Source: Bacteroidales bacterium (GTDB taxonomy: Bacteria; Bacteroidota; Bacteroidia; Bacteroidales; UBA932). Taken from it: DNA of 64,000 nucleotides. The stretch covers positions 25,733 to 89,732 of the forward strand of contig JAFRSW010000005.1 in assembly GCA_017427385.1 (NCBI GenBank), given 5' to 3'. This document shows positions 1-64,000 of this stretch, piece by piece; within the stretch, counting starts at the first letter, position 1; every line of letters begins with the position of its first letter. A model generated the notes under the pieces. That model was not told where the DNA came from, searched no databases, and worked only from the letters and a program-made list of their open reading frames with translations. Position numbers and translations under genes: made by a program.

Positions 1-66
1 ATAATCAACATCGGTTTTCTTTTTTACAAATTTAAAAAATAATAATCACTTTACGGGAATATTTTT

Positions 67-98
67 TAATTTTGCATTGTGGACATTGAGCCACAATG
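67..98 (+). promoter_or_regulatory. TAnnTTTG promoter with leader hairpin for the small lipoprotein gene
   Basis: TAATTTTG at 67-74 matches the Bacteroidota -7 element. It is followed at once by a perfect 8-bp stem (CATTGTGG 75-82, CCACAATG 91-98, 8-nt loop), so the transcript would begin in or beside this hairpin. The rest of 1-133 is AT-rich and shows no gene. Confidence 0.55.
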
Positions 99-133
99 TT
101 TTAACCGGTTAAATTTATAAAGTTTATTGCCTT

Positions 134-361
134 ATGAAGAAGATTTATGTCATTCTCGCAGTTGTTGCTCTTCTGAGCTTCACCGCATGCGGAAACAAGA
201 AGGCCAAGGAAGCCACCGCAGAGCCCGCCGCTCAGGAAGTTGTTACTGAAAAGAGCGCTCAGGACGAAGTCAAGGACGCCGTCAAGGACGCAGCAGTCGA
301 CGTGGCAAAGACCGGCATCAACGCTGGTGCTGAGGCCATCAAGAACGAGATCAAGAAGTAA
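134..361 (+). CDS. Small Lys/Glu/Ala-rich lipoprotein, unknown function
   Basis: A 75-residue protein with a lipoprotein signal peptide. A short basic start and a hydrophobic stretch end in the lipobox LSFTAC, which puts the acylated cysteine near residue 19. The mature part is small, highly charged and rich in Ala, Lys, Glu and Asp, with the look of an amphipathic helix (repeated VKDA-type steps). There is no enzymatic motif and I do not recognise a family. The gene stands alone, with its own -7 element and hairpin leader upstream and a strong terminator downstream, so it is probably monocistronic. It is likely anchored in the inner or outer membrane facing the periplasm. Confidence 0.7.
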   Translation: MKKIYVILAVVALLSFTACGNKKAKEATAEPAAQEVVTEKSAQDEVKDAVKDAAVDVAKTGINAGAEAIKNEIKK

Positions 362-367
362 TTTTAC

Positions 368-922
368 TTATTTGATTCTGACACCCTCTCGGGATAGTTC
401 CGGGAGGGTATTTTTATGCCCCTCGGCGTCGACCCAGCCGAGGCAGTCCTCGAGAACGGTGACTTTGAAACCGGCTTTCAGGAGGTCTTCAGCCGTGTTG
501 CGGACACAATATTCGGTTGCGATACCTACCACGTAAACCACCTCTGTACCAAGAAGCTGCAGCACCTCCGCCAGGCTCTGGCCGGCGGCGTTGCGGCCTT
601 CGAATCCGGAATACTGCTCAACCGCAGGATTGCATCCTTTATTGAAAGTAAGCTCTTCGGTCACGAAAGGCTTCAGGTCGTCGTGGATCTCGCCGCCACG
701 CGTTCCGGCCACGCAGTGAGGGGGCCAGGGGCCGCCCTGCTCAACGAACGAGCAATGGTTTGCGGGATGGTGATCACAGATAAAAAGAACGGGTATTCTG
801 CCTTTGTTGCGTTCAAGAAGGGCCTTTGTGGCAGCTACGGCTTCCAGGGAATGCCCGCAGGCAAGGGATCCGCCGGTAAGAAAATCGTAAAGTTCATCAA
901 CGACAACGATTGCTTTTTCCAT
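368..922 (-). CDS. pncA: Nicotinamidase (isochorismatase-fold amidohydrolase)
   Basis: A 184-residue cysteine hydrolase predicted to convert nicotinamide to nicotinate and ammonia for NAD salvage in the cytoplasm. The catalytic triad is visible as Asp9 (VVDELYDF), Lys95 (FNKG) and Cys139 (EYCV). The metal site is Asp50-His52-His56 in CDHHPANHCSF. The PWPPHCVAGTRG segment is characteristic of nicotinamidases rather than of other isochorismatase-fold hydrolases. The gene begins 3 nt after the ispF stop codon and so is very likely co-transcribed with it. Its final codons also carry the terminator of the facing lipoprotein gene. Confidence 0.88.
   Translation of the reverse strand: MEKAIVVVDELYDFLTGGSLACGHSLEAVAATKALLERNKGRIPVLFICDHHPANHCSFVEQGGPWPPHCVAGTRGGEIHDDLKPFVTEELTFNKGCNPAVEQYSGFEGRNAAGQSLAEVLQLLGTEVVYVVGIATEYCVRNTAEDLLKAGFKVTVLEDCLGWVDAEGHKNTLPELSREGVRIK
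383..415 (+). terminator. Rho-independent terminator nested in the antisense gene's 3' end
   Basis: A 12-bp stem (383-394 with 398-409, two G-T pairs) closes a 3-nt loop and is followed by TATTTTT. It would terminate the small lipoprotein transcript. It lies inside the last codons of the oppositely oriented nicotinamidase gene. Confidence 0.75.
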
Positions 923-925
923 AGT

Positions 926-1405
926 TTAGTCTTTAAGAATTGTAACAACGGCCCATACTTCACATCCTTCCCCGCGGCCTACAAACCCGAGGCGCTCGGT
1001 GGTGGTGGCCTTTACACTCACTGCATCCACGTTTACGCCGAGGATGGGCGCCAGCACGGAGCGCATCGCATCGATATGAGGGCGGAGTTTCGGGGCCTGA
1101 AGGGCGATGGTGATGTCGGCGTTGCCGACCTTCCAGCCATCTGCGGATAACATTTTTATGACCCGGGCGAGAAGCCTCTTGCTGTCAGCGCCCTTCCATT
1201 CGGAAGAATTGTCCGGGAAGTGCAGGCCGATGTCGCCAAGCGCAGCGGCCCCGAGCAGGGCATCACAAAGCGCGTGGATGGCCACATCTCCGTCCGAGTG
1301 GGCCACGAAGCCTTTGTCCGAGGGGATCTGAATGCCGCCTAGCCACATCGGCAGGCCATCCGCGATGGCATGAACGTCGTATCCTTGTCCGATTCGTATT
1401 GTCAT
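926..1405 (-). CDS. ispF: 2-C-methyl-D-erythritol 2,4-cyclodiphosphate synthase
   Basis: The MEP-pathway enzyme that cyclises CDP-methylerythritol 2-phosphate to MEcPP with release of CMP. The start was set at 1405, giving 159 residues that begin MTIRIGQGYDVHA, where Asp10 and His12 of the GYDVHA motif are metal and active-site residues. HSDGDVAIHALCDALLGA and GDIGLHFPD are also family hallmarks. The frame runs 18 codons further upstream, but that extension is translated dispersed repeat and lies upstream of the predicted promoter (TATTTTTG, 1417-1410), so it is not part of the protein. The partner MEP gene ispE is in the same window. pncA follows in the same operon. Confidence 0.93.
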   Translation of the reverse strand: MTIRIGQGYDVHAIADGLPMWLGGIQIPSDKGFVAHSDGDVAIHALCDALLGAAALGDIGLHFPDNSSEWKGADSKRLLARVIKMLSADGWKVGNADITIALQAPKLRPHIDAMRSVLAPILGVNVDAVSVKATTTERLGFVGRGEGCEVWAVVTILKD

Positions 1406-1409
1406 AGTG

Positions 1410-1417
1410 CAAAAATA
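1410..1417 (-). promoter_or_regulatory. ispF -7 element, nearly leaderless
   Basis: TATTTTTG on the minus strand, only 4 nt (CACT) before the ispF ATG. A -7 element normally ends about 4 nt before the transcription start, so the mRNA would begin at or next to the start codon. Confidence 0.55.
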
Positions 1418-1431
1418 CAATAAATTCGGGA

Positions 1432-1458
1432 GATTCCTTCGCTTCGCTCGGAATGACA
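1432..1458. repeat. Dispersed repeat unit, intergenic copy
   Basis: A 27-nt copy of the unit that reads GATTCCTTCGCTTCGCTCGG followed by AATGACA. Other copies are at 2934, 14123, 20183, 44327, 44498 and 60404. It lies between the ispF promoter and the promoter of the next gene. Confidence 0.85.
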
Positions 1459-1468
1459 AGAAAATTAC

Positions 1469-1476
1469 TAAATTTG
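1469..1476 (+). promoter_or_regulatory. -7 element of the mutL operon, nearly leaderless
   Basis: TAAATTTG, with the ATG of the next gene 6 nt beyond its last base. The predicted 5' leader is about 2-3 nt. Confidence 0.55.
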
Positions 1477-1482
1477 TAGACT

Positions 1483-1785
1483 ATGGGATTTTTCAACTTT
1501 TTTGGCGATAACGAGCATCGGGTCTTCGACTACAAACCGATGTATTACGATAAGGAGAAAGAGGAACGCATGCGCAGGTTCAAGGCCGTGGACGGCAGCA
1601 TGGATGCCGACAAGAAAGACGGCGAATACGTGCCCGGCAGCTATCTGCACGGGGCGTTCCGCGACGGAGCCTACCAGCACACCCGCAACCGCATGAAGGG
1701 CGTGCAGACCATAATCGGCATAGTGACCCTGTTGCTGATAGCCGCGGTGCTGTACTTTATCGCCAAATTCTATTCGATGCTGTAA
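1483..1785 (+). CDS. Small C-terminally anchored membrane protein, unknown function
   Basis: A 100-residue protein with a charged, Tyr/Asp/Lys-rich cytoplasmic part (residues about 1-70) and one C-terminal membrane segment (about 74-97, TIIGIVTLLLIAAVLYFIA), giving a tail-anchored topology. There is no catalytic motif and I cannot name a family. It is the first gene of the run leading to mutL. Its stop codon overlaps the mutL start by one base (TAATG), so the two are translationally coupled. The start codon follows the -7 element by only 6 nt. Confidence 0.75.
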   Translation: MGFFNFFGDNEHRVFDYKPMYYDKEKEERMRRFKAVDGSMDADKKDGEYVPGSYLHGAFRDGAYQHTRNRMKGVQTIIGIVTLLLIAAVLYFIAKFYSML

Positions 1786-3632
1786 TGGGAAAACTTAAGG
1801 TACTTCCGGCAAACATTGCCAACATGATAGCCGCCGGCGAGGTGGTGCAGCGGCCCGCATCCGTAGTCAAGGAACTGATGGAGAATGCGATAGACGCGGG
1901 CGCCACCCAGATCGACGTGGTTGTGAAGGATGCCGGCCGCACCAGCATCCAGGTGATAGACAACGGCTCCGGCATGAGCCCGGCCGACGCAGTTCTCTGC
2001 TTCGAGAGGCACGCCACTTCCAAGATCGCGGAGGCGGAAGACCTCCAGCACATCACCAGCTACGGCTTCCGCGGAGAGGCCCTGGCCAGCATCGCTGCCG
2101 TGGCGGAAGTCACCCTCAAGACCCGCCGCGTGCAGGATGACACCGGCACCCAGGTTACAATTTCCGACCCCAACGCCGTCAAGACCAGCTCGGTAGCCGC
2201 ACCCACCGGCAGCAACTTCCTGGTGCGGAATCTGTTCTACAACACCCCCGCCCGCCGCAAGTTCCTCAAGAGCGACAACATCGAGCTCAAGCATATAGTG
2301 GAAGAGTTCACGCGAGTGGCACTCACCTGCCCCGAGGCAGGGTTCTCCCTGAATTCCAACGGGCGGGACATCTTCCGCCTGCGCCCGGCCAAGTCCCTGA
2401 AATTCAGGGTGCTGGACCTGCTGGGCTCCAACGTGACCGGGGACCTTGTGGATATTACCGCCGAGACTTCCCTGGTGCGGGTGCGCGGCTTCCTCGCCCG
2501 TCCTGACACCGCCCGCAAGACTGTAGCCAACCAGTTCTTCTTCGTGAACGGCCGTTATTTCCGCAGCAGCTACATGCACAAGGCCGTGATGAAGGCCTAC
2601 GAGGAGTATCTGCCCGAAGGTTACACTCCATCCTACTTCATCTGGCTGGAAGTGGACCCTGAGGCCGTAGACGTGAACATTCACCCTACCAAGGCCGAGG
2701 TAAAGTTCGAGGAGGACGCGGTCATCTTCCAGACCATCTACGCTTGCGTTAAGGAAACATTGGGCAAGAATGCCTTCGGCGAGGGTTTGGATTTTGATAC
2801 GGAGGGCCGCGTGGAGATGCCCCAGATGGGGTCGGCCTTCGACGAGTATCGTGGGCCGGCGTCATCCGCGCCCGCGCCGCCGTTGGACCCGGACTACAAT
2901 CCCTTCGCTTCGCCAGATTCCTTCGCTTCACCAGATTCCTTCGCTTCGCTCGGAATGACAGGAGTGTCATCCCGAACCCGCGAAGCGGGTGAAGGGATCC
3001 CCTCCTATCGCAACCCGGCCGCAAGCGCTGGATACGGGGCGCTGTTCGAACAGAACCAGGCCGCGCAGGCCAAAGCACTGATAGTCAAGGGCAAATACAT
3101 CATCGCCCCGTCCGCATCCGGCGTTCTGCTGGTCCACATACGCCGCGCCTGGGAACGCATCCTATACGAACGCAGCCTCAAAGCCCTCTCGAAGAACGTT
3201 CCAGTCACCCAGACCGCCCTCTTTCCCGTACAGGTTCAGGTGGGCGCCTCGGCAAGGCTCCTGTTCGACGAAAACGCCGCCATGCTCGCCTCGGTCGGCT
3301 TCGACATCAGCCCCTTCGGCACCGACACCGTTGTGGTAAACGGAGTGCCAGAAGGCTATTCCTGTGAGCCCGGCAAGGTACAGCAGATGGTGCAGGACCT
3401 TCTCCTGATCCTTTCGGACGAGACGTCCGGCGTGCCCGAGGTGGTGCGCGCGGCCCTGGCCTCCAAGTTCGCCACCCTCGGCAGCGTGAACGCCGAGCCG
3501 CCCCGCAATGCCCTTGAGGCACAGCAACTTATAGATTCGCTCTTTGCCTGCGAGAATGCCGAGCTGACCGCCACCGGCAAGAAGATCACCGCGGTGATGA
3601 GCACAGACGATTTAGAAAAAAGATTCCAGTAA
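1785..3632 (+). CDS. mutL: DNA mismatch repair protein MutL with degenerate endonuclease motif
   Basis: A 615-residue MutL. The N-terminal GHKL ATPase is intact: ENAIDAGA (near residue 35), DNGSGM, GFRGEALASI, then NTPARRKFLK and the transducer domain. A low-complexity linker (about 373-406) is built from translated dispersed repeats (FASPDSFASPDSFASLGMT and following residues). The C-terminal dimerisation domain ends in the Bacteroidota-like FACENAELTATGKK tail. The usual metal-binding DQH-x-x-x-E motif is replaced by HIRRAWE (residues 451-457), so nicking activity is doubtful. The gene overlaps its upstream and downstream neighbours by one base each and lies in one operon with the rhomboid gene. 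Confidence 0.95.
   Translation: MGKLKVLPANIANMIAAGEVVQRPASVVKELMENAIDAGATQIDVVVKDAGRTSIQVIDNGSGMSPADAVLCFERHATSKIAEAEDLQHITSYGFRGEALASIAAVAEVTLKTRRVQDDTGTQVTISDPNAVKTSSVAAPTGSNFLVRNLFYNTPARRKFLKSDNIELKHIVEEFTRVALTCPEAGFSLNSNGRDIFRLRPAKSLKFRVLDLLGSNVTGDLVDITAETSLVRVRGFLARPDTARKTVANQFFFVNGRYFRSSYMHKAVMKAYEEYLPEGYTPSYFIWLEVDPEAVDVNIHPTKAEVKFEEDAVIFQTIYACVKETLGKNAFGEGLDFDTEGRVEMPQMGSAFDEYRGPASSAPAPPLDPDYNPFASPDSFASPDSFASLGMTGVSSRTREAGEGIPSYRNPAASAGYGALFEQNQAAQAKALIVKGKYIIAPSASGVLLVHIRRAWERILYERSLKALSKNVPVTQTALFPVQVQVGASARLLFDENAAMLASVGFDISPFGTDTVVVNGVPEGYSCEPGKVQQMVQDLLLILSDETSGVPEVVRAALASKFATLGSVNAEPPRNALEAQQLIDSLFACENAELTATGKKITAVMSTDDLEKRFQ
2901..3002 (+). repeat. Dispersed repeat array inside the mutL linker
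   Basis: Two partial copies, then one full CCTTCGCTTCGCTCGGAATG unit (2934-2960), then the facing arm TGTCATCCCGAAC...GGGATCCCC (2965-3002) with the hairpin ACCCGC-GAA-GCGGGT (2976-2990). All are read through in frame as part of MutL. Confidence 0.85.
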
Positions 3633-4267
3633 TGCCATACGTTCAAGATGACAACCGCCGGCAGCTGCCGATGACCATGCACCTGATAATCATCAATGTG
3701 ATAGTTTATCTGGCCACCAAGGTGAACCCGCAGTTCATGTATGAGAACTTTTCGCTGTTCTACCCCACTACACCGTGGTTCAAGTTCTGGCAGCCGCTCA
3801 GTTATATGTTCATGCACGGAGGATTCTGGCACATATTCTTCAATATGTACTCCCTCTACATCTTCGGCAAGGCGGTGGAGCAGATAATCGGGAAGCAGAG
3901 ATTCACCATCCTCTATTTTGCGGCGGGTTTTGCCGCAGCTGCCACCCAGCTGGGCGTGCAGGCCCTGGATACCGCCATCCAGAATGTTCCCACCGTGGGC
4001 GCATCCGGATGCATATATGGAGTCATCATCGCTTTCGCAATGATCTTCCCGGAAGCCCGGCTGACGCTGATCTTCCCTCCCGTTACCCTTTCCGCCAAAT
4101 GGATGGCCATCATCTTCATTGGCATCGAACTCTTCACCGGCATCACCGGGACCCAGGCCGGTGTGGCGCATTTCGCGCATCTGGGCGGCGCCCTGATAGG
4201 CTGGCTGCTCATCTGGTGGTGGTACAAACGTAAGAAGAATAACAATCATTCATATGTCCATTATTGA
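3632..4267 (+). CDS. Rhomboid-family intramembrane serine protease
   Basis: A 211-residue polytopic membrane protein predicted to cleave transmembrane substrates inside the bilayer. The catalytic serine is Ser125 in VGASGCIYG (GxSG motif). The catalytic histidine is His183 in HFAHLGG on the last core helix, with His180 beside it. The conserved HGGFWHIFFNMYSLYIFG stretch (residues 62-79) is the rhomboid L1/TM2 signature. About six membrane segments and a short basic tail are visible. It overlaps mutL by one base and tsaC by 14 bases, so it is co-translated within the operon. The substrate cannot be inferred from the context. Confidence 0.88.
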   Translation: MPYVQDDNRRQLPMTMHLIIINVIVYLATKVNPQFMYENFSLFYPTTPWFKFWQPLSYMFMHGGFWHIFFNMYSLYIFGKAVEQIIGKQRFTILYFAAGFAAAATQLGVQALDTAIQNVPTVGASGCIYGVIIAFAMIFPEARLTLIFPPVTLSAKWMAIIFIGIELFTGITGTQAGVAHFAHLGGALIGWLLIWWWYKRKKNNNHSYVHY

Positions 4268-4826
4268 TACCGCCCTGGCCGAAGCGCTTGAGGTTTTGAA
4301 ACGCGGAGGCGTGATTCTGTATCCTACTGATACCGTCTGGGGCATCGGATGCGATGCCACCAACGAGGCGGCAGTGGCCCGCGTGTTCGAGATCAAGCGT
4401 CGCAGTGAGGCCAAGTCGCTGGTGCTCCTGGCCTGCGACCTGGACATGGTTGCCAAGCACATCAAGGTAATCCCCCCTATCGCCATTGACCTGGTGGAGG
4501 TGAACGATGCCCCCATGACCATCATCTACCCGGGTGCCCAGTATCTGGCTCCGAACGCGGTGGCGGAAGATGGAAGCGTGGGCATCCGCATCCCCCTTAA
4601 CGAATTCTGTGTCAAGCTGGTACGCAAACTGCGCAGGCCGCTGGTATCTACCTCCGCAAACATCTCCGGCGAGCCCACCCCTTCGTGCTTTGTGGAGATC
4701 AGTCCGGAGATAGTGGAGGCCGTCGATTATGTGGTGCCTGCCGCGCTCGAGCGTGAATCCACCGGCCGCGCTTCGCAGATAATCAAGCTCGGACTCCGGG
4801 GAGAAGTCGAAATAATTCGTCCGTAA
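4254..4826 (+). CDS. tsaC: L-threonylcarbamoyladenylate synthase (TsaC/Sua5/YrdC family)
   Basis: A 190-residue YrdC-domain protein that makes threonylcarbamoyl-AMP from threonine, bicarbonate and ATP, the first step of tRNA t6A37 modification. The signature ILYPTDTVWGIGCDA (residues about 22-36) and EIKRRSEAKSLVLL (KxR...SK nucleotide-binding motif) are present, as is STSANISG near residue 143. There is no C-terminal Sua5 domain, so it is the short TsaC form. It starts inside the end of the rhomboid gene and its stop overlaps the next start by one base. Confidence 0.92.
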   Translation: MSIIDTALAEALEVLKRGGVILYPTDTVWGIGCDATNEAAVARVFEIKRRSEAKSLVLLACDLDMVAKHIKVIPPIAIDLVEVNDAPMTIIYPGAQYLAPNAVAEDGSVGIRIPLNEFCVKLVRKLRRPLVSTSANISGEPTPSCFVEISPEIVEAVDYVVPAALERESTGRASQIIKLGLRGEVEIIRP

Positions 4827-5578
4827 TGGAACTGTTCTACGCATATAAAGTCGGCGGCGGCTACGCCTATCTGGATTCGGAGGAGTCCTACCACTGCGTG
4901 CGCGTGCTGAGGCATATCGCCGGGGATTCCCTGAACATCATCGACGGGCACGGCACCCTCCTGCACTGCACCCTGAAAGATGCATCCCTCAGCGCCGCCG
5001 TGGCCACCATCGTTTCGGAAGAGCCCGGATGGGGCGGACATCCTTATTATCTGCGCATGGCCGTGTGCCCAACGAAGAACATGGACCGCTATGAGTGGTT
5101 CGTGGAGAAGGCGACGGAACTTGGTGTGGATGAGATAGTTCCGGTGATCGGCGAGCATTCGGAGAGGCGCAAGGTGCGCGAGGACCGTCTGCAGAAGATT
5201 GCGCTTTCGGCGGCGAAGCAGAGTTTGAAGGGTGCGGTGCCTGTCATCGCGCCGGCAGTAAACCTGCTGGACTATCTTGGAAGGCTGCCAGGAAACGGTT
5301 TGAAGTTTATCGCATATTGCTCCGACGACGTCTCGCCGCGCGGCTCGATAGTCGATGCGCTACTCACGGCAGCTGATCCCACCGCGGCAATCACCATCCT
5401 GATCGGCCCGGAGGGCGATTTTTCACAGGGCGAGGTTCAGGCCGCGATCCGCGCCGGTTTCGAACCCGTGCACCTCGGCCCCAGCCGCCTCCGCACCGAA
5501 ACCGCCGCCCTCACCGCCGTCGAATCCGTCTACCTCGCCCTCGCCTGCAACAACGCCTACGACAGTTCATCCTTATGA
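4826..5578 (+). CDS. rsmE: 16S rRNA (uracil1498-N3)-methyltransferase
   Basis: A 250-residue SPOUT-class methyltransferase that uses S-adenosylmethionine to methylate U1498 of 16S rRNA. The N-terminal RNA-binding part contains YHCVRVLRH. The C-terminal knot carries ILIGPEGDFSQGEV and LGPSRLRTETAAL, the SAM-binding signatures of RsmE. The WFVEKATELGVDEIVPV motif is typical. The gene overlaps tsaC by one base and apbE by four bases (ATGA), in the mutL-rhomboid-tsaC-rsmE-apbE operon. Confidence 0.93.
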   Translation: MELFYAYKVGGGYAYLDSEESYHCVRVLRHIAGDSLNIIDGHGTLLHCTLKDASLSAAVATIVSEEPGWGGHPYYLRMAVCPTKNMDRYEWFVEKATELGVDEIVPVIGEHSERRKVREDRLQKIALSAAKQSLKGAVPVIAPAVNLLDYLGRLPGNGLKFIAYCSDDVSPRGSIVDALLTAADPTAAITILIGPEGDFSQGEVQAAIRAGFEPVHLGPSRLRTETAALTAVESVYLALACNNAYDSSSL

Positions 5579-6546
5579 GAATCCGTCTCATACTTTTATC
5601 CTTACTGCTCTCGGCCTGTAGCCAGAGCCACTACGTGCAGTTCGGGGGCTACGCGCAGGGGGGCGTGTGGAGCGTGAAGGCTAATATCAAGGGCGTGAAG
5701 GCGCGGCCGGCCGAGATCCAGAAGGGCATCGAGGCCATCCTGGAAGAAATCGACACTACCCTCTCGGGATACAACAAACGCTCGCAGCTAAGCCGCTACA
5801 ATGCCGGGGAGCCTGTCCAACTCAGCCCGATGTTCCTGGAAGTTAAACAGGCGGCGGACAAATTCAAGGAGGAAACCGGCGGCGCCCTGAACTGCGCCGC
5901 GGGGCCGCTCTACGATATCTGGGGTTTTGGCTTCAAGACCGACTCGCTGCCATCCGACGAACTCGTCCGCCAGACTCTGGCCGATTGCGGAATTACAGTT
6001 TGTTCCGAAAAACAGCCTAAAACGGGAACAAACCAACAACCGAAGTTAAATTTCAACGCCATAGCTCAAGGCTACAGCTGCGACAAGGTGGCCGCGTACC
6101 TTTACAGCCTCGGCATAAAAGACATGCTGGTCGACATCGGCGAGATCTTCTGCGATGGCCTCAACCCGTCGGGAAAACCCTGGCGCGTGGGCATCGACAA
6201 GCCGGAGGACGGCAACAACAGCCCGGGGGCCAAAATGGAAGGCATCTGGGAATCCAACGGCGGCCCGCAGGGCGTCGTCACATCCGGCAACTACCGTAAA
6301 TTCTACATCAAGGACGGAGTCAAATACTCCCACACCATCGACCCCCGAACCGGATATCCGGTGCAGCATAAGCTCCTGAGTGCCACAGTCATAGCTCCCA
6401 CGGCGATAGAGGCGGATGCATACGCCACCTACTGCATGGTGATAGGAACGGAAAAGGCGCAAGAGTTCATACTCTCGCGCCCTGACCTTGAAGCATGCCT
6501 GATCTCGGAGGAAATCTGGACGTCCCCGGGATTCAAGCTGCAGTAA
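5575..6546 (+). CDS. apbE: FAD:protein FMN transferase (ApbE), lipoprotein
   Basis: A 323-residue periplasmic flavin transferase that attaches FMN to threonines of proteins such as RnfG or NqrB/C. The signal peptide ends in the lipobox LLSAC, so it is membrane-anchored. Family segments include the GGALNCAAGPLYDIWGFG region, FNAIAQGYSCDKVA, VDIGEIFCDG, the YSHTIDPRTGYPV magnesium/FAD motif near the end, and the EADAYATYCMV helix. It overlaps rsmE by 4 bp and closes the operon tail-to-tail with the next minus-strand gene. No Rnf or Nqr genes are nearby. Confidence 0.92.
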   Translation: MRIRLILLSLLLSACSQSHYVQFGGYAQGGVWSVKANIKGVKARPAEIQKGIEAILEEIDTTLSGYNKRSQLSRYNAGEPVQLSPMFLEVKQAADKFKEETGGALNCAAGPLYDIWGFGFKTDSLPSDELVRQTLADCGITVCSEKQPKTGTNQQPKLNFNAIAQGYSCDKVAAYLYSLGIKDMLVDIGEIFCDGLNPSGKPWRVGIDKPEDGNNSPGAKMEGIWESNGGPQGVVTSGNYRKFYIKDGVKYSHTIDPRTGYPVQHKLLSATVIAPTAIEADAYATYCMVIGTEKAQEFILSRPDLEACLISEEIWTSPGFKLQ

Positions 6547-6547
6547 T

Positions 6548-7003
6548 CTACTTTTTGCGGGTCATTTCATACCTTATAGATCCGTTCGCGTCTTCATAGT
6601 TGAACAACGCCTTGTCTCCATCCACATCGAACCCAAACTTGATAGGACTGGAGAAAATGACATGGTCTGCAGAGGTGGGGCCGGGCCAATCATTGAAAAG
6701 ATTGCTGATTGAAGTGGCTTTCTCCGGTTCCTCTCCACCGACATATCTGGTCAAACAGCCACCGCTCTTGTAAGTGATTGTGACAGTTCCATCATTGTAG
6801 GTATAGTCCCCTTTGTAACGGACACCCCATGCGGTGATGATCATGTCGGCTTTACCGCCCTTGAGTTCAAGATACAACCTGGTGGCCTGGCCGCCATTCT
6901 CGTAGCAGAACCACTGCCCTTCTTCGGAAGCGCCATTTTCCTTGTTGCAACCTGCGAACAGAACCATAATGGCCGCAGCTGCTAAAACAAATAATTTTTT
7001 CAT
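6548..7003 (-). CDS. Lipoprotein, unknown function
   Basis: A 151-residue secreted protein. The start at 7003 was chosen because it gives a clean lipoprotein signal (MKKLFVLAAAAIMVLFAGC, acylated Cys19) and lies 29 nt after a TATATTTG box (7040-7033). A longer upstream frame has no signal peptide. The mature domain is rich in aromatic residues and beta-type sequence (WFCYENGGQATRLYL, YKGDYTYNDGTVTITY), similar in style to small Bacteroidota lipocalin-like lipoproteins. I cannot assign a family. No partner is obvious. Confidence 0.72.
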   Translation of the reverse strand: MKKLFVLAAAAIMVLFAGCNKENGASEEGQWFCYENGGQATRLYLELKGGKADMIITAWGVRYKGDYTYNDGTVTITYKSGGCLTRYVGGEEPEKATSISNLFNDWPGPTSADHVIFSSPIKFGFDVDGDKALFNYEDANGSIRYEMTRKK

Positions 7004-7098
7004 ATTAAGAATTAATTGATGTTTCTCTGCCCCAAATATAAACAATCCGCCCCAATATACAAAAGGGCGGATTGAAAAACTATCAAAAAGGTTGAAAA

Positions 7099-7302
7099 TC
7101 AAGGAGTATACTCCAGGATGTCCGAAGGCTGGCAATCCAACTCGCGGCACAGGGCCTCCAGCGTGGAGATGCGCAGAGCTTTAACTTTGCCGGTCTTGAG
7201 GATCGACATATTGGATGGGGTTATGCCGATCCGCGTGGCCAGCTCGCCGGAACTCATTTTCCGGCGGGCCAGCATCACGTCTATGTTGATCATTATCGGC
7301 AT
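7099..7302 (-). CDS. XRE/Cro-type helix-turn-helix regulator
   Basis: A 67-residue protein that is almost entirely one HTH domain. LARRKMSSGELATRIG forms the first helices, ITPSNMSILKTGKVKALR the recognition helix region, and ISTLEALCRELDCQPSDILEY the C-terminal part, as in small Cro/YozG-like repressors. The start at 7302 lies 2 nt after the flotillin stop codon, so it is likely in that operon. ATG 7293 is an alternative start. The target is unknown, but the 15-bp inverted repeat in front of the operon (9287-9329) is a candidate autoregulatory site. Confidence 0.82.
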   Translation of the reverse strand: MPIMINIDVMLARRKMSSGELATRIGITPSNMSILKTGKVKALRISTLEALCRELDCQPSDILEYTP

Positions 7303-7304
7303 AA

Positions 7305-8672
7305 CTACTTCTCCTCTGCTGCAGGCTGATCTTCAGGATTAACCTTCTTGCCAAGATAATCCGGCAGGTCCATGCCTGCCATCTTGAACAGGTCGCTGAG
7401 CGGAGGCACGCTTCCCATCAGACCGGAGACGAAGTTTGCGGTCGCGGTCTTCCCGTTCACGGAAGAACCACCGTCCCAAACGGTCACCTTGTCGATGTTG
7501 ATGCCCTTCACAGCCTCGACCTGGGTCTTCACGAGCTCAGGCAGCTTGTCGGCGATCATCATCATTACAGCCTTCTGGGCATCGCCCTCGGCGGCACCGA
7601 CCAACTGGTTGAAACCCTGTGCCTGCTTGGTCAGGATCTCGAACACACCGCGGGCCTGTGCATCCATCTTCGCATAGATGGCGTCAGCCTCACCCTTTGC
7701 CTTGCGGCGGATCTGCTCGGCTTCAGCCTCTGCATCGATGATGGCCTTCTCCTTCTCGATCTGGGCGGCGACCACCACGTTTGCCTGCTGGGTTGCCTTT
7801 TCGCGCTCGGCACGTGCAAGCTCAGCGTCACGCTCGCTCTGGTATGCCTCCTCGAGGGCCTTTGCGGCCTGCACCTTTTCGGCGGCGACTGCGACTCTAG
7901 TGGCCTCAGCGGTCTTCTGGCGGCGCAGGGCGTCGGAGTTCGCGATCTCGATCTTCGCGTTGTTTTCACCCTTCACGGCGTCCGCATCGGCGGCAGCCAC
8001 GTTCACACGGGTGTCCTTATCGGCGATAGCCTTACCGGTTTCACCGTAACGGTTCTGCTCAGCCACGCTCTTCTTTGCGTCGTTGATGGCCTTCGCGGCA
8101 GCCTCCTTACCGAGGGCCTCGATGTAGCCGGATTCGTCCCGGATATCGGTGACGTTCACGTTGATGAGCTTCAGGCCGATCTTGCGGAGTTCAGCCTCCA
8201 CGTTGGTGGAAACGTTCGCAAGGAACTTGTCGCGGTCGGCGTTGATTTCCTCGATATCCATCGTTGCGATGACCAGACGCAGCTGACCGAAGAGGATATC
8301 GGTGGCGATGCCCTGGATGGCGCTGGTGGTGAGCCCGAGCAAGCGCTCTGCAGCGTTGGTCATGTTCTCAGGCTCGGTGCTGATACCCACGGTGAAGCGG
8401 CAGGGGACGTCCACGCGGATGTTCTGCTTCGAAAGGGCGTTGGTGAGGTTGCACTCGATACTGATGGGGGTCAGGTCGAGGAATGCATAATTCTGGAACA
8501 CGGGCCAGATGAATGCTGCGCCACCGTGCACGCACTTGGAGGAACCGTGGCGGCCGGTCTTACCGTAGATGACAAGGATCTTGTCTGAAGGGCAGCGCTT
8601 GTAGCGCTTCAGGATGGCCGAAATCGTGATGAAGATGACGGCGACGATGATCAGGATTACGTAGATTTCCAT
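7305..8672 (-). CDS. Flotillin-family SPFH membrane scaffold protein
   Basis: A 455-residue protein with an N-terminal membrane anchor (about 2-22), an SPFH/band-7 domain (about 25-200, with VDVPCRFTVGISTEPENMTNAAERLL) and a long Ala/Glu/Lys-rich coiled coil (about 200-340, AEATRVAVAAEKVQAAKALE). A C-terminal oligomerisation region follows. Flotillins organise membrane microdomains and modulate fluidity. The start at 8672 is the first ATG, and an upstream TTG in frame would overlap the preceding gene. It pairs with the NfeD-like gene 4 nt upstream, the classic flotillin-NfeD operon. Confidence 0.9.
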   Translation of the reverse strand: MEIYVILIIVAVIFITISAILKRYKRCPSDKILVIYGKTGRHGSSKCVHGGAAFIWPVFQNYAFLDLTPISIECNLTNALSKQNIRVDVPCRFTVGISTEPENMTNAAERLLGLTTSAIQGIATDILFGQLRLVIATMDIEEINADRDKFLANVSTNVEAELRKIGLKLINVNVTDIRDESGYIEALGKEAAAKAINDAKKSVAEQNRYGETGKAIADKDTRVNVAAADADAVKGENNAKIEIANSDALRRQKTAEATRVAVAAEKVQAAKALEEAYQSERDAELARAEREKATQQANVVVAAQIEKEKAIIDAEAEAEQIRRKAKGEADAIYAKMDAQARGVFEILTKQAQGFNQLVGAAEGDAQKAVMMMIADKLPELVKTQVEAVKGINIDKVTVWDGGSSVNGKTATANFVSGLMGSVPPLSDLFKMAGMDLPDYLGKKVNPEDQPAAEEK

Positions 8673-8676
8673 ATCG

Positions 8677-9270
8677 TTATACAATTAAAGAGTTTAATTC
8701 TTCTACCAGGAGAGTGCTGTCGTTGATGACCTCCACGACCTTGATGGGCGTGCCGGTCTTGATGGTATCGCCATCGGTGAGAGCGATGTACTCGCGCACG
8801 GCGTTGGCGATGGTGATCTGCACCTTGCCTTCGCCCGAGCGCTCACCGGGGATGGTGAGATAGACCTTGCCGGTGCAGCCTACCGCAGCCTCGTTAACAT
8901 CGATGTTGCCGCTCTGCTGCATGCTCGCGAGGAGTTTGAAAAGATACATCACGATAGCCACCAGGGCTATACCCACGAGGGCCGAGATGATGATGAGGAC
9001 CGCCTTCGAATGCACGCTGTCCTTCAACAGGATGGCCGTCCATCCGAAACCGAGGATAAAGTTCACGAAGTTGCGGAAGGTGTAGAGATTGATGCCTCCG
9101 TCAAGATCCCCGCCCATGTCGGAAGGATCCACGTCGAAGTCGGTAGCTCCATCCACATCCGCACCTAAGAAGGTAAGGATGCTCTGGATGATGAATACGA
9201 GCGTCGCGGTGAGGGTGATGCCCCAGAGGATCTTGCTCAAAACGCTAAGTGATGCCCACCATGTAATCAT
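8677..9270 (-). CDS. NfeD-like membrane protein with C-terminal OB-type domain
   Basis: A 197-residue protein. Membrane segments lie at about 10-33, 70-85 and 90-115. The acidic stretch between the first two (GADVDGATDFDVDPSDMGGD) is probably a periplasmic loop. A C-terminal beta-rich domain (about 128-197, VGCTGKVYLTIPGERSGEGK) resembles the OB fold of NfeD proteins. Such proteins associate with flotillin scaffolds, and here the flotillin gene follows after 4 nt. No ClpP-like serine protease domain is present, so this is the short NfeD1b type. The operon's promoter region carries a long inverted repeat. Confidence 0.78.
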   Translation of the reverse strand: MITWWASLSVLSKILWGITLTATLVFIIQSILTFLGADVDGATDFDVDPSDMGGDLDGGINLYTFRNFVNFILGFGWTAILLKDSVHSKAVLIIISALVGIALVAIVMYLFKLLASMQQSGNIDVNEAAVGCTGKVYLTIPGERSGEGKVQITIANAVREYIALTDGDTIKTGTPIKVVEVINDSTLLVEELNSLIV

Positions 9271-9286
9271 ATACCTATATAAATTA

Positions 9287-9330
9287 AAATTTGCAGAAAA
9301 CCTGTTTCTTCGTTGTTTTCTGCAAATTTA
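9287..9330 (-). promoter_or_regulatory. Promoter and 15-bp inverted repeat upstream of the NfeD-flotillin operon
   Basis: AAATTTGCAGAAAAC (9287-9301) and GTTTTCTGCAAATTT (9315-9329) form a perfect 15-bp inverted repeat with a 13-nt spacer. The minus-strand -7 element TAAATTTG (9330-9323) lies inside one arm, so the repeat spans the start of transcription. This fits an operator better than a terminator. Confidence 0.6.
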
Positions 9331-9399
9331 TAAAATTTTATTGAATTGCAATAATTTTTTACTAAAATTTCAAATTTTTTTATTGTGGACGTTTTTTGC

Positions 9400-9407
9400 T
9401 ATCTTTG
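9400..9407 (+). promoter_or_regulatory. -7 element of the RIC-LuxR gene, nearly leaderless
   Basis: TATCTTTG, separated from the ATG at 9413 by only 5 nt, so the mRNA leader would be about 1-2 nt. Confidence 0.55.
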
Positions 9408-9412
9408 TACCC

Positions 9413-10354
9413 ATGAAACCACTCCACGGCAACATGAAAATGGCTGACCTCATTGAGGTCAATTACCATCTTCTGGCGGTGCTCACGCGCTTCGGGATAG
9501 AGGGGGGATTCGGGGAGAAGACGGTGCGGGACATCTGCGAGAAGAACCATCTGGATACCGACACCTTCCTCCTCATCTGCAACGTCTATACGCACAAAGA
9601 CCATGAGCCCTCCGAGGAGATACTGCGCGACGGGCATATCGACGACATCCTCCGCTACCTCCACCAGAGCCACGACTACTACATGAGCAACGCCCTGGTG
9701 CTGCTGGCATCCACAATCGAGGACCTCATCAAGCCTTGCTCGGACACTCAGAAGAAGGTGATCTGGCAGTTTTTCGCGGAGTACAAGGCGGAGCTGGAGA
9801 AGCACTTCGCCTACGAGGAAGGAGAGGTCATCCCCTACGTGCAGAAGCTGCTGCTCGGCAAGCGCGATCCTCACTACAGCATCGACCGATTCGAGGAGAA
9901 CCATTCCAATATCGAGGAGAAACTATCCGACCTCAAGAGCCTGATACTCAAGAGCTTACCGGCTACCTGCGACGACCGTCTGCGCGTGCGGCTCCTCAAC
10001 TACATCTTCGCCCTCCAGAGCGACCTCGACTCCCACACCGCCATCGAAGACAACATCCTGGTGCCGATGGTGCGGCTGATAGAGAACCCCCTCAGCCATA
10101 CCCGGACGGAGAAGCAGGATGCCTCCGCCGGCGGCGAGGAGCGGGACGAACTGTCCGACAGGGAGATAGAGATTCTGGTGAGCGTGGCGCAGGGGCTCCT
10201 CAACAAGGAGATAGCCGACCGGCACAACATCAGCATCAACACCGTCATCACCCACCGCAAGAACATCACCCGCAAGACCGGCATCAAGACCGTCGCCGGC
10301 CTCACCGTGTATGCCATTCTCAATGGCTACGTGGATATCAATTCTGTAAAATAG
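9413..10354 (+). CDS. Di-iron RIC/hemerythrin-like protein fused to a LuxR DNA-binding domain
   Basis: A 313-residue cytoplasmic regulator. Residues about 9-60 resemble the ScdA/RIC N-terminal domain (LLAVLTRFGIEGGFGEKTV). Residues about 75-225 form a hemerythrin-like four-helix bundle with candidate iron ligands His84, His87, His131, Glu135, His164, His208 and Glu212. Residues about 246-310 are a LuxR/GerE HTH (LSDREIEILVSVAQGLLNKEIA, then NTVITHRKNI). Prediction: a di-iron sensor of nitric oxide, oxygen or iron status that acts directly on DNA. The start at 9413 sits right after a -7 element. The frame extends further upstream, but that part overlaps the divergent operon's promoter and gene. 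Confidence 0.85.
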   Translation: MKPLHGNMKMADLIEVNYHLLAVLTRFGIEGGFGEKTVRDICEKNHLDTDTFLLICNVYTHKDHEPSEEILRDGHIDDILRYLHQSHDYYMSNALVLLASTIEDLIKPCSDTQKKVIWQFFAEYKAELEKHFAYEEGEVIPYVQKLLLGKRDPHYSIDRFEENHSNIEEKLSDLKSLILKSLPATCDDRLRVRLLNYIFALQSDLDSHTAIEDNILVPMVRLIENPLSHTRTEKQDASAGGEERDELSDREIEILVSVAQGLLNKEIADRHNISINTVITHRKNITRKTGIKTVAGLTVYAILNGYVDINSVK

Positions 10355-10396
10355 CGCTCCGGCACTTTTCCCGAAGACAGGGGAAAAAATATTTGT

Positions 10397-10431
10397 TTTT
10401 GTCGCAAGTTCAGCCTATATTTGCGACAAAA
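10397..10431 (+). promoter_or_regulatory. Promoter and operator of AbiE system 1
   Basis: TTTTGTCGCAA (10397-10407) and TTGCGACAAAA (10421-10431) are a perfect 11-bp inverted repeat with a 13-nt spacer. The -7 element TATATTTG (10416-10423) overlaps the second arm, so a bound repressor would block transcription. AbiEi antitoxins are known to repress their own operons through inverted repeats. Confidence 0.7.
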
Positions 10432-10442
10432 CGGACTATCTT

Positions 10443-11057
10443 ATGGACAGCGTTGAAAAGAAAATCGAGCGTATCGTAAAGGCCGGAGGGGAAGGCAAGG
10501 TGTACTTCCCGTCAGACTTTTTCGACTGTGGCACGGAGAAAGCCGTGTCCAAGGCCCTCCAGCGCCTGGTGGCGTCGGAGGTGCTTATGAGGATGAATCG
10601 AGGACTTTATTGCTCCCCCACTGAAAGCCATTGGGGGATGGGGAAGCTTTCCGCCAGCGCCGAAGAAGTGCTGCAGGCCTATGCCGAAAGGGACGGTTTC
10701 AAATACGGCCCCTGCCCCGGAATGGCCCAGAACGCCCTCGGGCTGTCGGACCAGGTGGTGATGAACCCCGTCTACAGCACAGATGGCCCCACTCGCAGGA
10801 TCCCTTACGCAAAAAAGCGCAGGCCCATTGTGCTCTACCACGTTCCGCCAAAAGTTTTCAACTACAAATCCGAGATCATTATGCTCACCGTTATCGCCCT
10901 CAACGACATAGGCAAGAACGATCTCTGGCAGTTCGACCTCGACCGCATGCAGGACATCTACCGGCAGATACCCTACAGCGAAATCCGCAACGATCTCAAG
11001 AACACCCCTTCCTGGATCAGGAGCTTAATACTAGGTTTTTATGGCAACGCAGCATAA
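10443..11057 (+). CDS. AbiEi-type antitoxin/repressor (type IV toxin-antitoxin, DUF6088-like)
   Basis: A 204-residue protein with an N-terminal winged-helix region. GKVYFPSDFFDCGTEKAVSK and the LVASEVLMRMNRGLYC wing are the pattern seen in AbiEi and DUF6088 antitoxins. A C-terminal domain of unknown structure follows (PIVLYHVPPKVFNYKS). Known AbiEi proteins repress their operon and counteract the nucleotidyltransferase toxin without direct binding. Its 3' end overlaps the toxin gene by 17 bp, and an 11-bp inverted repeat sits on the promoter. A second, divergent AbiE pair lies at 33.8-35.3 kb. Confidence 0.82.
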   Translation: MDSVEKKIERIVKAGGEGKVYFPSDFFDCGTEKAVSKALQRLVASEVLMRMNRGLYCSPTESHWGMGKLSASAEEVLQAYAERDGFKYGPCPGMAQNALGLSDQVVMNPVYSTDGPTRRIPYAKKRRPIVLYHVPPKVFNYKSEIIMLTVIALNDIGKNDLWQFDLDRMQDIYRQIPYSEIRNDLKNTPSWIRSLILGFYGNAA

Positions 11058-12039
11058 TATTGATTTCTGGGCGTATTCAGACGAACAGAAGACAGACGTC
11101 TATAATGAAATCCACAAAGAAATGAAGGTCGACCCCAAGGCGGCCGAGAAGGACTGGTGGGTCAGCCACGTCATCAAGGCCGTCTTCGAGCTGCGCTGCG
11201 CGGACGCCCTCACATTCAAGGGCGGCACCTCCCTCAGTAAGGCCTGGGGCATCACAGAACGCTTCTCCGAAGATGTCGACATCTCCATCGACAAATCCTT
11301 CTTCGGCCTCAGCGGCGAAACGCGCTCCGCCCGGGACCGCATCCGCAAACTCAGCAGGAAGTACATCCACGACGAGGTGATGGGGGAATTGTCATCCATC
11401 CTGTATGTGCTGGGCGCCTGGCAGGCCGAGATGGTCTTCAAGACCAGGGATGATTCCGATGCCGACCCTACCGTCCTCCTCATCCCCTACCACAGCGTCC
11501 TGCCCGTGCATCCATATATAAAAGAAGTGGTGAAGGTGGAGTTCAGCTGCCGCAATCCGCGCGAGCCCCTGGAGCCCCGGCAGATAGTCCCGTTTGCGGC
11601 CGAGCTGTCGCCGATGATAGATTTTCCGGAGACACTCGTACCCACCGTCACCCCCGTCCGGACCTTCCTGGAGAAGGTTTTCCTGCTTCACGAAGAGTTC
11701 CAGAAAGATCATCCCAGGCACCGGAGGATGTCCCGGCATCTCTACGACCTCTACCGGCTGGATCAGGCCGGATACGCCGACAAGGCAATGGCCGATCCGG
11801 ACCTCTACCGCACCCTGGTGGAGCACCGGAAAGTCTTCAACGCCATCCGGGGAATCGACTACTCCAACCATACGCCGGATAAGCTGGCCATCCTGCCCAG
11901 CGGGGACCAGTTGCCGCTATGGGAAGCCGACTACCAGGTGATGCAGGACCAGTATATTTATGGGGATGCCCCCTCTTTCGGGGAATTGATGAAAGCCATA
12001 ACCGGCGTGCAGGACCGTCTGCACGGGATGAAACTATAG
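11041..12039 (+). CDS. AbiEii/AbiGii-family nucleotidyltransferase toxin
   Basis: A 332-residue protein with the DNA-polymerase-beta-type nucleotidyltransferase core FKGGTSLSKAWGITERFSED followed by VDIS (GG-T-S then the D-x-D metal pair, residues about 59-82). Known AbiEii toxins transfer nucleotides, acting on tRNA ends in some members, and stop growth on phage infection. The gene overlaps its antitoxin by 17 bp. It converges on queH with a 6-bp overlap. It is longer than toxin 2 of this window (278 residues) and clearly different in sequence, so the two systems are not a recent duplication. Confidence 0.85.
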   Translation: MATQHNIDFWAYSDEQKTDVYNEIHKEMKVDPKAAEKDWWVSHVIKAVFELRCADALTFKGGTSLSKAWGITERFSEDVDISIDKSFFGLSGETRSARDRIRKLSRKYIHDEVMGELSSILYVLGAWQAEMVFKTRDDSDADPTVLLIPYHSVLPVHPYIKEVVKVEFSCRNPREPLEPRQIVPFAAELSPMIDFPETLVPTVTPVRTFLEKVFLLHEEFQKDHPRHRRMSRHLYDLYRLDQAGYADKAMADPDLYRTLVEHRKVFNAIRGIDYSNHTPDKLAILPSGDQLPLWEADYQVMQDQYIYGDAPSFGELMKAITGVQDRLHGMKL

Positions 12040-12693
12040 GGAATATTCGCAGCCGCAGAAGGTCTGGTTGTAGAAGCTCTGCTCGCGGATGATTTCACCG
12101 CGGCGGGGCTGGAGTCCGCCCTTGCGCCAGTTGCGCCCCCACCATTGGACTTTTGCGGTTGTGCCATTATGGCTCTCTGCCGAAGCCTTGGCCAGCGACT
12201 CTTCAGCCTTGGCCGCCAGCCCTTCCACCACCATGGCGCAGGCCCTGCGGCCGGCTTCATCCACCTGTTCCAGACTTTTCCAGCGGGAGGACGCGAGTGT
12301 GGTAGTGAGGGTGCCGAAGCCGTTTTCGGCGGCATAGCGCGCAGCGCGCATCAGCCGGAAGGCGAAGCATTCCAAGCATCGCGGGCCCCTCTCGGGGGCA
12401 TCCTCCCGGCCCCTGGCCACCTGCTCCGTCCACGCCGCATGGTCGTAGTCGTCATCTATCACTTCTATTCCAAAAAGCCCGGCGTAGCGCAGGATTTCCC
12501 CCCGGCGCTTCTCGTATTCTTCCTTATCGTATATGTTGGAATTGCTCCAGAAGATGGCCATCTCCTCCCCCGGATTGCGCCCCGCGGCCCTGTACGCCTC
12601 CATCAGGGCCTCCACGATGGCCCCGGAACACGGCGCACAGCACGAATGCAGCAGCAAGCGCCCCTTCGGCAACTCTGACGGATTCAACAACAT
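12034..12693 (-). CDS. queH: Epoxyqueuosine reductase QueH
   Basis: A 219-residue QueH (DUF208) enzyme that reduces epoxyqueuosine to queuosine in tRNA, replacing the cobalamin-dependent QueG. Cysteine motifs expected to bind the iron-sulfur cluster and metal are visible: HSCCAPCSG (residues about 17-25), RCLECFAFRL (about 104-113) and FCGCEYSL at the C-terminus. FWSNSNIYDKEEY and TLTTTLASSRWKSL are family segments. The promoter TATATTTG lies 4 nt from the start, so the mRNA is probably leaderless. Confidence 0.92.
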   Translation of the reverse strand: MLLNPSELPKGRLLLHSCCAPCSGAIVEALMEAYRAAGRNPGEEMAIFWSNSNIYDKEEYEKRRGEILRYAGLFGIEVIDDDYDHAAWTEQVARGREDAPERGPRCLECFAFRLMRAARYAAENGFGTLTTTLASSRWKSLEQVDEAGRRACAMVVEGLAAKAEESLAKASAESHNGTTAKVQWWGRNWRKGGLQPRRGEIIREQSFYNQTFCGCEYSL

Positions 12694-12697
12694 AGTG

Positions 12698-12705
12698 CAA
12701 ATATA
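12698..12705 (-). promoter_or_regulatory. queH -7 element, nearly leaderless
   Basis: TATATTTG on the minus strand, followed by CACT and then the ATG. The TTTGCACTATG context is identical to that of ispF. Confidence 0.55.
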
Positions 12706-12720
12706 GCAAAACCGCCAGTG

Positions 12721-12862
12721 TACCTGTTAAGAAAAACCGCATTTTCTCTACAGGTACCCCCTTTTTACCCCCCACCCGTAGAGAAAACCTGGCAAAATCT
12801 CGACGGGTCGGCCATTTTTAGGCCTACCTGTAGAGAAAATGGCCGAAAAACTCTACAGGTCC
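12721..12862. repeat. Inverted-repeat cluster A (core CTCTACAGGT)
   Basis: At least five alternating copies of a unit of about 16 nt. ATTTTCTCTACAGGTA (12741-12756) has an exact reverse complement at 12825-12840. Degenerate copies lie at 12721-12737, 12775-12792 and 12851-12862. It is the first half of a 404-bp gap (12694-13097) in which I see no gene, and the open frames there are translated repeats. Confidence 0.75.
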
Positions 12863-12897
12863 TTCACATAATCCCGGCGACCTTCTTAAAAATATAT

Positions 12898-13036
12898 GAC
12901 CTTCCCCGAAAAACGGCAAAAATGGGGAAGGTACCAGGTATTAACCCCATACCTTCCCCAATAAGGAGCATAATTGGGGAAGGTGCCACAGAAAACCATA
13001 TTACCTTCCCCAAATAAAGACAAAATCAAGGAAGGT
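12898..13036. repeat. Inverted-repeat cluster B (core ACCTTCCCC), three successive hairpins
   Basis: Three inverted pairs: 12899-12907 with 12924-12932 (9 bp), 12951-12962 with 12973-12984 (12 bp, ACCTTCCCCAAT), and 13003-13013 with 13026-13036 (two mismatches). The same core recurs as a 19-bp inverted repeat at 43381-43496. Confidence 0.78.
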
Positions 13037-13071
13037 CCAAAAGGGAAAGTCCGAGTTGTGCAGTTTTTTAC

Positions 13072-13079
13072 TAAATTTG
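13072..13079 (+). promoter_or_regulatory. galE -7 element
   Basis: TAAATTTG, 18 nt before the galE start codon and directly after repeat cluster B. Confidence 0.5.
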
Positions 13080-13097
13080 TAGAACAATCGAACCGAT

Positions 13098-14123
13098 ATG
13101 AAAAAAACTGTTTTGGTGTCCGGCGGGGCCGGATTCATTGGAAGCCACGTGACCGTGGAACTCGTTCAGGCAGGGTACGACGTGCTCATAGCCGACAATT
13201 TCAGCAATTGCGACGAAACCAACTATAAAGGCGTCTGCGCCATCCTGGGCAGGCAGATGCCCCTCGTGAAGATGGACTTCTGCGACGCTGCCGCCGCCGA
13301 CAAACTCTTCAGCGAGAACAAGATAGACGCGGTCATCCACTTCGCCGCCTTCAAGGCCGTAGGCGAATCTGTGGCCAAGCCCCTCATGTACTACAAGAAC
13401 AATCTCGAGTCGTTCATGAACGTGCTGGAGGCCGCGCAGGCACACGGCTGCACCAACGTGCTCTTCTCATCTTCCGCAACCGTCTACGGCGAGCCCGACG
13501 TGGTGCCCGTCACCGAGCAGAGCCCCCGCAAGCCCGCCACATCCCCCTACGGCAACACCAAGCAGATGTGCGAGGACATCCTCCAGGACAGCGTCCGCGC
13601 CAGCGAAGGCAAGCTTCACGGCATACTCCTCCGCTACTTCAACCCCATCGGAGCGCATCCCAGCGCCCTCATCGGCGAACTCCCCCGCGGCGTGCCCAAC
13701 AACCTGGTGCCTTTCATTACCCAGACCGCCATCGGCAAGCGCGAGTGCCTGAGCATCTTCGGGAACGACTATCCTACCGAAGACGGCACCTGCAAGCGGG
13801 ACTACATCGACATCGTGGACCTCGCCAAGGCCCACGTGTATGCCGTGCGCCGCATGCTGGACGGCAAGATGAAGCAGGGATGCGAGGTCTTCAATGTGGG
13901 CACCGGCCGCCCCGTGAGCGTGCTGGAGCTCGTGAACGCGTTCGAGAAGGTGAACGGCCTCAAACTCAACTGGAAGTTCGCACCCCGCCGCGCCGGAGAC
14001 GTGACCGCCATCTGGGCAGATCCCACCCTGGCCAATGAGGAGCTGGGCTGGAAGGCCGAACGCAGCGTGGAAGAGACGCTGGCGGCCGCCTGGGCCTGGG
14101 AGAAACGCCTGGCAGGGAAGTAG
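13098..14123 (+). CDS. galE: UDP-glucose 4-epimerase
   Basis: A 341-residue short-chain dehydrogenase-fold epimerase that interconverts UDP-glucose and UDP-galactose for galactose use and glycan synthesis. The NAD-binding motif is GGAGFIGSH (residues 9-17). The catalytic Ser/Tyr/Lys set is in FSSSATVYG and SPYGNTKQMCE (YxxxK), with the typical RYFNPIGAHPS and GDGTCKRDYID-like segment (EDGTCKRDYIDIVDLA). The length is normal for bacterial GalE. Its promoter abuts repeat cluster B, and its TAG stop codon shares its last base with a dispersed repeat copy. Confidence 0.95.
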   Translation: MKKTVLVSGGAGFIGSHVTVELVQAGYDVLIADNFSNCDETNYKGVCAILGRQMPLVKMDFCDAAAADKLFSENKIDAVIHFAAFKAVGESVAKPLMYYKNNLESFMNVLEAAQAHGCTNVLFSSSATVYGEPDVVPVTEQSPRKPATSPYGNTKQMCEDILQDSVRASEGKLHGILLRYFNPIGAHPSALIGELPRGVPNNLVPFITQTAIGKRECLSIFGNDYPTEDGTCKRDYIDIVDLAKAHVYAVRRMLDGKMKQGCEVFNVGTGRPVSVLELVNAFEKVNGLKLNWKFAPRRAGDVTAIWADPTLANEELGWKAERSVEETLAAAWAWEKRLAGK

Positions 14124-14149
14124 ATTCCTTCGCTGCGCTCGGAATGACA
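14123..14149. repeat. Dispersed repeat unit abutting the galE stop codon
   Basis: A copy of the 27-nt unit with one change (GCTGCGCTCGG). Its first base is the G of the galE TAG. Confidence 0.82.
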
Positions 14150-14177
14150 GGGAGGATTGCATGACAGGAAGGACACC

Positions 14178-14672
14178 ATGACTATAGGCCTGATATCTGA
14201 CACCCACGGAGTGTTCAGCCCCGGGTTCCGGGAGTTCCTGGAGCCCGTAGATGAACTCTGGCACGCAGGCGACTGGGGCGGAGACGACGCTTTCCTCCAG
14301 AGTATCAAGGACTTCAAGCCCGTCGTAGGGGTGTATGGCAACTGCGACGGCTTCCCGGCGCGCTACGATTTCCCGGAATTCCAGTGCTTCGAGCGCGAGG
14401 GCCTGAAGATACTTATGACCCACATCGGCGGATATCCCGGCCACTACAATCCCGTGGCCAGGCGCGTAATCATGGAAGAGAAGCCGGGGCTTTTCGTGTG
14501 CGGGCATTCCCACATCCTGAAGGTGCAGTGGGATGAGCAGTATAACATGCTGACGATGAACCCGGGCGCGGCCGGCCTGCAGGGATGGCAGGTGGTGCGC
14601 ACCGCCCTCCGCTTCAAGATCGAAGGGGGCGCGGTCAAAGGTCTGGAAGTCTTCGAATTACCCCGGCAGTAG
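14178..14672 (+). CDS. YfcE/MJ0936-type metallophosphodiesterase
   Basis: A 164-residue calcineurin-like phosphoesterase. Metal-ligand motifs run in order: ISDTHGVF (DxH, residue 8 on), HAGDWGG, YGNCDG, MTHIGG and CGHSHILK, then the NPGAAG loop. This is the small YfcE-like class, which cleaves phosphodiesters in vitro, with the natural substrate unknown. The start at 14178 was preferred because the motif begins 7 residues later, as in homologues, and the upstream in-frame ATG at 14157 falls next to the dispersed repeat. It lies downstream of galE after a 54-nt gap. Confidence 0.88.
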   Translation: MTIGLISDTHGVFSPGFREFLEPVDELWHAGDWGGDDAFLQSIKDFKPVVGVYGNCDGFPARYDFPEFQCFEREGLKILMTHIGGYPGHYNPVARRVIMEEKPGLFVCGHSHILKVQWDEQYNMLTMNPGAAGLQGWQVVRTALRFKIEGGAVKGLEVFELPRQ

Positions 14673-14690
14673 CAGGACACGCAACCGGCC

Positions 14691-15962
14691 CTAGGCCAGT
14701 CCCGGGCGGCAGGGCTTGCCGGTATCCCGGCGATGCTTGAAGTAGAGTTCCTCTGTGGCGAGGGCCATCTTGGTAACCGCAAAATCGCAGTCGTGCGGGT
14801 AGATGTACCAGGTATCGGTCAGGGTATTCAGGTCTACGCAGTCCCCGTATTTCCCCAGATACTCATACTCGATGTGACAGGAGTAGAGCGACGGCACCGG
14901 GATCTCCATCTCGAAGGGATCCCCGTCCACATCCGTGCCGTGCACGTGGAAACCGCTGCCGTCCTGCACCATCGTGCCCTCCCCCAGGTGGATGAAGCGC
15001 TTGGCGTTAGGTAGTGAGTAGACCTTGACGGGCAGGGTGCCGGTGGAATACCGGCCTTCCTCCACCTCCTTCCGGACGTTCGCGCGCTCCCACTCGTACC
15101 AGTCGGGGATGTGGGAGAACTCTGTCTCGCCCTCCAGCGCGCGCAGTTCGCCCAGTTCGGTCATCTCCCAGCGCTTGCCGCAATGGGTGCAGAAGAGCTC
15201 GCTCCCCTCGCTGGCCATCTTGTACTCGGTGCCGCAATGAGGGCACTGGTAGAGCACCTTGTGGAGGCCTTCCGCCCGCTTGGGATAGGGAGTGCGGATG
15301 CCACGCTCCTTCTGCCAGGCAAAGTCGTCGTACTGGAAGGCGGCCACGATGCGGTCGTTGATCTCGTCTACGCTGGCCTCGCGGATCTGCTCGCGGGTGA
15401 AGAGGAGGGAGTACTCCGCCTCGGTGGGCTTCACTCCGCGCTCGTGCAGGTTCCAGAAGGGGGAATTGACGTGATGCCCGTGGCAGATGAGGGTCGCCAC
15501 CGGCACATCCATCATCTTACAGAGTTTTCCGAGAGATGCGGGCAGAACCGCGGTGGTGCCGCAAAGCGAATAGCGGGCTTCGGGATAGACTACCGCTATA
15601 TCTTTGTTGTCCAGCACTTTGCGCAGCTGGCGCACCAGCACGGTATCGGAGGTGAACTTGCGCTTGCAGATGCATCCCACATTGCGCAGCAGCCATTCCC
15701 GGCCGATAAACCCGTCGATTGCCACCACGTAGTTGGCCCGGCGCGGATAGATTATCTGCGTCGCCACTTTGAAGTCCATGAAGGCGTTGTGGTTGCAAAG
15801 CAGGATAAACGGCGGCTCGAGGCCCTCAGTGCCGATTTTGGTGATCTTAGGCCTATGCGCCATTACGGCCGGCCAGCTCAGGAGTTTGGTAATGGGTTTC
15901 AGGTACCACTGCGTGCGGATCGGGTCGCGCGCCATGTCGAAACGCGGGAATGTTTTCTTCAT
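14691..15962 (-). CDS. PlsC-like acyltransferase carrying a zinc-ribbon and C-terminal domain
   Basis: A 423-residue protein. Residues about 45-215 form a lysophospholipid acyltransferase-like domain with the catalytic NHNAFMD (HX4D) motif and the VYPEARYS substrate motif. A rubredoxin-type zinc ribbon follows (CPHCGTEY and CTHCGKRW, residues about 237-261), then a beta-rich C-terminal domain of about 150 residues. PlsC enzymes acylate lysophosphatidate. The extra domains suggest a different acceptor or a regulatory role. There is no partner gene, and it faces the phosphodiesterase gene tail-to-tail. Confidence 0.75.
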   Translation of the reverse strand: MKKTFPRFDMARDPIRTQWYLKPITKLLSWPAVMAHRPKITKIGTEGLEPPFILLCNHNAFMDFKVATQIIYPRRANYVVAIDGFIGREWLLRNVGCICKRKFTSDTVLVRQLRKVLDNKDIAVVYPEARYSLCGTTAVLPASLGKLCKMMDVPVATLICHGHHVNSPFWNLHERGVKPTEAEYSLLFTREQIREASVDEINDRIVAAFQYDDFAWQKERGIRTPYPKRAEGLHKVLYQCPHCGTEYKMASEGSELFCTHCGKRWEMTELGELRALEGETEFSHIPDWYEWERANVRKEVEEGRYSTGTLPVKVYSLPNAKRFIHLGEGTMVQDGSGFHVHGTDVDGDPFEMEIPVPSLYSCHIEYEYLGKYGDCVDLNTLTDTWYIYPHDCDFAVTKMALATEELYFKHRRDTGKPCRPGLA

Positions 15963-16041
15963 CGGGTTCAGGTATTACACTATCAGCCTGCAAGATAGCA
16001 AAATTCTGCCAAAGTGCAAAAAAGGCTCTTTGTGCAAGGGG

Positions 16042-16077
16042 AAAAACAAAAGAGACAAGTTCTTGCGAACCTGTCTC
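16042..16077 (-). terminator. Terminator of tRNA-Leu(GAG)
   Basis: On the minus strand GAGACAGGTTC-GCAA-GAACTTGTCTC (11-bp stem, one G-T pair) is followed by a T-rich run, 4 nt past the tRNA 3' end. Confidence 0.8.
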
Positions 16078-16081
16078 CTTG

Positions 16082-16164
16082 TGCGGTAGGTGAGAGTCGA
16101 ACTCACACACCCCAACGGGCACTACCCCCTCAAAGTAGCGTGTCTACCATTTCACCACTACCGC
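16082..16164 (-). tRNA. tRNA-Leu(GAG)
   Basis: An 83-nt class II tRNA on the minus strand. The acceptor stem GCGGTAG/CTACCGC with discriminator A, a D-loop with GGTGAAATGGTAGA, the anticodon loop TTGAGGG (anticodon GAG), a long variable arm and the TTCGA T-loop are all present. CCA is not encoded. A terminator follows at once. Confidence 0.93.
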
Positions 16165-16169
16165 GATTT

Positions 16170-16240
16170 GGGACTGCAAAAATAGAGATAATTCCGGAAA
16201 ACGCAAAATTTTCCGAAAAAATATTTACCTTTGCAGTCCC
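16170..16240. promoter_or_regulatory. Divergent tRNA-Leu and rpsP promoters with identical start regions
   Basis: TATTTTTG (16184-16177, minus) serves the tRNA and TACCTTTG (16226-16233, plus) serves rpsP. Each is followed by CAGTCCC, which makes an 11-bp inverted repeat (GGGACTGCAAA 16170-16180, TTTGCAGTCCC 16230-16240). Confidence 0.65.
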
Positions 16241-16287
16241 TTACGAGTTGAGGGATACACATTTATTAACTTTTAAACAGATTTACA

Positions 16288-16827
16288 ATGGCTGTTAAAA
16301 TTCGTCTCCAGCGCCACGGAAAGAAGAATTTCGCATTCTTCGACATTGTTGTGGCCGACACCCGCGCCCCTCGTGACGGACGCTTCATCGAGCAGATCGG
16401 TTCTTACAATCCCAACACCAATCCTGCTACCATCGTTCTTCAGGCAGACCGTGCACTCGCATGGCTCAATGTAGGTGCTGAACCTACCCTCGTCTGCCGC
16501 CGCATCCTCTCCTACGAAGGAATCCTCCTCCGCAAGCACCTCAATGGTGGTATCGCGAAGGGTGCCCTGACCCAGGAGCAGGCCGATGCAAAGTGGAACG
16601 CCTGGAAGGCAGAGCGTGACGCTAAGATCGCTGCCAAGAAGTCTAGCCTTGCCAACGCCGCCATCGAAGCAAAGAAGGCTGCAAAGGCAGAGGAGACCAA
16701 GGTGAAAGAGGCACGTGCAGAGGCTATCGCAAAGAAGGCCGCCGAACTCGCCGCAAAGCAGGCTGAGCCCGTGGCCGAAGAGGCTCCCGCCGAGGAGGCC
16801 GTCGAAGCACCTGCCGAGGAAGCATAA
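16288..16827 (+). CDS. rpsP: 30S ribosomal protein S16 with long C-terminal extension
   Basis: A 179-residue S16. The conserved core is residues 1-80 (MAVKIRLQRHGKKNFAFF, VADTRAPRDGRFIEQIGSYNP, then GAEPTLVCRRIL), which binds 16S rRNA in the 30S body. The remaining 100 residues are an Ala/Lys/Glu-rich helical tail (AAKAEETKVKEARAEAIAKK), a common feature of Bacteroidota S16 but absent from the 82-residue E. coli protein. It has its own promoter and a 5' leader of about 50 nt. The stop codon overlaps the rimM start by one base. Confidence 0.95.
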   Translation: MAVKIRLQRHGKKNFAFFDIVVADTRAPRDGRFIEQIGSYNPNTNPATIVLQADRALAWLNVGAEPTLVCRRILSYEGILLRKHLNGGIAKGALTQEQADAKWNAWKAERDAKIAAKKSSLANAAIEAKKAAKAEETKVKEARAEAIAKKAAELAAKQAEPVAEEAPAEEAVEAPAEEA

Positions 16828-17300
16828 TGCTCCCAATTGCCAAAGTCGTCAAATCTTTCGGCACCGACGGAGGGCTGCTTTTGAGCGGCAACGTCGATCT
16901 GGAAACTTTGGACTTCAAGGAACCTGTATTCATCGAATTCGATGGACTGCAGGTTCCTTTCTTTATTCTTGACTGCGAGCCCCGCGGCGGAAAGACGGTG
17001 GTGCACCTGAACGACGTCCATAACCTGGAGGATGCCGAAGAGATGGTCGGCCGCACCATCTATGCCGATGTGGAGATGGAGGAGGATGACGAACCGGATT
17101 TCACCGGCTGGACCATCCTCGACCACGGCACCAGGATCGGCACCTGCACAGGCATCGAACCCATCCCCGGCAACCCCTGCCTCTATGTGAAGCTCGCCGA
17201 CGGCCGCGAACCCCTCATCCCCCTGCACGAAGACTTCGTCGCCGGCATCGACGAATCCTCCCGCACCCTCTCCCTGGATCTACCGGAAGGGTTGTACTAG
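16827..17300 (+). CDS. rimM: 16S rRNA processing protein RimM
   Basis: A 157-residue 30S assembly factor that binds S19 and helps mature the 30S head. It has the N-terminal beta-barrel (VVKSFGTDGGLLLSG, PVFIEFDGLQVPFFI) and the PRC-barrel half (DFTGWTILDHGTRIGTCTGI, HEDFVAGIDESSRTLSLDLPEGL). One-base overlap with rpsP (TAATG) indicates coupled translation, and the rpsP-rimM pairing is widespread in bacteria. No trmD follows. Confidence 0.93.
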   Translation: MLPIAKVVKSFGTDGGLLLSGNVDLETLDFKEPVFIEFDGLQVPFFILDCEPRGGKTVVHLNDVHNLEDAEEMVGRTIYADVEMEEDDEPDFTGWTILDHGTRIGTCTGIEPIPGNPCLYVKLADGREPLIPLHEDFVAGIDESSRTLSLDLPEGLY

Positions 17301-17334
17301 TTTTACTAAACGTTTATAAACGTGTTTTCAAAAA

Positions 17335-19980
17335 CTAGAACTTGAACTCCGCACCGATCTTGACGGCAAAGTTGGGGGTCTTGAGGCGGCTCAAAACCTT
17401 CTGGCGCAGGGTGGGGCCTTCTACGGGAAGGCCGGTGGTGGGGTCGATGACGGGTTTGACGGGTTTGCCGGTGGGGTCTTCGACCACGATATAGCGGGCA
17501 TCGCGGTAAGTGCCACGCCAGTAGCAGTCCACGCGGATGAACTTCAGGATATTGGATATACCCGCGCCGAATTCAACGTAGGGCAGTTTCCCAAGCGACG
17601 ATGTGCCGTTCGGGAAGAGCATGGGGGCCTGCATATCCGCCACGCTTACCTTGGCAAGATTGCCGTTGTTGGTATCTGAAAGCGAGCCCCAGACCGCACG
17701 GACGGATACTTCCTCACGCCATCCCAGCTTGCGGATCAGTGGAATCTTTCCGAAGAAAAATCCGTTGAAGCAATGATTCCAGAACACGGTAAACCATTCG
17801 TCCGACGCAAATTCCATGAACTCCATGCAAGCGAACGAGAAACGATTGAGCAGATAGGTACTGTTCCCCTCGTGGAAGTGCAGCAGCGGATAGGGCACAT
17901 GCCCGTATATCTTGCCGGCGTTCATATATATCTTGGACGTGCCGAACGGGGGCACGCGAGGGCTCCAGCGCAGGGTGAATTCCGGGCGGAGATAACTGAA
18001 ATCTCCTTCCCGAAGACCTTCCGGCGAGCCCGCAAGCGAGAAGGTGACCGACGGATATTCAGAATAGACGTACTGCTTCTTGAACAGCCCGCGGTTCACC
18101 GTCTCATCTTTCGAAAAACGCAGGGCCACATAGAACTCGTTCGCCGCCACGCTGTGGATCTTGGTGGAGTCGGGGGCGTAGAAGGATACCTGGCGGATCT
18201 CCGGCAGCCATCCGGCCTCGTTGGGATAGAAACGCTTGAAGTTGAAGCCTATCTCGCCGTTCACCCGTGTGGAGAATTCGTGCGCGTAGCTGCCGGCAAA
18301 CGACGACATCATGCAGAGCTTGTTGTTGTAGCTGCCACCGAAAATGGTGGCGAGGATGTTGCCTTCGCCTATGGAGTTTGCCGCTGCGCTGCCCATCTGG
18401 TAGACGTCGTACTTTGCCGAGAGAGTGAGCTTTCGCTCGGGGATGCGGCCGAAGAGGTGTTCCCAGGTGGCCCCGCCTTTCAAGGTCTTGTCCCGGGTGC
18501 CGTAGGCCCCGTAGACGGTGAAGCGGTCGGCGAGGCTGAATTCCTTGGAAGTGCGCATGCCGAATTGCGGCCTCAACCCCTCTAAAGCATTGAAACTAAG
18601 CAGCTTGAAGTATGGCCCAAAGCCAATCTTACCCACCTCGTAATAACCGTTGATAGCAGTATAGACTATCTCGTAGAGGCTCTTGTAGAAGGGCACGGTC
18701 TGGATCTTCTCCACCATATCGTATATCTCCTGCTCCTTCGCCGAAAGTGGTTCCGGACGGGCCTCAGCCCAGTAGGAATCGTCCTTCTTGCTGGCACCCT
18801 CATCCACGCGCACCATCCCCATGCCGGAATTCAGTTTCTCGCCGAGTTCGAAGCGGACCTTGGAATATCGCATATCCTTCTTTCCGATGAAGGACAGCAT
18901 CTTGGAAGAATCCCGGAGCGACATCGACAGGTCCACGTACAACTTGTCCGACTTGTAGAACCATGTGGAATCCGGCATGCGTTCATACTCCGAATCCAGC
19001 ACAAGGTCCCTGAGCCAGTTCACATTGGTGGTATTCTTCATGTTGGCGTGGATGCTCCGCAGGGCGAAGTCCTCGCAGTCTATGCGCATCTCTCCGTCGA
19101 ATGCCGGGGTAGAAACCAACTGCTTGGGATGATAGCGCACAAGCAGGGTCTTACGCCCATCAACCTTCAGTGTATCAATGATATAGTAGTTATAGTAGAG
19201 AAGGCCGGTTTCCGAAATTGGGGACGGGAACTGCACGTCGAAGGCATTGATGAAGGGCCGGTAGAAGTTGATCTTGAGATGAAGCGAGCCGGTGAACTGG
19301 CTGAGCATGTTGTTGCCGTCCGGGTTGAGCCCGGAGATGCGGTTTGCAAGCACTGTTTCGGTGTTGAACTCCGGGTCGCTGCGGTGCTTGCGCTCTGCCA
19401 CCGTCTCGGAAATCATCACCGGCAGATAGGGCACGCCGGACACCGCGGAGGTGTCGATGTAGTCGAACACAAAGCCGAACTCCTTGCGGAAGCGCTTGCC
19501 GTCCAGCTGCTCTGCCGGGTGCGTAAGGTCCAGCTCCATCTTGTTGTAGACCTCGCACTCATACTGCTGGTGTGCATCAGGGTCGTTGGTGGAGCGATGC
19601 TTCTGGATATTGGCCAGAAGTTCCCGGGCTTTCTTGTTGTCTGCTCGCACCCTGGCCCCGGTGAGGCGGTTGTCGGTCAGGGGCAGCACGAAGTTTATCT
19701 CGTTGAACGTGCCGTAATTGACCATCGCCATGCGGGTATCGTAACCCAGCAGCTGGGCTGCCAGCACGACGCACTGTGGATCGCGGGTTTCGATGTTGTA
19801 GTAACCCTCGAGATCGGTTGTGATGCCAACGGTAGTACCCTTGAAATAGACGCCGACAAAGGGGATTCCCTCGCCGTTTTCGTCGGTGACCCGACCGCGT
19901 ACCTTGGTAGTCTGCGCTCCGCAGATAAACGGAATGGCCAGCAGCAGACACGCTACAAGGTATTTTAGTCTAGGTCTCAT
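17335..19980 (-). CDS. DUF5686 / carboxypeptidase-like-regulatory-domain outer membrane protein
   Basis: An 881-residue envelope protein. A signal peptide (ending near AICGA) is followed by a CarboxypepD_reg-like beta-sandwich (residues about 25-105, VRGRVTDENGEGIPFVGVYF), and then the long DUF5686 region, which is rich in aromatic beta strands and ends in EFKF as expected of an outer-membrane barrel. The family is widespread in Bacteroidota and has no firmly known role. It starts 9 nt after ispE and is the last gene of the sufBCD-ispE run, so it may be read from the suf promoter. Confidence 0.85.
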   Translation of the reverse strand: MRPRLKYLVACLLLAIPFICGAQTTKVRGRVTDENGEGIPFVGVYFKGTTVGITTDLEGYYNIETRDPQCVVLAAQLLGYDTRMAMVNYGTFNEINFVLPLTDNRLTGARVRADNKKARELLANIQKHRSTNDPDAHQQYECEVYNKMELDLTHPAEQLDGKRFRKEFGFVFDYIDTSAVSGVPYLPVMISETVAERKHRSDPEFNTETVLANRISGLNPDGNNMLSQFTGSLHLKINFYRPFINAFDVQFPSPISETGLLYYNYYIIDTLKVDGRKTLLVRYHPKQLVSTPAFDGEMRIDCEDFALRSIHANMKNTTNVNWLRDLVLDSEYERMPDSTWFYKSDKLYVDLSMSLRDSSKMLSFIGKKDMRYSKVRFELGEKLNSGMGMVRVDEGASKKDDSYWAEARPEPLSAKEQEIYDMVEKIQTVPFYKSLYEIVYTAINGYYEVGKIGFGPYFKLLSFNALEGLRPQFGMRTSKEFSLADRFTVYGAYGTRDKTLKGGATWEHLFGRIPERKLTLSAKYDVYQMGSAAANSIGEGNILATIFGGSYNNKLCMMSSFAGSYAHEFSTRVNGEIGFNFKRFYPNEAGWLPEIRQVSFYAPDSTKIHSVAANEFYVALRFSKDETVNRGLFKKQYVYSEYPSVTFSLAGSPEGLREGDFSYLRPEFTLRWSPRVPPFGTSKIYMNAGKIYGHVPYPLLHFHEGNSTYLLNRFSFACMEFMEFASDEWFTVFWNHCFNGFFFGKIPLIRKLGWREEVSVRAVWGSLSDTNNGNLAKVSVADMQAPMLFPNGTSSLGKLPYVEFGAGISNILKFIRVDCYWRGTYRDARYIVVEDPTGKPVKPVIDPTTGLPVEGPTLRQKVLSRLKTPNFAVKIGAEFKF

Positions 19981-19989
19981 GATGCGAAT

Positions 19990-20811
19990 TTAGACATTCG
20001 CGGGGAATAAAGCAAATACGGCCGAGCCGGAGCCGGACATTGCGGCGTAGAGGGCGCCGCGGCGGTAGAAGTCTTCTTTGAGGGCGGAGATTTCGGGGTG
20101 CGCGGGGAAGACGCTGCGTTCAAAGTCGTTGACGAGGCGGCCGGGCCAGGAGGACACCGGCAGGTGCAGTACTTCGCGCAGGGATTCCTTCGCTTCGCTC
20201 GGAATGACAGCAGCACTGTCATCCCGAACCTGCGCAGCAGGTGAAGGGATCCCCTTGTCAATCCCGGCATAAGCCTCCTTGGTGCTGACAGCAACCCCTT
20301 CAGGGACAGCAACTTCTATGCGGTAGGCAGAGAGGTCGATATCGAACGCCTCCAGCACATCGCCGCGGCCGGAGACGAACATGGGGCGGTTGTAGATGAA
20401 GAAGGGGCAGTCGGAGCCGAGGCGGGCGGCGAGGGCCGCGAGGGCATCATCTGAAAGGCCAAGGCCGAACAACTCAGACAGAGCGCGGAGGGCGAAGGCG
20501 CCGTCTGCGGAACCGCCACCGAGACCGGCCCCCACGGGGGAATTCTTGGTCAGGCGGATGCGCACAGGGCCTATCCCGAACTCATCCCGCACAAGCCTCC
20601 AGGCGCGGGCGGTCAGGTCCTCCGAAGGATCCCATCCGCGGTAGCAGGGGCCGCCGATCTCGATTCCGAACTCGGCCGCAGGCTCCACGCAAAGCTCGTC
20701 CCGGAAGCCATCCCAGGGGATGAAAAGGCTCTCCAACTCATGGTAGCCGTCCGGGCGCTTTCCCAGCACCCGCAGCCCCAGATTCAGCTTCACGTTGGGA
20801 TAGACCGTCAT
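19990..20811 (-). CDS. ispE: 4-diphosphocytidyl-2-C-methyl-D-erythritol kinase
   Basis: A 273-residue GHMP kinase of the MEP isoprenoid pathway that phosphorylates CDP-ME at the 2-OH. The family motifs are the N-terminal PNVKLNLGLRVLGKRPDGYHE (substrate Lys/Asn region), the ATP-binding loop SPVGAGLGGGSADGA (residues about 91-105) and the late GSGSAVFALF motif. Residues about 187-210 (PSPAAQVRDDSAAVIPSEAK region) are translated dispersed repeat inserted between the VSTKEAY segment and the LVNDFE segment. It overlaps sufD by 4 bp. Confidence 0.93.
   Translation of the reverse strand: MTVYPNVKLNLGLRVLGKRPDGYHELESLFIPWDGFRDELCVEPAAEFGIEIGGPCYRGWDPSEDLTARAWRLVRDEFGIGPVRIRLTKNSPVGAGLGGGSADGAFALRALSELFGLGLSDDALAALAARLGSDCPFFIYNRPMFVSGRGDVLEAFDIDLSAYRIEVAVPEGVAVSTKEAYAGIDKGIPSPAAQVRDDSAAVIPSEAKESLREVLHLPVSSWPGRLVNDFERSVFPAHPEISALKEDFYRRGALYAAMSGSGSAVFALFPANV
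20183..20254 (-). repeat. Dispersed repeat with both arms, in frame inside ispE
   Basis: The 27-nt unit (20183-20209), a 7-nt spacer and the facing arm (20217-20254) with the hairpin ACCTGC-GCA-GCAGGT. Compared with the mutL copy (ACCCGC/GCGGGT), one stem pair has changed on both sides, so pairing is kept. Confidence 0.85.
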
Positions 20812-21398
20812 AGGCGCGAGAGGATCTGCTCCTGCATCTCGGCCGGCAGATGCGCGATTACCGGGGATACGAAGGATATCATCTGCATCTTGCGGGCCTC
20901 CTTTTCGGGGATGCCGCGGCTGCGCAGATAGAAGAGTTCATCCGGATTCAGGTAGCCGGTAGTGGCTCCGTGCGAGCACTTTACGTCATCGGCATATATC
21001 TCCAGCTGGGGATGGGTCTCAGCCACGGCCCCCTCGGAGAGGAGGATGGAACGGTTTTCCTGGTAGGCCTCCGTCTTCTGGGCATCCGGGGCCACGTACA
21101 CCAGGCCGTCGAACTCGGCGCGTGCGGTGCCGCCAACTATGCCGCGGAAGGTCTGGCGCGAGAACGCACCTCCCACCATGTGGCGAACGGTGATGTCGAA
21201 CTTCACCTGCTCGCTGTGGGGGCAGAGGTACAGCCCGAATATCTCCAACACCACCCCGGGCTTGCCTATCTTGATTTCGAACGGGATTTCTGCGCTGACG
21301 CCGGGCATCACGATGAACGTGAGGCGGAGATGTTCGTTCTCCTCCAGCGTCAGGCGCTTCGGCACCTCGTCGATTCCTACCCGGTATATCCTATCCAT
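20808..21398 (-). CDS. sufD: Short SufD-like Fe-S assembly scaffold subunit
   Basis: A 196-residue protein matching only the C-terminal half of SufD. It has a beta-helix core and the end motif CSHGATTGYLNPDELFYLRS, followed by GIPEKEARKM. SufD normally pairs with SufB in the SufBC2D complex, where SufC ATPase drives cluster assembly. Typical SufD is over 400 residues. Here the N-terminal helical half is absent, and no frame upstream supplies it because sufC overlaps the start by 8 bp. It is in a sufB-sufC-sufD-ispE operon. Confidence 0.82.
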   Translation of the reverse strand: MDRIYRVGIDEVPKRLTLEENEHLRLTFIVMPGVSAEIPFEIKIGKPGVVLEIFGLYLCPHSEQVKFDITVRHMVGGAFSRQTFRGIVGGTARAEFDGLVYVAPDAQKTEAYQENRSILLSEGAVAETHPQLEIYADDVKCSHGATTGYLNPDELFYLRSRGIPEKEARKMQMISFVSPVIAHLPAEMQEQILSRL

Positions 21399-22140
21399 TT
21401 ATGCTATCGAATCCTTGGTTTTCAATCTGGTCCGCCAGCTCCATGCCGCCGGTGGCGATGATGCGGCCGTCCTTCAGCACGTGAACCACGTCCGGGGTCA
21501 CCAGCTCCAGCAGATGCCTGTAATGGGTGATGATGATGGCGGATTTTTCGGGGCTGCGGAGGGCGTTCACGCCGTCCGCCACTATCTTGAGAGCGTCCAC
21601 GTCGAGGCCGCTGTCGGTTTCGTCCAGGATGCTGAAAACAGGGTCCAGCATCGCCATCTGGAATATCTCGTTACGCTTCTTCTCCCCACCGCTGAAGCCC
21701 ACGTTCACCTCGCGCTTGGCGAATTCTCCCTTCATCTTCACGAAGGCCATCTTCTCCTTCAGGAGCTTGAGGAACTGCGCGGGGGCCATCTCCAACTCGC
21801 CCTTCGCCTTGCGGCGTGCGTTCACGGCCGCCTTCATGAAGTTGGTGATGCTCACGCCGGGGATCTCGATGGGGTACTGGAACGAGAGGAAGATGCCGGC
21901 CCAGGAGCGCTCTTCCGGGCTCATCGCCAGCAGGTCCTGCCCGGCAAAAGTGATGCTGCCGCCCGTCACGGTGTAGTCCGGACGCCCCGCCAGCACCGCG
22001 CTGAGGGTGCTCTTCCCCGCCCCGTTGGGGCCCATCACCGCGTGCACCTCGCCGGGCTTTATGGTAAGATTGATGCCGTGGAGAATCTCCTTCCCCTCGA
22101 TGCCGGCATAAAGGTCGCGTATTTCAAGTAGATTATCCAT
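21391..22140 (-). CDS. sufC: Fe-S cluster assembly ATPase SufC
   Basis: A 249-residue ABC-type ATPase of the SUF system. Walker A GPNGAGKST (residues about 37-45), the ABC signature FSGGEKKRNE, Walker B (SILDETDSGLD) and the IITHYRHLL switch histidine are all present. SufC has no membrane domain and energises the SufB-SufD scaffold. It overlaps sufB by one base and sufD by eight, so the operon is translationally coupled. Confidence 0.95.
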   Translation of the reverse strand: MDNLLEIRDLYAGIEGKEILHGINLTIKPGEVHAVMGPNGAGKSTLSAVLAGRPDYTVTGGSITFAGQDLLAMSPEERSWAGIFLSFQYPIEIPGVSITNFMKAAVNARRKAKGELEMAPAQFLKLLKEKMAFVKMKGEFAKREVNVGFSGGEKKRNEIFQMAMLDPVFSILDETDSGLDVDALKIVADGVNALRSPEKSAIIITHYRHLLELVTPDVVHVLKDGRIIATGGMELADQIENQGFDSING

Positions 22141-23600
22141 TATCCTATAGATCCTTCCAAATTGACTGAGAGTAGTTTCTGGGCTTCGACCGCGAATTCC
22201 ATGGGGAGGCGGCTGAGGACCTCGCGGGCGTATCCGCCGACGATGAGGCCGACCGCGTCTTCGGGGCTGATGCCGCGCTGGTTGCAGTAGAAGAGTTGGT
22301 CTTCGCTGATGCGGGAGGTGGTGGCCTCATGCTCCACGATGGCGCTGGGATTGGAGTTGCGTATCACCGGGAAGGTGTGCGCGCCGCAGGTGCTGCCGAT
22401 CAGGAGGCTGTCGCACTGGCTGTGGTTGCGGGCGTTCTGCGCGCCGGGATTCATCCGCACGAGCCCCCTGTAGGAGTTCTCGCTATGGCCGGCGGAGATG
22501 CCCTTGGAGACGATGCGGCTGCGGGTGTTCCGGCCGATGTGGATCATCTTGGTGCCTGTATCCGCCTGCTGATAGTTGTTTGTCAGGGCCACGGAATAGA
22601 ACTCGCTGGTGGAATTGTCCCCCATCAGGACGGTGGAGGGATACTTCCAGGTGATGGCGGAGCCGGTCTCGACCTGGGTCCAGCTGAGATGGGAGTTTTC
22701 GCCGCGGCAGAGACCGCGCTTGGTAACGAGGTTGAGGATGCCGCCGCGGCCCTGGGAATCGCCGGGATACCAGTTCTGGACGGTGCTGTATCGCACGTCC
22801 GCATCCTTCTCCACTATTATCTCCACCACCGCCGCGTGCAGCTGGTTCTCATCCCTCATCGGGGCGGTGCAGCCCTCCATATAGCTGACGGATGCGCCCT
22901 CGTCGGCGATGATGAGCGTGCGCTCGAACTGGCCGGTGCCGCTGGCGTTGATGCGGAAGTAGCTGCTGAGGTCCATCGGGCAGTGCACGCCCTTGGGGAT
23001 ATAGCAGAAGGACCCGTCGGAGAAGACCGCCGAGTTGAGCGCGGCGTAGAAATTGTCGCCTACCGGGACCACGCTTGCGAGGTACTTGCGCACAAGGTCC
23101 GGGTGCTCTTTTACCGCCTCGGAGAAGCTGCAGAAGATGATGCCTTTCTCCGCCAGGGTCTTGCGGAAGGTGGTGCTGACGGAAACGCTGTCGAAGACGG
23201 CGTCCACCGCCACGGTGTCCTTGGGCTTCACGCCCGCCAGGACTTCGCGCTCACCCACCGGGATGCCGAGTTTATCGAAAGTCTCCTGGAGGGCGGGATC
23301 AATCTCTTTCGGGCGGTCCTTGTCGCTCTTGGGGGCGGCGTAGTAGATTATATCCTGAAAATCGATTTCCGGCAGGCGGCTGAGATGGCCCCACTTGGGC
23401 GGGGCCATGGTTTTCCACTTCCGGAAGGCGTCCAGCCGGAACGCCAACATCCACTCCGGCTCATCCTTCTTGGCCGAGATGAGACGGATGATGTCTTCGT
23501 TCAGGCCCTTGGGGACAAACTCCTGCTCTATATCTGTTACGAAACCCTCGCTATATTCCTTCTCTACCGCTGCCGCGAGGATGCTCTTATCTTCTGACAT
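22140..23600 (-). CDS. sufB: Fe-S cluster assembly scaffold SufB
   Basis: A 486-residue SufB, the scaffold on which Fe-S clusters are built. Conserved blocks are [60 protein letters not shown] and, near the end, [19 protein letters not shown]. The start at 23600 was chosen over a frame that runs on to 24584, because that extension is antisense to aroC and the promoter TATCTTTG (23615-23608) lies 7 nt before this ATG. No sufS, sufE or sufU is in the window. Confidence 0.94.
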
Positions 23601-23607
23601 ACTTGTG

Positions 23608-23635
23608 CAAAGATAGTAATTAAATATTATCTTTG
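23608..23635. promoter_or_regulatory. Back-to-back suf and aroC promoters in a 42-bp gap
   Basis: TATCTTTG occurs on the minus strand at 23615-23608 (sufB) and on the plus strand at 23628-23635 (aroC), each 7 nt from its start codon. Both mRNAs would be nearly leaderless and the two polymerase sites must overlap. Confidence 0.65.
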
Positions 23636-23642
23636 CGTTTAT

Positions 23643-24641
23643 ATGAATACATTCGGACAATACTTCAAAGTTTCCATCTTCGGCGAGAGCCACGGGCCGG
23701 CGATCGGCGTAGTGCTGGACGGGGTGCCGGAGAATATTCCGCTTGCTGAAGCGGATTTCGAAGAAGATATCGCAAGGCGCGCTCCCGGTGCGGTGGGCAC
23801 GACTCCCAGGCGCGAGGCGGACAAGCCCAAGATCCTGAGCGGGGTCTACGAGGGCTACACCACCGGCGCCCCCATCACCATAGTTTTCTGGAATTCCAAC
23901 GTGCAGAGCCAGGACTACGAGCAGTTCGCATCCGTCCCCAGGCCAGGGCACGCGGATTTCGTGGCGAACGTGAAGTATAATTTCGCGAACGACCCGCGCG
24001 GCGGCGGGCATTTCTCCGGCCGTCTGACCCTTCCCATAGTGGCGGCGGGCGTAGTGGCCAAGAAAGTTCTGAATGCGGAATATGGCACCGAGGAGGCCCC
24101 GCAGAAGTTGGACGTGGACATCCGCGCCAGGCTTGTGGAGCTCGGCGGCGAGGCGGATTCCTCCAAATGGGAGGGGATGCTTAAGGCCGTAACGGCTGAG
24201 GGGGATTCCCTCGGCGGCATAGTAGAATGCACGGTCACCGGCCTCGGCGTGGGAGTTGGCGATCCTTTCTGGGATTCGGTGGAGAGCTGCATCTCGCACG
24301 CGATTTTCGCCATCCCCGGAGTGCGCGGCATAGAGTTCGGCGACGGATTCGCGGCTGCGCGGATGAAGGGTTCCGAGCATAACGATCCCTTCGGGCCGGA
24401 CGGGCCGGTGAAGAACGGCGCAGGCGGCATCAACGGCGGGCTCACCAACGGCGCGCCCATCGTCTTCCGCGTAGCATTCAAACCCACTTCCAGCATAGCC
24501 AAACCCCAGGCCACCTGGGATTTCGAGAAGAAGAAGGAGACGGTTCTCCAGGTCCGCGGCCGCCACGACGCCTGCTTCGCCCAACGCACCCCGGTCATAG
24601 TCGAAGCCATGGCCGCCATCGTTCTGGCAGATCTGCTGTAG
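23643..24641 (+). CDS. aroC: Chorismate synthase
   Basis: A 332-residue flavin-dependent enzyme that converts EPSP to chorismate, the last shikimate step. The signatures are [17 protein letters not shown] (residues about 14-30), [20 protein letters not shown] and the [18 protein letters not shown] end. It is slightly shorter than the usual 350-360 residues but has all the main motifs. It is divergent from sufB, and the downstream neighbour is a transposase flanked by palindromes. Confidence 0.95.
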
Positions 24642-24654
24642 TTTTTCTGGCGCT

Positions 24655-24736
24655 ATTTTGCGGCTGGCGCATAAGTACTTAAATTGCAGGAAGATACTAT
24701 AAGTGCCTCTACAGAGCTGACTGTAGAGGCGTATCT
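24655..24736. repeat. REP-like palindrome, left of the transposase
   Basis: A conserved head GGCGCATAAGTACTTAAATT (from 24666) followed by a perfect 10-bp hairpin GCCTCTACAG-AGCTGA-CTGTAGAGGC (24705-24730). It ends 6 nt before the first possible transposase ATG. Related copies are at 25760-25905 and 28440-28541. Confidence 0.8.
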
Positions 24737-25768
24737 ATGATTATTCTGATTATTAAACGATTAGCTGCCGGCAAACATAAATCTCAAAAAATACCCACTG
24801 TCGTACCCCCGGATCTTTTTGCAAGTATTCTTACCTTCTTGCAAAAAATGCCAACCCAAATTAAACTCGGTCATATTTATCAAAGAACTGTTGACGGCTT
24901 TCTTCTGTTTTACACGATTCCGGATTTTCTGGTGTTCTTTTCAATAGTCTGCGTATGTTCCAAAAGGCATAGAGTCAAACTCCTCGGCATCTGCCCGATG
25001 TTCGACCACACCCACCTGCTCGCAAAAGTATCCGAAAGAAAGGAGGTTAGCGGTTTTGTTCAGGAATACAGTTCGCTATATGCCAGAGAATTTAATAAAA
25101 GCATAGGCGAAGAGGGCTCGGTCTTCCGCCGAAACTTCGGTTTTGCGCCCAAAATTGGGATGAAAAGTGTAAAAAATGCCTGCTCGTATCTATACAATAA
25201 TCCCGGGGAGAAGAAACTGTGCCAAAAAGCGGAAGAATACAGATGGGCTTTTCTTGCATATGCGGTAAGTGATCATCCTTTTTCCGAGAAGATTTCCTTA
25301 AAAAATGCGTCCAGACCGCTCCGAAGAGCCTTGAAAAAAGTGGACTATTATGCTTCCAGAGACATCTATCTCCGGCACGAATGGTTGGAAGATATGTTTG
25401 AACCATTATCCGCAAAAGAAAAGAATCAACTCATTGATTATATAATAGTTGCATATAATGTGATAGACTATTGCGAGTTGATTTCCTATTACGAATCATA
25501 CGAAAAAGCGTGTCTGGCATTTGCCTCCAACCAAGGTAGCGAACACGATATTCAAGAGGAATTTGTGCCGGGAAGCCACAAACCATATTATATAATACCA
25601 AATCTATTGGTCAAACAGTATGGTATCAAGAAAGTAAAGGACGTCTTTCGCCTGCCATTAAAAGATAGGATGGAGCTTTATTATTATCTGATAGCGGATA
25701 CGCGCATCCCGGAATGGCAACTTAAAAAGTATTTTCGTCTGAAAACGAATAACGCCATTGGCGCGTAA
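24737..25768 (+). CDS. REP-associated tyrosine transposase (RAYT, Y1/HUH family)
   Basis: A 343-residue single-strand DNA transposase-like protein. The HUH pair is in MFDHTHLL (His91, His93) and the candidate catalytic tyrosine is Tyr115 in LYAREFNK. GSVFRRNFGFAP, SYLYNNPGEKK and the EYRWAFLAYA segment match Bacteroidota RAYT-like proteins. The C-terminal third (residues about 280-340) looks like a helical DNA-binding region. The start is uncertain. ATG 24737 abuts the left palindrome, while ATG 24848 (MPTQIKLGHIYQR) begins at the conserved domain. Base composition is more AT-rich than in the flanking genes, which suggests transfer. REP-like palindromes lie on both sides. Confidence 0.78.
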   Translation: MIILIIKRLAAGKHKSQKIPTVVPPDLFASILTFLQKMPTQIKLGHIYQRTVDGFLLFYTIPDFLVFFSIVCVCSKRHRVKLLGICPMFDHTHLLAKVSERKEVSGFVQEYSSLYAREFNKSIGEEGSVFRRNFGFAPKIGMKSVKNACSYLYNNPGEKKLCQKAEEYRWAFLAYAVSDHPFSEKISLKNASRPLRRALKKVDYYASRDIYLRHEWLEDMFEPLSAKEKNQLIDYIIVAYNVIDYCELISYYESYEKACLAFASNQGSEHDIQEEFVPGSHKPYYIIPNLLVKQYGIKKVKDVFRLPLKDRMELYYYLIADTRIPEWQLKKYFRLKTNNAIGA

Positions 25769-25905
25769 GTGCTTGAATTGTAGGGCGAGTTTTCGCCGCT
25801 GGCGCACAAGTGATTGAATTCCAGGAAGATGCCGGAAACGCCTCTACAGTCAGCTCTGTAGAGGCGTTTCCAGTAATTTGATGTTTATCAGCCAATTACG
25901 CGCCA
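25760..25905. repeat. REP-like palindromes, right of the transposase
   Basis: Two copies of the head (GGCGCGTAAGTGCTTGAATT at 25760-25779 and GGCGCACAAGTGATTGAATT at 25801-25820), a perfect 16-bp hairpin (GGAAACGCCTCTACAG 25834-25849, loop TCAGCT, arm 25856-25871), and an inverted tail GCGCCAGCC. The loop is the reverse complement of the left element's loop, although the heads are direct repeats. Confidence 0.8.
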
Positions 25906-25914
25906 GCCAGCCAT

Positions 25915-27255
25915 CTATACCTCCCAAGCGCCGCCGGGGGCGAAGACGCTGGCGACCAGGGGGTCGTAGAAGCGGCCGCGCTTGGCGAGGTCCAGCACGT
26001 TGTAGCGCCAGCGCATCAACTGCACGATGGGGAACATCGCGCGTATATCCTCGCGGGTGATGCCAATGTGCTCGGGTTCATAGGGTGCGCCCGCAATCCT
26101 GAAGGCTTCCTTCATCTTGTCGAAACTCCAGATCTGCCCGGCGATGCGCTCGCGAAGCGCCGGCCAGTTGTCCCGCACGGCAGTCAGTTCGCGCCGGACT
26201 CCTTCGGCATCTGCATATTTCTTGGTGATATTCTCATACCCCAGTTTCGGCGCAGGGAAATCTTTGAATATCTCCAACGAACGCGCTTGCTCCTCCGCCA
26301 GCGAAGGCCAGGCGGCCACGCACGCGTCGATATCCAACGAAGAAAGGTCGTATTTGACGAATTCCTCCAGCACCGCGCACATGGTCAGGGTGCCGATTGC
26401 CACCTGGAACCCGTGCGAAACGAACTTGCCCTTGTAGCGGTGATGGGTCATGTCCAGGATGTGGGAGAAGAGGTGGTCGCAGCAGGATGCCGGACGGCTG
26501 GAACGCGCGGCCTGCATCGCGAAGCCGCTCAGGATCAGTCCCTCGAACAGATCGGCCACGGCCTTGGGCTCTCCGGCAGCAACACCGGCAGGGTTGGCCA
26601 GGAGATCGTCCAGGCAGTCCTGCAGAACATGCCAGGCGGCCGGCTGTATCGGCTCGGCGTCCACGATATCCGCAATCATCCACTCCGCGCCGGCAGGCAC
26701 CTTGGCCGCCAGATCGGCATATCCCGCGGCGGTCATCGGCTTCGGAGCGGCCGCGATCACGTCCACATCCGCCACCACGGCAACGGGCGCAGGGCACTCG
26801 AAGGTCTGCTTGGCGTTCTGGTAGGTGATGGATGCGCCGAAGGAGGTGTATCCGTCCACCGAGGCGGCCGTGGGCACGGTCAGATAGCTTTGCTGATGGT
26901 GATGCGAGCAGAGTTTGCATAGGTCGTTGATGGTGCCGGACCCCACCGAAACCGCGATTGCGCCAGTGCCGTCCAGCACGCGGTCCAGAGTCTCGATATG
27001 GTCCCAGTCGGCATGGAATTCATCCTCCTCGAACAGGAACTTCTGCACCGAAACTCCGGACGCCTGAAGGGCCTCGAAGACCTCTGCACCGGCAACCCGC
27101 CAGGTGTTTTTATCTGCCACAACGATGGCCTCGCGGCCGGGGAAATACTCTTTGAACAATACGGGCACGCGCCCGAGTATGCCTTGCCCAAGTTCGAAGG
27201 CTTTGGTGTCGGTGGCCACCTTGAGGGCCGCTGCAATTCTTTCTTCTGAAGTCAT
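25915..27255 (-). CDS. egsA: sn-glycerol-1-phosphate dehydrogenase (AraM/EgsA family)
   Basis: A 446-residue dehydrogenase of the iron/zinc alcohol-dehydrogenase fold. It is predicted to reduce dihydroxyacetone phosphate to sn-glycerol-1-phosphate with NAD(P)H. The dinucleotide-binding loop SVGSGTINDLCK, the PTAASVDGYTSFGASI motif and metal-ligand histidines in CDHLFSHILDM and VSHGFQVAIGTL are visible. Family members make archaeal-type glycerol phosphate or, as in Bacillus AraM, heptaprenylglyceryl phosphate. No prenyl-glyceryl transferase (PcrB/GGGPS) is in the window. Its promoter TAAATTTG is at 27282-27275. Confidence 0.87.
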   Translation of the reverse strand: MTSEERIAAALKVATDTKAFELGQGILGRVPVLFKEYFPGREAIVVADKNTWRVAGAEVFEALQASGVSVQKFLFEEDEFHADWDHIETLDRVLDGTGAIAVSVGSGTINDLCKLCSHHHQQSYLTVPTAASVDGYTSFGASITYQNAKQTFECPAPVAVVADVDVIAAAPKPMTAAGYADLAAKVPAGAEWMIADIVDAEPIQPAAWHVLQDCLDDLLANPAGVAAGEPKAVADLFEGLILSGFAMQAARSSRPASCCDHLFSHILDMTHHRYKGKFVSHGFQVAIGTLTMCAVLEEFVKYDLSSLDIDACVAAWPSLAEEQARSLEIFKDFPAPKLGYENITKKYADAEGVRRELTAVRDNWPALRERIAGQIWSFDKMKEAFRIAGAPYEPEHIGITREDIRAMFPIVQLMRWRYNVLDLAKRGRFYDPLVASVFAPGGAWEV

Positions 27256-27316
27256 ATAAGTATAGATTGTCCCACAAATTTAGCAAATCGGCCTTGTTTT
27301 TGTGTTATCTGGATAG

Positions 27317-27324
27317 TAATTTTG
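27317..27324 (+). promoter_or_regulatory. -7 element of the secreted-protein gene
   Basis: TAATTTTG, 7 nt before the ATG at 27332 and divergent from the egsA promoter at 27282-27275. Confidence 0.5.
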
Positions 27325-27331
27325 TAGGACT

Positions 27332-28393
27332 ATGAAGAAGATTTTTGCTGTTTTGCTCGCATCCCTCGCCGTGCTGACCGCCGGCGCGCAGGCGCTTCCG
27401 ACCAAGTTTGAAGTTAAGATCAAGGCCAAAGACCATGTGCAGGGGATGGCCATAGACACCGCCGCCCGCTGCTTCTACCTGTCGTTCACCACAAGCCTGG
27501 TGAAGACGGACTATGAGGGCAACGTGCTGGCCAGCATCGACTCCATCTTCGGCCACCTCGGAGCGATGACTTTCGACGCGGCCTCCCGAAAACTCTATGC
27601 CTCGCTGGAGTGCAAAGACGACGTGATAGGCCAGGGCATAGCCAAGCACTTGGGAAAGGAGGCCGTCTCCCAGGACCTGTCCAAGTTTTATATAATGGTG
27701 TTTGATGTGGACGGAGGACAGGCCCGGCCCGGTGCCGGAAATCCCGTGATCGCCGGCCAGTGGGAGGTCTCCGAGGCCATCAACGACTACAAAGTGCGCT
27801 ACGGCTGCTCCGGCATTGACGGGGTGACCATCGCTCCGCAGATAGGGAAGAAAAAGGGCAAACCGCGCCTCTATGTGGCATACGGAGTTTACGGGGATAT
27901 CTCCCGCCGCGACAACGACCACCAGATCCTGCTGGAATACAAGCTGGACGCCTTCAAGCCCGGTGTGACGGCGCCGAAGGCATCCGCCAAATACTTCGTC
28001 TTCACCGGCAACACCACCTGGGGCGTGCAGAACCTGTGCTACGATTCCAAGACCGGGTGCATCTTCATGGCGTGTTATTCGGGCAAGAAGCCGGAGTTCC
28101 CGAATTTCAGCCTGTTCGCCGTTCCGGTGGCGCAGAAGCCGGTTAAGAAGGTGCTGCGCGGATTGGAAGATGACGGCGAGCATCTGTCCCTGGCGCTATG
28201 GCAACAGGGGCTGCTCGGTTCAGTTAAGGGAGTTCGCGGCTGGCGCTTCTCCGATGCCTCCACCGGCGTCTGCACCCTGGGCGATGGTACCTGGTTCGTA
28301 TCTACCCCGCTGAAACTCCGCGGCAAGATGCAGACCGCTACCGTCCGCCAGATCCATTGGAAAGGCGGCCCGCAGGAGAATCCGTTTGAATAG
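27332..28393 (+). CDS. Secreted protein, probable beta-propeller, unknown function
   Basis: A 353-residue protein with a signal peptide (cleavage probably after GAQA, near residue 22). The mature part has repeated blade-like segments (MAIDTAARCFYLSFTTSLVK, MTFDAASRKLYASLECK, CYDSKTGCIFMACYSG), which suggest a beta-propeller of the SMP-30/NHL type, but no catalytic set can be named. It is probably periplasmic. It is a single gene between the egsA promoter and a REP-like palindrome that may end its transcript. Confidence 0.7.
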   Translation: MKKIFAVLLASLAVLTAGAQALPTKFEVKIKAKDHVQGMAIDTAARCFYLSFTTSLVKTDYEGNVLASIDSIFGHLGAMTFDAASRKLYASLECKDDVIGQGIAKHLGKEAVSQDLSKFYIMVFDVDGGQARPGAGNPVIAGQWEVSEAINDYKVRYGCSGIDGVTIAPQIGKKKGKPRLYVAYGVYGDISRRDNDHQILLEYKLDAFKPGVTAPKASAKYFVFTGNTTWGVQNLCYDSKTGCIFMACYSGKKPEFPNFSLFAVPVAQKPVKKVLRGLEDDGEHLSLALWQQGLLGSVKGVRGWRFSDASTGVCTLGDGTWFVSTPLKLRGKMQTATVRQIHWKGGPQENPFE

Positions 28394-28439
28394 CTGTAAC
28401 ATTTCTCCCGTGCAGTGCAGCAGTCTGTTTGAGCAATGA

Positions 28440-28541
28440 CGCGTAACCTGCTGATACATAACGCACTACCAGAAACGCCTCTACTGAACCGACTGTAGAG
28501 GCGTTTTCAGCTTTTTCCTAATACTTAGGCACTTACGCGCC
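28440..28541. repeat. Third REP-like palindrome, inverted orientation
   Basis: The stem AAACGCCTCTAC (28473-28484) pairs perfectly with GTAGAGGCGTTT (28495-28506). Downstream, ACTTACGCGCC is the reverse complement of the head found beside the transposase. The copy lies 2.6 kb from the right-hand element, with its head pointing back toward it. Confidence 0.78.
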
Positions 28542-28545
28542 ATCG

Positions 28546-30588
28546 CTAGTCGAACATCTCCCAGAATCCGGGGAAGGATTTGGCGACGCAGGCGGTGTCG
28601 TCGATGGCGATGGGTTCCGAGGCGCCGAAGGAGGCGATCTTCAGGGCCATGGCCATGCGGTGGTCGCCGCGGGAAGTGAAGGCGCCGCCGCGAAGCAGCC
28701 GGCCGTTCAGCAGGCGGGAAGTCAGGGTCTCACCCACGATATGAAGGTCGTCCCCAACCACAGAAGCCTCCACGCCCAGCCCGGAAAGCATCTCCAGAAT
28801 AGCCTCACAGCGGTTGCTCTCTTTCCCGACCAGTCGTCCAACCCCGGAAATCACGCTCTCGCCGGCACAGAACGCGGCCAGCACGGAGACTATCGGGAAG
28901 ATGTCCGGGGCGTTGTTCAGGTCTGCAGCGAAAGCCTCCAGGGGTGCCCGGGACACGCACACGGCTTCGTCCAGTTCAGACACGACCGCTCCGGCCTCGA
29001 CCAGAATATCGGCTATGGTGAGATCCGCCTGCAGCGAGGATGTATCCAGCCCGGAGACCTCGGCCTTCCCATACAGGGCGCCGGCCACCAGGAAGGGCGC
29101 CGCGCTGCTCCAATCTCCCTCGATGTCGAAGTCCGCAGCATGGTACTTCTGCCCGCCGCGTATCTTGAAGGTCACGCCCGTGCATCCGCTCCAATCCTGC
29201 TCCTCGATCATCTTCTCATCCCCCTCCATCTCGGAAGAAATCTTGATGCCGAAGCGCTTGAGCACGTCGCAGGTGATGAACATGTAGGGGATACTCTTGG
29301 GGTCGGTGACGATGAGGGTGGATGGCTTGTCGAAGAGCGGCAGGGCGGTCAGCAGGCCGGAGATCAGCTGCGAGCCGTCCTTTCCGGAGATCTCCGCCAC
29401 GCCGGGGATGATGCGGCCGTCCACGCGCATGGGGACGGTGCTTTCGCGCACTATCACCCCGAACGAGGCCATGATATCGCTCACCCCCTTCAGAGGGCGT
29501 CGGGTGAGGGTTTTTTCGCCGGTGATGGTGACGGGGCAATCGTTGATCGTGGCCATCAGAGGGATCATCAGGCGGGTCAGAAGCCCGGATTCGCCGGTGT
29601 GAAGGGTTTCCAGATTGGTGTGCGCTCCGCCGATGCCGTCGATAGTCAGCGTGCTGCCGTCCACGCGGACCTTGGCACCAAGGGCACGGGCGACTGCCAG
29701 GGCGGATTCGCTGTCGTCGCAGGGGGAATATCCGCGGAGATGACTGCGCCCGTCTGCCAGGGCGGCGGCGATGATGGCCCGCTGCGCGAAGCTCTTGGAT
29801 GCGGGCATCTGCAGGCTATTGCGGAAGAATCCGCGCCAGTCGCCGTAGACCTCACGGTGCATGGTGAGATAGTCGATCTGCCCGGGGGCAGTGGCTTCTT
29901 CGGGGAGGCAGGCGTAGCTGAAAGGTGCGCCGGCTTTCAGGCACTCGATGCGGGTTTCGCGGCCGGCATCGCCCATTGCAAAGGCGACGAGCGGATGACC
30001 TGTCTGTGGGGGCTCTGCCCCCAAAACCCCCGCGGCTCCCGGACTACCGACATCGCTCGCTTTGCGAGCTCCGTCCCGTCCTCCGCCGTGCGCACTGAGG
30101 TGCGCATTGAACCCGCCCGCATCATACAACGCCATGACCCGTTTTACATCATCTTCCGAATGGGCGGTGACGACGATTTTAGCGATATCGGCACCATAGC
30201 GATAGCAGCGGTCGCGCAGCTGCTGCAGATATTCCAGGTCCGGAGTGCCGGAGTAGTCGTGGAAAGAGCGGATGATTTCGGTGCCGCACTCCTCGCAAGC
30301 CAAGCGGAATCGCTTGCTGAAGCCAGCATCCGCCTCAACCTCCAGGTCCGCGAACCGGGCACCGGCGCGGATGGCAACGCCCAGTCGGCGTTCCGCCTCT
30401 TTAGCCCCGACCTCAACAATCCGACACGTCGCAATCAGCGGCGTGTCGGTGTTGGCGAATAGGTCTTCTATCTCTTCGTCCGAGAGATCGCAGCGGTCCA
30501 GGCGGATCTCCGCCATTTCTATCCACGGATCATCCAGGATGGCCAGGATCTCGTCGTATGTCTTATTCTGTATGCTGGTGCAGATCAT
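28546..30588 (-). CDS. aroDA: Bifunctional 3-dehydroquinate dehydratase / EPSP synthase
   Basis: A 680-residue fusion of two shikimate enzymes. Residues 1-255 are type I dehydroquinate dehydratase, with catalytic His110 (SFHDYSGTP) and Schiff-base Lys137 (IAKIVVTAH). Residues about 257-680 are EPSP synthase (LQMPASKSFAQRAIIAAAL, GESGLLTRLMIPL, the KTLTRRPL region, SRGDHRMAMALKIA), which joins shikimate-3-phosphate and PEP. Residues about 158-198 are an unusual insertion in the AroD domain encoded by a triple-hairpin segment. Promoter TATCTTTG is at 30616-30609. Gene order in the protein is AroD first, which is not the fungal AROM layout. Confidence 0.93.
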   Translation of the reverse strand: MICTSIQNKTYDEILAILDDPWIEMAEIRLDRCDLSDEEIEDLFANTDTPLIATCRIVEVGAKEAERRLGVAIRAGARFADLEVEADAGFSKRFRLACEECGTEIIRSFHDYSGTPDLEYLQQLRDRCYRYGADIAKIVVTAHSEDDVKRVMALYDAGGFNAHLSAHGGGRDGARKASDVGSPGAAGVLGAEPPQTGHPLVAFAMGDAGRETRIECLKAGAPFSYACLPEEATAPGQIDYLTMHREVYGDWRGFFRNSLQMPASKSFAQRAIIAAALADGRSHLRGYSPCDDSESALAVARALGAKVRVDGSTLTIDGIGGAHTNLETLHTGESGLLTRLMIPLMATINDCPVTITGEKTLTRRPLKGVSDIMASFGVIVRESTVPMRVDGRIIPGVAEISGKDGSQLISGLLTALPLFDKPSTLIVTDPKSIPYMFITCDVLKRFGIKISSEMEGDEKMIEEQDWSGCTGVTFKIRGGQKYHAADFDIEGDWSSAAPFLVAGALYGKAEVSGLDTSSLQADLTIADILVEAGAVVSELDEAVCVSRAPLEAFAADLNNAPDIFPIVSVLAAFCAGESVISGVGRLVGKESNRCEAILEMLSGLGVEASVVGDDLHIVGETLTSRLLNGRLLRGGAFTSRGDHRMAMALKIASFGASEPIAIDDTACVAKSFPGFWEMFD
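29996..30110 (-). repeat. Triple-hairpin segment inserted in frame in the AroD domain
   Basis: Three perfect hairpins in 100 bp: TGGGGGC-TCT-GCCCCCA (30007-30023), GCTCGC-TTT-GCGAGC (30055-30069) and TGCGCAC-TGAG-GTGCGCA (30089-30106). The region encodes Gly/Ala/Pro-rich residues absent from normal AroD. Confidence 0.72.
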
Positions 30589-30633
30589 ATCTTTGCATTA
30601 TTTCGGTGCAAAGATAGTAAAAACACCCTCTTT

Positions 30634-31689
30634 TTAGAAATTCAGCGTGTATATTGCCCCACGCTTGTTATCGACGGTCGTTGTCAGAGTCTTCCGCGCA
30701 ATCTCGATACTGTCTCCGTTCAGCATATAAGCATCCGAAGAGTCGTAACCGTACAAGTAAAGCGTGGAACTGCTACTGAAGTCGTTGGAAATGCTGGGCA
30801 AATATGGATAATACATGATAAGTTGCCTTGCATCAAGGTCGTAATTTACTTCAATCCCAGAATATCGTTCTGGAGTGTAGTTCCCATCCCATGATCCACC
30901 TAAACCAAGCCCGATTGCTGTTCCGGATTTTGTATTCCCTCCAGATACAATTACCATTGAATTTGAATTCCTCAAGCCATAGGTTATACCGGTATGAAAG
31001 CAATTGTCGGTACTACTTGCCACGCGTACTGCATATAGCTTCTTGCCTGCCCAGTCTTCCCGCAGGGTAGCGGTAATTTTCAGAATAGAGAAATAGTTTT
31101 TCAGTGAAACCGATGACAGCGCGCCAGCCGTTATGGTTCCGAATCCCATCATAAGACAGTCGTCTAAATGTCGCAAGTTGTTACCTTTGCCACTTCTCGC
31201 CATTATCCTGTTAAATAGACTTACACCCACTTCCAGGTACGTAGTTCCCTGTGAAATGGAAACAATGCTTCCGCTTCCATGTTTCACCGATTGATAAGGC
31301 TCTGACGCTGTTTGGGTAACGGCCGGATAGATTACATAGTAATATGCTCCAGGAGTCCCGGTTATTGTACCAGTAAATGTTGCGCTGGTTTTGCCGTTCC
31401 CACTGGAAAGCGTCAGGTTGTCGATAGTTTGAAGTGTGCTGGAACTTTCAGTGGCATCGTATGTTACCAATGTTAGTTGATCTCCTTCTTTCCAAGTGCA
31501 CTTCAATGCGGAACCATCAACGCCATAACTTGTCTTAGTGTCTTCATCGCTCCCTTCAAGACTCACGGTAAGAGTAATTTCGTGGGTCTCCGTATCGATT
31601 TTGTTTTTATCCTTTACAGGATTATCCATTTTATTGCACGCTGCAAGGCATACCAGTGCAGATGCCAAGATAATAAGTGTCTTTTTCAT
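30634..31689 (-). CDS. Fimbrillin-like lipoprotein
   Basis: A 351-residue surface lipoprotein. The lipobox LVCLAAC gives an acylated Cys18. The N-terminal domain has the fimbrillin-family pattern (DTKTSYGVDGSALKCTWKEG, where a KTSY strand is followed by a W-x-x-G-D element, then YYYVIYPA). The C-terminal half is beta-rich. In Bacteroidota such proteins are pilins or pilus-tip and surface adhesins. A clear ribosome-binding site (AAGGAGG) lies 8 nt before the start. It is the last gene of a five-gene operon and is preceded 16 nt upstream by the stop codon of a 47-residue peptide gene. Confidence 0.75.
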   Translation of the reverse strand: MKKTLIILASALVCLAACNKMDNPVKDKNKIDTETHEITLTVSLEGSDEDTKTSYGVDGSALKCTWKEGDQLTLVTYDATESSSTLQTIDNLTLSSGNGKTSATFTGTITGTPGAYYYVIYPAVTQTASEPYQSVKHGSGSIVSISQGTTYLEVGVSLFNRIMARSGKGNNLRHLDDCLMMGFGTITAGALSSVSLKNYFSILKITATLREDWAGKKLYAVRVASSTDNCFHTGITYGLRNSNSMVIVSGGNTKSGTAIGLGLGGSWDGNYTPERYSGIEVNYDLDARQLIMYYPYLPSISNDFSSSSTLYLYGYDSSDAYMLNGDSIEIARKTLTTTVDNKRGAIYTLNF

Positions 31690-31705
31690 AATTCTTTCCT
31701 CCTTT

Positions 31706-31849
31706 TTAGATTAATTCTCCTCCGTCTTCAAAACCGGGGGCAGGAACTGAATCAAAAGATGATCCCACTAACAAATCGCAGAGTTTTCCTGCTGGTCCAA
31801 TACTAATCACCTCTATTTCAGGTGAAGAATAAAATTGTTTTTTGTTCAT
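31706..31849 (-). CDS. Tiny peptide 1, YxSPE-type, paired with a lipoprotein gene
   Basis: A 47-residue open frame from ATG 31849 to TAA 31706. It has no signal peptide. The N-terminal part MNKKQFYSSPEIEV aligns without gaps with tiny peptide 2 (33311-33448): Tyr7, Ser9, Pro10, Glu11, Val14, Ser16, Gly21, Leu/Ile23 and Cys24 are shared. The rest (LLVGSSFDSVPAPGFEDGGE) is acidic and Pro/Gly-rich. It ends 16 nt before the lipoprotein start, with an AAGGAGG site in the gap. Function unknown. It resembles a precursor peptide (conserved leader, variable tail), but no maturation enzyme is nearby. Confidence 0.7.
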   Translation of the reverse strand: MNKKQFYSSPEIEVISIGPAGKLCDLLVGSSFDSVPAPGFEDGGELI

Positions 31850-31871
31850 AATTATTGATTGTTTAAGGTTG

Positions 31872-33299
31872 TTACTTGAAGATTACCGGGCGAATGGGTT
31901 GATAGGCAGCATTCGGGTAATAAACGCTCCAGCTACTGATGGTTTCGTGAGCGGACAGACAATAGTACCTGCCGCTGGACTTATAGTATTCGGAAGTCCA
32001 ATACTGCCCATCGGGGATGAAAATGGTTGTGCCTTCATATCCGGGGATGGATGATGTGACTGTGTTGCCGTTGGTTGCCCTGGATGTATCCCAGACAATG
32101 GAGATGAACGGCGTGGAAGGCACATCTCCCCATAAGATGTCCAAATGGCTGACTCCCGGGATCCTCCAGTCGCCACCCCAGTTTTTGGTCGCGGCATCGT
32201 AGCTGGCATTTCCACCGATGTCCATAGTCGACCCGGGCCTGTAGTAATTAGTGGAAGGAGACGGATTCACGTCACCCCAGTAATAGGTATCTCCCAACAC
32301 ATCTATTGCAGATGCCCCGAGATTCCGGTCAGCGAAATAAAGTTTCTTCCCGTCTACCACGAGACCGAGGTCAACCATGGTGTGCCCGTTTGCATCCGGC
32401 GCAGCCTTGACCTCCGCCCAGGAGGTGCCTGCTACGGAGAACTCTCCCATATCGTAGATCTTCCCCCGTGCCGGCGTGAAGGAGTTGCCGCTTCCACGCA
32501 CATACACCTTCCCATCCGTCGCAACGAAACTGAGGTCGAAGCCTTCCGGCATCTCCATGGGATAAACGCAGATGTAGTAGTCCTTTCCAGCCTCTATGTT
32601 GCCTGTCAGGATGATAGAGGTGGAATTCGAAGCAAGATTGTATGCGGGGGCCGCCTCCAATACCGGGGCTCCGCCATTCCACTCAAATTCCGCCTGCCCG
32701 CTTATCCTCACAAACATACCATCGGGCTGCCTTGCAGTCAGATAAATCTGCTTGCAGTCGAACTGGGGCGTCACTTTGAGCAGGGCAACGAGGGGCTTGA
32801 AAGAAAAGTCCCCCAGCGTTGCGCTGTGCGCAAGCATAAGGAAACAGTTCCTGTCGAAAGACCCTTCGGTTGCCGCCTGGTATGCATTCAGTTTGCAATA
32901 GTAATAATCCTTGCTATTCGCATAAGCCACGAATGCATCTATTCGTTCCTGAAATGGATACAGGGCCGTCCATCCTTCACTGCAAGCGGAGTAGATGCCG
33001 GTGGCATCCCCCGTGAACTGCGCGGTTGCGCTCAGACTGCCGGAAGAAAGGCTGAACGGCACGTTCGAGTCAGGAGCATAAACCCCTATCCTGTCGGTCG
33101 CCGACCAGATCAGCTGCATCTTGTTCGCAGCGGAACCGGTTGTGAGTTGGACTTTTGTGTCGCCGGAGCCATCCGCCGTGGCAGTAATGGTTATATACCC
33201 ATCCGGCAGCGGAACAATATCTTCTGCTGGTGTGGATTCTATTTTGGAGCAGGCCAATGAAAATGCCCCGAAGGCCAGAATAATCAATGCTTTTTTCAT
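31872..33299 (-). CDS. Lipoprotein with fimbrillin-like N-terminus and FISUMP-type C-terminus
   Basis: A 475-residue surface lipoprotein. The start at 33299 gives the signal MKKALIILAFGAFSLAC, whereas an upstream GTG/ATG frame would overlap the tiny peptide gene. Residues about 35-290 are fimbrillin-like (DTKVQLTTGSAANKMQLIWS). Residues about 300-475 match the FISUMP/major-paralogous pattern (HTMVDLGLVVDGKKLYFADR, NLGAS, TYYWGD, WRIPGVSHLDILW, ending YQPIRPVIFK), found in gut surface proteins. A GGAGG site overlaps the preceding peptide's TAG stop. It is part of the tandem peptide-lipoprotein operon. Confidence 0.77.
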   Translation of the reverse strand: MKKALIILAFGAFSLACSKIESTPAEDIVPLPDGYITITATADGSGDTKVQLTTGSAANKMQLIWSATDRIGVYAPDSNVPFSLSSGSLSATAQFTGDATGIYSACSEGWTALYPFQERIDAFVAYANSKDYYYCKLNAYQAATEGSFDRNCFLMLAHSATLGDFSFKPLVALLKVTPQFDCKQIYLTARQPDGMFVRISGQAEFEWNGGAPVLEAAPAYNLASNSTSIILTGNIEAGKDYYICVYPMEMPEGFDLSFVATDGKVYVRGSGNSFTPARGKIYDMGEFSVAGTSWAEVKAAPDANGHTMVDLGLVVDGKKLYFADRNLGASAIDVLGDTYYWGDVNPSPSTNYYRPGSTMDIGGNASYDAATKNWGGDWRIPGVSHLDILWGDVPSTPFISIVWDTSRATNGNTVTSSIPGYEGTTIFIPDGQYWTSEYYKSSGRYYCLSAHETISSWSVYYPNAAYQPIRPVIFK

Positions 33300-33310
33300 A
33301 ACAGATCCTC

Positions 33311-33448
33311 CTACCATACAAATGTTTCTACATCCATCTCCTGCAGCGCCTCCTCGGTTTGGAGAAGGTTACTGGTGCAGATTACCCCTTCGCTTTTGAA
33401 GGAAAACACGAGCGCCTCCGGGCTTTCGTAATGGTTTTTCACTTTCAT
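33311..33448 (-). CDS. Tiny peptide 2, YxSPE-type, paired with a lipoprotein gene
   Basis: A 45-residue open frame, ATG 33448 to TAG 33311. It starts MKVKNHYESPEALVFSF and carries GVICTSN at residues 21-27. It shares nine identical or conservative positions with tiny peptide 1 at the same residue numbers, through Cys24. Its tail is acidic (QTEEALQEMDVETF). The stop codon TAG is part of the next gene's ribosome-binding site (TAGGAGG), so translation is probably coupled. It begins 13 nt after the upstream membrane-protein gene. Function unknown. Confidence 0.7.
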   Translation of the reverse strand: MKVKNHYESPEALVFSFKSEGVICTSNLLQTEEALQEMDVETFVW

Positions 33449-33461
33449 AGACCTATAATGT

Positions 33462-33641
33462 TTATATTTTCAGCATTTCGTGTGCGGTGAGCCGGTTCAC
33501 CTTGTCCCGCAGATACTCGTTCTCTTCCTGCAACTGTTTCATCTCGGCACGGTGTTCCTCTTCGGATCTGCGAAGAAGCCACCCGGCTCCTATCAGCACA
33601 ACCAAAAACAAAAGGACTATTAGTGCCAGATACATTCTCAT
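33462..33641 (-). CDS. Small membrane protein with coiled coil, unknown function
   Basis: A 59-residue protein with one N-terminal membrane helix (about residues 3-20, YLALIVLLFLVVLIGAGWLL) and a charged coiled-coil tail (EEEHRAEMKQLQEENEYLRD) that probably projects into the cytoplasm. The start at 33641 was chosen over a longer frame to 33719 because the membrane helix begins there. It is the first gene of the operon with the two peptide-lipoprotein units. I do not recognise a family, but the shape resembles small scaffold or FtsL-like proteins. Confidence 0.6.
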   Translation of the reverse strand: MRMYLALIVLLFLVVLIGAGWLLRRSEEEHRAEMKQLQEENEYLRDKVNRLTAHEMLKI

Positions 33642-33802
33642 AACTGATGTGTGCAAAAATGGGTTATAGGCGTCACTTTTGAATAATGATTTTTCAGTAA
33701 TTTGCACTGCTGAGGCCATAATTTGGCCACAATCTCGATTACTTACATCACAAAATCTGCAAAGAAAAAGAAGAAACTTTTCCTTTTCTATGTAAAATTT
33801 TC

Positions 33803-33810
33803 TATCTTTG
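33803..33810 (+). promoter_or_regulatory. -7 element of AbiE system 2
   Basis: TATCTTTG, 19 nt before the start codon. Its TCTTTGCA (33805-33812) is matched by an inverted TGCAAAGA at 33758-33765, a weaker and wider arrangement than the operator of system 1. Confidence 0.5.
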
Positions 33811-33829
33811 CAATCAAACTACACATTGT

Positions 33830-34462
33830 ATGTATCAGAAGAATCCCCTTATTCAATTTGCCGGAATACCCGTTTCAGGAGCAGCGCTGAAGTCCTGCTT
33901 TTCTTCGCTGGCCCATCCGGAAAAGAAGATTCAGGCTCTTGAACAAAGCGGGGAACTTATACGGCTTAAGAGAAATCTCTACATAGTCAATAGGGACCTT
34001 TCCGGAAAACCAACCGACAAAGGCCTTTGCGCCAACCATATTTACGGCCCTTCATACGTATCTCTTCACTGGGCACTCCGTTACTATGGCATGATTCCGG
34101 AAAGGGTCTACACTATAACTTCTGCAACCACAAAGCGCTCCCGCACATTTCAAACACCTGTGGGTCGTTATGCCTATTTTCAGGTGCCCGACAAATACTT
34201 CCCTATAGGAATAGAAAGCAAGGAAGATGGTGATGTGCATTATCTTATAGCCAGCAGGGAAAAGGCCCTGTGCGATCTGATTTTGCACGATAATTATGTG
34301 CCGAATCAGTCCATAAAGTCCCTGATTGCTTATCTCGAGGAAGATATGAGGCTGGATATGGACGTGGTATCGGAACTTGACACCAATATCATAGAGCAGT
34401 GCGCCAGAATTGGCAGAAAGACTCAGATTTTTGAATACCTGATTAAAATAATCAAGCAATGA
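33830..34462 (+). CDS. AbiEi-type antitoxin (type IV toxin-antitoxin system 2)
   Basis: A 210-residue protein. The N-terminal winged-helix region includes LEQSGELIRLKRNLYIV, the 'short wing then GxY/LY' pattern of AbiEi. The central AbiEi_C-like part has YGPSYVSLHWALRYYGMIPE, TITSATTKRSRTFQTPVGRY and REKALCDLIL, typical of this family. Predicted role: autorepressor and antitoxin for the next gene, with which it overlaps by 4 bp (ATGA). It differs strongly in sequence from the system 1 antitoxin. The region is more AT-rich than its surroundings. Confidence 0.87.
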   Translation: MYQKNPLIQFAGIPVSGAALKSCFSSLAHPEKKIQALEQSGELIRLKRNLYIVNRDLSGKPTDKGLCANHIYGPSYVSLHWALRYYGMIPERVYTITSATTKRSRTFQTPVGRYAYFQVPDKYFPIGIESKEDGDVHYLIASREKALCDLILHDNYVPNQSIKSLIAYLEEDMRLDMDVVSELDTNIIEQCARIGRKTQIFEYLIKIIKQ

Positions 34463-35295
34463 CCACTTACGAATCTATGTTGGCAAAGTATAGCCAACAG
34501 GGCGGAGGAGTTGTTCCTCCTAATGCCGAGCAGGAGATCTGCCAGAAAATCGCACTTGCCGGCCTATGCCGTGGCGGTTTCTTCGACCATGCCGCCTTCT
34601 ATGGCGGCACCTGCCTGAGGCTTTTCCACGGATTGCCCAGATTCTCGGAAGACCTCGACTTTTCCCTCATCGAAAAACGGGATGATATCCATCTCGAGAA
34701 TTATTTCGATGCCATTCGTGAAGAGTTCAAAATCGCAGGGTTCGAAGTAATCATAAACAAAAAGGAAAAGAAGATGTTCGGCCGTGTGGAGTCTGCTTTC
34801 CTGAAAGAAAACACCGAGGCCTACGACATCAAATTCCAGACAAAGAAAACCGTCAAGGTCAAGATTGAGTTAGATACAGACCCTCCTCTTCTTTTCAACA
34901 CTGAGCAGAAGGTTCTCCTTGATCCGTATTCATTCATGGCACGTTGTGTCACCCTGCCGGACCTGTTCGCCGGCAAGATGCACGCTCTTGTATATAGGGC
35001 GTGGAAAAGGCGCGTAAAGGGGCGGGACTGGTTTGACTTCGAGTGGTATGTACGCAACGAAGTCCCGCTGGATTTCAAGCATCTTCAAGCCAGAATCAAA
35101 GAATTCAATGGCGAGGATGTCAGCTTGGATGATTTCAAGAATATGTTGCGGCAGAAACTGGCCACCACAGATATTGAAGCTGTCAAGGAGGATGTTATTT
35201 ATTACATTGACAGTCAGACACTTCGCCAGCTGGACTTCTGGTCCAACGACTATTTCCTGCAGCTGGCAGACCATATGAACATAATCAACGGATGA
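34459..35295 (+). CDS. AbiEii-family nucleotidyltransferase toxin, system 2
   Basis: A 278-residue protein with the nucleotidyltransferase motif FYGGTCLRLFHGLPRFSEDL followed by DFS (GG-T and DxD, residues about 48-72). The RVKGRDWFDFEWYV segment (near residue 190) is the K-x-x-D-x-x-D motif conserved in AbiEii toxins. It would inhibit growth by modifying nucleotide substrates, tRNA in the characterised relatives. It is preceded by its antitoxin (ATGA overlap) and followed by a regulator gene with another ATGA overlap. Confidence 0.87.
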   Translation: MTTYESMLAKYSQQGGGVVPPNAEQEICQKIALAGLCRGGFFDHAAFYGGTCLRLFHGLPRFSEDLDFSLIEKRDDIHLENYFDAIREEFKIAGFEVIINKKEKKMFGRVESAFLKENTEAYDIKFQTKKTVKVKIELDTDPPLLFNTEQKVLLDPYSFMARCVTLPDLFAGKMHALVYRAWKRRVKGRDWFDFEWYVRNEVPLDFKHLQARIKEFNGEDVSLDDFKNMLRQKLATTDIEAVKEDVIYYIDSQTLRQLDFWSNDYFLQLADHMNIING

Positions 35296-36695
35296 TGATA
35301 ATGAGATTGATGTATTACGCGGTGTTGGCCGTGGTTATGGCGGAAAGCCTGATCGTGCAGGCCGGCAAGGATGTATCGTCCCAGAAGTACGATGCGGCGA
35401 TGGAGAAGGCGCTGATGGCGCTGGAGCAATCGGAGGGGCAGCCCCGGATAAAGGTACAGGCCCTGCAGACAATCGTCGGCATTGATATCATGACCAGCCG
35501 CGATGCGGATGCCTGGGGGAAGGCCCTGGAGGCCGAGACCATCGCCAGGAAACATGGGCTCGACAAGGAGCTGGCCGGCATACTCATCTCCAAGGCCAAG
35601 CTCTGCTCCTACGCCGAAATCTCCCCCGAAACGGGGCGCAACGACGAGGGGCTGGAGTATGCAAACGAGGCCCTGCGGATTGCAGAAACCATAAAGGAGC
35701 CCGAGCTGGAGGCGGAAGCGTGCTTTGTCATTGGCTCCCTCTACATCAACAAGAACCGCTGGAGCGACCCCATCGACCAGGGCATCTACCGCACGGCCGG
35801 GGAGTGGCTGGACCGCGGGCAGGCGATTGCCGACACCCACAACATCGAACGCCTCCGCCGGAACGGTGTCCTCTTCCGTTCGCGCTGGTTCCAGCAGGGG
35901 GACCGGAATGAGGAGGCGCTTGCCTACTTCTCCAACGCCCGCGAGGCCCTTCCGGAAGATGACCATCTGATGGCGAGTGCCCTGGACGACCGCCTGGTGC
36001 GGCTCCACACCCGTACCGGGGATGCCCAGGCAGCCCTGGATGCCCACGACGATTATGTGCGGGAGATCACCCGCTACATGAACCAGAAATCGGATGAGAC
36101 CCTACAGGAGATGGAAACCCGCTTCGAGGTGCAGGAGAAAGAGCGTAAGCTAGAGCGGCGCGGCTATCAGATTACCCTTCTCCTGATGCTGGTGCTGCTG
36201 GCGGCTGCCATCATAGTGATAGCCGTGAACCACATCCGGCGTGTGCGCCGCCGCAACGACGAGCTCAAGCGCATCAACGACACCAAGGAGCAGCTGATAG
36301 AGATTCTTTCCAAAGACCTGCGGAACCCGGCGCAGGCATACAGGTCCGACCTGGAAAAGCTGTCGGAGGATGCCGCCACGCTCGATTCCGGCCAGATCCG
36401 CGAGCGCTGCCGCAAGATCGCGGAGAGCGCCCAGTCTATGAACGAAGATGTGGCCAGATACGTGGGCGACCTGCTGATAGAGCGGGGACGCCGGATCGCA
36501 GACCTAGGCCTCTCCAAGCGCGAGATAGAGATCATCCGCCTGAGTTCGGAAGGCCTCACCGCAGCCCAGATCGCAGATAAACTGTTCCTCAGCGTCCACA
36601 CTGTCAACACCCATCGCCAGCGCATCTACGCCAAGATGGATGTGAAGAATGTCTCAGATATGCTTCACGCAGCCAGCGAGCTGGGGATAATCTAG
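35292..36695 (+). CDS. TPR-transmembrane-LuxR regulator with degenerate HisKA helix
   Basis: A 467-residue protein. A signal or anchor segment (residues about 5-23) is followed by tetratricopeptide-like helices (about 30-280), a membrane segment (about 294-314, LLLMLVLLAAAIIVIAV), a linker resembling a histidine-kinase dimerisation helix, and a C-terminal LuxR HTH (about 404-467, LSKREIEIIRLSSEGLTAAQ, then FLSVHTVNTHRQRIY). The kinase H-box normally reads HDLRNP. Here it is SKDLRNP (near residue 342), so no phospho-histidine is possible. The start overlaps the AbiEii stop (ATGA), with ATG 35301 as an alternative. It is likely a periplasm-sensing membrane-bound transcription factor. Confidence 0.78.
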   Translation: MMIMRLMYYAVLAVVMAESLIVQAGKDVSSQKYDAAMEKALMALEQSEGQPRIKVQALQTIVGIDIMTSRDADAWGKALEAETIARKHGLDKELAGILISKAKLCSYAEISPETGRNDEGLEYANEALRIAETIKEPELEAEACFVIGSLYINKNRWSDPIDQGIYRTAGEWLDRGQAIADTHNIERLRRNGVLFRSRWFQQGDRNEEALAYFSNAREALPEDDHLMASALDDRLVRLHTRTGDAQAALDAHDDYVREITRYMNQKSDETLQEMETRFEVQEKERKLERRGYQITLLLMLVLLAAAIIVIAVNHIRRVRRRNDELKRINDTKEQLIEILSKDLRNPAQAYRSDLEKLSEDAATLDSGQIRERCRKIAESAQSMNEDVARYVGDLLIERGRRIADLGLSKREIEIIRLSSEGLTAAQIADKLFLSVHTVNTHRQRIYAKMDVKNVSDMLHAASELGII

Positions 36696-38155
36696 TAGCT
36701 GAACACGTAGTCGTAGTCGGCTCCGCCGGCACCGATGCGGAAGGTGTGGACCTCGCGGGTGGCGGGCTTGACGGCGACGACGTCGATGCAGAGGGTTTCC
36801 TTATAATCGAAGAATGCGTGGCGGTTGGTGGGCAGCATCAGGTCCGGAACGACCCAGCCGTAACCCTGGGAGACGAAGTAGTTCACACCCTTGTAGTTGA
36901 TGTAGTCGTTGGTGTGGCTGTCCCCAGTGACCATCGCCACGATAGTGCGCTTCTGCGCATACTCCGACAGCATATCCATGATGGCATTGTTCTGGGTATC
37001 CGTCAGCTCAACGGGTTTACTGATAGTCCAGCGGCCCATGGGATGCGGCATGTAGTGTGCCAGCACTATGATATTGGTGGCGGGGTCCGTAGCCTCGAGC
37101 AGGTCGCCAAGCCAGGCAAGTTCCTCATTTCCATAAAGATAGTAGGCCTCACCCTGGGTACGGGTGGTGCAGCTGTTAAGGAACACGATGCGGAAGTTCT
37201 TCTCGGGGATATCGTAGTAGCCATAGGTCCTTTCGGGAGTCAGATGGAGATTGCCTCCCGCACGCTTCTCCCAGGGCTTCTGGAAGAAATCCTGCAGCTC
37301 CTGCTCGGTATGAAGGCGCCCCTCACCGGCATCCCAGTCGTGGTTGCCGGGAGCATAGAGCCAGATGCCGTCGTACTTGTCCATCTGGGCGCGGACGTTG
37401 TCGAGGATCCACTTCGAATATTTGGCATCCACGGTTGCGGGATAGGCGTTCAGGCCGATGTCCCCGAGGTTCACCATGAAGTCGGCGTCGAACTGATTTG
37501 CGGCGACGGTTGCATAGCCTATGTGCTTGTAGCTGAAGCGGCCGCAGGTGTGAACGTCGGTAAGGATGGGATAAACCAGCACCTCGTCATCCCCCTTCCA
37601 GGCTGCAAAGCGCTTGTAGGCCTCCTTTACCTGGGGTTTCACGAAGGCATGCTTGCTGGTGGCGCGGTCTTCCCTGTAAAGATGGGTGTCGTCGAGCTCC
37701 CTCTCCTTGATGGTGGGCGTCGAATAACGGAACACCATCGACTGGCTCTTATCGTAGTCGAACCATTCCACTTTTATGGCGTGTTTACCCTTTTTGAGCA
37801 CCTTGACTGCCTTCTCCTCGATAGGGCCGCGGGCGCCGTCGCTGTTGATCAACATCTCTCCGTCGACGTAGAGCTTGCTGCCATCGTCGGTGGTCAGGAC
37901 AAAGGTATATTCCTCTTCTGTCTTGACTTTAAGCTCCGTTTCGAAAACGGCGCAGAAGTGGTTCTTGGTGTCGTCTATGCCTTCCAGGTCCAGATTGGCC
38001 TTCACACCCACGACAGCGGGTTCGCCGAGGGTGGAAAAATCCGGAAGATGCCTTTCCGGCCAGTCGTACCAGATTTTGTAAGAGACTTTGGGAGTGGCGG
38101 TGCAGCCGGCAAGGAGAGCGGCCGCAACAAAAGCGATAGATAGTTTCTTCAGCAT
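36692..38155 (-). CDS. Lipoprotein with PA14-like domain and calcineurin-like phosphoesterase
   Basis: A 487-residue lipoprotein (lipobox LLAGC, Cys18). Residues about 25-150 resemble a PA14/fibronectin-like carbohydrate-binding domain (TEEEYTFVLTTDDGSKLYVD, GKHAIKVEWFDY). Residues about 190-460 form a metallophosphoesterase: LTDVHTCG (DxH), VNLGDIG, APGNHDWD, LAHYMPHP and TGDSHTND. It is probably a surface or periplasmic phosphatase acting on phosphorylated saccharides or nucleotides, but the substrate is unknown. It converges on the regulator gene with a 4-bp overlap and is co-oriented with the next envelope gene. Confidence 0.8.
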   Translation of the reverse strand: MLKKLSIAFVAAALLAGCTATPKVSYKIWYDWPERHLPDFSTLGEPAVVGVKANLDLEGIDDTKNHFCAVFETELKVKTEEEYTFVLTTDDGSKLYVDGEMLINSDGARGPIEEKAVKVLKKGKHAIKVEWFDYDKSQSMVFRYSTPTIKERELDDTHLYREDRATSKHAFVKPQVKEAYKRFAAWKGDDEVLVYPILTDVHTCGRFSYKHIGYATVAANQFDADFMVNLGDIGLNAYPATVDAKYSKWILDNVRAQMDKYDGIWLYAPGNHDWDAGEGRLHTEQELQDFFQKPWEKRAGGNLHLTPERTYGYYDIPEKNFRIVFLNSCTTRTQGEAYYLYGNEELAWLGDLLEATDPATNIIVLAHYMPHPMGRWTISKPVELTDTQNNAIMDMLSEYAQKRTIVAMVTGDSHTNDYINYKGVNYFVSQGYGWVVPDLMLPTNRHAFFDYKETLCIDVVAVKPATREVHTFRIGAGGADYDYVFSY

Positions 38156-38164
38156 AGTGTTACT

Positions 38165-39373
38165 TTATTTCCTCAGACGGGCCACGGCATGTTCGAGGCT
38201 CTCGGAGGGTTCTATAATGTTATAATCTTTCCAATAATCGGGGTCCAGGAATTCGGCGGCGCGGTCATCCAGGATGTCGCTGGGGCGGAAGACTTCACTC
38301 TTGGCTATGGGCACTGCAGGCTCAATCACATCCGTCACCACAAGTTCGTTGACCGCGGTATAGTTGGTAGCCACGAGCCTCTTCTTCCAATCGCAGCGGA
38401 AAGTCATGGACGAGCGGAAATAATCCATCCTCGCTAGTCCTCCCTGCTGGCGGTAGCTGATGGTTACGGTGAGTTCCTTGGGGGTGAAACGGAGGGTGAA
38501 AGGTTTCCGCATCAGCATCATGCGAGTGGCCTTGGCGGTATCCGACATATCCAGCGACAGCTCTATCCTGCTGAATGCCAGGGTCTCCCGGTCGATGTAG
38601 AGCTTGCCGTAGTAGAGGGCGTACTCCGCCTCCCCATCCGGCTCGAAACTGATCACAAACTGCAACCTGTCGGCGATGTATTCGGGGGATTCCAATGTGA
38701 ACCGGTAGAGTTTCAGATCCGTCCGGTTGAAGATGATATCCCTGTTCTTGACGGCATCGAAAGTGGCCGCGAGCGTCGGCCCTCCCATCATCCTCACGCT
38801 GAGCGTGTCCCCCTTCCGCTGACTCATGATGACGCGGCTTTTCTCCAGGGCCGTGCGGTCCAAACCGACGCCGGACAGGTAATAGGGATTCTTGTAAACC
38901 CTCGAAACCGCCTCATTCACAGAGATATAGCGCTGGCGTTTCTGGAGAGTTTCCCGGTAGAAGCAACGCAGGAGCTCCGGCTTGGAAGGGTAGTTATCCG
39001 AGATGCGTTTCACCGCCTCCTCCACTATCTCCAGCGGGTCTCCGGTCACGATCGACGCCTCCTTCAGGGGATAGGCGATGGGGGTCATCTTCACGGATAC
39101 CTCCCCCTGCCCTACCCGCTTGCGGGCATCCCGGTAGCCGATGCGGGAGAAGCGGAGCTCGGAGATAGGCCTGTCGGCCTTGATGATGAAACTGCCGTCC
39201 GCGTTGGTGACAGTGGCGTAGTTCTGCTCGGGCACCAGCACGCTGACCGCCGCCACCGGCCTGCCACTGGAGGCATCCGCGACCGATCCGCGAACGACAT
39301 ACTCCAACCCACCCTGGGCGGAAAGTGCCCAGGATGAAAGAGTTAACAGTATGGCTGTCAGCAGCCGGCGCAT
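38165..39373 (-). CDS. CarboxypepD_reg-like domain envelope protein
   Basis: A 402-residue secreted protein with signal peptide MRRLLTAILLTLSSWALSAQ. Residues about 25-110 form a carboxypeptidase-regulatory-like beta-sandwich (VRGSVADASSGRPVAAVSVL, VTNADGSFIIKA). The remainder is the uncharacterised C-terminal region common with this domain in Bacteroidota (LLRCFYRETLQKRQRYISVNE, EAEYALYYGKLYIDRETLAF). It probably sits in the periplasm or the outer-membrane inner face. It lies 9 nt upstream of the phosphoesterase and is co-transcribed with it. TATATTTG (39388-39381) lies 7 nt from the ATG. Confidence 0.77.
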   Translation of the reverse strand: MRRLLTAILLTLSSWALSAQGGLEYVVRGSVADASSGRPVAAVSVLVPEQNYATVTNADGSFIIKADRPISELRFSRIGYRDARKRVGQGEVSVKMTPIAYPLKEASIVTGDPLEIVEEAVKRISDNYPSKPELLRCFYRETLQKRQRYISVNEAVSRVYKNPYYLSGVGLDRTALEKSRVIMSQRKGDTLSVRMMGGPTLAATFDAVKNRDIIFNRTDLKLYRFTLESPEYIADRLQFVISFEPDGEAEYALYYGKLYIDRETLAFSRIELSLDMSDTAKATRMMLMRKPFTLRFTPKELTVTISYRQQGGLARMDYFRSSMTFRCDWKKRLVATNYTAVNELVVTDVIEPAVPIAKSEVFRPSDILDDRAAEFLDPDYWKDYNIIEPSESLEHAVARLRK

Positions 39374-39380
39374 ATCAATG

Positions 39381-39416
39381 CAAATATACCCATTTTCCGG
39401 GAAATCACTATCTTTG
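39381..39416. promoter_or_regulatory. Divergent -7 elements between the CarboxypepD_reg and DUF4419 genes
   Basis: TATATTTG on the minus strand (39388-39381) and TATCTTTG on the plus strand (39409-39416). The minus-strand transcript would be nearly leaderless and the plus-strand one has a 22-nt gap to its ATG. Confidence 0.55.
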
Positions 39417-39438
39417 CCATAGCTGTTATTCCAAGGTT

Positions 39439-40569
39439 ATGAAAAGGCTTGTCATTTTCTTAGTTACGATACTGACCGGGTTTGGGGTTTATGCCCAGAC
39501 GCCCGGATTCACTTTCGCACTGGACGAGGTGGAAAAACCGGAAAAGGGATTATATGGCCTTCGCACGGGTGATAATATTGCAAAGACTCTTCATTTGCCC
39601 GATGTATTTGACCCACATTTCCCTGAAATACTGGCAAACAGTTTCAAAGACGAGCCGAATCTCCATGATATAGGCGAAGATGTGCTTTTCCAGATGCTGG
39701 TGAAGGCCTGGTGCCAGCACCGCCCCGTTGTGCTCACTCCGGACGCAATCTGGATGGTGATTTCGCAGGGATTCAGCCATTACGTGAACAAGAATCCCGA
39801 AAAAGTGCGGAATAAACTGGTGTCGCACGAAGGGGAAATGCTTCTTAAGGTGAAAACTAACGACCTTTTGAGCAGCCAGGCAGATTGGGAAGGAACGATT
39901 GGCAAGTTCGTCTCTGAAATCGGGAAATATACAAACAATAAGATATCTGAAACCCTTGTGGCGGACTTTTCCACTACCGGGGTCAACGAACGCATCGCCT
40001 CGGAAATCACCCTTATGGACGTGGTGAAGCCGTATTTTAAGTACGAGGCATTTTATGTGGTTTGCGGCATCCCTTCCATCACCCTTACCGGCACTCCAAA
40101 GGATTGGAAAATGGTGCTCGCCAAAACGAAGGCGCTACGCCGTTTCGGGCTGGACTGGTGGGTGAACGACCTGGAACCTATCCTGGAAGAATTCATCAAT
40201 GCGTCCAAAGGGCGTCCCGACTATTGGTTCTGGAAAGATATAGTCTGCAAAACGCGTCCCCGGACGGTCCAGGGGCCTTCCTGCGCCAGGCACTCCCCTC
40301 CCGTCACCAGGGTGGATGGATGGTTCCTGAAGTTCTTCCCCTTCGATAATAACGGCCGCACTCCGGAAGAAGTCCCCATCACGAAGACTATGCTCTCCGA
40401 AACGGTTTGCGTACCTTTTACTTTTGCCCGAGTGGATGAGCGCATGGAGCCCATTGACTCCACCAGGATGGAGCTGGTGGCCGGCATTGTAGCCGTGAAG
40501 GAGGATACGGCCACATTTGCACTTACACCCCATATCGGGTGGCTGGTGCGGAAGCCCTACCAGAAATAA
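39439..40569 (+). CDS. DUF4419-domain secreted protein
   Basis: A 376-residue protein. The start at 39439 gives a signal peptide (MKRLVIFLVTILTGFGVYAQ) and follows the promoter. The body has the DUF4419 pattern: HRPVVLTPDAIWMVISQGFS, then HYVN, FSTTGVNERIASEITLMDVV, IPSITLTGTPKDWK, and the FWKDIVCK and VDGWFLKFFPFD segments. The function of the family is unknown. It ends head-on with the outer membrane protein gene with no spacer. Confidence 0.85.
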   Translation: MKRLVIFLVTILTGFGVYAQTPGFTFALDEVEKPEKGLYGLRTGDNIAKTLHLPDVFDPHFPEILANSFKDEPNLHDIGEDVLFQMLVKAWCQHRPVVLTPDAIWMVISQGFSHYVNKNPEKVRNKLVSHEGEMLLKVKTNDLLSSQADWEGTIGKFVSEIGKYTNNKISETLVADFSTTGVNERIASEITLMDVVKPYFKYEAFYVVCGIPSITLTGTPKDWKMVLAKTKALRRFGLDWWVNDLEPILEEFINASKGRPDYWFWKDIVCKTRPRTVQGPSCARHSPPVTRVDGWFLKFFPFDNNGRTPEEVPITKTMLSETVCVPFTFARVDERMEPIDSTRMELVAGIVAVKEDTATFALTPHIGWLVRKPYQK

Positions 40570-41154
40570 TCAGAACCTGTAACCCACGCCGATTCGGCCG
40601 CCGAAGTAGTTCATGCCGACTCCGGCCTCGACCATGCCAAATACCCTTTTGCCAAACTCGACACCGATAGGGTTGAGCTGGGCGTCGAAGGTGAGATCCA
40701 GAGAGTCTCCTCCGACCGCAAGCAGCACGCCGGCTTCAAGGGAACCGTAGAGCGTGAAAGTAGGACGGGAAAGATAGTTGCAGCGGCCTACCGCGTTCAC
40801 CGGCACGAAGTTAAGATACGACGATGAATGGACGGCACGGGTGTCCTTGTCCACGACGTTCCACACGCATCCAGCGTAGCCCGTACTCAGGCCGGCCGAC
40901 CAGCGGGAATTGAAGTTATAAAGGATATCGATGCCGACATAGGGAGGGATTTCGATGTCGAGAGTCTCGTTGTTATCCTCGTTGGCACTCACGGCTATGC
41001 CCACGGCGATGGCACCGAAGAGCGAAGCGATTGTGGGCACTGTGGGTAGGAGCCCTGCCGAGCCCCTGACGGTCCATTTCTGTTCCACGGGTTCCTGAGC
41101 GAACACCGGCACTGCCAGTGCAATCAGGAGGATTGCGGTTATCAGTTTTTTCAT
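40570..41154 (-). CDS. Small outer membrane beta-barrel protein
   Basis: A 194-residue secreted protein, start 41154, signal MKKLITAILLIALAVPVFAQ. Alternating strands with aromatic girdles (VGIDILYNFNSRWSAGLSTG, NYLSRPTFTLYGSLEAG, MVEAGVGMNYFGGRIGVGYR) end in a C-terminal Phe, the outer-membrane insertion signal. It is probably an 8-stranded OmpX/W-like barrel of unknown role. Promoter TATCTTTG at 41182-41175 is shared back-to-back with a decayed barrel gene. Confidence 0.75.
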   Translation of the reverse strand: MKKLITAILLIALAVPVFAQEPVEQKWTVRGSAGLLPTVPTIASLFGAIAVGIAVSANEDNNETLDIEIPPYVGIDILYNFNSRWSAGLSTGYAGCVWNVVDKDTRAVHSSSYLNFVPVNAVGRCNYLSRPTFTLYGSLEAGVLLAVGGDSLDLTFDAQLNPIGVEFGKRVFGMVEAGVGMNYFGGRIGVGYRF

Positions 41155-41205
41155 CTCTTTATAGATTTGTTCTCCAAAGATACAAATTTTGCATATCTTC
41201 GCGAA

Positions 41206-41471
41206 ATGAAACGGGTTATTATGCTGTTCGCAGCCCTGCTGCTGGCGGTTTCTGCCCTGGGGCAGAACAGGATCCATTTTGGCATAGATGCCACCGCGGA
41301 CTGCTTTGGGGCTCCGGGTATCTCGGAGGCGGATTTGAATTCGACTTTTTCGGCAGATATCTCGGCTGCATGAAATATCAGATCGGCCCGGCCTGCGACC
41401 ATTTGGACTTCCGCCTTTTCTACAAGCCCTACCAGGGAGACCTCGGTGTCGGGGTAGGGTATTACTTCTAG
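41206..41471 (+). pseudogene. Frameshifted remnant of a small outer membrane protein gene
   Basis: ATG 41206 opens a signal peptide (MKRVIMLFAALLLAVSALGQ) and a short mature part, but the frame stops at 41373. A second frame carries barrel-like residues (GYLGGGFEFDFFGRYLGC up to GVGVGYYF and stop 41471), ending in Phe as outer-membrane proteins do. Joining both frames gives only about 88 residues, too short for a barrel, so a deletion as well as a frameshift near 41310-41335 is likely. Confidence 0.6.
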
Positions 41472-41498
41472 GGGAGGGTATAAGTGATTATTAATCTG

Positions 41499-41506
41499 TA
41501 TATTTG
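41499..41506 (+). promoter_or_regulatory. -7 element of the BspA-like lipoprotein gene
   Basis: TATATTTG, 17 nt before the ATG at 41524. Confidence 0.5.
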
Positions 41507-41523
41507 CAACAAAACAGAAGATA

Positions 41524-43326
41524 ATGCTCGATTCCAGATCAGTTATTCTTACGTTCTTTGTGGCGCTTGTTTCGGCATGTGCGCCTATGGAAGAGCAGCC
41601 TACGGAAGAACGGGCGAAGGAAGAGATAGAACCGACAGCCATAACCCTGAATAATCATGAGTTAACATTAGCGAGAGGATCAAGCGAAACGCTGACTTAT
41701 TCTTTCTCTCCAGAAGAATCTGTTGAACTTCCCGTTTCGTGGCATAGTTCAGATACGAGCATCGTGAAGGTCGCGGATGGAATAGTGTATGGAATCAAAA
41801 AAGGGCAAGCAGATGTTATTGTTGAATCCGGAGAACTGTCAGACGACTGCGTGGTCACTGTTGTGGTCATCCCATCCGAAATCATATTGAACACTAATTC
41901 CCTGGCCCTGTATTTAGGAGGGACGGCGACGTTAGATGCCAGCGTTCTTCCTATCGATGTAGAAGATACTGTGGTATGGACATCCTCGAATAGCCAAGTC
42001 GTTTCGGTTGATGAATCCGGCGTTGTCAGGGCTTTGAGCGAAGGCAAAGCTATTATAACTGCGACTTGCGGAGAAATATCTTCATCCTGCAGTGTCACTG
42101 CCTCCTCCCCGTTATCAATGGAAGCGCTGGAAAATGGCATTATCACAATCAACAATCCATTAAGAAGGACCTATAGCTATAGCATCAATGGTGCACAGCA
42201 TACAAGCCGCGACAGTACATTGATCGAAATCAAGGTTGTTTCCGGAGATGTGGTTGCTTTATTTGGCAGCGCAAACTCAACCGCTGCTACCGCTGGCAAA
42301 TACACAAATATTCAGTGTTCGTCGCCATGCTACATTTTTGGCAATGTCATGAGCCTGTATCATCCCGACAACCTAACAGGTGCCGAAGAAATCTACGAGC
42401 CCTATGCTTTTTATGGGTTATTCAAAAACAACTCAAATATATATAACCATCCTGAAAAGGATTTGGTGCTATCGGCAAAAGTGATGAAATCCTTTTGTTA
42501 TGCATGGATGTTTTATGGTTGCACTGGTTTGACGTCAGCTCCGGAATTACCCGCAACCGGTCTGGCAGACCACTGTTATTTAGAGATGTTTGAGCGATGC
42601 ACCGCCCTTGAAGAAGCCCCAGAATTGCCCGCGGTAGATTTAGCAGAAAGCTGTTATTCATACATGTTCTCATATTGCAGTGCACTGAAATCACCCCCGG
42701 TACTTCATGCTGTGAATCTTGAGAAGAACTGTTGCTCTCATATGTTCCAGTGGTGCACCAGTTTGTCGTCAGCTCCAGCTCTTACGGCAACAAAGATGAT
42801 GCAGGCCAGCTATCAAAGCATGTTCTATGCTTGTACTTCATTAACATCAGCCCCGGAACTTCCGGCAACGGAGTTGGCTCAAAGTTGTTATAATTCAATG
42901 TTCTACGCGTGTACAAGCTTGACAGACGCTCCTGCTTTGCCAGCCACCAATCTCGCCCCTGGTTGCTATGCCGAGATGTTTGCAGAATGCACCGGGCTAA
43001 CAACAGCTCCCGCCCTCCCCGCTACCACGTTAGCGAAATCCTGCTATGCGACCATGTTTAGATACTGTATCAATTTGAGCACAGCTCCTGTTCTCCCTGC
43101 TAAAGAACTGAAACCAAACTGTTATTATAATATGTTTAGTTCCTGCGAACGATTGAATTATATCAAGGCGCTGTTCACGAGTGAACCAAGCTTTGACACC
43201 ACCGGTTACTGGGTTGAAGGAGTATCATCCTCCGGCACATTTGTAATGAACAAAACGGCCTCGTGGGATGTTCGTGGTGTTCACGGAATTCCTGTCGGTT
43301 GGGATGTCAATACGGCAACTGAATAA
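41524..43326 (+). CDS. Surface lipoprotein with two BIG2 domains and BspA/DUF285-type repeats
   Basis: A 600-residue lipoprotein (lipobox LVSAC, Cys19). Two bacterial immunoglobulin-like BIG2 domains follow (residues about 39-117, VSWHSSDTSIVKVADG, and about 118-195, VVWTSSNSQVVSVDESG). A linker with YSYSINGAQHT comes next, then eight ungapped 26-residue repeats (residues 336-543) of the form LTSAPELPATxLAxSCYxxM + FxxCTS, which belong to the BspA-like/DUF285 leucine-rich class, and a short cap. Such proteins are surface adhesins in gut and oral Bacteroidota. The gene is AT-rich compared with its neighbours. Confidence 0.83.
   Translation: MLDSRSVILTFFVALVSACAPMEEQPTEERAKEEIEPTAITLNNHELTLARGSSETLTYSFSPEESVELPVSWHSSDTSIVKVADGIVYGIKKGQADVIVESGELSDDCVVTVVVIPSEIILNTNSLALYLGGTATLDASVLPIDVEDTVVWTSSNSQVVSVDESGVVRALSEGKAIITATCGEISSSCSVTASSPLSMEALENGIITINNPLRRTYSYSINGAQHTSRDSTLIEIKVVSGDVVALFGSANSTAATAGKYTNIQCSSPCYIFGNVMSLYHPDNLTGAEEIYEPYAFYGLFKNNSNIYNHPEKDLVLSAKVMKSFCYAWMFYGCTGLTSAPELPATGLADHCYLEMFERCTALEEAPELPAVDLAESCYSYMFSYCSALKSPPVLHAVNLEKNCCSHMFQWCTSLSSAPALTATKMMQASYQSMFYACTSLTSAPELPATELAQSCYNSMFYACTSLTDAPALPATNLAPGCYAEMFAECTGLTTAPALPATTLAKSCYATMFRYCINLSTAPVLPAKELKPNCYYNMFSSCERLNYIKALFTSEPSFDTTGYWVEGVSSSGTFVMNKTASWDVRGVHGIPVGWDVNTATE
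42529..43152 (+). repeat. Eight tandem 78-bp coding repeats (26 residues each)
   Basis: The repeats encode the BspA-like units of the lipoprotein, exactly 78 bp each with no insertion or deletion. The DNA has diverged between units while MF, CY and Pro positions are kept, so they are old repeats under selection. Confidence 0.9.
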
Positions 43327-43380
43327 ATTTGTGCATAGGCTTCTAGAGGGATGTCCCCAGCGACTTGCTGATACGCATTA

Positions 43381-43496
43381 TTTGGGGAAGGTGGAATTTC
43401 AGGGCCCACACCTTCACCATTAAAAGTGCTTTCCAAGGGCTTGAGAGGCCATTTCGGCGGGGAAGGTGTCAGGGGTAAAATTCCACCTTCCCCAAA
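43381..43496. repeat. Large inverted repeat of family B with nested inner pair
   Basis: TTTGGGGAAGGTGGAATTT (43381-43399) and its exact reverse complement (43478-43496), 19 bp, enclose 78 nt that contain a second pair ACACCTTC/GAAGGTGT (43408-43415, 43462-43469). The core equals cluster B at 12.9 kb. The gap 43327-43744 otherwise holds only the tRNA and its terminator. Confidence 0.8.
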
Positions 43497-43520
43497 CAAG
43501 GCAGTCGAAGACTGGGCATG

Positions 43521-43552
43521 AAAAAAGGCGTCGCGGGAAAGCGATGCCTTTT
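43521..43552 (-). terminator. Terminator of tRNA-Leu(CAA)
   Basis: On the minus strand AAGGCATCGC-TTTCCC-GCGACGCCTT is followed by TTTT. The 10-bp stem has one mismatch, and the structure starts 4 nt past the tRNA. Confidence 0.75.
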
Positions 43553-43556
43553 CTTG

Positions 43557-43641
43557 TGCCCAGAGCGGGAATCGAACCCGCACGTCTTTAAGGGACACTG
43601 GATTTTGAGTCCAGCGCGTCTACCAATTCCGCCATCCGGGC
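43557..43641 (-). tRNA. tRNA-Leu(CAA)
   Basis: An 85-nt class II tRNA on the minus strand. It has the acceptor stem GCCCGGA/TCTGGGC with discriminator A, a D-arm with GGCGGAATTGGTAGA, the anticodon loop CTCAAAA (anticodon CAA) on a CTGGA/TCCAG stem, a long variable arm and a GTTCGATTCC T-arm. CCA is not encoded. Confidence 0.93.
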
Positions 43642-43744
43642 AGGATGGAGTCGGCACGGAGGCCGGGGGCGGAGCCGGCACTGAGGCCGGGGCTCGCGTT
43701 TGGAGTGGCAAAGGTAAGAAAAAAATTCGTAACTTGCAGAGGAT

Positions 43745-44851
43745 ATGAAAGAACTGGCTGCTGAACTCAGGAAATACAAGCAGGTCTATGTGGTCTGCGA
43801 CCGGAATGTAGAGGACTTTGCCCGGAAAATCGCCGCCCTTCAGGCAGGCGCCCGTACCGCGCAACGGGGCACGGACGGCCCCCTTTCCCAGATCGACAAC
43901 CTTCTGGCCATCACGGCCGATGAGGCCCACAAGACCATCGATACGGTGATGGATATCTGCCGCTGGCTTTGCGACTGCGGGGCTAACCGGGATGCGCTGG
44001 TGCTGGCGGTGGGCGGCGGGGTCACCACCGACATGGCCGGGTTCGCGGCATCCATCTACAAGCGCGGTATCCGCTACGCCAACATCCCCACCACCCTCCT
44101 TTCCATGGTGGATGCTGGCATAGGCGGGAAGACGGGGGTGAACCTGGATGGATACAAGAACCTCCTTGGAGTCATCCGCCAGCCGGAGTTCACGGCCATC
44201 TTCCCGGAAGTGCTGGAAACTCTGCCGGAGCGCGAACTCCGCAGCGGCCTGGCCGAGATGCTGAAGACTTTCATCATCAAGAACCCGCGCAACGCTTACG
44301 AAACAGCGGTACGCCTGTTCTCGGCAGGTTCCTTCGCTTCGCTCGGAATGACAGAAAAAGAGAAGTTGGCCGAGCTTATCCAGCTGGCAGCCGGAATAAA
44401 GCAAGATATCGTTGAAAAAGACGAGTTCGAGAGCGGACTCCGGCGCAAACTCAACCTTGGTCACACATGGGCACACGCCATCGAATGGTGGCAGAAAGGT
44501 TCCTTCGCTGGCGCTCGGAATGACAGAAGATTCGCTCGGAATGACAGAAGATTCGCTCGGAATGACACTCCGTTCACCCACGGTGAGGCGGTTGCAATAG
44601 GAATGGTGCAGGCGGCGAAGTACGCGGAGCGCCACGGCCTCGCAGAGGAGCCGGGCCTGGCAGATCGCATCGCAAAAGACCTCAAGGCCTGCGGCCTGCC
44701 GACCGCACTCCCCTGCCCGGCAGAAGAACTCCTCCCGGCCATCCTCAAGGATAAAAAAACATACGGCAGCAAGATAAAACTCGTGCTGCCGCTCAGGATT
44801 GGGAAAGTCGCAGTAAAGACCGTTCCGTCAGAAAGTATAGCCGAAGCCTAG
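43745..44851 (+). CDS. aroB: 3-dehydroquinate synthase with two repeat-derived insertions
   Basis: A 368-residue NAD- and metal-dependent enzyme that makes dehydroquinate from DAHP. The signatures are LAVGGGVTTDMAGFAASIYKRG, NIPTTLLSMVDAGIGGKTGVN, the LNLGHTWAHAIE metal-ligand histidine and the THGEAVAIGM histidine. Two segments are translated dispersed repeat: residues about 195-203 (GSFASLGMT) and about 252-275 (GSFAGARND then RRFARND twice). The second lies directly between the two histidine motifs. All motifs remain in one frame, so the gene looks functional. Its end overlaps the convergent beta-barrel gene by 24 bp. Confidence 0.93.
   Translation: MKELAAELRKYKQVYVVCDRNVEDFARKIAALQAGARTAQRGTDGPLSQIDNLLAITADEAHKTIDTVMDICRWLCDCGANRDALVLAVGGGVTTDMAGFAASIYKRGIRYANIPTTLLSMVDAGIGGKTGVNLDGYKNLLGVIRQPEFTAIFPEVLETLPERELRSGLAEMLKTFIIKNPRNAYETAVRLFSAGSFASLGMTEKEKLAELIQLAAGIKQDIVEKDEFESGLRRKLNLGHTWAHAIEWWQKGSFAGARNDRRFARNDRRFARNDTPFTHGEAVAIGMVQAAKYAERHGLAEEPGLADRIAKDLKACGLPTALPCPAEELLPAILKDKKTYGSKIKLVLPLRIGKVAVKTVPSESIAEA
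44327..44353 (+). repeat. Dispersed repeat unit, in frame inside aroB (copy 1)
   Basis: The 27-nt unit (GGTTCCTTCGCTTCGCTCGG then AATGACA), read as GSFASLGMT. Confidence 0.85.
44498..44567 (+). repeat. Dispersed repeat, triple copy, in frame inside aroB (copy 2)
   Basis: One unit followed by two tandem 21-nt partial units (AGATTCGCTCGGAATGACAG), which add RRFARND twice. The 21-nt step keeps the reading frame. Confidence 0.85.
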
Positions 44852-45418
44852 CTTCATAATGGCCCAGGCTGTGCCGTATCCGATCTCGCAGTGCATGTTC
44901 CACTTGTTGATCGTGTAGCACAGGCCGAAAGGAGAGAACTGGTAGCTGAAACCGAAGTTGCTGTTCGTAATCGTATCCCCCTCGAAAGTCTCGGAGAAGC
45001 GCCGGTAGCGCAGGCCTCCTGCCATGATGGAATACAGCATTATATCGTTGCTCCTCAGGTAATAGAACCTCACTTCCGGCAGGATGTGGATGATGTGTTC
45101 CTTCTCCGTAAGGAGGCTGGGACCGCCGTTCAGGTTGTTCCAGGCATAGTTCCAGAAAGCACCGAGGAAGAAGCCCACGGGGGCCTCGTTCATGATGCAT
45201 CCGGCTTCCATGGAGAATGTGGGAAGGATGGTCGGCTTCGACTCATAGTGGCTGCCGTTCACCTCGGACTGACGCTGCACGTCAACGATTTCCGAACTGC
45301 CACCCATGCCGGCACGGTCGTACGCGCCGACAGAGGCTCCAATGCTGTACTGCCATGTCTGTGCAGCCACGGTGACGCCAGCGAAGGCCAGGGCGATAAT
45401 CAAGAACATCTTTTTCAT
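44828..45418 (-). CDS. Outer membrane beta-barrel protein
   Basis: A 196-residue secreted protein with signal MKKMFLIIALAFAGVTVAAQ. The mature part alternates strands (FFLGAFWNYAWNNLNGG, IHILPEVRFYYLRSND, IMLYSIMAGGLRYRRF, FGFSYQFSPFGLCYTINKW) and ends FGYTF, an outer-membrane barrel signature. The role is unknown. ATG 45418 overlaps the stop of the preceding lipoprotein gene by one base (TGATG), so the two form a coupled pair. Its 3' end overlaps aroB by 24 bp, convergently. Confidence 0.76.
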   Translation of the reverse strand: MKKMFLIIALAFAGVTVAAQTWQYSIGASVGAYDRAGMGGSSEIVDVQRQSEVNGSHYESKPTILPTFSMEAGCIMNEAPVGFFLGAFWNYAWNNLNGGPSLLTEKEHIIHILPEVRFYYLRSNDIMLYSIMAGGLRYRRFSETFEGDTITNSNFGFSYQFSPFGLCYTINKWNMHCEIGYGTAWAIMKLGFGYTF

Positions 45419-45924
45419 CACTCACCCTCCTTTATTCTATACAGACGCATGAAACCATGACGGACGGCATACTTGTCGCCTTTCGTATTCTGTCCGTCCA
45501 GCTCGAACTGGGCCTCAACGGTCTTGCTCCCAACACCTATCTTCAGGAAGGTCACCCATCCGGTCAGGGGGACATCCTCCCCGGAAATAGTGGTCAGCGT
45601 CGCCTTGTAGGTGCCGCTGCCGATGCTGTACTGCTGGCCGGTGGCGAACGGAGTGGTATCCGTAAGGCTGAACGATAACCCAAAGTTGGTCTTGTCCAGC
45701 AGATGCATCATCTCCACATGGGTTCCGAAAGAATTCGCCCCATCTTCGAAAGAGCAGTTGGCGTAAACTTTCCCGGGAGTGCCGGACATCACGCATTTCT
45801 GCCCGTTGATATTGGCACGAACACCATCACCGCCCTCGAACGGATCCATATTCGCGATGCAGGATGAGACTGCGAACAGGGCGATGGCGGATGCCAGATA
45901 TTTGATTATCCTTTTCATATTCAT
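45418..45924 (-). CDS. Lipoprotein, unknown function
   Basis: A 168-residue protein with lipobox AVSSC (Cys22). The mature part is beta-rich (VRANINGQKCVMSG, YSIGSGTYKATLTTISG, WVTFLKIG, FELDGQ), the pattern of small immunoglobulin-like or DUF6252-type lipoproteins, but a family call is not secure. It is translationally coupled to the downstream beta-barrel gene and follows a metallophosphoesterase gene 12 nt upstream, so the three probably form one envelope operon with radA upstream. Confidence 0.68.
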   Translation of the reverse strand: MNMKRIIKYLASAIALFAVSSCIANMDPFEGGDGVRANINGQKCVMSGTPGKVYANCSFEDGANSFGTHVEMMHLLDKTNFGLSFSLTDTTPFATGQQYSIGSGTYKATLTTISGEDVPLTGWVTFLKIGVGSKTVEAQFELDGQNTKGDKYAVRHGFMRLYRIKEGE

Positions 45925-45936
45925 TAAATCCCTAAA

Positions 45937-47310
45937 TCAGAGAACCTTGCATTCGACCGAGCAGACATTGCTCTCGGCATCCCAGGAATCGCGGGCGACC
46001 AGGGAGACGGTGTAGTCGCCGGGGGCGAGCTTGAGCTCCTGCCGCCAGGTCTTCTTCATCTGGGAAGTCTGCGGCACGCGGTAGAAATCTGTCAGTATCT
46101 TCTTGGTGCAGACGGTGCTGTCGCCGGCCGCGACCGTCAGGTAGTAGGTGTGCACGAACTCATCGTCGGTGCCGGCAGGCCAGGTGGCGATGGCTCCGCC
46201 GGATACAACCTTCACCTTCAGGCCCTTGATCGAGGGGGCCTTGTTGGCGGCGGCCAGACGCTTGTGGTCGTACTTCCGGAGATGCCCACCGTCCTCCGCC
46301 GGGTGCCTGAACACCCAGGGCGTGCCGATGGTGGTCTGGTTGTAAAAGTCCATCCGCACGGCGCGCATGTTGCCCTTGTTGTCGAACTGCAGCAGCAGGC
46401 CCTGGGAGAAGTCGTCCTTATCCTTCATCACGGTGAGGCCGGCCATCTCCTCATAGCCGCCGTTGTCGATGGCCATGTAGCGGGTGGACGCCGTGCCCAT
46501 CACGGTGAAGGCGCCCTGCCAGACGCTGCGCGGATCGTTCAAAGGAAAATGCAGATGCCCGCCGAACACCACCGCCTGGGGATATTTGGAAAGCGTTTCC
46601 GTCAGCACCTTGGTGCTCCAGTAGCCGTTTCCCTTGGGGTAGACGTCGTCCAGAAAACTTCCGTAAATAGTGCCGTAGATCATGGCGTGGGTGATGACAA
46701 TCACGTATTTGTCCGGATCCTTCTCGGTGATGGCCTTGAGGTTCTCGTCCAGCCACTTGATGCTCTCTTCGGGATAGATGACCGGATTGCGGCCGTCCGG
46801 GGTGACGGCCAGGATGTGGCAGCCGCCTATAACATAATGCCTGCACTCGAACTCCTCGGCCATGCGCTGATCACCGACTTCCGCCGTGTAGAAATCGGGC
46901 CCCAGGCGCTGGGGGAACTGCTTGGCTTCCTTATAGGTTTCGGTGGTCCATTCCTTCCAGATGTCGTGGTTGCCGACTGTGTAGGCCAGAGGCACTTCGC
47001 GTGGGCTGAAAACGCTTTCGTATAAACGTTTCCAATCGTTTATCTCGGGATACTTTTTGGCGTTCCAGGCGGGGCTGTCCACCAGGTCGCCCACCACAAC
47101 CACGCCGTCCAGGCCGCCGAAACGGGCGGCATAATCGCGCTCCTGGATCAGGGCGCTGCGGAACTTGTAGCCGGGTACACCATTGTATCCGTTCACATGT
47201 GTGTCGCTGATGACGGCCAGGTTGACCACGACTTTCTTTTCGTTGAAGTCCTTCGCTGTCAGGGCACTCCCGGCCAGCAGGACCGCTAAAAAAATGCAGA
47301 GTCTACGCAT
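45937..47310 (-). CDS. Secreted calcineurin-like metallophosphoesterase
   Basis: A 457-residue periplasmic or surface phosphoesterase with signal peptide MRRLCIFLAVLLAGSALTAK. Metal motifs: VISDTHVNG (DxH), VVVGDLVDSP, YTVGNHDIW, VITHAMIYG and FGGHLHFPL. The residues after about 350 form a C-terminal beta-domain with fibronectin-like strands (VVSGGAIATWPAGTDDEFVH). The substrate is unknown. It starts inside the last 8 bp of radA and is the second gene of a radA-phosphoesterase-lipoprotein-barrel run. Confidence 0.83.
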   Translation of the reverse strand: MRRLCIFLAVLLAGSALTAKDFNEKKVVVNLAVISDTHVNGYNGVPGYKFRSALIQERDYAARFGGLDGVVVVGDLVDSPAWNAKKYPEINDWKRLYESVFSPREVPLAYTVGNHDIWKEWTTETYKEAKQFPQRLGPDFYTAEVGDQRMAEEFECRHYVIGGCHILAVTPDGRNPVIYPEESIKWLDENLKAITEKDPDKYVIVITHAMIYGTIYGSFLDDVYPKGNGYWSTKVLTETLSKYPQAVVFGGHLHFPLNDPRSVWQGAFTVMGTASTRYMAIDNGGYEEMAGLTVMKDKDDFSQGLLLQFDNKGNMRAVRMDFYNQTTIGTPWVFRHPAEDGGHLRKYDHKRLAAANKAPSIKGLKVKVVSGGAIATWPAGTDDEFVHTYYLTVAAGDSTVCTKKILTDFYRVPQTSQMKKTWRQELKLAPGDYTVSLVARDSWDAESNVCSVECKVL

Positions 47311-48697
47311 TTTTGAACAGGGCTTTTACGAGGGCCGGAACATCGGCCACCTTGACGATCTTTATCTCTTTGGGCAGCTGCTCTCCGAGCGGAGTGAAAC
47401 TGCTGACATATATGCGCTTGAAGCCCAGGCGGGCGGCCTCGCCGATACGGCGGTCCGTGTTCGCGACGGGGCGGATCTCCCCGCTGAGCCCGACTTCGCC
47501 GGCGAAGCAGGAGTCCCCGGGGAGGGAGTAGTCGAAGTTAGAGGAGAGCACCGCCGCGATCACGGCAAGGTCGGCGGCGGGGTCGCTGACCTTGAGGCCG
47601 CCCGCCATGTTCAGGAAGACGTCCTTGGCGCTCAGGTGGAAGCCTGCGCGCTTCTCCAGCACGGCCAGCAGCATGTTCAGGCGACGGGTGTCGAAGCCGG
47701 TGGCGGAGCGCTGAGCGGTGCCGTACACCGCAGAAGAAACCAGGGCCTGAACCTCGAAGAGGAGGGGCCTGGTGCCATCGAGCGTAGCGCAGATGGCCGC
47801 TCCGCTGAGGCCCGCCTCATGCATGGGAATCAGCATCTCGGAAGGATTCGCCACCTCCCGGAGGCCGGTGCCGGTCATCTCGAAAACGGCTATCTCGGAG
47901 GTGGATCCGAAACGGTTCTTGATGCTGCGGAGTATCCTGTAGGCACCGCGGTTCTCGCCTTCGAACTGCAGCACCACGTCCACTATGTGCTCGAGTATCT
48001 TGGGGCCGGCGATGTAGCCGTCCTTGGTGATGTGGCCTATGAGGATGATGGGAATACCGCTCTCCTTGGCAAAGCGGAGCAGCATCGCGGCCACTTCCTT
48101 TATCTGGCTGACGCTTCCGGGGGTGGATTCGACGGTCTCGGTGAACATGGTCTGCACCGAATCCACTATCATCAGTTCCGGCTTTATCGCCTCCGCCTCC
48201 TCCAGAATCGATTCCATCCGCGTCTCGGTGAAAATCGTCGTCGATTCATCGGATAACGCCGTAGAGGCAGGGGTGCCCGAAACCGCAAGCAACCGGTCCG
48301 CACGCATCTTCACCTGACGCGCACTCTCTTCGCCCGTAACATACAGCGTACGCAACCCCGAAACCAGCGGAATCTGCAGACTCAGCGTAGACTTTCCGAT
48401 ACCCGGCTCGCCGCCGATCAGCACCAGCGAACCCGGCACGATACCGCCTCCAAGAAGACGGTCCAACTCGGGCATGCCGAGCTGAAAGCGCGGCTCCTTG
48501 CTGCGGTCTATCTCTTTCAGCTTCAACGGCTTCCTTCCGCTGCCGGAAACCCCCTTGGCTCCCTTGCCGGAAGCCTTCTTCTCCACCGGGGCCTCCACCA
48601 TCGTGTTCCACTCTCCGCACGCCGGGCAACGCCCCATCCACTTGGGGCTTTCATTGCCGCAATTCGTGCAATACCATAAACTCTTCACCGTTGCCAT
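47303..48697 (-). CDS. radA: DNA repair protein RadA
   Basis: A 464-residue RecA-like branch-migration helicase. N-terminal zinc finger CTNCG...CPACGEW (residues 10-30), Walker A GEPGIGKST, the KNRFG motif (SIKNRFGSTSEIAVF) unique to RadA, and the C-terminal Lon-like domain (GGLKVSDPAADLAVIAAVLS, FAGEVGLSGEIRPV). It helps process recombination intermediates. The promoter TAAATTTG is at 48724-48717. It is divergent from iorA. Confidence 0.95.
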   Translation of the reverse strand: MATVKSLWYCTNCGNESPKWMGRCPACGEWNTMVEAPVEKKASGKGAKGVSGSGRKPLKLKEIDRSKEPRFQLGMPELDRLLGGGIVPGSLVLIGGEPGIGKSTLSLQIPLVSGLRTLYVTGEESARQVKMRADRLLAVSGTPASTALSDESTTIFTETRMESILEEAEAIKPELMIVDSVQTMFTETVESTPGSVSQIKEVAAMLLRFAKESGIPIILIGHITKDGYIAGPKILEHIVDVVLQFEGENRGAYRILRSIKNRFGSTSEIAVFEMTGTGLREVANPSEMLIPMHEAGLSGAAICATLDGTRPLLFEVQALVSSAVYGTAQRSATGFDTRRLNMLLAVLEKRAGFHLSAKDVFLNMAGGLKVSDPAADLAVIAAVLSSNFDYSLPGDSCFAGEVGLSGEIRPVANTDRRIGEAARLGFKRIYVSSFTPLGEQLPKEIKIVKVADVPALVKALFKNA

Positions 48698-48736
48698 ACT
48701 CCTGTTTCTTTGTTTACAAATTTAATATTTATTTGT

Positions 48737-48744
48737 TATCTTTG
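48737..48744 (+). promoter_or_regulatory. -7 element of the iorA operon
   Basis: TATCTTTG, 21 nt before the iorA ATG at 48766. Confidence 0.55.
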
Positions 48745-48765
48745 ACAAGAAATAACCACATAACC

Positions 48766-50364
48766 ATGGCACTGAAACAACTTCTACTGGGAGATGAAGC
48801 TTTGGCGCTGGGCGCATTGCACGCCGGTCTGAGCGGAGTCTACGCCTACCCCGGAACTCCGTCGACGGAAATCACGGAATTCATCCAGTCTCATCCTTTA
48901 ACCAAAGAACGCAATATCCACTGCAAGTGGAGCACAAACGAAAAAACCGCGATGGAGGCCGCCCTGGGCATGTCCTTCGCCGGGAAGCGCACCCTCGTGT
49001 GCATGAAGCACGTGGGGATGAACGTCTGCGCAGACCCGTTCATGGGTTCTGCAACTACGGGCGCCAACGGCGGCCTGGTGGTTGCCGCATGCGACGATCC
49101 ATCCATGCACAGCTCGCAGAACGAGCAGGATTCCCGCTTCTGGGGCACCTTCGCCCTGGTTCCGGTATTCGAGCCCTCGAACCAGCAGGAGGCGTACGAG
49201 ATGGCGAAGGAGGCCTTCGACTACTCCGAAAAACGGGACATCCCCGTGCTGATGCGGATGACCACGCGCCTGTCGCATTCCCGCGCCAACGTCACCAGCA
49301 TCGACGACACCCAGGCCCGCATCCCCAACGAAATGCATTTCCCGAAGAATGAGATACAGTGGTGCACCCTGCCGGTGAACGCCCGCAAGCGTTACGCCCA
49401 GCTCACCAAAGACTATGCGGTCTTCGAAGAGGATGCCGTCCATTCCCGCTTCAACCGCTTCGAGGATGGCCCCGACAAGAGCCTCGGCATCATCGCCTGC
49501 GGCATAGCCTACAACTATCTGCAGGAGAACTTCCCGGACGGCTGCCCGTATCCCGTACTCAAGATATCGCAGTATCCATACCCCAAGGAACTTATTCTCA
49601 AACTGGCGGCACAGTGCAAGAAGATTCTGGTGCTCGAAGAAGGCCAGCCCCTGCTGGAAGAGCGCCTGAAGGGCATCCTGCCGCACGACAACGAGATCTG
49701 CGGCCGACTCGACGGCAGTCTCCCCCGCACAGGAGAACTCTCCCCGGATCCGGTCAGGAAGGCCCTCGGCCTGCCCGCCAGGGAAGGCTGCGCCAAATCC
49801 GATGTTCCTGCACCCCGTCCGCCGGCACTCTGCATGGGCTGCGGCCACAGGGACCTGTTCACCGCCATCAACGCCGTCATGAAGGAGTACCCCACCGGCA
49901 AGGCCTTCAGCGACATCGGCTGCTACACCCTCGGCTGGCTGCCCCCGTTCCAATCCTTCACCACCTGCGTTGAGATGGGTGCGTCCATCACTATGGCACA
50001 CGGCTCCGCATTCAGCGGGGTTTGGCCCGCGGTGGCCGTCATCGGCGACTCCACCTTCACCCATAGCGGAATGACCGGCCTGCTGGACGCCGTCAACGAG
50101 AACTCCGACATCCTCGTCTGCATCTCCGACAACCTCACCACCGGCATGACCGGAGGGCAGGATTCCGCCGGCACGGGCCGCCTGGAAGCCATCTGCGAAG
50201 GCCTCGGAGTGGATCCGGCACATATACGCACCATCGTTCCCCTCCCCGCCAACTATCCCGAGATGGAACGCATCATCAAGGAAGAGATAGAATATCACGG
50301 GGTATCCGTCATCATCAGCAGGCGCGAATGCCTCCAAACCCTCAAAAGACACGCGAAGAAATGA
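48766..50364 (+). CDS. iorA: Indolepyruvate ferredoxin oxidoreductase alpha subunit, lacking the C-terminal ferredoxin domain
   Basis: A 532-residue TPP enzyme that oxidatively decarboxylates arylpyruvates to arylacetyl-CoA with ferredoxin. The pyrimidine-binding half has GVYAYPGTPSTEITE, and the TPP half has MGCGHRDLFTAINAVM, SDIGCYTLG and VIGDSTFTHSGMTGLLDA. The protein ends soon after VSVIISRRECLQTL. The two [4Fe-4S] ferredoxin cysteine clusters found at the C-terminus of archaeal IorA are missing. It overlaps iorB by 4 bp. The following aminotransferase and CoA transferase support a role in aromatic amino-acid fermentation. Confidence 0.9.
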   Translation: MALKQLLLGDEALALGALHAGLSGVYAYPGTPSTEITEFIQSHPLTKERNIHCKWSTNEKTAMEAALGMSFAGKRTLVCMKHVGMNVCADPFMGSATTGANGGLVVAACDDPSMHSSQNEQDSRFWGTFALVPVFEPSNQQEAYEMAKEAFDYSEKRDIPVLMRMTTRLSHSRANVTSIDDTQARIPNEMHFPKNEIQWCTLPVNARKRYAQLTKDYAVFEEDAVHSRFNRFEDGPDKSLGIIACGIAYNYLQENFPDGCPYPVLKISQYPYPKELILKLAAQCKKILVLEEGQPLLEERLKGILPHDNEICGRLDGSLPRTGELSPDPVRKALGLPAREGCAKSDVPAPRPPALCMGCGHRDLFTAINAVMKEYPTGKAFSDIGCYTLGWLPPFQSFTTCVEMGASITMAHGSAFSGVWPAVAVIGDSTFTHSGMTGLLDAVNENSDILVCISDNLTTGMTGGQDSAGTGRLEAICEGLGVDPAHIRTIVPLPANYPEMERIIKEEIEYHGVSVIISRRECLQTLKRHAKK

Positions 50365-50939
50365 AAAGTGATATTATTCTTGCCGGCGTAGGAGGACAAG
50401 GAATCCTCTCCATCGCCACGGTCATCGGGTCCGCCGCACTTGAGCAGGGCCTCAACCTGAAGCAGGCGGAAGTGCACGGCATGAGCCAGAGGGGCGGAGA
50501 CGTGCAGTCGCACCTGCGCCTCAGCGACGCCCCCGTCCATTCCGACCTCATTCCCCTCGGCGGGGCCGACATAATCATTTCCATGGAGCCTATGGAGGCC
50601 CTCCGCTACCTGCCTTTCCTGGCCAAGGACGGATGGATCATCACCAACACCGTCCCCCTCAAGAACATCCCCAACTATCCGGAAATGAAGGAGATAGAGG
50701 ATGCCCTCGGAAAGGTGAAGAACGTGGTGGCGATAGACGCAGAGGCCGCAGCCAGGGCCGTGATGTCCCCGCGCAGCGCAAACATGGTACTGCTGGGAGC
50801 CTGCGCAGGAGTGCTGCAGATACTCGACCCGGAGAAGCTGCGCGACGGCATACGCCGTATCTTCGGCCGCAAAGGCGAGGCAATCGTGGAAGCTAACATC
50901 AAGGCGTTCGATGCCGGAAGAGAACTGTCAAAGAAGTAG
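50361..50939 (+). CDS. iorB: Indolepyruvate ferredoxin oxidoreductase beta subunit
   Basis: A 192-residue gamma-type 2-oxoacid oxidoreductase subunit, start 50361. LAGVGGQGILSIATVIGSAA at the N-terminus and VHGMSQRGGDVQSHLRLSD are family hallmarks. With IorA it forms the arylpyruvate:ferredoxin oxidoreductase. ATGA overlap with iorA, and the aminotransferase gene begins 2 nt after its stop. Confidence 0.92.
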   Translation: MKSDIILAGVGGQGILSIATVIGSAALEQGLNLKQAEVHGMSQRGGDVQSHLRLSDAPVHSDLIPLGGADIIISMEPMEALRYLPFLAKDGWIITNTVPLKNIPNYPEMKEIEDALGKVKNVVAIDAEAAARAVMSPRSANMVLLGACAGVLQILDPEKLRDGIRRIFGRKGEAIVEANIKAFDAGRELSKK

Positions 50940-50941
50940 AT

Positions 50942-52255
50942 ATGCGAGAGTGGATTTCTGAAGAAATACTGCAGGCGAAACTTCGTGAGATGGGGATAGA
51001 CGACATCTCCCGCACCACCATACGCCAGTGTTCGATGATAGGAAGCGCTCTGGAGGCGGAGAGCGGAGAGGCATTCTCCCATCTGGAATTCGGGGTGCCG
51101 GGCATCCCCGCCTGCCCCATAGGCATCGAAGCCCAGAAGAAGGCCCTGGATTCCGGCGTGCCGTCCATCTACCCTTCGGTGCAGGGCATCCCTGAACTCA
51201 AGACCAACGCCGCGCGCTTCATAAAGGCTTTCATCGACATAGACATCGACCCCAAGGGGATAGTGCCGACGGTAGGTTCGATGCAGGCCAGCATGACCAG
51301 TATCCTGGAATGCTCCCAGCTGCAGCCGGGAAAGGATACCATCCTCTACATATGCCCAGGTTTCTCGGCACACGGCCGCCAGCCGGACATCCTGGGAATC
51401 AAAAACCTCACCTTCGATATATATGAATATCGGGCTGAGAAGCTGCGGGACAAGCTGGAATCCTATTTCAAGCAGGGCAACATAGCGGCCATCCTCTATT
51501 CCAACCCCAACAACCCGGCATGGATATGCCTGACGGAGGAGGAGTTGCAGATAATTGGCGAACTGGCCACCAAATATGACGTGATTGTGCTGGAAGACAT
51601 CGCCTACCTGTGCATGGACTTCCGGAAGGATCTCTCCGTGCCGTTCCAGCCCCCGTTCCAGAGCACCGTTGCCCGATATACCGACAACTACGTGATAATG
51701 CTGTCGGGGTCCAAGATATTCAGCTACGCGGGCGAACGCATCGCCGTGGTCTGCATTTCCGATAAGCTATACCAGCGCGAGTATCCGGAACTCAAAAAGA
51801 AGTGGGGCATCGCCAAGTTCGGGGACAACTTCATCCTCAACTACCTGTATGTCAACACTTCAGGTGCATCGCACTCCGCACAGTACGCTCTGTCAGCCAT
51901 GTTCGAGGCCTCCGTTGACGGACGCTACAACTTCGTGAAGGAGCTCCGGAACTACGGCCTGCGCGCCCACCGCTCCCGCGAGATCTTCGACGCCAACGGC
52001 TTCCATCTCGTGTACGACAAGGACATGGAGCAGACCATCAGCGACGGCTTCTTCTACACGGTCGGGTACAAGAACCTCAGCAACCGCGAGTTGCTGGAAG
52101 CCCTGCTGCGCTGCGGCATCATCGCCATACCGTTGAACACCACCGGAAGCGGCCAGAGCGGCATCCGGGTATGCGTGTCCCGCCTGCTTTCAGACGAAGA
52201 TTTCCGCCTGCTGGACGAACACCTGAAACTGTTTGTAAAACTTGTAAACCAATGA
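50942..52255 (+). CDS. PLP-dependent class I/II aminotransferase, probably aromatic
   Basis: A 437-residue fold-type I aminotransferase. Family segments are SNPNNPAWICLTEEELQIIG, VLEDIAYLCMDF (Asp binding the PLP nitrogen) and SGSKIFSYAGERIAVVC (Schiff-base lysine). IPSIYPSVQGIPELK-type sequence lies in the N-terminal part, and GIRVCVSRL near the end holds the substrate-carboxylate arginine. Its position between iorB and a CoA transferase suggests that it makes phenylpyruvate, hydroxyphenylpyruvate or indolepyruvate for IorAB. It overlaps the next gene by 4 bp. Confidence 0.85.
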   Translation: MREWISEEILQAKLREMGIDDISRTTIRQCSMIGSALEAESGEAFSHLEFGVPGIPACPIGIEAQKKALDSGVPSIYPSVQGIPELKTNAARFIKAFIDIDIDPKGIVPTVGSMQASMTSILECSQLQPGKDTILYICPGFSAHGRQPDILGIKNLTFDIYEYRAEKLRDKLESYFKQGNIAAILYSNPNNPAWICLTEEELQIIGELATKYDVIVLEDIAYLCMDFRKDLSVPFQPPFQSTVARYTDNYVIMLSGSKIFSYAGERIAVVCISDKLYQREYPELKKKWGIAKFGDNFILNYLYVNTSGASHSAQYALSAMFEASVDGRYNFVKELRNYGLRAHRSREIFDANGFHLVYDKDMEQTISDGFFYTVGYKNLSNRELLEALLRCGIIAIPLNTTGSGQSGIRVCVSRLLSDEDFRLLDEHLKLFVKLVNQ

Positions 52256-53544
52256 AATACGTAACTGCCGACGAAGCCGTGAAGCTTGTGCGCAGCGGCG
52301 ACACCATCTGCTGCCAGGGAGGCGCATCCGTGCCCGTTCTCCTGCAGGAAGCCCTGGCCAGGCGCCACGCCGAACTGCGGGATGTCACCATCACTTCCGG
52401 ATTCAACGTGCACAAGGACCCGGCTCCATTCTGCAAACCCGAATACAAGGATTCCTTCCTGGTGAACAGCATATTCCTGAGCGCTGACCAGCGCGCCCAC
52501 GTGGCTGCCGGATATGGTTCCATGACTCCCGCATTCCTGGGTGAAGTTCCCGGCATGTTCCGCCGCGGGGAGTTCCCGGTGGACGTGGCCTTCATCACCT
52601 GCTCCATGCCGGACGAGAACGGCTACTGCAGTTTCGGTATCTCCGCCGACATCGCCGTGGCGGCCGCCGAGGTCGCCCGCGTGGTCATCGCCGAGGTCAG
52701 TCCCAACATCCCCTACCTCTACGGGGACTGCATGATTCACGAGAGCAAGATCAGCGCGGCAGTGCTCTGCGACGTGGCCCCCTTCGCCATGACCTTTGGG
52801 GAGCCGACACCGATAGAGGCCGCCATCGGTGCCAACGTCGCCTCAGAAATCCCGGACGGGGCCTGCCTGCAGATAGGCGTGGGAGGCATCCCCAACGCGG
52901 TGCTCAACGGCATCAAGAACCACAAGCACCTCGGCCTGCACACGGAGGCCATGACCGACGGCGTGATACGCCTGATGAAGGAAGGCGTGATCGACAACAG
53001 CCTGAAGAAGGTGAAACCGGGCATCAGCGTCGCCGCCCTCGCCATTGGCTCGAAGGAAATGTACGAGTACATCGACCACAACCACAGCATGGAGTTCTTC
53101 GACGTGGCCTACACCAACAACCCCTTCCTGATAGCCCAGAACCCGAAGGCCTGCGCCATCAATTCGGCCATAGAGATAGACCTTACCGGGCAGATATGCG
53201 CGGATTCCATAGGCACCACCATCTTCTCCAGCGTGGGCGGGCAGCACGACTTCATGTACGGATGCTCCCTTTCAGAGGGCGGCAGGACCTTCATAGCGAT
53301 GCCTTCCCGCACGGCCAAGGGCAAGGCCAAGATAGTACCCACGCTCACCCCTGGGGCCGGAGTGGTCACCACCCGCTTCCAGACTCAGTACGTTGCCACC
53401 GAGCACGGAATAGTGTACCTTCGCGGGAAATCTCTGGCCGAGCGTGCCAGGCTCCTTATTTCGATAGCGCATCCCGATGACAGAGAAGCGCTCGAAAGGG
53501 CGGCTTTCGAGCGCTTCGGATACAGTTTCCAGCGTTTGGGCTAG
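52252..53544 (+). CDS. Acetyl-CoA hydrolase/CoA-transferase family protein
   Basis: A 430-residue family I CoA transferase of the acetate/4-hydroxybutyrate type. The catalytic glutamate is in LGLHTEAMTDG. VGGIPNAVL and SSVGGQHDFMYG are substrate-binding segments, and TPGAGVVTTRFQTQYVATEH is the C-terminal signature. In this operon it would move CoA from arylacetyl-CoA to a free acid such as acetate, releasing arylacetate. Start 52252 overlaps the aminotransferase stop (ATGA). It converges on vorC with a 4-bp overlap. Confidence 0.87.
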   Translation: MKYVTADEAVKLVRSGDTICCQGGASVPVLLQEALARRHAELRDVTITSGFNVHKDPAPFCKPEYKDSFLVNSIFLSADQRAHVAAGYGSMTPAFLGEVPGMFRRGEFPVDVAFITCSMPDENGYCSFGISADIAVAAAEVARVVIAEVSPNIPYLYGDCMIHESKISAAVLCDVAPFAMTFGEPTPIEAAIGANVASEIPDGACLQIGVGGIPNAVLNGIKNHKHLGLHTEAMTDGVIRLMKEGVIDNSLKKVKPGISVAALAIGSKEMYEYIDHNHSMEFFDVAYTNNPFLIAQNPKACAINSAIEIDLTGQICADSIGTTIFSSVGGQHDFMYGCSLSEGGRTFIAMPSRTAKGKAKIVPTLTPGAGVVTTRFQTQYVATEHGIVYLRGKSLAERARLLISIAHPDDREALERAAFERFGYSFQRLG

Positions 53545-54083
53545 ACCTCCTTTATGATATCCATACCCATCCTGATGGCTTCTTCGTTCATCGGGATGAG
53601 GTGATGGTGCCTTTCGGGGAGGGTCTTGCGCAAGGCCTTCAGCACGCTTTCCACACTCACGATAGGGTGGATCTTGAGCAGGCCGCCCAGGATCATCATG
53701 TTGAAAACTTTGATCATGTTCATCTCCGCCGCCTTGTCCATGGCGTCTATCCTGTAGACGTGGATGTCCTTGCGGGTGGGAGGCGTGTTGATGCCGTAGC
53801 CGTCGTAGATGAGGCTGCCGCCGGGCTTCACCTTGCTCTCGAACTTCTCGAGCGAGGGCTGGTTAAGCACGATGGCCGTATCGTATGAACTCAGGATGGG
53901 GGACGAAACGGGCTCGTCGCTCACGATGACGGTCACGTTGGCGGTGCCGCCGCGCTGCTCCGGGCCGTATGCCGGCATCCAGGTTACTTCCTTGTCTTCC
54001 ATCAGGCCGGAATAGGCCAGGATCTTGCCCATCGAGAGGACTCCCTGTCCTCCGAATCCGGATATGATAATCTCGTGTGTCAT
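53541..54083 (-). CDS. vorC: 2-oxoacid:ferredoxin oxidoreductase gamma subunit (branched-chain type)
   Basis: A 180-residue gamma subunit. It has ISGFGGQGVLSMGKILAYSG at the N-terminus and MPAYGPEQRGGTANVTVIVS, the motif of VOR/KOR gamma chains that helps bind CoA. It overlaps the beta-subunit gene by 4 bp and is the last gene of the ptb-buk-ilvE-TPR-vorDBA-vorC run. The genetic context with ilvE, ptb and buk favours branched-chain 2-oxoacids over 2-oxoglutarate. Confidence 0.87.
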   Translation of the reverse strand: MTHEIIISGFGGQGVLSMGKILAYSGLMEDKEVTWMPAYGPEQRGGTANVTVIVSDEPVSSPILSSYDTAIVLNQPSLEKFESKVKPGGSLIYDGYGINTPPTRKDIHVYRIDAMDKAAEMNMIKVFNMMILGGLLKIHPIVSVESVLKALRKTLPERHHHLIPMNEEAIRMGMDIIKEV

Positions 54084-54853
54084 AACTCTTTACCTTTATC
54101 TTTAAGATCTCCGAGAGGGTAGAAGGGAATCATGTTCTCTTCCATCCACTTGTTGGCCTTGTCCGGGCTCATGCGCCAGTTGGTGTTGCAGGTGGAAACT
54201 ATTTCCACGAGGTTGGAGCCCTTGCCCTGCATGGAATACTCGAACGCCTTGCGGATAGCCTTCTTGGCTTTGAGGATGGAAGGCACGTTCTGCACGCTCT
54301 GGCGGGTCACATAGCAGGTTCCTTCGAGCTGGGCGGCGATATCTGCCATCTTGAGGGGGTATCCGTGAAGCTTGGGATCGCGGCCGTAGGGGCAGGTGAC
54401 GGTCTTCATGCCAATCAGCGTGGTCGGGGCCATCTGGCCGCCGGTCATTCCGTAGATGGCGTTGTTGATGAAGATGATGGTGATGTTCTCGCCGCGGTTC
54501 AGCGCATGGATGGTTTCTCCTGTGCCGATGCATGCGAGGTCGCCGTCTCCCTGGTAGGTAAACACCAGGCGGTCCGGCCAGAGGCGCTTCACCGCGGAGG
54601 CTAATGCCGGGGCACGGCCGTGGGCGGCTTCCTGCCAGTCTACATCTATATACTTATAAGCGAACACTGCGCATCCCACGGGGGAGATGGCTATGGTCTT
54701 GTCTGCCATGCCCATTTCGGCGATGACTTCCGACACGAGCTTGTGGACCACTCCGTGACTGCAGCCCGGGCAGTAGTGCATGGGAACATCGTTCAGCAGT
54801 TCCGGTTTCTTGTATACCAGATTCTCTTTCTGGATTATTTCTTCTCTTGTCAT
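54080..54853 (-). CDS. vorA: 2-oxoacid:ferredoxin oxidoreductase beta subunit (TPP-binding)
   Basis: A 257-residue TPP-binding subunit. The cluster-ligand and TPP region has HYCPGCSHGVVHKLV, then SPVGCAVFAYKY and the GDG-N TPP/Mg motif (YQGDGDLACIGTGETIHALN, IIFINNAIYGMTGGQMAPTT). It forms the active site with the alpha subunit and passes electrons through a [4Fe-4S] cluster to the ferredoxin-like subunit. It lies 12 nt downstream of vorB and overlaps vorC. Confidence 0.9.
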   Translation of the reverse strand: MTREEIIQKENLVYKKPELLNDVPMHYCPGCSHGVVHKLVSEVIAEMGMADKTIAISPVGCAVFAYKYIDVDWQEAAHGRAPALASAVKRLWPDRLVFTYQGDGDLACIGTGETIHALNRGENITIIFINNAIYGMTGGQMAPTTLIGMKTVTCPYGRDPKLHGYPLKMADIAAQLEGTCYVTRQSVQNVPSILKAKKAIRKAFEYSMQGKGSNLVEIVSTCNTNWRMSPDKANKWMEENMIPFYPLGDLKDKGKEL

Positions 54854-54865
54854 AGGGCGCAGCTG

Positions 54866-55948
54866 TTAAAGGGTCATTTTCTTGATTTCGTCCAGCACCT
54901 CTTCCGGCTCGGGGATGATGCCGCCGAGGCGGCCGTACCACTTGACGGGAACGTTGCATTCCACCGCGAGGCGGATATCCTCCACCATCTGGCCGGCATT
55001 GATCTCCAGCGAAAGGATTCCCTTCACCTTCTTGCCGAGTTTGGCGATTACCTTGGAAGGGAAAGGCCAGAGGGTGATGGGACGCAGGAGGCCTACCTTG
55101 ATGCCCTGCTCGCGGGCGATGGCGATGACCTTCTTGGCGATGCGGGCAGCACTGCCGAAGGCCACGATCAGGTATTCCGCGTCTTCGGTCTTGTACTCCT
55201 CGTAGCGGACTTCCTTCTCCTCGATCACGCGGTACTTTGCCTGGATGCGGAGGTTGTTCTGCTCCATCTCCTCGGAACGGAGTTCGAGGGATGTGATGAT
55301 GTTGGGCTTGCGCATGCCGATGCGGCCGGTGGTGGCCCAGGGGCACTCCTTGGCTATCTCCTCTTCCGTGCGGCGGGGCTTGAAAGGAGGAAGCACGACT
55401 TTCTCCATCATCTGCCCGATGGCACCGTCGGAAAGGATCATCGCAGGGTTGCGGTAGCGGAAAGCCAGCTCAAAGGCCAGGTCCACGAAATCCGCCATCT
55501 CCTGCACCGATGCCGGGGCAAGGGTGATGAGGCGATAATCGCCGTGGCCGCCGCCCTTGACGGTCTGGAAGTAGTCCGCCTGGCTGGGCTGGATGGTTCC
55601 GAGGCCGGGGCCTCCGCGGGAAACGTTCACGATGAGGGCAGGGAGTTCTGCTCCCGCCATGTAGGAAATGCCTTCCTGCATCAGGGAGATGCCAGGGGAG
55701 GATGAGGAGGTCATGACCTTCTTGCCGGTGGCGGCGCCGCCGTAGACCATGTTGATGGATGCCACTTCGCTCTCTGCCTGCAGCACCACCATGCCGGTGG
55801 TCTCCCAAGGCTTCTCCGCGGCCAGGGTCTCGAGGACCTCGGACTGGGGAGTGATAGGATAGCCGAAGTATCCGTCGCAGCCGCAGCGGATGGCGGCATG
55901 GGCAATGGCTTCATTGCCTTTCATAAGGGTGATTTCTTTTTCAGCCAT
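54866..55948 (-). CDS. vorB: 2-oxoacid:ferredoxin oxidoreductase alpha subunit
   Basis: A 360-residue alpha subunit with the N-terminal pyrimidine-binding domain (KGNEAIAHAAIRCGCDGYFG, YPITPQSEVLE, SSSPGISLMQEGISYMAGAE) and a C-terminal transketolase-like domain II (LIVAFGSAARIAKKVIAIA). Together with VorA, VorC and VorD it should oxidise branched 2-oxoacids from IlvE to acyl-CoA and reduced ferredoxin. The ferredoxin-like subunit gene lies 2 nt upstream. Confidence 0.9.
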   Translation of the reverse strand: MAEKEITLMKGNEAIAHAAIRCGCDGYFGYPITPQSEVLETLAAEKPWETTGMVVLQAESEVASINMVYGGAATGKKVMTSSSSPGISLMQEGISYMAGAELPALIVNVSRGGPGLGTIQPSQADYFQTVKGGGHGDYRLITLAPASVQEMADFVDLAFELAFRYRNPAMILSDGAIGQMMEKVVLPPFKPRRTEEEIAKECPWATTGRIGMRKPNIITSLELRSEEMEQNNLRIQAKYRVIEEKEVRYEEYKTEDAEYLIVAFGSAARIAKKVIAIAREQGIKVGLLRPITLWPFPSKVIAKLGKKVKGILSLEINAGQMVEDIRLAVECNVPVKWYGRLGGIIPEPEEVLDEIKKMTL

Positions 55949-55950
55949 GA

Positions 55951-56181
55951 CTATTCCTCCTTTTTACGGTAAACGGTGATACAGCCATCCGGGCAGACTA
56001 TCGCACAGGATGTGCATCCCGTGCAGCTGTCCTCCAGTACGGCCTCAGCATAGTTGTAGCCCTTCTGGTTCACGTTTTTGGTGGTGAGGGCCAGGACGTG
56101 CAGCGGACAGGCGACCACGCAAAGGCCACAGCCTTTGCAGCGTTCGACGTCCACCACTGTCGCTCCTTTCATTTTAGCCAT
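55951..56181 (-). CDS. vorD: 2-oxoacid oxidoreductase delta subunit, 2[4Fe-4S] ferredoxin
   Basis: A 76-residue ferredoxin-type subunit with two CxxCxxCxxxCP motifs (CKGCGLCVVACPLHVLAL and CTGCTSCAIVCPDGC), which bind two [4Fe-4S] clusters that relay electrons from the TPP site. It begins 14 nt after the TPR gene and ends 2 nt before vorB, so it is a dedicated subunit and not a free ferredoxin. Confidence 0.92.
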   Translation of the reverse strand: MAKMKGATVVDVERCKGCGLCVVACPLHVLALTTKNVNQKGYNYAEAVLEDSCTGCTSCAIVCPDGCITVYRKKEE

Positions 56182-56195
56182 AAAAGTGTTATTGT

Positions 56196-56465
56196 TTATT
56201 GGTTGTACATATCTTTATTGTAGAAGTCCAGAATCTCGTTCGCTATGTCCAGGGCCTGCTGCGCGGGGCTTTCCGGGTTCAGGTGGATGGCCTCCAGGTA
56301 GTTGTTCATGGCCATCTGCCAGTTGCCTTTTTTCCGCCAAGCGTTGCCGAGGAGATAGAAAAGGGTGTCGTCCATGATGCCTCCGCCCGCACGGTATTCC
56401 TCCATCAGGGCAATGGCCTCATCGGCCTTGCTGGCATCCAGGAGATCCTTGACCCTGTCCTTCAT
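56196..56465 (-). CDS. Small tetratricopeptide-repeat protein
   Basis: An 89-residue protein made of about two TPR units (LFYLLGNAWRKKGNWQMAMN then NYLEAIHLNPESP) with a flanking helix pair. There is no signal peptide, so it is cytoplasmic. It sits between ilvE (TGATG overlap, start 56465) and vorD in the fermentation operon. It may help assemble or hold the oxidoreductase complex, but that is inferred from position only. Confidence 0.8.
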   Translation of the reverse strand: MKDRVKDLLDASKADEAIALMEEYRAGGGIMDDTLFYLLGNAWRKKGNWQMAMNNYLEAIHLNPESPAQQALDIANEILDFYNKDMYNQ

Positions 56466-57508
56466 CACTTAGGCTCGTTCACGAACATGCACCAGCCGTA
56501 GGTGTCTTCCTCCATACCCTTCTGAATGCCGATGATGCGGTCGTACAGTTTCCTACTGATGGGGCCGCACTCGTCCAGGTACTTATATTCACGGGTAATG
56601 GTGCCGCTCTCCAGGGTAACCTTGTCGTCTATGCGGCTGATTGGCGTGATGACCACGGCCGTGCCGCAGGAGTTAACCTCTTCGAATGTCTCGAGCTCAT
56701 CGACGAAGATGGTCCGGCGTTCGACCTTCAAGCCGAATTCCTCCGCGACCTTGCGCAGGCTCTTGTTGGTGATGGAAGGCAGCACACTGGGGGAGTTCGG
56801 GGTGATGTAGCAGCCGTGTTTGATGGCGAAGAAGTTGGAGGATCCGAACTCTTCGATGTGGGTGTGCGTGGCGCTGTCGAGGAACAGGAGCTCGCGGTAC
56901 CCCATCTTGTGGGCCAGGTTGTAGGCATGCAGGGACTGTGCGTAGTTGGCGCCGAGCTTGTAGCCGCCGGATCCGTAAGTGGCCGCACGGTCGTAGTTGC
57001 GGGAAAGCACCGCGGTGCCGGGCACCAGGATCTTGGCTCCGGAATAGGTACCAACTCCGGAAGCCATCACTGCGAACATCACATCCCTCGAGGAATGGAT
57101 TCCCAACTGGGGATTGATGCCGAAGAGGACGGGGCGCAGGTAGAGCGATCCGCAACTGTCGGTAGGAGGGAGGAATTCCCAGTTCGCCTGCACGCAGCTA
57201 ACGCACATGTCGAGGAAGAGTTCCATCGAAGGGGCGGGCATATCCAGGTACTGGGCGCTGCTCTCCATGCGCTTGGCATTCTCGTCCGGGCGGAAGAGGC
57301 GCACGCGACCGTCCACGCCGCGGAAGGCCTTCAGGCCCTCGAAGCAGCACGGAGCATAGTGGAACACTCCGGCAAAACAGTGGAGGGAGAAGTTGAAGTT
57401 GTCGGTGACTACCGGCTTGCTCCATTTCCCTTCGATGCAGGTGGCGTAAACTATCGCATTCGTGGGGTAATAACTAAATGATCTTTTTGAATAATCGATT
57501 TCAGCCAT
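56465..57508 (-). CDS. ilvE: Branched-chain amino acid aminotransferase
   Basis: A 347-residue fold-type IV PLP aminotransferase for Val, Leu and Ile with 2-oxoglutarate. CFEGLKAFRGVDGRVRLFRP, LYLRPVLFG, the Schiff-base lysine in GSGGYKLGANYA, and HIEEFGSSNFF are visible. Start 57508 was chosen because the residues after it (MAEIDYSKRSF) begin the conserved domain. The upstream in-frame ATG at 57529 falls inside buk. Downstream vor genes consume its 2-oxoacid products, so it probably works in the degradative direction. Confidence 0.92.
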   Translation of the reverse strand: MAEIDYSKRSFSYYPTNAIVYATCIEGKWSKPVVTDNFNFSLHCFAGVFHYAPCCFEGLKAFRGVDGRVRLFRPDENAKRMESSAQYLDMPAPSMELFLDMCVSCVQANWEFLPPTDSCGSLYLRPVLFGINPQLGIHSSRDVMFAVMASGVGTYSGAKILVPGTAVLSRNYDRAATYGSGGYKLGANYAQSLHAYNLAHKMGYRELLFLDSATHTHIEEFGSSNFFAIKHGCYITPNSPSVLPSITNKSLRKVAEEFGLKVERRTIFVDELETFEEVNSCGTAVVITPISRIDDKVTLESGTITREYKYLDECGPISRKLYDRIIGIQKGMEEDTYGWCMFVNEPK

Positions 57509-57518
57509 AGTTATAGTT

Positions 57519-58646
57519 TTAGTCTTCAATTATGTGGTCTTTGTTGTATGTGTGTATCTTGGTTTCCCCGGCCAGGATCATGTATCCGTTCTCTGCCAGG
57601 GATTCGAGCTCGTTCTCCCCGGGATACACTCTGACGGGAGCGAGCCATTCCACCTTCTTGGTGATGGCGTCCGTGATTGGCTTGCTGTAGGCAACGCCGC
57701 CGGTGAGGATAATCACATCCACCTTGCCGTCCACCACCGCGCCCTGCGCGACGATGTACTTGGCGATGTTCAGCACGAAGGCCTTCAGGAACACGACATA
57801 ATCCTCCTGACCCTCCTGGGCACGTTCCACCACCACCCTCATATCGTTGGTGCCGAAATACGCCACAGCGCCGCCCTTGCCTATGAGTTTCTTCTTTATC
57901 TCCTGCTTGGTGTACTTGCCGCTGAAGCACATGTCGATGAGCGGATAAGGAGGGCAGCATCCGGCCCTTTCGGGCGTGATGGGGCCGTCCCCGCCAAGGC
58001 CGTGGGACGTGTCGATGACGCGTCCGTCACGGTGCAGGGAGATCGTTACGCCTCCGCCCATGTGGCAGATAATCGCGGTGGTATCCTCAGCCTTGCGGCC
58101 GGTATCCCGCAGGTATCTGCGCATGATGGCGCGGGTGTTGAGGGCGTGGAAAAGGGTCCTGCGGGGGAATTCCGGGATGCCGCCGACGTGGCATTCAGGG
58201 AGCATCTCGTCCGCCATGGGAGGATCCGCCACGTATGCGACGCAGGGGCCGAAGGGGCCGTCTTTACCGCGGATGGCGTTAATCTCGCCGGCGATGTTGT
58301 CCCCGATCAAAGCAGAAAGATTGCAGGCATGGTTACCTTCGCGGCTGGAAGATAGCACCTCGCGCATGTCGGCGTTCACATTGTAGACGCCGGTGACGCA
58401 GGGGGTGAAGAGGCCGCCGCGGCACATCACTATGTCGATGTCCTCCAGGCGTACGCCTATCTCCTTAAGCGCTTTCAGGATGGCTTCCGTGCGCATGCCA
58501 TCCTGGTCCATCACGTCGGCGAACTTCGATAGCTCCTCGACGGAATGCTCCAGTTTCTTTTCCAGGATGCAGGCTCCGTCCTTGTAGAGAGCGAACTTGG
58601 TGGTGATGGATCCAGTGTTTACTACGAGAATGGTTCCTTTTGCCAT
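57519..58646 (-). CDS. buk: Butyrate kinase / branched-chain-fatty-acid kinase
   Basis: A 375-residue ASKHA-fold kinase that converts acyl-phosphate and ADP to the free acid and ATP. Phosphate-binding motif VVNTGSITTKFALY (residues about 6-19), MCRGGLFTP, ICHMGGGVTISLH and VIILTGGVAYS are characteristic. It follows ptb by 2 nt. Together Ptb and Buk give one ATP per branched-chain acyl-CoA made by the VOR enzyme. Confidence 0.93.
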   Translation of the reverse strand: MAKGTILVVNTGSITTKFALYKDGACILEKKLEHSVEELSKFADVMDQDGMRTEAILKALKEIGVRLEDIDIVMCRGGLFTPCVTGVYNVNADMREVLSSSREGNHACNLSALIGDNIAGEINAIRGKDGPFGPCVAYVADPPMADEMLPECHVGGIPEFPRRTLFHALNTRAIMRRYLRDTGRKAEDTTAIICHMGGGVTISLHRDGRVIDTSHGLGGDGPITPERAGCCPPYPLIDMCFSGKYTKQEIKKKLIGKGGAVAYFGTNDMRVVVERAQEGQEDYVVFLKAFVLNIAKYIVAQGAVVDGKVDVIILTGGVAYSKPITDAITKKVEWLAPVRVYPGENELESLAENGYMILAGETKIHTYNKDHIIED

Positions 58647-58648
58647 AC

Positions 58649-59557
58649 CTACTTCACGAAAGCGACCGCCGCCGCGATCGAGTTAAGTTTAACGTCCACG
58701 GAATCGGCCCTGGAGGCAAGTACGCACGGCACCTTGGTGCCCACCAGCATGCCGGCCTGCTTCACGCCTTTGATCATCTTGGTGTTGGCCTTCCAGAAAA
58801 CGTTGCCGGCTTCAATGTTGGGGAACAGCAGGCAGTCGGCGTCTCCCGCCACGGGGCTGGAGAGCTTCTTGATTTCTGCGGACTCCTTGTCGACGGCAAC
58901 GTCGAGGGCCAGGGGGCCGTCTCCTATGCAGCCGGGGATCTGGCCGCGGTCGCACATCTTGGCGAGCATCGCACCCTCCATGCAGGCGGGCATGGTGTCC
59001 AGCATCTGCTCGGAAGCCGCAATGAAGGCGATCTTGGGTTTCTCTGCACCGAAGGCCTTTGCCACGGAAATCAGGTAGCCCGCGATCTTCACCTTCTGGC
59101 GGAAATCCGGCAGGGGGACGACTGCCACGTCGCTGACGAACATCAGCTTGTGGTAGTTCGGATTCTCCAGCACTCCCACGTGGGAAAGCAGACCCTTGGC
59201 GGGTAGGAGCCCGGTTTCCTTGTTCAGGACGCCGCGGAGGAACTTGTCGGTGGAGCAAAGCCCCTTCATGAGCACGTCGCCCTCTCCATCGTGAACCATC
59301 CGGACGGCCTCGGCCACGGCCTTGAGCTCGTCCTTGATGTCCACGACAGTGAAGCGAGAGGCGTCGATCCTGCATTCAGCGCAGGCCCTCAGGATCATGT
59401 CTGCGTCTCCCACGAGGGTTACGTCCACGATGCCGAGTTCCAGGGCCCTGTAGGCAGCCTCTATGGTATGGCTGTCCACGGCCCAGGCGGCTATCATCCG
59501 CTTGCGAACACCTTTCGCCTGAAGCTCGGCGAAAAGTTCGTTAAACGATTTTATCAT
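58649..59557 (-). CDS. ptb: Phosphate butyryltransferase
   Basis: A 302-residue phosphotransacylase that turns acyl-CoA and phosphate into acyl-phosphate. Family segments include EAYRALELGIVDVTLVGDAD, VLMKGLCSTDKFLRGVLNKE, VSDVAVVPLPDFRQKVKIA, and FPNIEAGNVFWKANTKMIKG near the end. It is first of the ptb-buk pair and lies 26 nt downstream of nagB without a clear -7 element in the gap, so it may be read from upstream. Confidence 0.92.
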   Translation of the reverse strand: MIKSFNELFAELQAKGVRKRMIAAWAVDSHTIEAAYRALELGIVDVTLVGDADMILRACAECRIDASRFTVVDIKDELKAVAEAVRMVHDGEGDVLMKGLCSTDKFLRGVLNKETGLLPAKGLLSHVGVLENPNYHKLMFVSDVAVVPLPDFRQKVKIAGYLISVAKAFGAEKPKIAFIAASEQMLDTMPACMEGAMLAKMCDRGQIPGCIGDGPLALDVAVDKESAEIKKLSSPVAGDADCLLFPNIEAGNVFWKANTKMIKGVKQAGMLVGTKVPCVLASRADSVDVKLNSIAAAVAFVK

Positions 59558-59583
59558 TGGTTATCAGTGGTTATTAGTGTATT

Positions 59584-60378
59584 CTATCGCATCTCCGCAG
59601 CCTCTACGGCCTTGAAGTATTTGTAGCTGTTCACCAGCAGTTCGCCGGCCGCATCCTCGTCGAGGACTATGATGCCGTCGGGATGGTTCTGCAGGGCGGA
59701 CACGGTGTTCTTGTGGGTGATGGGGCCTTCGATGGCCTCTCCGATCGCACGGGCCTTCTTGGGGCCGAGGGCGAGGATAACAACCTCCTTGGCGGAGAGG
59801 ACGGTCGCAACACCTACGGACATCGCCTGCTTGGGAACGAGATTGATGTCACCGCCGAAGAAGCGGGAATTCACGCGTATGGTATCGTCGGTGAGGGTGA
59901 CCACGCGGGTACGGCTCTGCAGGGGCGAGAAGGGTTCGTTGAATGCGATGTGGCCGTCTTCGCCGATTCCTCCGAAGAAGAGGTCGAATCCTCCGGCCTC
60001 AACAATCTTCTCTTCGTAGGAAGCACATTCGGCCGCAAGGTCGGGAGCGTTGCCATCCAGGATATGGATGTTGGCACGGGGGATGTCGATATGGTCGAAG
60101 AGGTTGCGGTACATGAAGCTGTGATAGCTCTCGGGATGGTCTACAGCGATGCCGACATACTCATCCATATTGAAGGTTATAACGTTCTTGAAACTGACTT
60201 CGCCAGCCTTGTTCATGCGCACCAGCTCGGCATATACGTCGAGAGGGGTTGAGCCGGTAGGAAGCCCGAGCACGAAGGGCTTCTTGGAAATCTTTGCCTT
60301 GGCATTGATAGCCCCGGCAATGCGGTGAGCCACCCACAGGGCGGCATCCTTTGCGTTGTCTCTGATTATGACTTTCAT
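59584..60378 (-). CDS. nagB: Glucosamine-6-phosphate deaminase
   Basis: A 264-residue enzyme that converts glucosamine-6-phosphate to fructose-6-phosphate and ammonia. The key residues are at the same positions as in E. coli NagB: Asp72 (NMDEYVGI), Asp141 and His143 (GGIGEDGHIAF) and Glu148 (FNEP). LPTGSTPLDVYAEL binds the phosphate. This is the intact copy. The larger gene upstream carries a NagB-like domain with changed active-site residues. A dispersed repeat lies in the 53-bp gap between the two. Confidence 0.95.
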   Translation of the reverse strand: MKVIIRDNAKDAALWVAHRIAGAINAKAKISKKPFVLGLPTGSTPLDVYAELVRMNKAGEVSFKNVITFNMDEYVGIAVDHPESYHSFMYRNLFDHIDIPRANIHILDGNAPDLAAECASYEEKIVEAGGFDLFFGGIGEDGHIAFNEPFSPLQSRTRVVTLTDDTIRVNSRFFGGDINLVPKQAMSVGVATVLSAKEVVILALGPKKARAIGEAIEGPITHKNTVSALQNHPDGIIVLDEDAAGELLVNSYKYFKAVEAAEMR

Positions 60379-60403
60379 ATTCTATAATGTTTTAAATGTT
60401 TTA

Positions 60404-60430
60404 GATTCCTTCGCTTCGCTCGGAATGACA
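60404..60430. repeat. Dispersed repeat unit between the two nagB genes
   Basis: A 27-nt exact copy of the main unit, ending one base from the stop codon (60434-60432) of the fusion gene. Confidence 0.88.
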
Positions 60431-60431
60431 G

Positions 60432-62363
60432 TTACCGAAGGCGCAGGAATACCTCTATTGCCTGGTATTCAGCCATGCCGAGCTCATCGTAATGCTGGGC
60501 AGTGGCCTGGGTGCGGTCTTCGGCGCGCTGCCAGAACTCGCGGGGATCCTCTCCGGGGAAGGGCACTATGTCCTTCTGGGACAGATGCCTGTAGATGGCG
60601 TGGCGCTTCTCTATCATCTCGTCCGGGCTGAGCGGAACAGCCATGTCCACACGGGCGAGTTCCCACTCCATCCATGCGCCGCGATAGAGCCAGATATGGC
60701 AGTTCGGGATCCAGCTTGCGCCTTCTTCCTTGAGTTCCTCGAAGGCCTCCAGGGCGGCCTCGGTGCACACGCGGTGCGTGCCGTGAGGGTCTGCAAGGTC
60801 CCCGGCCATGTAGATCTGGTCCGGCTTGATGCTGTCCATCAGGGCCTTGATGATGTCCACATCGGCCTGGCTGCAGGGGAGCTTGCGTATGCCGCCGCTC
60901 TCGTAGAAGGGCAGGTTCAGGAAATGGATATGGTCTTCGCTCATGCCGAATGAATAGTCGGCGGCACGGGCTTCGCTGCGGCGAATGGCGGCCTTGATGT
61001 CCAGCAGCGGACGGGGCTCGGGTTCACCGGGGACCTTGGAATCTATCAGCGCCTGAACCTCGGCGGTGCGGTCCCCGTAGCCAAGCTGGCGGGCGGCATC
61101 GATATGCTGCATCACCACGGAGTCGTGAACGGCAACGTTGCCGGAGGTCTGGTAGGCCACATGCACGTCGTGCCCCTGATGCACCAGGCGGATCAGGGTT
61201 CCTCCCATGGAGATGACGTCATCGTCCGGATGGGGGCTCAGCACCAGCACTTTCTTGGGGAAGGGCTTGGATGCCACGGGGCGGGTGCTGTCGTCGGCGT
61301 TGGGCTTTCCGCCGGGCCAGCCCGTGATGGTGTGCTGAAGGTCGTTGAAGACCTGGATGTTGACCTGGTTGAATCCGCCCGCTGTGTCGAGGAGTTCCTC
61401 CAGCGAATGCTGAAGGTAGTCTGCCTGCGTGAGCTTGAGGATTGGCTTGTGCACCTGCTGGCAGAGCCAGATGACGGCCTTGCGGCGGAACTTGGGAGTC
61501 CATTCGCAGGGGCCTATGCGCCAGGGGGCTATCACGCGGGTGAGCTCGCTTCCGGAGACTTCATCCACGAACATCATCACATTATCGTGATGCTGGAAAT
61601 AGGTCGCCGGGCAGTCCGAGCCTATCTCTCCCTCAACGATCCTGGCCACGGCAGCGGTCTTGGTCTCGCCCCAGGCCATCAGTATCACGCGCTTGGCGCT
61701 CATCATGGTGCTGATGCCCATGGTGATTGCCTCTTTGGGAGTTACGGAGACATCCCCGTTAAAATAACGGGCCTGACGCTTGCGGCTGGGGTAGCTGAGC
61801 AGCACGGTGCGGGTGCGGGTACGGTCGGACGATCCGGCTTCGTTGAAACCCACCTGCCCCTGCTCGCCTATGCCGATGATGAGGAGGTCCAGCCCGCGGG
61901 CGGCCTTGTCGAAGCGCTCGCAGTAGGCGGCCACATCTTCGTGAGGCACGGTGCCGTTGGGGATGTGGATGTTCTCGGGCTTGATGTCCACGTTGTTCAG
62001 CAGTTCGAGGTGCAGGTTTCGGTTGCGGCTCTGCATGTCGGTGGGAGACGAGGGATAGTACTCGTCTATGCTGTACACCTCGACATTCTTGAAAGAGATG
62101 CGCCCCTCGCGGTAATAGCGGGAAAGCACCTTATACAAAGAAGCCGGGGTGGCTCCTGTGGTCAGGCCAAGCCTGAAGGTGCCCCCCGGATTCTCCTTTT
62201 CGAATTTGTTGAGCGACTCTACGACTATGTCGGCCAATTTACGGCTGCCCTCGGTAGAATCTGCATAAACTTCAGTGAAAATCTTGTCATATCCGTGAAG
62301 GATATCTTTCGGAAGATTTTTGGTAATCAGTCCCCCGTCTTCGGGCAGCGTAAAATGTCTCAT
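60432..62363 (-). CDS. NagB-like domain fused to a PIG-L (LmbE) deacetylase domain
   Basis: A 643-residue protein. Residues about 1-290 are glucosamine-6-phosphate deaminase-like (TTGATPASLYKVL, YSIDEYYP with Asp100). The catalytic pair Asp141/His143 of NagB is replaced by Gln168/Gln170 (GIGEQGQVGFNE). Residues about 370-600 are a PIG-L zinc deacetylase (LSPHPDDDVISMGG, AGDLADPHGTHRVC), which could deacetylate N-acetylglucosamine derivatives. Such fusions are common in Bacteroidota. It lies 6 nt downstream of the pyrophosphatase gene and 53 nt upstream of nagB. Confidence 0.88.
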   Translation of the reverse strand: MRHFTLPEDGGLITKNLPKDILHGYDKIFTEVYADSTEGSRKLADIVVESLNKFEKENPGGTFRLGLTTGATPASLYKVLSRYYREGRISFKNVEVYSIDEYYPSSPTDMQSRNRNLHLELLNNVDIKPENIHIPNGTVPHEDVAAYCERFDKAARGLDLLIIGIGEQGQVGFNEAGSSDRTRTRTVLLSYPSRKRQARYFNGDVSVTPKEAITMGISTMMSAKRVILMAWGETKTAAVARIVEGEIGSDCPATYFQHHDNVMMFVDEVSGSELTRVIAPWRIGPCEWTPKFRRKAVIWLCQQVHKPILKLTQADYLQHSLEELLDTAGGFNQVNIQVFNDLQHTITGWPGGKPNADDSTRPVASKPFPKKVLVLSPHPDDDVISMGGTLIRLVHQGHDVHVAYQTSGNVAVHDSVVMQHIDAARQLGYGDRTAEVQALIDSKVPGEPEPRPLLDIKAAIRRSEARAADYSFGMSEDHIHFLNLPFYESGGIRKLPCSQADVDIIKALMDSIKPDQIYMAGDLADPHGTHRVCTEAALEAFEELKEEGASWIPNCHIWLYRGAWMEWELARVDMAVPLSPDEMIEKRHAIYRHLSQKDIVPFPGEDPREFWQRAEDRTQATAQHYDELGMAEYQAIEVFLRLR

Positions 62364-62369
62364 AGTATG

Positions 62370-64000
62370 TTAAAGGAGATGAAGTCCAACGGTGAGTCCG
62401 GCCATCACGATGGAAACCATGCTCATCAGCTTGATGAGGATGTTCAGCGAAGGGCCTGACGTGTCTTTGAAAGGATCGCCGACCGTGTCGCCGACGACAG
62501 TGGCGTGATGGCACTCGGAATTCTTGCCTCCGAAGTGGCCTTCTTCCACGTACTTCTTGGCATTGTCCCAGGCACCGCCGGAGTTAGCCATGAAGATTGC
62601 AAGCACGAAGCCTGCTCCCAGGCCGCCGATCAGCAGGCCGAGCACACCTGCCACGCCGAGCACCACACCCGTGATGACAGGAACGACTATCGCAATGATT
62701 GAAGGCACCAGCATCTCGTGCTGTGCAGCCTTGGTGGAGATTTCCACGCAGCGCTTGTAGTCCGGGGTGCCCTCTCCGGTGAGGATGCCTTTGATCTCCT
62801 TGAACTGGCGGCGGACCTCGATGACCATCTTGCCGGCGGCGCGGCCGACGGCGTTCATGGTGAGGCCGCAGAAGAGGAATGCCATCATTGCTCCGATGAA
62901 CACGCCAGCCAGCACGGTAGGATTCATGAGGCTGACGTTGAACTCTGCGAGCACGTCGAGTATGGATGCTTCCGCGGCGGCCACTCCGTTGATGAGGGCG
63001 TCGGCGGTGCGTCCGATGGCTATCTTGATTTCTTCGATGTAGGATGCGAGCAGGGCGAGTGCGGTGAGGGCTGCGGATCCGATCGCGAAGCCCTTGCCCG
63101 TGGCGGCGGTGGTGTTGCCGAGGGCGTCGAGGACGTCGGTGCGCTCACGGACCTCAGGCTCGAGTTCGCTCATCTGGGCGTTGCCGCCTGCATTGTCGGC
63201 GATGGGGCCATAGGCATCGGTGGCGAGGGTGATGCCGAGGGTGCTGAGCATACCTACTGCAGCGATGGCCACACCATAGAGGCCATGGCTGAGGTTGGCG
63301 GCAGACATGATGTTCTTCACATCGAAGCCGATGGCGAAGAGGTATGCCAGCACGATAGCGCAGACGATTGCGATCACGGGGATGGCGGTGGAGAGCATTC
63401 CGAGGCCTACGCCGTTGATGATGACGGTTGCAGGGCCGGTCTGGGATGCCTCGGCAAGCTTCTGGGTGGGCTTGTAGGAGTGAGAAGTGTAGTATTCGGT
63501 GGCCTTGCCTATCACCACACCGGCAATGAGGCCGGAGACGACGGAGCAGGAGAAATGCCACCAGTTGTTGTCCTGCACGCCGAAGACCAGGGCGAGGATG
63601 CCGAAGGCTGCGACGCCGCTGAGGATGGCGGCCAGATTGGTGCCGAAGCTCATACTCTTGAGCAGCTGGGCCATGCCGGCGTCTTCCTTGGTGCGGACGG
63701 TGAAGATGCTGAGAACTGACAGCAGCACCCCCACGGCGGCGATGAGCATAGGGGCCAGGATGGCCTTCATCTGCATCTCGGGGCCTACAGCGTAGAATGC
63801 GGATGCACCGAGGGCCATGGTGGAGAGGATGGAGCCGCAGTAGCTCTCGTAGAGGTCTGCGCCCATGCCGGCCACGTCACCCACATTGTCACCTACATTG
63901 TCGGCGATGGTAGCGGGGTTGCGGGGGTCGTCTTCCGGAAGGTCGGACTCGACCTTGCCCACGATGTCTGCACCCACGTCAGCGGCCTTGGTGTAGATGC
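62370..64000 (-). CDS. hppA: Membrane-bound ion-translocating pyrophosphatase, partial
   Basis: The C-terminal 543 residues of a membrane pyrophosphatase. The 5' end lies beyond the window, and the coding frame is open to base 64000. Pyrophosphate-binding motifs [34 protein letters not shown] and [14 protein letters not shown] are present, with more than ten membrane helices. [16 protein letters not shown] has Ala where potassium-independent enzymes have Lys, which points to the potassium-dependent class that includes sodium pumps (inference). It would use pyrophosphate to build a sodium or proton gradient. Confidence 0.94.

Follow-up and report, generated by a model that had tools for sequence, protein, structure and literature searches.

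The window, as we term the entire 64,000-nucleotide stretch of Bacteroidales DNA that was analysed, contains on its minus strand a small membrane coiled-coil protein gene followed by two units, each made of a small frame and a lipoprotein gene. The coiled-coil gene is the first of the operon (33462..33719) and encodes 85 amino acids, or 59 if the ATG at 33641 is used; its match to DUF6377 is weak (E 0.0058) and under the family cut-off. In the first unit, pepA (33311..33448) encodes 45 amino acids, a front running to C24-T-S26 and then the tail NLLQTEEALQEMDVETFVW. The ribosome site, AGGAGG at 33307..33312, overlaps the pepA stop codon, so that the junction reads TAGGAGG (33313-33307). The partner gene lipoA (31872..33299) encodes a lipoprotein of 475 amino acids. 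Its longest frame begins at 33317; the ATG at 33299, 11 nt past the pepA stop, is the best choice of start, and the library and homologue queries for lipoA were started one codon upstream of it. The second unit consists of pepB (31706..31849; 47 amino acids), the tail of which ends in APGFEDGGELI and the front of which has diverged to GKLCD where EGVICxS is expected, an AGGAGG in the junction (31698..31703), and lipoB (30634..31689), a fimbrillin-like lipoprotein gene of 351 codons that starts at 31689, 16 nt past the pepB stop.

The first-pass annotation had described these two small frames, their spacing, an AGGAGG in each junction and an ungapped alignment of the peptides over residues 7-24, and all of these were found to be real. 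AGGAGG is also roughly as rare in the window as had been claimed: among the 48 called genes encoding 150 amino acids or more, 4 had a match of at least 5/6 before the first ATG, lipoB among them. The lipoA site was missed by this rule because the first ATG of its frame is the one at 33317. The coiled-coil gene said to head the operon is present but is no general part of such units; by a crude filter it preceded the peptide in 1 of 112 cases, the window's own, and it was dropped as a constant third partner. At another locus, L158, a coiled-coil-like protein was seen by eye to end right before a relative of pepB. A plasmid search with the operon DNA gave no match.

Both peptides belong to a real, hitherto undescribed family. 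A profile built from the two rows was searched against 151 genomes in the genus, the source genome among them; 40 had a match at E ≤ 0.001, and 103 at the permissive E ≤ 1, a level at which many genomes could match by chance alone. We assembled 112 members from 80 regions of 12 genomes of the genus, chosen for quality and number of matches, together with nine loci of the source genome. The regions cover most, not all, of the 127 matches in those genomes, and identical or nearly identical units were kept within the 112. A lipoprotein gene lies directly downstream of 103 of the 112 members (99 by rule and 4 by eye). One of the remaining nine is at a contig edge and eight have no lipoprotein gene directly behind, one of these preceding a probably frameshifted lipoprotein; peptides with no lipoprotein behind occur at L093, L097, L101, L095, L085, L122 and L100. 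When a single fixed rule was applied, a lipoprotein gene followed 97 of 112 family peptides, compared to 22 of 1,742 other small frames, and the gap was between -26 and +28 nt in 96 of 99 pairs. The gene context of the peptides is strongly non-random. Purifying selection was found on both pepA and pepB, with dN/dS of 0.12-0.26. A lack of homologues next to lipoprotein genes among relatives, or a lack of such selection, had been named beforehand as the outcomes that would speak against the proposal; neither came about. At the level of sequence comparison, these results establish that the predicted small protein is coding and is paired with a lipoprotein gene. Known families offered no counterpart: a search with 32 members gave best E-values of 0.04 in Pfam, 0.19 in NCBIfam and 0.038 in PHROGs, scattered over unrelated models, and a PDB sequence-profile search gave a single match at E 0.62, so that no match to the peptides in these four collections fell below E 0.03.

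The unusual ribosome site is enriched in the junctions, at about three in ten. Strong Shine-Dalgarno sites were present in 29 of 99 family junctions compared to 2 of 107 other operon genes, a rate that is also above those of two further comparison sets (1 of 63 and 11 of 238); 70 of the 99 junctions have no strong site. According to PMC9976891, ribosomes of Bacteroidia normally fail to use Shine-Dalgarno sites, rpsU and rpsR are Shine-Dalgarno genes of this class, and the paper's criteria for bS21 autoregulation hold for no Bacteroidales. The family junctions resemble rpsU and rpsR in having a strong site despite ribosomes that normally do not use it, and differ in that here the sites mark lipoprotein genes that follow a peptide gene.

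The lipoproteins had been called fimbrillin-like. Only part of them have a recognised fimbrillin match. LipoB carries a lipoprotein signal and lipobox, MKKTLIILASALVCLAAC, and matched NCBIfam fim_Mfa1_fam at E 2.8e-7 and 30.1 bits, below the cut-off of 130; there was no Pfam fimbrillin match. A fimbrillin-like N-terminal motif, TK..W..GD, was present in 67 of 102 partner lipoproteins compared to 8 of 53 other lipoproteins. Many partners have other C-terminal domains, such as FISUMP, Lcl_C, BACON and fn3, in a Pfam and NCBIfam scan that took in the shorter 73 of the 103 lipoproteins. The C-terminal part of LipoA is similar to that of the L033-group lipoproteins, and the L033 and L037 lipoproteins are homologous. 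The partners are like the type V fimbrillins of Bacteroidota (FimA and Mfa1; NF038041, PF13149) in lipobox and N-terminal motif, and unlike them in that LipoB falls below the curated cut-off and many C-terminal domains differ. To our knowledge, type V fimbrillin operons have no known counterpart of the peptide.

The peptide itself has two parts. The front, of about 26 residues, is common to the family and in most members reads Y-x-[SA]-P ... E-G-[VIF]-[IL]-[CA]-x-S; the Y and P are conserved almost throughout, which is partly built in, because the Y..P motif was among the rules for picking members and starts. The tail is acidic, usually 10-30 residues long, and F, W, L or I is often its last residue. 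The earlier description of a conserved front with one cysteine and a variable acidic tail was borne out for the front; the cysteine is not invariant, and the tail is not merely variable. Cysteine occupies its position in 68 of 102 fronts, and in other families of the order it is missing there, by eye, in 5 of 7 lipoprotein-linked peptides. Tails within a lipoprotein N-domain type have common motifs, and those at L224 and L177 hold the motif twice. Tail codons vary synonymously and therefore the constraint acts on the protein, which ruled out an RNA-level cause of tail conservation. The best 15-residue hydropathy of the peptides (n = 112) averaged 1.00 with a highest value of 1.71, compared to a mean of 2.27 and a lowest value of 1.45 for lipoprotein starts; there is slight overlap, and by this measure none of the 112 peptides has a strongly hydrophobic signal-like stretch. 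Several simpler accounts were dropped. Tails are not mimics of their own lipoproteins, which were no more similar to them than others were (mean rank 0.54). A simple charge match also failed, as N-domains are acidic too (mean -11.3); the rank correlation of N-domain charge with tail charge was -0.26 (p 0.009). Nor do the fronts stand out beyond the lipoproteins in being uniform within a genome: greater within-genome similarity was found for fronts (z 4.5), tails (z 5.4) and lipoproteins (z 8.4) alike. At one locus, L168, a matching tail motif forms the C-terminus of an exported fimbrillin-like lipoprotein encoded just upstream.

Lipoproteins with a common mature N-terminal domain tend to have agreeing tail motifs, even behind unrelated fronts, whereas those alike in C-terminal domains only do not share tail motifs. 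With dissimilar fronts, the tail named the lipoprotein group at 62 of 65 loci; with dissimilar tails, the front named it at 21 of 65 (chance 0.29). For 85 pairs with a shared N-domain and dissimilar fronts, tail similarity was 0.325, compared to 0.141 for 27 pairs sharing the C-domain only and 0.157 for unrelated pairs. Many N-domain homologues nonetheless have unlike tails, similarity being less than 0.35 in 53 of those 85 pairs, and the tail motif of the L073 group is absent from 6 of the 22 peptides in that group. Partial correlations favoured the N-domain. Fronts also carry a weaker group signal (0.415 within compared to 0.363 between groups, z 6.7), and over all pairs the correlation of tail with lipoprotein is tiny (Mantel 0.05, p 0.024). 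The pepA tail type recurs after a different front at locus L216. Across these comparisons, the type of mature lipoprotein N-terminal domain is followed far more closely by tail motifs than by fronts, and the pairing of a peptide with its own lipoprotein is well supported.

For the group-naming test, the starting set of 86 loci lost 17 (11 with no called peptide and 6 through caller or filter failure), and merging of 4 duplicates then left n = 65. On inspection, family peptides were present at the dropped loci L164, L233, L236 and L246; the L197 peptide was cut by a contig end, that of L176 had an inner stop, and the L168 tail was fused to another gene. The lipoprotein match was partial or lacked a start at L178, L184, L201, L218, L230, L243, L244 and L247. 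At L219 and L249 (28-29% identity) a start was present and no family peptide lay ahead of the lipoprotein. The lipoprotein-first test was not a clean hold-out, as many loci repeat places already seen, for example L164, L166, L167, L172, L180, L194-L198, L200, L202, L213-L215, L217, L220, L221, L225, L226, L241 and L246.

From each unit the cell would obtain two products, a surface lipoprotein and a small protein that lacks a leader, and translational coupling could cause the two to be made together. The front may dock on one factor that serves every unit, and the tail may recognize its own lipoprotein by the N-terminal domain. Such a protein would most likely act as a private cytosolic escort, holding the new lipoprotein before or during export. 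We tentatively favor, from sequence data, this reading of the peptide as an accessory protein made along with its lipoprotein, docking through the shared front, specific for the N-domain through its tail and perhaps serving as an export escort. Among the roles guessed at earlier, that of a partner made cotranslationally with the lipoprotein is the best fit, and a precursor or signalling role is less probable. No peptide-modifying enzyme was found among the neighbors at 25.9-38.2 kb of the window, as had also been claimed, and a RiPP precursor was rejected on this ground. By reasoning, the peptide would resemble dedicated export or secretion chaperones, as a small acidic protein that lacks a leader, is co-encoded with a single exported protein and is cognate to it. 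It is unlike them in its length of about 45 residues and in its front, which runs through the whole family; no homology was found, and no dedicated secretion apparatus was seen.

A cis-acting translational leader, whose translation feeds or opens the lipoprotein start and whose product has no job in trans, would account for the fixed upstream position, the enriched Shine-Dalgarno sites and the overlap of the pepA stop codon with one of them; perhaps unexported lipoprotein binding the nascent tail would add feedback. Leader or arrest peptides such as TnaC, ErmCL and SecM are likewise encoded by a short frame directly upstream with a ribosome site at the junction. We consider this rather unlikely, since a leader would need neither purifying selection on both parts nor tail motifs whose conservation is at the protein level and which match the domain of the downstream product, and some family peptides stand alone. 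Linkage by itself, in which adjacent tail and N-domain are co-inherited after recombination in the front and the tail constraint is unrelated to the lipoprotein, would agree with recombination endpoints near the end of the front, with the tail adjoining the N-domain on DNA and with a similarity that declines with distance from the tail, over the N-domain and then the C-domain. It is the least probable reading. In the lipoB group, tail motifs are still present at 27-30% lipoprotein identity, where linkage with no matched constraint would be expected to have scrambled them, and the signal peptide lies nearer on the DNA yet shows, in each of the three groups, a weaker correlation than the N-domain, although it is short and noisy.

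Two readings place the peptide outside the cytoplasm, and both are improbable. ComC/ComD and AgrD/AgrC are systems in which pheromone precursors combine a constant leader with a receptor-matched core, and the peptide resembles them in having a constant part and a variable part that goes with the adjacent partner gene. By that model, the front would serve as a leader read by processing or export machinery that all units share, the tail would be the mature ligand and the lipoprotein its matched surface receptor; the standalone peptide genes and the doubled motifs at L224 and L177 are consistent with it. However, the partner is a surface lipoprotein that matches adhesin-like or structural domains where it matches anything, no exporter, protease or kinase was seen beside the units examined, and no cleavage motif was identified. 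The tail could instead complete or cap the lipoprotein N-domain as a structural partner, like a type V pilus donor strand, in which case the peptide would leave the cell by some route. The tracking of the mature N-domain by the tail and the L168 fusion argue for this, the latter not fitting a purely cytosolic role; a signal sequence is not evident in the peptides, though, and the fusion is one case that may be a deletion accident.

Sorting and export of the very many surface lipoproteins of Bacteroidota are poorly understood. If the accessory-protein reading is true, tiny proteins matched to domain type would be a new layer in the lipoprotein export pathway. Our comparisons point to tiny proteins of gut bacteria, encoded ahead of many surface-protein genes, as private partners that may have gone unnoticed; the family may have been overlooked because frames of about 45 codons easily drop out of annotation. 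The family also marks recombination points at which surface-protein cassettes are swapped, and a set of Shine-Dalgarno genes, although ribosomes of the phylum normally disregard such sites. Inside one peptide gene, DNA identity drops from 0.95 to 0.47, the start of the front being unchanged and the tail and lipoprotein being swapped together. Judged from such breakpoints, the front and the tail-plus-lipoprotein are able to recombine as separate blocks. More speculatively than for the accessory role itself, fimbrillin-like lipoproteins of Bacteroidota might widely be made with a private small protein whose interchangeable head plugs into a common factor and whose tail recognizes the cognate N-domain. 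Recombination within the peptide gene would then let cells replace tail and lipoprotein as one cassette while the resident head and promoter stay in place, and the synthesis of the two proteins would often be tied by a Shine-Dalgarno site. A single locus, L066, is a candidate invertible element, with repeats that are 93-94% alike.

The two small frames that the first-pass annotation placed before two lipoprotein genes belong to a real, widespread and undescribed family of small two-part proteins linked to surface lipoproteins, and the finding is larger than first noted. Both frames and both genes were present as claimed, in a minus-strand operon ordered coiled-coil gene, pepA (45 aa, 33311..33448), lipoA (475 aa, 31872..33299), pepB (47 aa, 31706..31849) and lipoB (351 aa, fimbrillin-like, 30634..31689). 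The reported 11-16 nt spacing corresponds to gaps of 11 and 16 nt, and the reported AGGAGG ribosome sites were found at both peptide/lipoprotein junctions, the pepA stop codon overlapping its junction site (TAGGAGG).

With a profile of pepA and pepB alone, 40 of the 151 genomes of the genus (the window's own among them) had a match at E<=0.001; relaxing the threshold to E<=1, at which roughly one match per genome can be expected by chance, raised this to 103 of 151. Searching with a 32-member alignment at E<=1 yielded nine copies in the genome of the window. By eye, a lipoprotein followed each of the nine, and contigs C17 and C3 held more tandem pairs. Applied at E<=3 to 12 genomes picked from the genus, the alignment gave 127 matches, between 2 and 29 in each genome. 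We assembled 112 peptides from 80 regions around most of these 127 matches and from the nine own loci. A lipoprotein start lay behind 99 of them by rule and behind 4 more by eye (L090, L141, L134, L039); the remainder comprised 1 peptide at a contig edge and 8 exceptions. The lipoprotein behind one exception (L083) is probably frameshifted, another peptide (L097) is solitary, with a terminator-like hairpin behind it, and a third (L100) is the last gene before such a hairpin. By a fixed rule, a lipoprotein start followed 97 of 112 family frames, compared to 22 of the 1,742 remaining 35-65 aa frames in these regions, and the gap was between -26 and +28 nt in 96 of 99 units. TAnnTTTG, the Bacteroidota-type -7 motif, occurred within 250 nt upstream of 41 of 110 peptides (9.5 expected from shuffles), and a same-strand lipoprotein gene precedes 28 of the 110. 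The loci L097, L093, L101 and L100 have family peptides with no lipoprotein gene behind; L093 and L101, from two different genomes, have the tail SDYWSEPLD in common.

At the order level, 9 of 295 genomes matched at E<=0.01; these included the genome of the window and another from its genus. Ten loci were taken from the other seven genomes; by eye, 7 had a peptide directly before a lipoprotein, and the cysteine was replaced by A or another residue in 5 of those 7 peptides. At the phylum level, 5 of 128 genomes, counting the window's own, had a match at E<=0.05. Two peptide-lipoprotein pairs occurred in a complete genome from another order of the same class, and three other phylum-level loci held no convincing pair. 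Those relatives that carry a name were Bacteroidales or Bacteroidia assembled from metagenomes, several of them of ruminant origin.

Orthologues of pepA and of pepB, each from four genomes, gave dN/dS of 0.12-0.26 over 12 pairs, with small change counts per pair. For the tails alone, 11 of 12 pairs gave 0.095 to 0.32, and the twelfth gave 0.76 (3 nonsynonymous changes, 1 synonymous). Codons of the tail motifs vary synonymously.

The front, the first ~26 residues, is common to the family and has an E-G-x-x-C-x-S stretch in which E was kept in 79, G in 69, C in 68 and S in 80 of 102 peptides. The tail, the acidic remainder, averages a charge of -3.7 and is positive in 1 of 102; it contains cysteine in 1 of 102, and 72 of 102 tails have F, W, L or I as the last residue. 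The fimbrillin-like TK..W..GD motif was present in 67 of 102 lipoproteins with a peptide, compared to 8 of the 53 remaining lipoproteins in the fetched regions. Among 73 lipoproteins scanned at E<=0.01, NCBIfam assigned 6 to the Mfa1 family and 4 to FISUMP, and Pfam assigned 1 to Mfa_like_1 and 6 to Lcl_C; most had no match in either library.

We then read peptides upstream of relatives of four query lipoproteins. In the lipoB group (27-89% identity to lipoB), GG[DEN][LIV] was present in the tail of 13 of 14 distinct peptides (exception, L203), mostly in an (A)PGFxDGGEL-like form. The L033 group (31-49%) had 24 distinct tails: GFGxEE in 9 and one GMGGEE, NGFNxEE in 5, PFN/GMN/PFE-xE in 4 and YPxW in 5, the last going with a distinct N-domain subtype by eye in the alignment. 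Where the N-domain matched at >=45% in the L073 group, a DPxDY..DPF-like motif was found in 10 of 10; twelve others (28-36%, or matching in the C-domain only) had GGDPF in 5, GGEGF in 1 and neither in 6. All 5 lipoA-group tails carried LQEM[DE]VE, which in L216 (76%) stands behind a different front. In the tails of L224 and L177 the motif is doubled (DPGDYNNGGDPF ... DLGDYNNGGDPF; YTGFGREYD ... YNGFGEEHE).

With 65 distinct peptides, assigning the group by the closest tail whose front was dissimilar was right in 62, and by the closest front whose tail was dissimilar in 21 (chance, 0.29). Tails of the same group had a similarity of 0.331 and tails of different groups one of 0.176 (z 21); for fronts the values were 0.415 and 0.363 (z 6.7), so that fronts also hold some group signal. 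In three groups, tails correlated with the mature N-domain at 0.71, 0.46 and 0.75, and with the C-domain, the N-domain being allowed for, at 0.25, 0.16 and -0.07; fronts correlated with the N-domain at 0.15, 0.29 and 0.16. In the 102 peptide-lipoprotein pairs of the 12 genomes plus the window's own, tail similarity was 0.325 where the N-domain was shared and fronts were dissimilar (85 pairs, 32 at >=0.35), 0.141 where the C-domain alone was shared (27 pairs, 0 at >=0.35) and 0.157 for unrelated lipoproteins. Against a tail-lipoprotein match, however, the all-pairs Mantel correlation was 0.05 (p 0.024), and tails were <0.35 in 53 of the 85 N-domain-sharing pairs.

In the DNA, front and tail behave as two modules exchanged by recombination. 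At the pepB position, upstream identity between the window and genome G113 was 0.80-0.91. Identity reached 0.95 in the initial 39 nt of the peptide gene, fell to 0.47 beyond them and stayed at 0.43-0.50 through tail and lipoprotein; G113 has a different tail and a different lipoprotein behind the same front start. Some within-genome pairs were likewise alike in upstream DNA and front and unlike in tail or lipoprotein: one at L080 (98% over -31..+84), one at L066 (94% over -74..+65) and three in G065 (81 and 84% over 1..83, 75% over -109..+80). The L066 pair, in G037, forms a 147-nt inverted repeat (3439-3585 and 8781-8927, 93%) made up of the fronts of two convergent peptide genes together with the DNA upstream of them, and one arm adjoins a tyrosine recombinase gene (8974-9900; PF00589, 1.3e-29); repeat and recombinase are possibly an old invertible element. 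Conversely, related lipoproteins across genomes often have related tails behind unlike fronts.

From these patterns we infer front docking, tail contact and an escort role. Some factor common to all units would read the front, and a reader specific to each unit would read the tail; the simplest candidate for the latter is the N-terminal domain of the lipoprotein whose gene follows. Contact between peptide and lipoprotein would take place in the cytosol, ahead of export or while it is under way, because the peptide has no evident signal sequence, and the peptide would be a private escort. The best 15-residue hydropathy averaged 1.00 in the 112 peptides (highest, 1.71), compared to 2.27 in lipoprotein starts (lowest, 1.45). 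One odd case hints that the tail may instead make contact outside the cytoplasm: in L168 (G576, reverse strand 464-1483), a 339-aa exported lipoprotein of the fimbrillin-like kind ends in the tail motif SFTGFGPEENQ, joined in frame to its C-terminus. This fimbrillin-like lipoprotein has its own peptide upstream and is directly followed by an L033-type lipoprotein with no peptide of its own. If the escort reading is right, the family could also be called a very unusual relative of dedicated chaperones. Its novelty rests on the lack of a matching family in the searched libraries and open papers and of a tested known system with its defining features. The 32 members gave nothing under E 0.03 against Pfam, NCBIfam, PHROGs and a PDB profile search, and none of the papers listed by searches of an open-access library dealt with such a peptide-lipoprotein pair, judging from titles and the opening lines of abstracts.

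Of the 99 units, 29 had a strong junction site (>=5/6 match to AGGAGG) ahead of the lipoprotein start. The corresponding counts were 1 of 63 for the remaining lipoprotein-like starts, 2 of 107 for further genes inside operons, 11 of 238 for other genes and 2 of 99 for the peptide starts. One study states that Bacteroidia ribosomes miss AGGAGG-type sites, the 16S tail being sequestered, and that ribosomes without bS21 prefer strong sites (PMC9976891); another describes such sites as naturally absent from the phylum (PMC6847099). Coupling appears the simpler use of the junction sites here, because no Bacteroidales qualified for bS21 autoregulation by the criteria of the former study (PMC9976891).

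Divergent from the operon is an AbiEi/AbiEii-like type IV toxin-antitoxin pair (33830-35295; PF08843, 7.2e-35), its AbiEi match being under the cut-off; by eye, a different such pair replaces it in G465 (L157). A TPR-membrane-LuxR regulator (35292-36695; GerE, 1.2e-15) lies near the array and was also present in L153 and L157, with a similar protein in L158 by eye; of 89 other loci put through a crude motif scan, 1 had a LuxR-type gene. DUF6377 matched both the membrane-coil part of the regulator and the small coiled-coil protein weakly, under its cut-off. At 28546-30588, a type I 3-dehydroquinase and an EPSP synthase are joined in one frame (PF01487, PF00275).
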